A stretch of DNA of 9,197 bases, taken from Burkholderiaceae bacterium. GTDB lineage: Bacteria > Pseudomonadota > Gammaproteobacteria > Burkholderiales > Burkholderiaceae. Shown one piece after another: positions 1-9,197 of this stretch. The notes below the pieces were generated by a model that searched no databases, had not been told where the DNA came from, and saw only the letters and a program-made list of their open reading frames with translations. A program made the translations under genes and the position numbers. The stretch lies in assembly GCA_017997515.1 (NCBI GenBank), contig JAGOEY010000050.1:1-9197 (forward strand), in the 5' to 3' direction. Each line of letters begins with the position of its first letter. Position 1 is the stretch's first letter.

Positions 1-600
1 GCCAGCCGTGCAGCACAAACCGGCAACCGTGCAGAACTGGAGCGCATCAGCCAAGGGCTGAAACTGCAGCTGCAAACCATCCCCACCGCCAACACCGTGG
101 AGCAAACCGCCCAGACGCTGGGCCCCAAAACGCCGTCCATGCTGCTGTTCATTGGCGGCACACCCGAGCTTGCCCAGTTTTTGCAGGGCATCAAAAAACA
201 AGGCGGCCAGCGTTTTGTGGTGGCACTGGCCGACGTGAACCTGCAAACCCTGGCCCAGCTCGGCAGCATGGGCCGCAACGCGTCGGTGGTCGTGACCCAG
301 GCGGTGCCCATGGTGAATGCCGGTCTGCCCGTGGTGCGCGCCTACCGCGATGCGCTGGCCCGTTACTACGACGAAGCCCCCACCCCACTGGGCTTGGCGG
401 GCTTTATTGCCGCCCGCTACACCGCCCAGGTGCTGGCCAGCCTGGACACCGCCCCCACACGCCAAAACGTGCTGGCCGCCTTCCAGCGCCGCAACACCAT
501 GGACGTGGGTGGGTTCCAGGTGCAGTACGACAAAAACAGGCGCAGTGGCTACTTTGTCACACAAAGCATGCTGGCAAGTGATGGCCGGGTGGTCGGCTAG
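1..600 (+). CDS. ABC transporter substrate-binding protein, C-terminal part (5' truncated)
   Basis: This frame is open from the first base of the window to a TAG at 598-600, giving 199 residues of a protein whose start lies outside the window. The sequence resembles the C-terminal lobe of periplasmic binding proteins of the LivJ/LivK type (Peripla_BP_6 family). Recognisable features are a strand-rich stretch around LLFIGGTPELAQFLQGIKKQ, a helix containing the AGFIAARYTAQVL segment typical of the hinge-proximal region, and a C-terminus (GYFVTQSMLASDGRVVG) of a kind common in Burkholderiales members. Such proteins bind amino acids or other small organic ligands in the periplasm and deliver them to an inner-membrane ABC permease. 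No permease or ATPase gene follows, because the next gene is ppx. It may therefore be an orphan receptor, or its partners may lie upstream. The ligand cannot be told from this fragment. Confidence 0.85.
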   Translation, partial: ASRAAQTGNRAELERISQGLKLQLQTIPTANTVEQTAQTLGPKTPSMLLFIGGTPELAQFLQGIKKQGGQRFVVALADVNLQTLAQLGSMGRNASVVVTQAVPMVNAGLPVVRAYRDALARYYDEAPTPLGLAGFIAARYTAQVLASLDTAPTRQNVLAAFQRRNTMDVGGFQVQYDKNRRSGYFVTQSMLASDGRVVG

Positions 601-665
601 GCATGCGTATTGCTCTTGAATGCTATGCTGCGCCGCAAAATAACAAGCGCACACAAGCCCACACC

Positions 666-2144
666 ATGCACAACGGAACCCTCCTCGCCGCCCTTGATCT
701 GGGCTCCAACAGTTTTCGCCTGGAGATAGGTCGCCTGGAGCACGGGCAAATCCTGCGCACCGAATACCTCAAGGAAACCGTGCGCCAAGGCAGCGGCCTG
801 GACGCGGACCGCAACCTCACCCCCGCCGCCATGCAGCGCGGCTGGGACTGCCTGGCGCGGTTTGGCGAACGCCTGGCCGGCTTCACCCGCCCCCAGGTGC
901 GCGCCGTCGCCACCCAGACCCTGCGCGAAGCCCGCAACCGCGACGAATTCTTGAGCCGCGCCAGCGAGCTGCTCAACTTTCCCATCGACGTGGTGTCCGG
1001 CCCCGAAGAAGCCCGGCTGATCTACCAGGGCGTGTCACACCTGCTGCCGCAGTCCGACGAGCGCCGCCTGGTGGTGGACATCGGTGGGCGTTCCACCGAA
1101 ATGATCCTGGGCCAGCACTACAACGCCAACGTGGTCGCCTCGTACCGCGTGGGCAGCGTGGCCTGGTCGATGAAATATTTCCCCGACGGCCAGTTCACGC
1201 CCCAGGCCTTCCAGATCGCAGAAATTGCCGCCAAAGCCGTGCTGGACGAAGCGCTGGACACCTACCGGCGCGACGCCTGGGACGTGGCGTACGGTGCCTC
1301 CGGCACGGTAGGTGCCATTGGCGACATCCTGGCGGCCCTGGGCGAGACGCCCGGCACCATCACCCGTGGCGGGCTGGACCTGCTGCTGGACCGCCTGATC
1401 CGGGCCCAAAGCGCCGACCGCGTGCGCATGGAAGGCCTGAAGGAAGACCGCCGCGCCGTGATTGGCGGCGGCGTCAGCCTGCTGCGCGCCATCTTCGACC
1501 TGCTGCAAATCGACCGCATGGAAGTCGCCCAGGGCGCATTGCGCCAGGGTGTGTTGTACGACCTGCTCGACCGCGAGCAGCCCCAGACCGACATGCGGAT
1601 GTCCACCGTGCAGCTGCTGACACGCAAGTTCGGCATCGACACCGCGCAGGCCAACCGCGTGAGCGCGGTGGCCACCCAGCTGTATGCACACATTGCACCC
1701 GACCCCAACGAACGCACTGCCCGCAAGCTGGGCTGGGCCGGGCAGCTGCATGAGATTGGCTGCCAGATCTCCCACAGCGACCACCACCGCCACGGTGCCT
1801 ACATCCTGGGCAACACCGACGCGCCCGGCTTTGCCATGCCTGAACTGCAGTGGCTGTCCCAGATGGTGCTGGGCCACCGTGGCAAGCTGCGCAAGCTGGA
1901 AACCGACTTTGGCAACCGCCCTTTTGTGCTGCAGCTGATGTGCCTGCGCCTGGCCGTGGCCCTGTGCCATGCCCGGCGCGACCCCGACAGCGCCGCCATC
2001 AGCCTGGGCCTTGACGGCAACCGGCTGCTGCTGCAAACCCGCCCCGGCTGGGCCACCGCCTACCCGCAGTCGGCCCACCTGCTGAACGAGGAATCCATCG
2101 CCTGGCAACGCACCCCCTGGAGCCTGGAAGTCACGCTGAATTGA
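666..2144 (+). CDS. ppx: Exopolyphosphatase, Ppx/GppA family
   Basis: A 492-residue cytosolic enzyme of the sugar-kinase/Hsp70 fold that removes terminal phosphates from inorganic polyphosphate; GppA relatives also hydrolyse pppGpp. Visible motifs are the first phosphate loop DLGSNSFRLE (residues 11-20), the GPEEARLIYQG segment (112-122) with the catalytic glutamate, the second phosphate loop DIGGRSTE (138-145), and a C-terminal HD-like helical region containing LHEIG and a HxxHRHGAYIL-type stretch. The length matches E. coli Ppx (513) and GppA (494). The frame is open back to an ATG at 603, but conserved homology begins at residue 6 of the 666 start, so 666 is preferred. Neither start has a good Shine-Dalgarno sequence. 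Only a weak promoter-like match (TTGAAT at 616, A/T-rich AAAATAAC near 637) lies between the preceding stop and the start. Ppx is favoured over GppA because ppk1 lies nearby on the opposite strand, but GppA activity cannot be excluded. Confidence 0.93.
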   Translation: MHNGTLLAALDLGSNSFRLEIGRLEHGQILRTEYLKETVRQGSGLDADRNLTPAAMQRGWDCLARFGERLAGFTRPQVRAVATQTLREARNRDEFLSRASELLNFPIDVVSGPEEARLIYQGVSHLLPQSDERRLVVDIGGRSTEMILGQHYNANVVASYRVGSVAWSMKYFPDGQFTPQAFQIAEIAAKAVLDEALDTYRRDAWDVAYGASGTVGAIGDILAALGETPGTITRGGLDLLLDRLIRAQSADRVRMEGLKEDRRAVIGGGVSLLRAIFDLLQIDRMEVAQGALRQGVLYDLLDREQPQTDMRMSTVQLLTRKFGIDTAQANRVSAVATQLYAHIAPDPNERTARKLGWAGQLHEIGCQISHSDHHRHGAYILGNTDAPGFAMPELQWLSQMVLGHRGKLRKLETDFGNRPFVLQLMCLRLAVALCHARRDPDSAAISLGLDGNRLLLQTRPGWATAYPQSAHLLNEESIAWQRTPWSLEVTLN

Positions 2145-2174
2145 CGGGGTAGACACTGTCATATTTGAGGGGTC

Positions 2175-2203
2175 TAAACGATTTATACTGTTTACACCGT
2201 TTA
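2175..2203 (+). promoter_or_regulatory. Near-palindromic site over a putative -10 box, upstream of the RHH-like gene
   Basis: The arms TAAACG (2175-2180) and CGTTTA (2198-2203) are perfect inverted repeats centred on base 2189. Counting the interior, 11 of 14 possible base pairs of the 29-bp site are symmetric. The pentamer TAAAC/GTTTA occurs three times (2175, 2190 and 2199). The site contains TATACT (2184-2189), a plausible -10 box, but no good -35 lies 16-18 bp upstream. The gene starts 16 bases downstream and encodes a ribbon-helix-helix-like protein, a class that often binds short repeated operators, so autoregulation is an inference. Confidence 0.4.
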
Positions 2204-2209
2204 AGCACC

Positions 2210-2215
2210 AAGGAA
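2210..2215 (+). promoter_or_regulatory. Ribosome binding site deciding the start at 2219
   Basis: AAGGAA lies three bases before the ATG at 2219 (the AGGA core four bases before it). The frame is also open upstream to a TTG at 2165, but no ribosome binding site precedes that codon and starting there would place the promoter-like palindrome inside the gene, so 2219 is chosen. Confidence 0.65.
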
Positions 2216-2218
2216 TTT

Positions 2219-2767
2219 ATGACCACCACCCCCGCCCCTGTTTCCGCACCTGAAAAAGCCGCTGCGGCCCCCGCAGCCACACCCGTTGCAGCAGCAGCCG
2301 CTACACCCGCCAAAGCAGCCCCCGCCCCCAAAGCCGTGGTGGAAAAAGCAGCCGCCAAACTTGCCAAGGCTCCTGCAGCCGCAAAAGCCGCTGCAGCAAA
2401 ACCTGCCGCACCCGCCAAAAAAGCCGCCCCAAAAGTCGCAGCCAAGGCACCCCAAAAGGCTGCACCCCAAGTGGCTGCCAAAGAAGAAAAACCCAAGAAG
2501 CCCAAGCTGGTGCGCGACAGCTTCACCATTCCCAAGGCGGAATACCTGGTGCTGGACACGCTCAAAGAACGCGCCCTCAAGCTGTCACGCGAAGTGAAGA
2601 AGAGTGAGTTGCTGCGCGCCGGCATCAAGGCCCTGGCCGCGCTGTCCGACACCGCATTGCTGGCTGCACTGTCTGCCGTGCCCACCATCAAGACCGGACG
2701 CCCTGTGGCCGACAAGCCCGCCGCTCAGGACAAACCGGCCAAGAAGGTGCGCAGCACCAAGCGCTGA
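2219..2767 (+). CDS. Small basic protein: Ala/Lys/Pro-rich (H1-like) tail plus ribbon-helix-helix-like segment
   Basis: A 182-residue protein that I do not recognise as a named gene. Residues 1-95 are almost entirely Ala, Lys, Pro and Val in repeats of the AAAKPAAPAKKAA kind, as in bacterial histone-H1-like tails (AlgP, the PhaF tail, HctA-type proteins). Residues about 97-143 change character: a strand-like VRDSFTIPK, a helix AEYLVLDTLKERALKLS, a turn REVKK and a second helix SELLRAGIKALAAL. This order and spacing fit a ribbon-helix-helix DNA-binding fold. A short basic tail (158-182) follows. I infer a cytosolic, nucleoid-associated or regulatory DNA-binding protein. It begins 74 bases after ppx on the same strand, behind its own palindromic site. 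Disordered tails of this kind evolve fast, so relatives should be sought with residues 95-160. Alternatives are a polyphosphate- or PHA-granule-associated protein; nothing seen decides between them. Confidence 0.75.
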   Translation: MTTTPAPVSAPEKAAAAPAATPVAAAAATPAKAAPAPKAVVEKAAAKLAKAPAAAKAAAAKPAAPAKKAAPKVAAKAPQKAAPQVAAKEEKPKKPKLVRDSFTIPKAEYLVLDTLKERALKLSREVKKSELLRAGIKALAALSDTALLAALSAVPTIKTGRPVADKPAAQDKPAKKVRSTKR

Positions 2768-2814
2768 GACAGAGGGTGCCTGGCCGGCCCAGCGCAAAGG
2801 GCCTGCCAGTACAC

Positions 2815-2843
2815 AGCACCCTCGTATGGCAGCTCTGGGTGCT
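2815..2843. other. Stem-loop after the RHH-like gene
   Basis: AGCACCC (2815-2821) and GGGTGCT (2837-2843) form a perfect 7-bp stem with a 15-base loop, 47 bases beyond the stop of the RHH-like gene. No T-run follows on either strand, so it is not a classical intrinsic terminator. It partly overlaps the left end of repeat copy 1. Confidence 0.35.
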
Positions 2844-2887
2844 ATCAATTTGATTGCTACTCGCGCTTGCTGCAAGCGCGCTAGAGG
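2841..2887 (+). repeat. Intergenic repeat, copy 1 (Comamonadaceae-type palindromic element)
   Basis: The segment starts GCTATCAATTTGATTGCTAC and ends GCGCTAGAGG. It matches, without gaps, 33 of 47 bases of the reverse strand at 8595-8549. It contains the 17-bp imperfect palindrome GCTATCAATTTGATTGC (2841-2857) and a hairpin CGCGCTTG / CAAGCGCG (2862-2880, 3-base loop). A further short stem, CTATTT/AAATAG (2889-2908), follows. From memory the pattern resembles a family of short repeats frequent between genes in Acidovorax, Polaromonas and Rhodoferax genomes; this was not searched. It sits between two convergent transcripts, where the hairpins may also limit read-through. Confidence 0.65.
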
Positions 2888-2910
2888 TCTATTTCATTCA
2901 CAAAATAGGT

Positions 2911-3375
2911 TTAAAGCACCTCGGGTGACTGCACCGTCACGATCACCGTCTGCGTCTCTTCCAGCCGCTGCCGCTGGCGCAGCCACCACACGGCGCCCTT
3001 GCGTACGGCGCATTCGGTTTCTTTGAGACCTACAAGATGGGCAATGGTCTGGCCCAGCATGGGCTGGTGGCCGATCACCAACACAGCCCCTTTGGCGCGC
3101 GGCCACTGCACCAGCTCCAGCAGCTCGGCCGGACTGCCGCCGGGCAGCAGCTCGGCGCGTAGTTTGTATTTACGCCCCAGCGCGATGGCGGTTTGTTCGG
3201 TGCGGCGCGCGGGGCTGCACAACACACGCACACCGTCGGGCAGCTGGCGGTCCAGCCAGGCGGCCATACGTGCGGCCTGTTTTTCACCGCGGGACGTCAG
3301 CGTGCGCTGCAGGTCTTCGCGGTCGTCGGCTTCGTCTTGGGCTTCGGCGTGGCGCCACAGAATCAGGTCCATCAT
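2911..3375 (-). CDS. sixA: Phosphohistidine phosphatase SixA
   Basis: A 154-residue member of the histidine phosphatase (phosphoglycerate-mutase-like) superfamily, close in length to E. coli SixA (161). It shows the N-terminal catalytic motif LILWRHAEA (Arg8, His9), the segment LTSRGEKQAARMAAWL, an Arg-bearing CSPARRTEQTA motif (residues 53-63) and the second catalytic histidine in VLVIGHQPMLG (His103). SixA enzymes remove phosphate from phosphohistidine, for example on the HPt domain of ArcB or on nitrogen-PTS proteins in E. coli. The start ATG (3375-3373) overlaps the TGA of ppk1 (3374-3372) in an ATGA arrangement, so translation is probably coupled. A second ATG follows immediately at 3372 and could serve instead. 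It is the last gene of the operon. The local substrate is unknown. Confidence 0.93.
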   Translation of the reverse strand: MMDLILWRHAEAQDEADDREDLQRTLTSRGEKQAARMAAWLDRQLPDGVRVLCSPARRTEQTAIALGRKYKLRAELLPGGSPAELLELVQWPRAKGAVLVIGHQPMLGQTIAHLVGLKETECAVRKGAVWWLRQRQRLEETQTVIVTVQSPEVL

Positions 3376-5606
3376 CGTGTGTCGTCCGTGTTGGGGGGCG
3401 GGTTTCGCCGTGTTTTGCCGTACCGCACCATCAGGGCGCCCTGCGCACCGTGGCCGCTGCCGTCCGCACTGGCGCGCACGTAACGTCCGTCGGCACCCAG
3501 GTTCCAGGCATCGCGGTCATCGTGCAGGTAGGCCACCAGGCATTCGTCGATCAGGCGCTGCCGCAGCACCGGGTCGGTCACTGGCCAGGCGGTTTCGACG
3601 CGGCGCATCATGTTGCGGTTCATCCAGTCGGCGCTGGACAGATACAGGTCTTCTTCGTCACCGCTGCGGAAGTAAAACACCCGGGAGTGCTCCAAAAACC
3701 GGCCGATGATCGAGCGCACGCGGATGTTGTCCGTCAGGCCCGGCACCTGCGCGGGCAACATACAGGCACCCCGCACAATCAGGTCGATCTTCACACCCCG
3801 CTGCCCGGCGTCCACCAGCGCCTGCACCAGCGCCATGTCGGTCAGTGCATTCATCTTGACGACGATGCGGCCCGGCACACCTGCGCTGGCAGCCCGGCCA
3901 ATGTGGGCAATTTTTTCGATGGTGCGTTTGTGCAGCTGGAACGGTGCCAGCCACAGATGGTGCAGGCGCGGCAGCTTGTTGTGGCTGGCCAGGTGGGCAA
4001 ACACGGCGTCCATGTCGGACGTCAAACCCGGGTCGGCCGTGAGGTGGCTGATGTCGGTATACAGCCTTGCGGTGCGCGGGTTGTAGTTGCCGGTGGACAG
4101 GTGCCCATAACGGCGCAAATAACGCCCTTCGCGCCGGGTGACGAGCAACATCTTGGCGTGGGTTTTGAGGCCCACCACGCCATACACCACCTGTGCACCG
4201 ACCGACTCCAGCGCCTCGGCCCAGTTGATGTTGGCCTCTTCGTCAAACCGTGCCTTCAGCTCCACCACGGCCGTGACTTCCTTGCCACGGCGCACGGCCT
4301 CACACAGCAGGTCCATCAGCTCCGAATCCGACCCGGTGCGGTAGATGGTTTGTTTGATGGCCAGCACCTGCGGGTCGTTGACCGCCTCGCGCAGAAAGGC
4401 CAGCACACCGTCAAAACTCTCGAACGGCTGGTGGATCAGGATGTCAGCCGTCTTCAGCTGCTCCATGATGGGCACGCCGGACTGCATCTGCAGCGGCCAG
4501 TGGGGCGTCCACGCCGGGAACAGAAGGGCCGGGTCGGCCACCAGATCGACCAGCTGCGTCAGCCGCACCAGATTGACGGGGCCATGCACGCGGTACAGCG
4601 CGGCGTCGGGCAAACCAAACTGGCGCTGCAAAAATTCGAGCAAAAACCCAGAGCACCCGGCCGACACTTCCAGCCGCACAGCCTGGCCATAGTGGCGCTG
4701 CTGCAGGCCTTGGCGCAAAGCAGTCCGCAGGTTGCGAACATCTTCTTCGTCCACGGCCAGGTCGGAGTGGCGCGTGACACGGAACTGCGAAAACTCGGTG
4801 ACTTCGCGGCCCGGAAACAGGTCACTCAGGTGCGCGCGGATGACGCTGGACAAGCTCACAAAGTTGCGCCCGTTCGGCGCGACCTTGTGTGGCACGGCGA
4901 TAAACCGCGGCAGCACCCGGGGCACCTTGACGATGGCGATTTCGTTGACGCGGCCAAACGCATCGGCCCCTTTCAGGCGCACGATGAAGTTGAGCGACTT
5001 GTTGGCCACCATCGGGAACGGGTGCGACGGGTCCAGCCCCACCGGAATCAGCAGCGGATGCACCTCGCGCGCAAAGTATTCACGCACCCATTTGCGCTGC
5101 GCTGGGTTGCGCTCGCCGTGCGACAGGATATGGATGCCTTTTTCTGCAAACGCCGGCATCAGGCCATCGTTGTACAGCGCGTACTGGCGCTCCACCAGCG
5201 CATGGGCCTTGGCCGCCAGCGCCTCGAAACTGGCCACGGTGTTGGTGCCCCGGGTTTCACCGGTCTGTGCAGCGGTGAGGTGTGGCGCGGCGCGTACTTC
5301 AAAAAACTCATCCAGATTGGACGAGACAATACACAGGTAACGCAGCCGCTCCAGCAGCGGCACTTCCGCGCGGTAGGCCCAGTCAAGCACCCGTTCGTTG
5401 AAGGACAGGATGCTGTGGTCGCGGTCCAGAAATGCCAAAACGGGGGGCGATGCGTGAGCTACCCCTCCCGCTGCAGCCGGAGGGGACAGCAAGGGTATGC
5501 CTGCGCTGGGGCGTGCCGGAACCGACGGCACCAAGGGGGATTCGTCCTGCGGGGATGGCATCGGAGAATGGGATTGGGAAAGCCCCACAGTATCCAGTTG
5601 TTTCAT
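3372..5606 (-). CDS. ppk1: Polyphosphate kinase 1
   Basis: A 744-residue enzyme that reversibly transfers the gamma phosphate of ATP to polyphosphate through an N-phosphohistidine intermediate. After the extension come the N-terminal domain motif ILSFNERVLDWAYRAEVPL (residues 66-84) with SSNLDEFFEVR (95-105), the phospholipase-D-like catalytic domain with KQTIYRTG (418-425) and VVELKARFDEEANI (447-460), the HxK motif KTHAK with the likely phosphorylated His483, STGNYNPRTARLYTD (504-518), the second HKD-like site FLEHSR with His640, and YLSSADWMNRN (655-665). All expected catalytic elements are present. The first 55 or so residues are a Ser/Pro/Ala-rich extension absent from E. coli PPK (688 residues). 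The frame is open far upstream, but the ATG at 5606 overlaps the preceding gene's stop as ATGA and is chosen; Met16 is an alternative. Confidence 0.97.
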   Translation of the reverse strand: MKQLDTVGLSQSHSPMPSPQDESPLVPSVPARPSAGIPLLSPPAAAGGVAHASPPVLAFLDRDHSILSFNERVLDWAYRAEVPLLERLRYLCIVSSNLDEFFEVRAAPHLTAAQTGETRGTNTVASFEALAAKAHALVERQYALYNDGLMPAFAEKGIHILSHGERNPAQRKWVREYFAREVHPLLIPVGLDPSHPFPMVANKSLNFIVRLKGADAFGRVNEIAIVKVPRVLPRFIAVPHKVAPNGRNFVSLSSVIRAHLSDLFPGREVTEFSQFRVTRHSDLAVDEEDVRNLRTALRQGLQQRHYGQAVRLEVSAGCSGFLLEFLQRQFGLPDAALYRVHGPVNLVRLTQLVDLVADPALLFPAWTPHWPLQMQSGVPIMEQLKTADILIHQPFESFDGVLAFLREAVNDPQVLAIKQTIYRTGSDSELMDLLCEAVRRGKEVTAVVELKARFDEEANINWAEALESVGAQVVYGVVGLKTHAKMLLVTRREGRYLRRYGHLSTGNYNPRTARLYTDISHLTADPGLTSDMDAVFAHLASHNKLPRLHHLWLAPFQLHKRTIEKIAHIGRAASAGVPGRIVVKMNALTDMALVQALVDAGQRGVKIDLIVRGACMLPAQVPGLTDNIRVRSIIGRFLEHSRVFYFRSGDEEDLYLSSADWMNRNMMRRVETAWPVTDPVLRQRLIDECLVAYLHDDRDAWNLGADGRYVRASADGSGHGAQGALMVRYGKTRRNPPPNTDDTR

Positions 5607-6682
5607 GACAGGCGTGTGACAGTCACATTTGCAGCCAGGGTTTTCCCCTGCATATCTTTGCGCGTGGGAACCAGGTGCCGCAGGAACTGTGTTGCGGACT
5701 CCGTCCAGCTGAAAGCCAGCGCACGGGCACGCGCCTCGTGGCGCGGCACCCGCATTGCGTTCATGCTGGCCTCGTGCAGGTCCACATCCAGCACACCGCC
5801 ACGCACACCACCTGCAGTTGCACCCAGCACCTCCAGCGGGCCATCCACCGGGTAAGCCGCCACAGGGGTGCCACAGGCCATGGCCTCCAGCATCACCAGC
5901 CCAAAGGTTTCCGACCGGCCCGGGAACACAAACACGTCGGCCGCTGCATACACACGCGCCAGGTCTTCGCGTGGCAGCAGCCCCAGCCAGCGGACATGGG
6001 GGTAGCGGCGCTTCAGCCCATCCTCCAGCGGCCCCGTGCCACACACCACCTTGGTGCCGGGCAGGTCCAGGTCCAGAAACGCGTCGATGTTTTTCTCGTA
6101 CGACACCCGCCCCACGTGTAACCACACCGGGTGCGCCAGCACGCCCAACTGGGGGCAGACGATGGCCTGGCCATGGAAGCTGAACAGCTGGGTGTCCACC
6201 CCGTGTGTCCAGCTGCGCAGCTTGCGGAACCCGCGCTTTTCCAGCATACGCAGCACCCCTTGGGTCGGCACCATCACCCCCGCAGACGGTCGGTGGAAGT
6301 GGCGGAACAACGCGTAACCCCAGGACAGGGGCAGCTTGCAGGCCGCGTGCAGGATCTCGGGAAACTTGGTGTGGAACGCCGTGGTGAACGCCATGTTGCG
6401 CCGCAGGCAATAACGCCGTGCGGCCCAGCCCAGCGGGCCTTCGGTGGCAATGTGGATGGCGTCGGGCTGCAGCGCGTCCAGCTGTGCGTTCAAGGCCCGC
6501 CGGGGGGACACCGCCAGCTCGATGCCTGCATAACCAGGGCATGGGCGGGTGCGGAAGAGCCGGGGGTGGATGACCTCCACCCGGTGGCCGGCCTGGGTCA
6601 GCTCGCGCACCAGCTCCACCAGCGTAGTCACCACCCCGTTGACCTGGGGTTGCCAGGCGTCGGTGATCAATGCGATCTTCAT
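5603..6682 (-). CDS. GT4-family glycosyltransferase, candidate diacylglycerol glycosyltransferase (Agt-like)
   Basis: A 359-residue GT-B fold enzyme of glycosyltransferase family 4. It has the N-terminal acceptor-domain loop WQPQVNGVVTTL (residues 10-21), a FHTKFPEI segment (103-110), the nucleotide-sugar site WLHVGRVSYEKNID (187-200; Arg192, Lys197), and the family EX7E motif ETFGLVMLE (Glu258 and Glu266) followed by AMACGTPVAAYPVDGPLEV. No membrane-spanning segment is evident, as expected for a peripheral enzyme. It directly follows the PlcP-like gene. In Agrobacterium and many marine bacteria the plcP neighbour is agt, which transfers glucose or glucuronate to diacylglycerol during phosphate starvation, and that is the favoured role here. 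The motifs also fit MgtA-like mannosyltransferases, and substrate cannot be read from sequence. Its start (ATG 6682-6680) overlaps the stop of the upstream gene as ATGA. Confidence 0.9.
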   Translation of the reverse strand: MKIALITDAWQPQVNGVVTTLVELVRELTQAGHRVEVIHPRLFRTRPCPGYAGIELAVSPRRALNAQLDALQPDAIHIATEGPLGWAARRYCLRRNMAFTTAFHTKFPEILHAACKLPLSWGYALFRHFHRPSAGVMVPTQGVLRMLEKRGFRKLRSWTHGVDTQLFSFHGQAIVCPQLGVLAHPVWLHVGRVSYEKNIDAFLDLDLPGTKVVCGTGPLEDGLKRRYPHVRWLGLLPREDLARVYAAADVFVFPGRSETFGLVMLEAMACGTPVAAYPVDGPLEVLGATAGGVRGGVLDVDLHEASMNAMRVPRHEARARALAFSWTESATQFLRHLVPTRKDMQGKTLAANVTVTRLS

Positions 6683-7563
6683 GCGGGCACCCCCACCGAC
6701 GCAACCGTCTTTTCGGGCAGCAGTGTGGACTGCGACGGTGCCCAGTGCACCAGCTCCAGCCGGCCATCGAAGTGCTCCACCAGCGCGGTGCAGCTTTCCA
6801 CCCAGTCCCCGTCATTGCAGTACAGCGTGCCGCCAATGTCACGTATCTCGGCGCGGTGGATGTGCCCACAGACGACGCCCTGGTACCCGCGCCGCCGTGC
6901 CTCGCTGGCCACGGCCACTTCAAAGTCGGTGACGTAGTTCACGGCCGTTTTCACCTTGCCTTTGAGGTAGGCCGAGAGTGACCAGTACGGCAGTCCCACC
7001 CGGGCGCGCAGGCTGTTGACGTGGCGGTTAAGCCGCAGGGTGAACTCGTACAGGTTGTCCCCCACATGGGCCAGCCATTTGGCGCACTGGATCACACCGT
7101 CGAAATAGTCGCCGTGGGTGACCCACAGGCGTCGCCCGTCGGCGGTGGTGTGGACGGCCTCTTCCACCACGTCGATGCCCCCAAACGAGTGGCCCAGAAA
7201 GCCGCGCGCAAATTCGTCGTGGTTGCCCGGCACAAACACCACACGGCAGCCCTTGCGTGCGCGGCGCAGCAGTTTTTGCACCACGTCGTTGTGGGCCTGC
7301 GGCCAGAACCACTTACGCCGCAGCTGCCAGCCGTCCACGATGTCGCCCACCAGGTACAGGTGGTCGCTGGGGTGCCGCTTCAGAAAATCGAGCAAAGCCA
7401 CGGCCTGGCAGCCGGGTGTGCCCAGGTGCAGGTCGGAAATAAAAATGCTGCGGTACCGCTGGCGCACGGGGCCGTCGTCACCGGCATCACTGGAATCACT
7501 TGCATCCATGGCAGCACCCCACATGCCGCCCTGGTGTCCTGGCATGTCGAAGGTGCTGCGCAT
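6679..7563 (-). CDS. plcP: Calcineurin-like metallophosphoesterase, PlcP-type phospholipase C (often annotated as LpxH-like)
   Basis: A 294-residue metallophosphoesterase with the full dinuclear-metal motif set: FISDLHLG (Asp44, His46), LVGDIVDGW (Asp74), VPGNHDE (Asn114, His115), VTHGDYFD (His150) and VCGHIHRAE (His234, His236). The stretches WPQAHNDVVQKLLRRARKG, GLPYWSLSAYLK, AVNYVTDFE and YCNDGDWVESCTALVEH match what I recall of Sinorhizobium PlcP and its relatives, which cleave phosphatidylethanolamine and phosphatidylcholine to diacylglycerol under phosphate limitation. Automated annotation usually labels this family UDP-2,3-diacylglucosamine diphosphatase. The neighbours (olsB before, GT4 after) favour lipid remodelling rather than lipid A synthesis. 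The start at 7563 shares one base with the olsB stop (TGATG). Met7, Met14 and Met19 are other in-frame starts, and the first 37 residues are poorly conserved in character. Confidence 0.85.
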   Translation of the reverse strand: MRSTFDMPGHQGGMWGAAMDASDSSDAGDDGPVRQRYRSIFISDLHLGTPGCQAVALLDFLKRHPSDHLYLVGDIVDGWQLRRKWFWPQAHNDVVQKLLRRARKGCRVVFVPGNHDEFARGFLGHSFGGIDVVEEAVHTTADGRRLWVTHGDYFDGVIQCAKWLAHVGDNLYEFTLRLNRHVNSLRARVGLPYWSLSAYLKGKVKTAVNYVTDFEVAVASEARRRGYQGVVCGHIHRAEIRDIGGTLYCNDGDWVESCTALVEHFDGRLELVHWAPSQSTLLPEKTVASVGVPA

Positions 7564-8414
7564 CACGCACCCAGGAAGTGTTTGCGGTAACGCGCGGGCA
7601 GGTCGGCAATCCGCATCATCATGGGCAGGTCGGCCGAGTTGAAGTCCGGGTCCCAGGCCGGTGCACCCAGCACTTTGGCACCCAGCCGCAGGTAGCCCTT
7701 GATGAGTGCTGGTGGCTCCACCCGTGTTGTGTGCAGCGGCTCGCGGTCCACCGGCAGCGGCAACCGGGGCCGCACGTGGTATTCGATCGGGGCCAGGTGG
7801 GTCTGGCGCAGCTGGTGCCAGATGCTGACGGCAGCGTCGCCGCTGGCCACACCGTTGTGCACCATCGGGATGCTGGCGCAGCCAATCATGGTGTCGAGCT
7901 GGTTGCGCACCATGAAGCCCGCCAGCGCGCCCCACAGCGCCATGATGACGCCGCCGTGGCGGTGGTCGGCATGTACACAGCTGCGGCCCAGCTCCACCAT
8001 CCGCGAGCGCAGGTGGCGCAGGCGGGTCAGGTCAAACTCGGTGTCGCTGTAGGTGCTGCCCACGCGTTTGGCCTGCGCGGGGGTGAGCACACGGTAGGTG
8101 CCAATCACCTGGCCCGAGGCCACGTCGCGCACCAGCAGGTGTTCACAGAAGTCGTCAAACAAATCAATGTCGTGGCCCGGCACGGTGTTGGGCAGCTGGG
8201 CACCCATTTCACCCGCAAACACCTGGTAACGCAGGCGCTGGGCCTGGCGCACTTCGTCCTGGTGCACGGCCCAGGACACGGCGATGCCGCTGGGCGCTGC
8301 CGCCGGAAGGATGGCGGCAGCCGGTTGGCTGGTGGGGCTGCTGTGGTCAGGGGAAAAAACAGGTGTGGCAGGGGCTGTTGTCTGCAAGCCGGTGCCGGAA
8401 ATGGGGGGGTGCAT
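7563..8414 (-). CDS. olsB: L-ornithine N(alpha)-acyltransferase OlsB (GNAT-like fold)
   Basis: A 283-residue protein of the OlsB family (also annotated as hemolysin-like GNAT acyltransferase). OlsB joins a 3-hydroxyacyl chain from acyl carrier protein to the alpha-amino group of ornithine, giving the phosphorus-free lyso-ornithine lipid at the inner membrane. Family hallmarks are AQRLRYQVFAGEMGA (residues 58-72), DIDLFDDFCEHLLVRD (82-97), GQVIGTYRVL (101-110), MVELGRSCVHADHRHG (139-154), MIGCASIP (176-183) and PALIKGYLRLGAKVLG (235-250). The first 43 residues are a Thr/Pro/Ala-rich extension. The frame is open to an ATG at 8471, but the ATG at 8414 has a strong ribosome binding site, and starting at 8471 would place part of the Pho-box-like repeats inside the gene. 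No OlsA partner (the O-acyltransferase that completes ornithine lipid) lies in this window. It is the first gene of the operon. Confidence 0.88.
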   Translation of the reverse strand: MHPPISGTGLQTTAPATPVFSPDHSSPTSQPAAAILPAAAPSGIAVSWAVHQDEVRQAQRLRYQVFAGEMGAQLPNTVPGHDIDLFDDFCEHLLVRDVASGQVIGTYRVLTPAQAKRVGSTYSDTEFDLTRLRHLRSRMVELGRSCVHADHRHGGVIMALWGALAGFMVRNQLDTMIGCASIPMVHNGVASGDAAVSIWHQLRQTHLAPIEYHVRPRLPLPVDREPLHTTRVEPPALIKGYLRLGAKVLGAPAWDPDFNSADLPMMMRIADLPARYRKHFLGA

Positions 8415-8418
8415 GGCG

Positions 8419-8424
8419 CTCTCC
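8419..8424 (-). promoter_or_regulatory. Ribosome binding site of olsB
   Basis: On the minus strand GGAGAG ends four bases before the ATG at 8414, with GGAG six bases away. This is the best Shine-Dalgarno match in the operon, and it decides the start against the upstream in-frame ATG at 8471. The downstream genes lack comparable sites and appear to rely on overlap coupling. Confidence 0.75.
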
Positions 8425-8461
8425 AGGGGCGTTTTGTTCCTGGCAAGTCTCCCTGCAGGCC

Positions 8462-8501
8462 ATGACGCCACCGTGTCAGTCGCGTGGCGCTTTGATGACA
8501 G
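8462..8501 (-). promoter_or_regulatory. Tandem Pho-box-like repeats upstream of olsB
   Basis: On the minus strand four heptamers stand at an exact 11-base period: CTGTCAT (8501-8495), GCGCCAC (8490-8484), CTGACAC (8479-8473) and GCGTCAT (8468-8462). Against the E. coli PhoB half-site CTGTCAT they match at 7, 3, 5 and 5 of 7 positions; GCGCCAC ends in the C that the consensus tolerates. The 7+4 arrangement is that of classical Pho boxes, although only the first spacer is A/T-rich. The cluster ends 47 bases before the olsB start. I find no convincing -10 box below it. Confidence 0.6.
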
Positions 8502-8548
8502 TCCACGCCCCCACGCGCTCTATATGCCATTTTTAATAGTCAAAACAG

Positions 8549-8595
8549 CCTTTAGCGCACGTTCCACAATCACAAGTAGCTATAAAAAATATAGC
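8549..8595 (-). repeat. Intergenic repeat, copy 2
   Basis: This is a diverged copy of the 2841-2887 element in opposite orientation, with 33 of 47 ungapped identities concentrated in GCTAT, GCTACT, the central TTG and GCGCTA(A/G)AGG. Its outer end forms a perfect 10-bp hairpin, AGTAGCTATA / TATAGCTACT with a 5-base loop (8575-8599), the counterpart of the imperfect palindrome in copy 1. It lies between the rraA stop and the olsB promoter region, nine bases beyond rraA, but without a T-run after the stem it is not a standard terminator. Confidence 0.6.
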
Positions 8596-8607
8596 TACTG
8601 AGGCATT

Positions 8608-9138
8608 TCAGGCCAAGGCACGCGCAGACACCACGATGCCATCGGCGTCGGCGTACAACCAGTCACCGGGGCGCACCCACACCCCCTGGATCTGCACCGC
8701 CACATCACGCTGGCCTTCGTTGCGTTTTTCCGTCGGCAGCGGCATGCTGGCCAACGCGCGAATCCCCGTCTGGTGCCCGGCGAGCTCGGCCACATCCCGC
8801 ACCGCACCGTTCACCAGCACACCCGCCCAGCCGTTACGCGCGGCGGCAGCCCCCAGATTGCCGCCCAGCAGCGCCCGTCGCAGCGATGCGCCACCGTCCA
8901 CCACCAGCACACGCCCGACGCGGCCCGTGGGGGTGTCGTCAAAGCCGGGCGAATCAACCGCCGCCTTGACCAGCGAGTTGTCTTCAAAACACTTGATGGT
9001 GGTCACCGGGCCGCAAAACTTGAGCACCGCACCAAAGTCGCGGAACACGGGTGGCAGCACACGGAAGTCGCCTGAGCTGTCGTTCTTGTAGGCATCACAG
9101 AAGTCGCAGGTGCTGAAATCGGGGCGGGCAGAAGTCAT
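8608..9138 (-). CDS. rraA: RraA-family protein (RNase E regulator or HMG/CHA aldolase-like)
   Basis: A 176-residue protein of the RraA/class II HMG aldolase superfamily (E. coli RraA has 161 residues). Typical segments are TIKCFEDNSLVKAAVD (residues 47-62), GRVLVVDGGASLRRALLGGNLG (75-96), GWAGVLVNGAVRDVAEL (103-119), GIRALASMPLPTEKRNEG (125-142) and a C-terminal PGDWLYADADGIVVS. E. coli RraA binds RNase E and inhibits mRNA decay; related proteins are divalent-metal 4-hydroxy-4-methyl-2-oxoglutarate aldolases. The Arg114-Asp115 pair of the aldolase motif is present where E. coli RraA has Arg-Gln, but the partner Asp of the D-X20-R-D motif seems replaced by Gly93, so the activity is undecided. 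The start at 9138 has AAGG eight bases upstream. It is separated from the olsB operon by 193 bases and is probably transcribed independently. Confidence 0.9.
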   Translation of the reverse strand: MTSARPDFSTCDFCDAYKNDSSGDFRVLPPVFRDFGAVLKFCGPVTTIKCFEDNSLVKAAVDSPGFDDTPTGRVGRVLVVDGGASLRRALLGGNLGAAAARNGWAGVLVNGAVRDVAELAGHQTGIRALASMPLPTEKRNEGQRDVAVQIQGVWVRPGDWLYADADGIVVSARALA

Positions 9139-9197
9139 GTCACGGGCCTTGTCAAAGTTTGCGGAATGCGAAATAGCGTGGACAGAAGTCGTCTACG

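Follow-up and report, generated by a model that had tools for sequence, protein, structure and literature searches.

A predicted PhoB-controlled locus with two promoters links lipid-replacement and polyphosphate genes in Comamonadaceae

Genes for a putative replacement of membrane phospholipids and genes of polyphosphate metabolism lie side by side in the window, the whole 9,197-nucleotide stretch of DNA analysed here, whose kinship points to the Comamonadaceae. Together they probably constitute a phosphorus-economy locus controlled by PhoB from two promoters, P1 and P2. Gene content and order, recurrent linkage, promoter-like sequences and a conserved promoter layout are observed directly. 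Five abutting genes (olsB, plcP, GT4, ppk1 and sixA) run along the minus strand from 8414 to 2911 in the order given by the initial annotation, as borne out by their coordinates, junctions and Pfam domains (Acetyltransf_5, Metallophos, GT4 domains, all four PP_kinase domains and His_Phos_1). The features are:

7563 to 8414, minus strand: olsB-like N-acyltransferase, 283 aa, PF13444
6679 to 7563, minus strand: plcP-like metallophosphoesterase, 294 aa
5603 to 6682, minus strand: Agt-like GT4 glycosyltransferase, 359 aa
3372 to 5606, minus strand: ppk1, polyphosphate kinase 1, 744 aa counting from the ATG at 5606
2911 to 3375, minus strand: sixA-like histidine phosphatase, 154 aa
2219 to 2767, plus strand: conserved protein rich in Lys, Ala and Pro, its core conserved as well, in the sixA-ppx interval
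603 to 2144, plus strand: ppx, exopolyphosphatase/GppA family, convergent with ppk1-sixA
8462 to 8501, minus strand: P1, four predicted PhoB half-sites at 11-bp pitch before olsB, CTGTCATcaaaGCGCCACgcgaCTGACACggtgGCGTCAT
8446 to 8451, minus strand: predicted -10 hexamer of P1, gagact, 10 nt past the array; transcription would start near 8439
5605 to 5622, minus strand: P2, predicted Pho box that runs into the GT4 stop codon ahead of ppk1, CTGTCACACGCCTGTCAT
5589 to 5594, minus strand: predicted -10 hexamer of P2, gatact, 10 nt past the Pho box; transcription would start near 5582

Neighbouring genes overlap by TGATG at olsB/plcP (7565-7561) and by ATGA at plcP/GT4 (6682-6679) and ppk1/sixA (3375-3372), and a GGAG stands at 8424-8421, 5' of the olsB ATG. 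An ATGA overlap is also possible at GT4/ppk1 (5606-5603). Because the predicted PhoB promoter occupies this junction, ppk1 may start downstream of 5606, at the in-frame ATG 5561, the more so if it is transcribed from P2. The ppk1 product passes TIGR03705 (869 bits, cut-off 465.85), and that of sixA misses TIGR00249 (65.4 bits, cut-off 74.5), yet this is its best model and the protein is classed as SixA-like. The Lys/Ala/Pro-rich protein is found at 36 of 44 loci, L058 being left out of the set of 36 sequences.

The identity of the metallophosphoesterase decides how the first three genes are read. Were it LpxH, with GT4 acting in lipid A or exopolysaccharide synthesis, this would agree with public sources, in which its relatives, among the matches listed, are called LpxH wherever they are named, and with its solved relatives found by sequence, which are LpxH only. 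However, the protein fails both LpxH models (TIGR01854, 36.7 bits against a cut-off of 190.35; NF003743, 45.5 against 134), and a separate LpxH is encoded besides PlcP in all 19 related Comamonadaceae genomes (179-213 bits, 13 above cut-off), so the enzyme is judged from sequence to be PlcP, distinct from LpxH, as initially annotated. In 13 of these 19 genomes there is a second weak LpxH-model match, traced to the plcP locus for G002 and G009 only. The calcineurin-like fold retains all seven metal ligands (D44, H46, D74, N114, H150, H234 and H236), named from the ligand positions of LpxH, and GNHD replaces the GNRD of LpxH. The plcP-GT4 pair also recurs far outside the family, and with the sub-cut-off scores, the separate LpxH and GNHD, an LpxH identity with a lipid A or exopolysaccharide role is highly improbable and was discarded. 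For the olsB product, which carries PF13444, the best NCBIfam matches are two OlsB models, both scoring below cut-off (157.2 bits against 350; 144.1 against 320); their short names, RHOCB and BRUA, suggest that they are narrow, and with the equivalog cut-off missed the protein is classed as OlsB-like only. Such a score, and the presence of other acyltransferases in the superfamily, would also suit synthesis of an aminolipid other than ornithine lipid, an improbable reading given that OlsB models are the best matches and that an OlsA-like protein is found in each of three genomes inspected. OlsA is absent from the cluster; elsewhere, one candidate protein in each of the three has the OlsA models as its best match (125-151 bits, under the cut-off of 300).

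GT4 domains identify the window gene adjoining plcP, and a glycosyltransferase gene adjoins plcP in 19 of 30 order-level loci (the best 30 of 70 plcP genomes) and in 7 of 20 distant loci (20 class-level regions out of 58 plcP genomes), where it is 45-51% identical to a GT4 of alignment A2. These adjacencies favour the Agt-like assignment made initially. The AlphaFold model of GT4 does not settle a diacylglycerol acceptor, since its confidence is modest (mean pLDDT 68.5) and its matches are generic GT4 enzymes. In one genome (L119) the gene after olsB-plcP belongs to the MGDG_synth family rather than being GT4, and phoX, phoR and a pstS-like gene lie close by. As a general substitute for GT4, MGDG synthase was rejected, as by-eye comparison placed it beside plcP in just 1 of 13 PF06925 genomes. 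At loci without GT4 or ppk1, inspection of ten genes after or near plcP revealed no shared theme.

The arrangement recurs beyond chance. PlcP similarity yielded 80 loci, and 68 of them extend far enough in either direction to be scored; olsB-plcP-GT4-ppk1-sixA is present in 38 of these and the same run minus GT4 in 9. In an independent draw of 100 genomes of the Acidovorax radicis family, with linkage defined as a gene no more than 5 kb before ppk1, olsB is linked in 40/76 genomes (absent in 36/76) and plcP in 36/68 (absent in 32/68), some of the missing linkages being due to contig ends. This is lower than among the PlcP-similarity loci, yet high. The full olsB-plcP-(GT4)-ppk1 run occurs in 22 genomes of this sample and olsB directly before ppk1 in 16, and each of olsB and plcP is also linked to ppk1 without the other. 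The cassette is modular, with olsB alone, plcP alone or plcP-GT4 before ppk1; one genome scored as plcP-GT4-ppk1 without olsB (G217) stops at a contig edge. The linkage counts uphold the initial proposal of a recurrent coupling of plcP-GT4 to olsB and ppk1/sixA, and the conserved neighbourhood looked for in relatives is found in part, recurring as above and absent in about half of the family genomes.

P2 is the top-scoring Pho box of the window, its score being reached by none of 200 window shuffles, and the window holds a predicted Pho box with a correctly spaced predicted -10. Scoring used the general Pho-box consensus and -10 spacing. A Pho-box consensus is also given in the available text of one source (PMC8528852). 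Across loci that are related, such that the counts are not independent, a box scoring at least 22 precedes ppk1 in 30/57 (27/57 fall below; shuffles 1/570, random windows of the same loci 8/570), and one scoring at least 20 precedes olsB in 23/65 (shuffles 13/650, random windows 31/650); no box scoring at least 22 was found before plcP (0/79), GT4 (0/56) or sixA (0/55). Four-half-site arrays above the 99% shuffle level precede olsB in 48/65 (17/65 fail) and ppk1 in 35/57, and are found before GT4 in 1/56 and sixA in 0/55. Strong half-site arrays are present in 69 of 109 leading-gene regions (window included), and all 69 show the -10 layout of A at +12 and T at +16, versus 18 of the 40 regions below the array threshold (16/18 just under, 2/22 far under). 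The same layout is seen in 46/54 ppk1 regions over threshold and 15/36 under. The array tracks the leading gene, preceding plcP in 11/13 loci where plcP leads and in 0/5 where it follows olsB; by a plain two-half-site test, leading plcP passes in 6/13 and plcP standing alone in 4/8, and the region of ppk1 passes in 7/14 loci that have olsB as the gene immediately upstream of it. Promoters of a leading plcP seldom carry A (0.10) at the third conserved position of the -10. That the ppk1 box is a by-product of GT4 codons was ruled out, because boxes are present where no GT4 precedes ppk1 (L024, L146, L147, L148, L157 and L164). The predicted boxes, arrays and -10 layout favour the phosphate-starvation setting initially suggested, and two tandem PhoB promoters would fit them better than one.

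Two further explanations bear on this arrangement. The neighbourhood might be inherited synteny without functional meaning, and on a Ppk1 tree its labels do cluster, with 28 changes versus 46.3 when shuffled (near-complete Ppk1 rows only, L062 left out for stops; the labels come from automatic thresholds and a few, such as L041, L120 and L122, are imprecise). However, the pre-ppk1 gene set changes repeatedly on the same tree, at least 7 times for olsB, 12 for plcP and 20 for GT4, some other Burkholderiales (L115-L120) cluster the same genes in different orders, and the PhoB array follows whichever gene leads, making mere synteny very unlikely. The initial annotation had instead placed all five genes on one transcript, with phosphorus freed from membranes passing straight into polyphosphate. 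Although the start/stop overlaps and the 22 genomes with a full run agree with this, the predicted internal promoter P2, which lies in the GT4 end with its own -10, means that a single-promoter operon was no longer accepted as the simplest reading; the ppk1 box is moreover kept where plcP and GT4 are not directly upstream (L024 and L164). The direct hand-over is likewise unsupported as stated, the reported product of PlcP being diacylglycerol, and storage of phosphate in starvation would be contrary to sparing it. A single transcript with direct transfer is therefore unlikely, and joint starvation control is likelier than the routing of membrane phosphorus into polyphosphate.

In the favoured two-promoter reading, what the enzymes do, how the genes are transcribed, where PhoB binds and what part overplus plays are all inferred. 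When phosphate is exhausted, phospho-PhoB would occupy the four half-sites of P1 and switch on olsB-plcP-GT4, and would occupy the two-half-site P2 box in the GT4 end and switch on ppk1-sixA, with read-through from P1 possibly adding to ppk1-sixA transcription. OlsB, together with a putative OlsA encoded elsewhere, would produce ornithine lipid, PlcP would convert phospholipid into diacylglycerol, and GT4 would glycosylate this diacylglycerol. Since Ppk1 would be made concurrently, phosphate could be stored immediately once it returns (overplus), or polyphosphate turned over during starvation. A more elaborate version, conceivable but rather doubtful, is an integrated module of two PhoB promoters comprising lipid exchange, polyphosphate synthesis, phosphohistidine reset by SixA and a histone-like protein from the sixA-ppx interval that organises nucleoid polyphosphate granules, with membrane phosphorus feeding a working polyphosphate pool in starvation and not merely after phosphate returns. 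AlgP of Pseudomonas aeruginosa is described, in the text available, as a Lys/Ala/Pro-rich histone H1-like protein linked to polyphosphate (PMC9239181); the window protein at 2219-2767 resembles it in Lys/Ala/Pro richness, a likeness of composition, and has its own conserved core.

We found no published description of an olsB-plcP-GT4-ppk1-sixA unit. The nearest precedent found, in the accessible portion of its source, is a version of the flexible phosphate islands of the marine alphaproteobacterium HIMB59, which like the window locus groups ppk, a SixA phosphohistidine phosphatase gene and ppx, with pst, phoRB, a glycosyltransferase gene (RfaG) and a gene called LpxH as neighbours; in that portion olsB is absent, ornithine and plcP are unmentioned, and the genes are read as lipid A/polysaccharide functions (PMC10734472). 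The LpxH/RfaG pair may be PlcP/Agt. Operons of plcP-agt are reported in P. aeruginosa (PA3219-PA3218), marine bacteria and methanotrophs, with plcP directly 5' of the glycosyltransferase gene as in the window (PMC8528852, PMC4796936, PMC9239053) and a Pho box upstream (PMC8528852, PMC4796936); in the window, by contrast, olsB leads and ppk1-sixA trail with a second predicted Pho promoter, neither being reported in the parts of those sources available. A predicted Pho box likewise accompanies the OlsB homologue in 21 of 43 genomes of Burkholderia sensu lato, also betaproteobacteria, with a context called conserved (data not shown), though plcP and ppk1 are unnamed in the available account (PMC7814305). 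The phosphate response of PlcP and OlsAB in Pseudomonas putida BIRD-1, which depends on PhoBR, parallels the window, whereas the listing of Ppk and Ppx there, in the text available, as not PhoBR-regulated counts against the proposed model (PMC5082522). PlcP of Phaeobacter MED193 responds to phosphate stress, and the same table set, as available, includes a PPK2 rather than the PPK1 of the window locus (PMC10132767).

The frequent occurrence of lipid-replacement and polyphosphate genes together, behind two predicted phosphate-starvation switches, suggests that the two processes are run jointly. Comamonadaceae are common in freshwater, soil and wastewater. If the proposed model is true, some proteins that public sources name LpxH would more likely be PlcP, and the LpxH-named genes of the HIMB59 islands may encode further examples. 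Under the same condition, lipid substitution and polyphosphate synthesis, which are usually studied separately, would stand under one sensor acting through two promoters in Comamonadaceae, and both the reason for producing a polyphosphate kinase under phosphate scarcity and the entry of membrane phosphorus into polyphosphate would become testable.

In Comamonadaceae, olsB and the plcP-GT4 pair are recurrently joined to ppk1-sixA, which appears to be a new association. All five genes claimed by the initial annotation at 2911-8414 are found there, on the minus strand:

Features of the locus
603-2144, plus strand: ppx, convergent with the ppk1-sixA side
2219-2767, plus strand: Lys/Ala/Pro-rich protein, between sixA and ppx
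3375-2911, minus strand: sixA, ATGA overlap with ppk1
3' end at 3372, minus strand: ppk1
6682-5603, minus strand: GT4, ATGA overlap with plcP
7563-6679, minus strand: plcP, TGATG overlap with olsB
8414-7563, minus strand: olsB
9138-8608, minus strand: rraA-like gene, upstream of olsB

The window Ppk1 groups within Comamonadaceae (tree of 91 rows) and shares 79% identity with its Acidovorax kalamii counterpart. A periplasmic-binding-protein gene, truncated so that its 3' part is left, lies immediately 5' of ppx (1-600, plus strand). The rraA-like gene has no counterpart among 80 relative loci (E 1e-8, >60 bits), and between it and P1, the predicted PhoB promoter before olsB, lies an AT-rich palindrome (AGCTAT...ATAGCT). 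The Lys/Ala/Pro-rich protein occurs in 36 of 44 loci having sixA and a convergent ppx, with a conserved core (KPKLVRDSFTIPK...KKSELLRAG...KTGRP) and no match in Pfam or NCBIfam; among the matches listed its names are mostly hypothetical, once histone H1-like. By description, it is reminiscent of AlgP, a polyphosphate-granule protein of Pseudomonas aeruginosa.

A single search across named genomes for proteins closely related to PlcP yielded 80 loci, 68 with room on both sides. The run olsB-plcP-GT4-ppk1-sixA is present in 38 of these 68 and the identical run minus GT4 in nine; olsB precedes plcP in 60 and ppk1 follows it in 50. Because these loci were picked by similarity to the window PlcP, 100 genomes were drawn independently from the family of Acidovorax radicis, of which 72 encode plcP, 93 ppk1 and 81 olsB. 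Counting same-strand pairs, ppk1 has olsB within the 5 kb ahead of it in 40 of the 76 genomes that encode both and plcP within that distance in 36 of 68, and plcP has olsB no more than 1 kb ahead in 30 of 67. The full run occurs in 22 of the 100; olsB stands immediately 5' of ppk1, with plcP absent between them, in 16, and plcP precedes ppk1 without olsB ahead in 14. The remaining genomes do not show linkage, which is partly due to contig ends. Minimum changes on the Ppk1 tree number seven for olsB, 12 for plcP and 20 for GT4.

The gene order, which the initial annotation proposed to seek across Burkholderiales, thus recurs in the family, but plcP, present in 70 of 150 order-level genomes, lies within 5 kb of ppk1 in only eight of the 70 (by eye, A. 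radicis counted): coupling of lipid genes to ppk1 is common within the family and rare across the wider order. Some order-level loci differ in gene order: L117 and L120 carry ppk1-plcP-GT4 with ppx, olsB and sixA close by, and L119 carries ppx, phoX, olsB, plcP, MGDG synthase, sixA, ppk1, a pstS-like gene and phoR. L119 (genome G162, 3404-15083) holds phoX to phoR inside 12 kb, an MGDG_synth-family gene replacing GT4; the L120 cluster is adjoined by a PhoD-like phosphatase and an NDP-sugar dehydratase/epimerase-family gene (13827-15404 and 4032-5162). Nitrosomonas loci carry olsB-plcP-GT4 (L067) or plcP-GT4 (L078), and no ppk1 was found nearby in either.

The plcP-GT4 neighbourhood, which is the plcP-agt pair known from the available text of PMC8528852 and PMC9239053, reaches well outside the window's family: among the 30 best order-level loci, 19 have GT4 adjoining plcP, as do seven of 20 class-level loci fetched (the seven GT4 proteins being 45-51% identical to one GT4 of the alignment). 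LpxH identity of the window metallophosphoesterase was rejected: it scores far under the cut-off of both LpxH models, and among the 21 genomes behind named loci, 19 of which we take from organism names to be Comamonadaceae, a second protein scoring 179-213 bits to the LpxH model is present in 19 of 19 Comamonadaceae, exceeding the cut-off of 190 in 13. The other two genomes (Nitrosomonas, L067 and L078) gave no strong LpxH match. The window protein keeps the seven metal ligands and has GNHD, versus GNRD in the solved LpxH sequences aligned. Among the best 120 of 8000 proteins, PlcP-like proteins bear the LpxH name where a source names them, probably a misannotation. OlsB models are the top matches of the OlsB-like protein, yet it falls under their cut-offs; one PlsC-like protein per genome has OlsA as top model, below cut-off, in the three genomes examined.

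The two tandem predicted promoters of this locus also appear to be new. The window scan gave two Pho-box sites scoring >19.5, one before olsB and one, CTGTCACACGCCTGTCAT (5622-5605), over the GT4 stop codon. Scores of at least 22 occur before ppk1 in 30 of 57 relatives, versus 1/570 shuffles and 8/570 random windows, the latter drawn from the same loci and so able to hit real boxes; none occurs before plcP (0/79), GT4 (0/56) or sixA (0/55). Enrichment is weaker before olsB (at least 20 in 23/65, versus 13/650 shuffles and 31/650 random windows), where the signal comprises four half-sites at 11-bp pitch; 48 of the 65 olsB regions score above the 99% level of the shuffles. This array precedes plcP in 11 of 13 loci where plcP leads the operon (the two-half-site test being passed in six), in none of five where it lies behind olsB, and in four of eight where it stands alone; where olsB directly precedes ppk1, the array is at olsB in 13 of 14 and a separate ppk1 box in seven. 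Because these counts shift with gene order, regulation appears to track gene position, ppk1 often having a separate switch.

The sequence following the highest-scoring array was inspected, with no further selection, in 109 regions before leading genes: an A 12 nt and a T 16 nt past the array are present in 69 of 69 regions above the array threshold (window counted), 16 of 18 slightly below and two of 22 far below, and in ppk1 regions in 46 of 54 above and 15 of 36 below; such counts, from related, non-independent sequences, overstate the evidence, yet most adjacent positions in those rows vary. The mean TATAAT match peaks at offset 11 in both leading-gene (3.19; shuffle maximum 1.72) and ppk1 regions (3.63; shuffle maximum 2.20). 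Such array-to-(-10) spacing is typical of PhoB-activated promoters. Transcription from P2, the predicted promoter before ppk1, would start near 5582, past the ATG at 5606, so that P2-driven ppk1 would probably be translated from the ATG at 5561.

As far as the available portions of the sources extend, Pho boxes control plcP-agt (PMC8528852, PMC4796936) and precede Burkholderia olsB (PMC7814305), Pseudomonas putida PlcP and OlsAB are PhoBR-dependent and Ppk is listed as outside PhoBR regulation (PMC5082522), and a Phaeobacter phosphate-stress table contains a PPK2 (PMC10132767). The unit olsB-plcP-GT4-ppk1-sixA was not found described in the accessible parts of the open-access literature. The closest arrangement found there is that of the HIMB59 phosphate island (PMC10734472), in which ppk, SixA and ppx are grouped with pst and phoRB as well as with a glycosyltransferase (RfaG) and a gene named LpxH. 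The available text leaves olsB unmentioned and interprets the latter two as polysaccharide and lipid A genes; judged by description, this LpxH and RfaG may be a PlcP-Agt pair.

From these promoter predictions, PhoB most likely switches on both P1 and P2 at low phosphate. P1 would drive OlsB, PlcP and GT4, exchanging phospholipid for ornithine lipid and glycosyl-diacylglycerol, and P2 would drive Ppk1 and SixA. The direct flow of membrane phosphorus into polyphosphate proposed initially is less likely; Ppk1 made during starvation would confer readiness for phosphate storage once phosphate is back.
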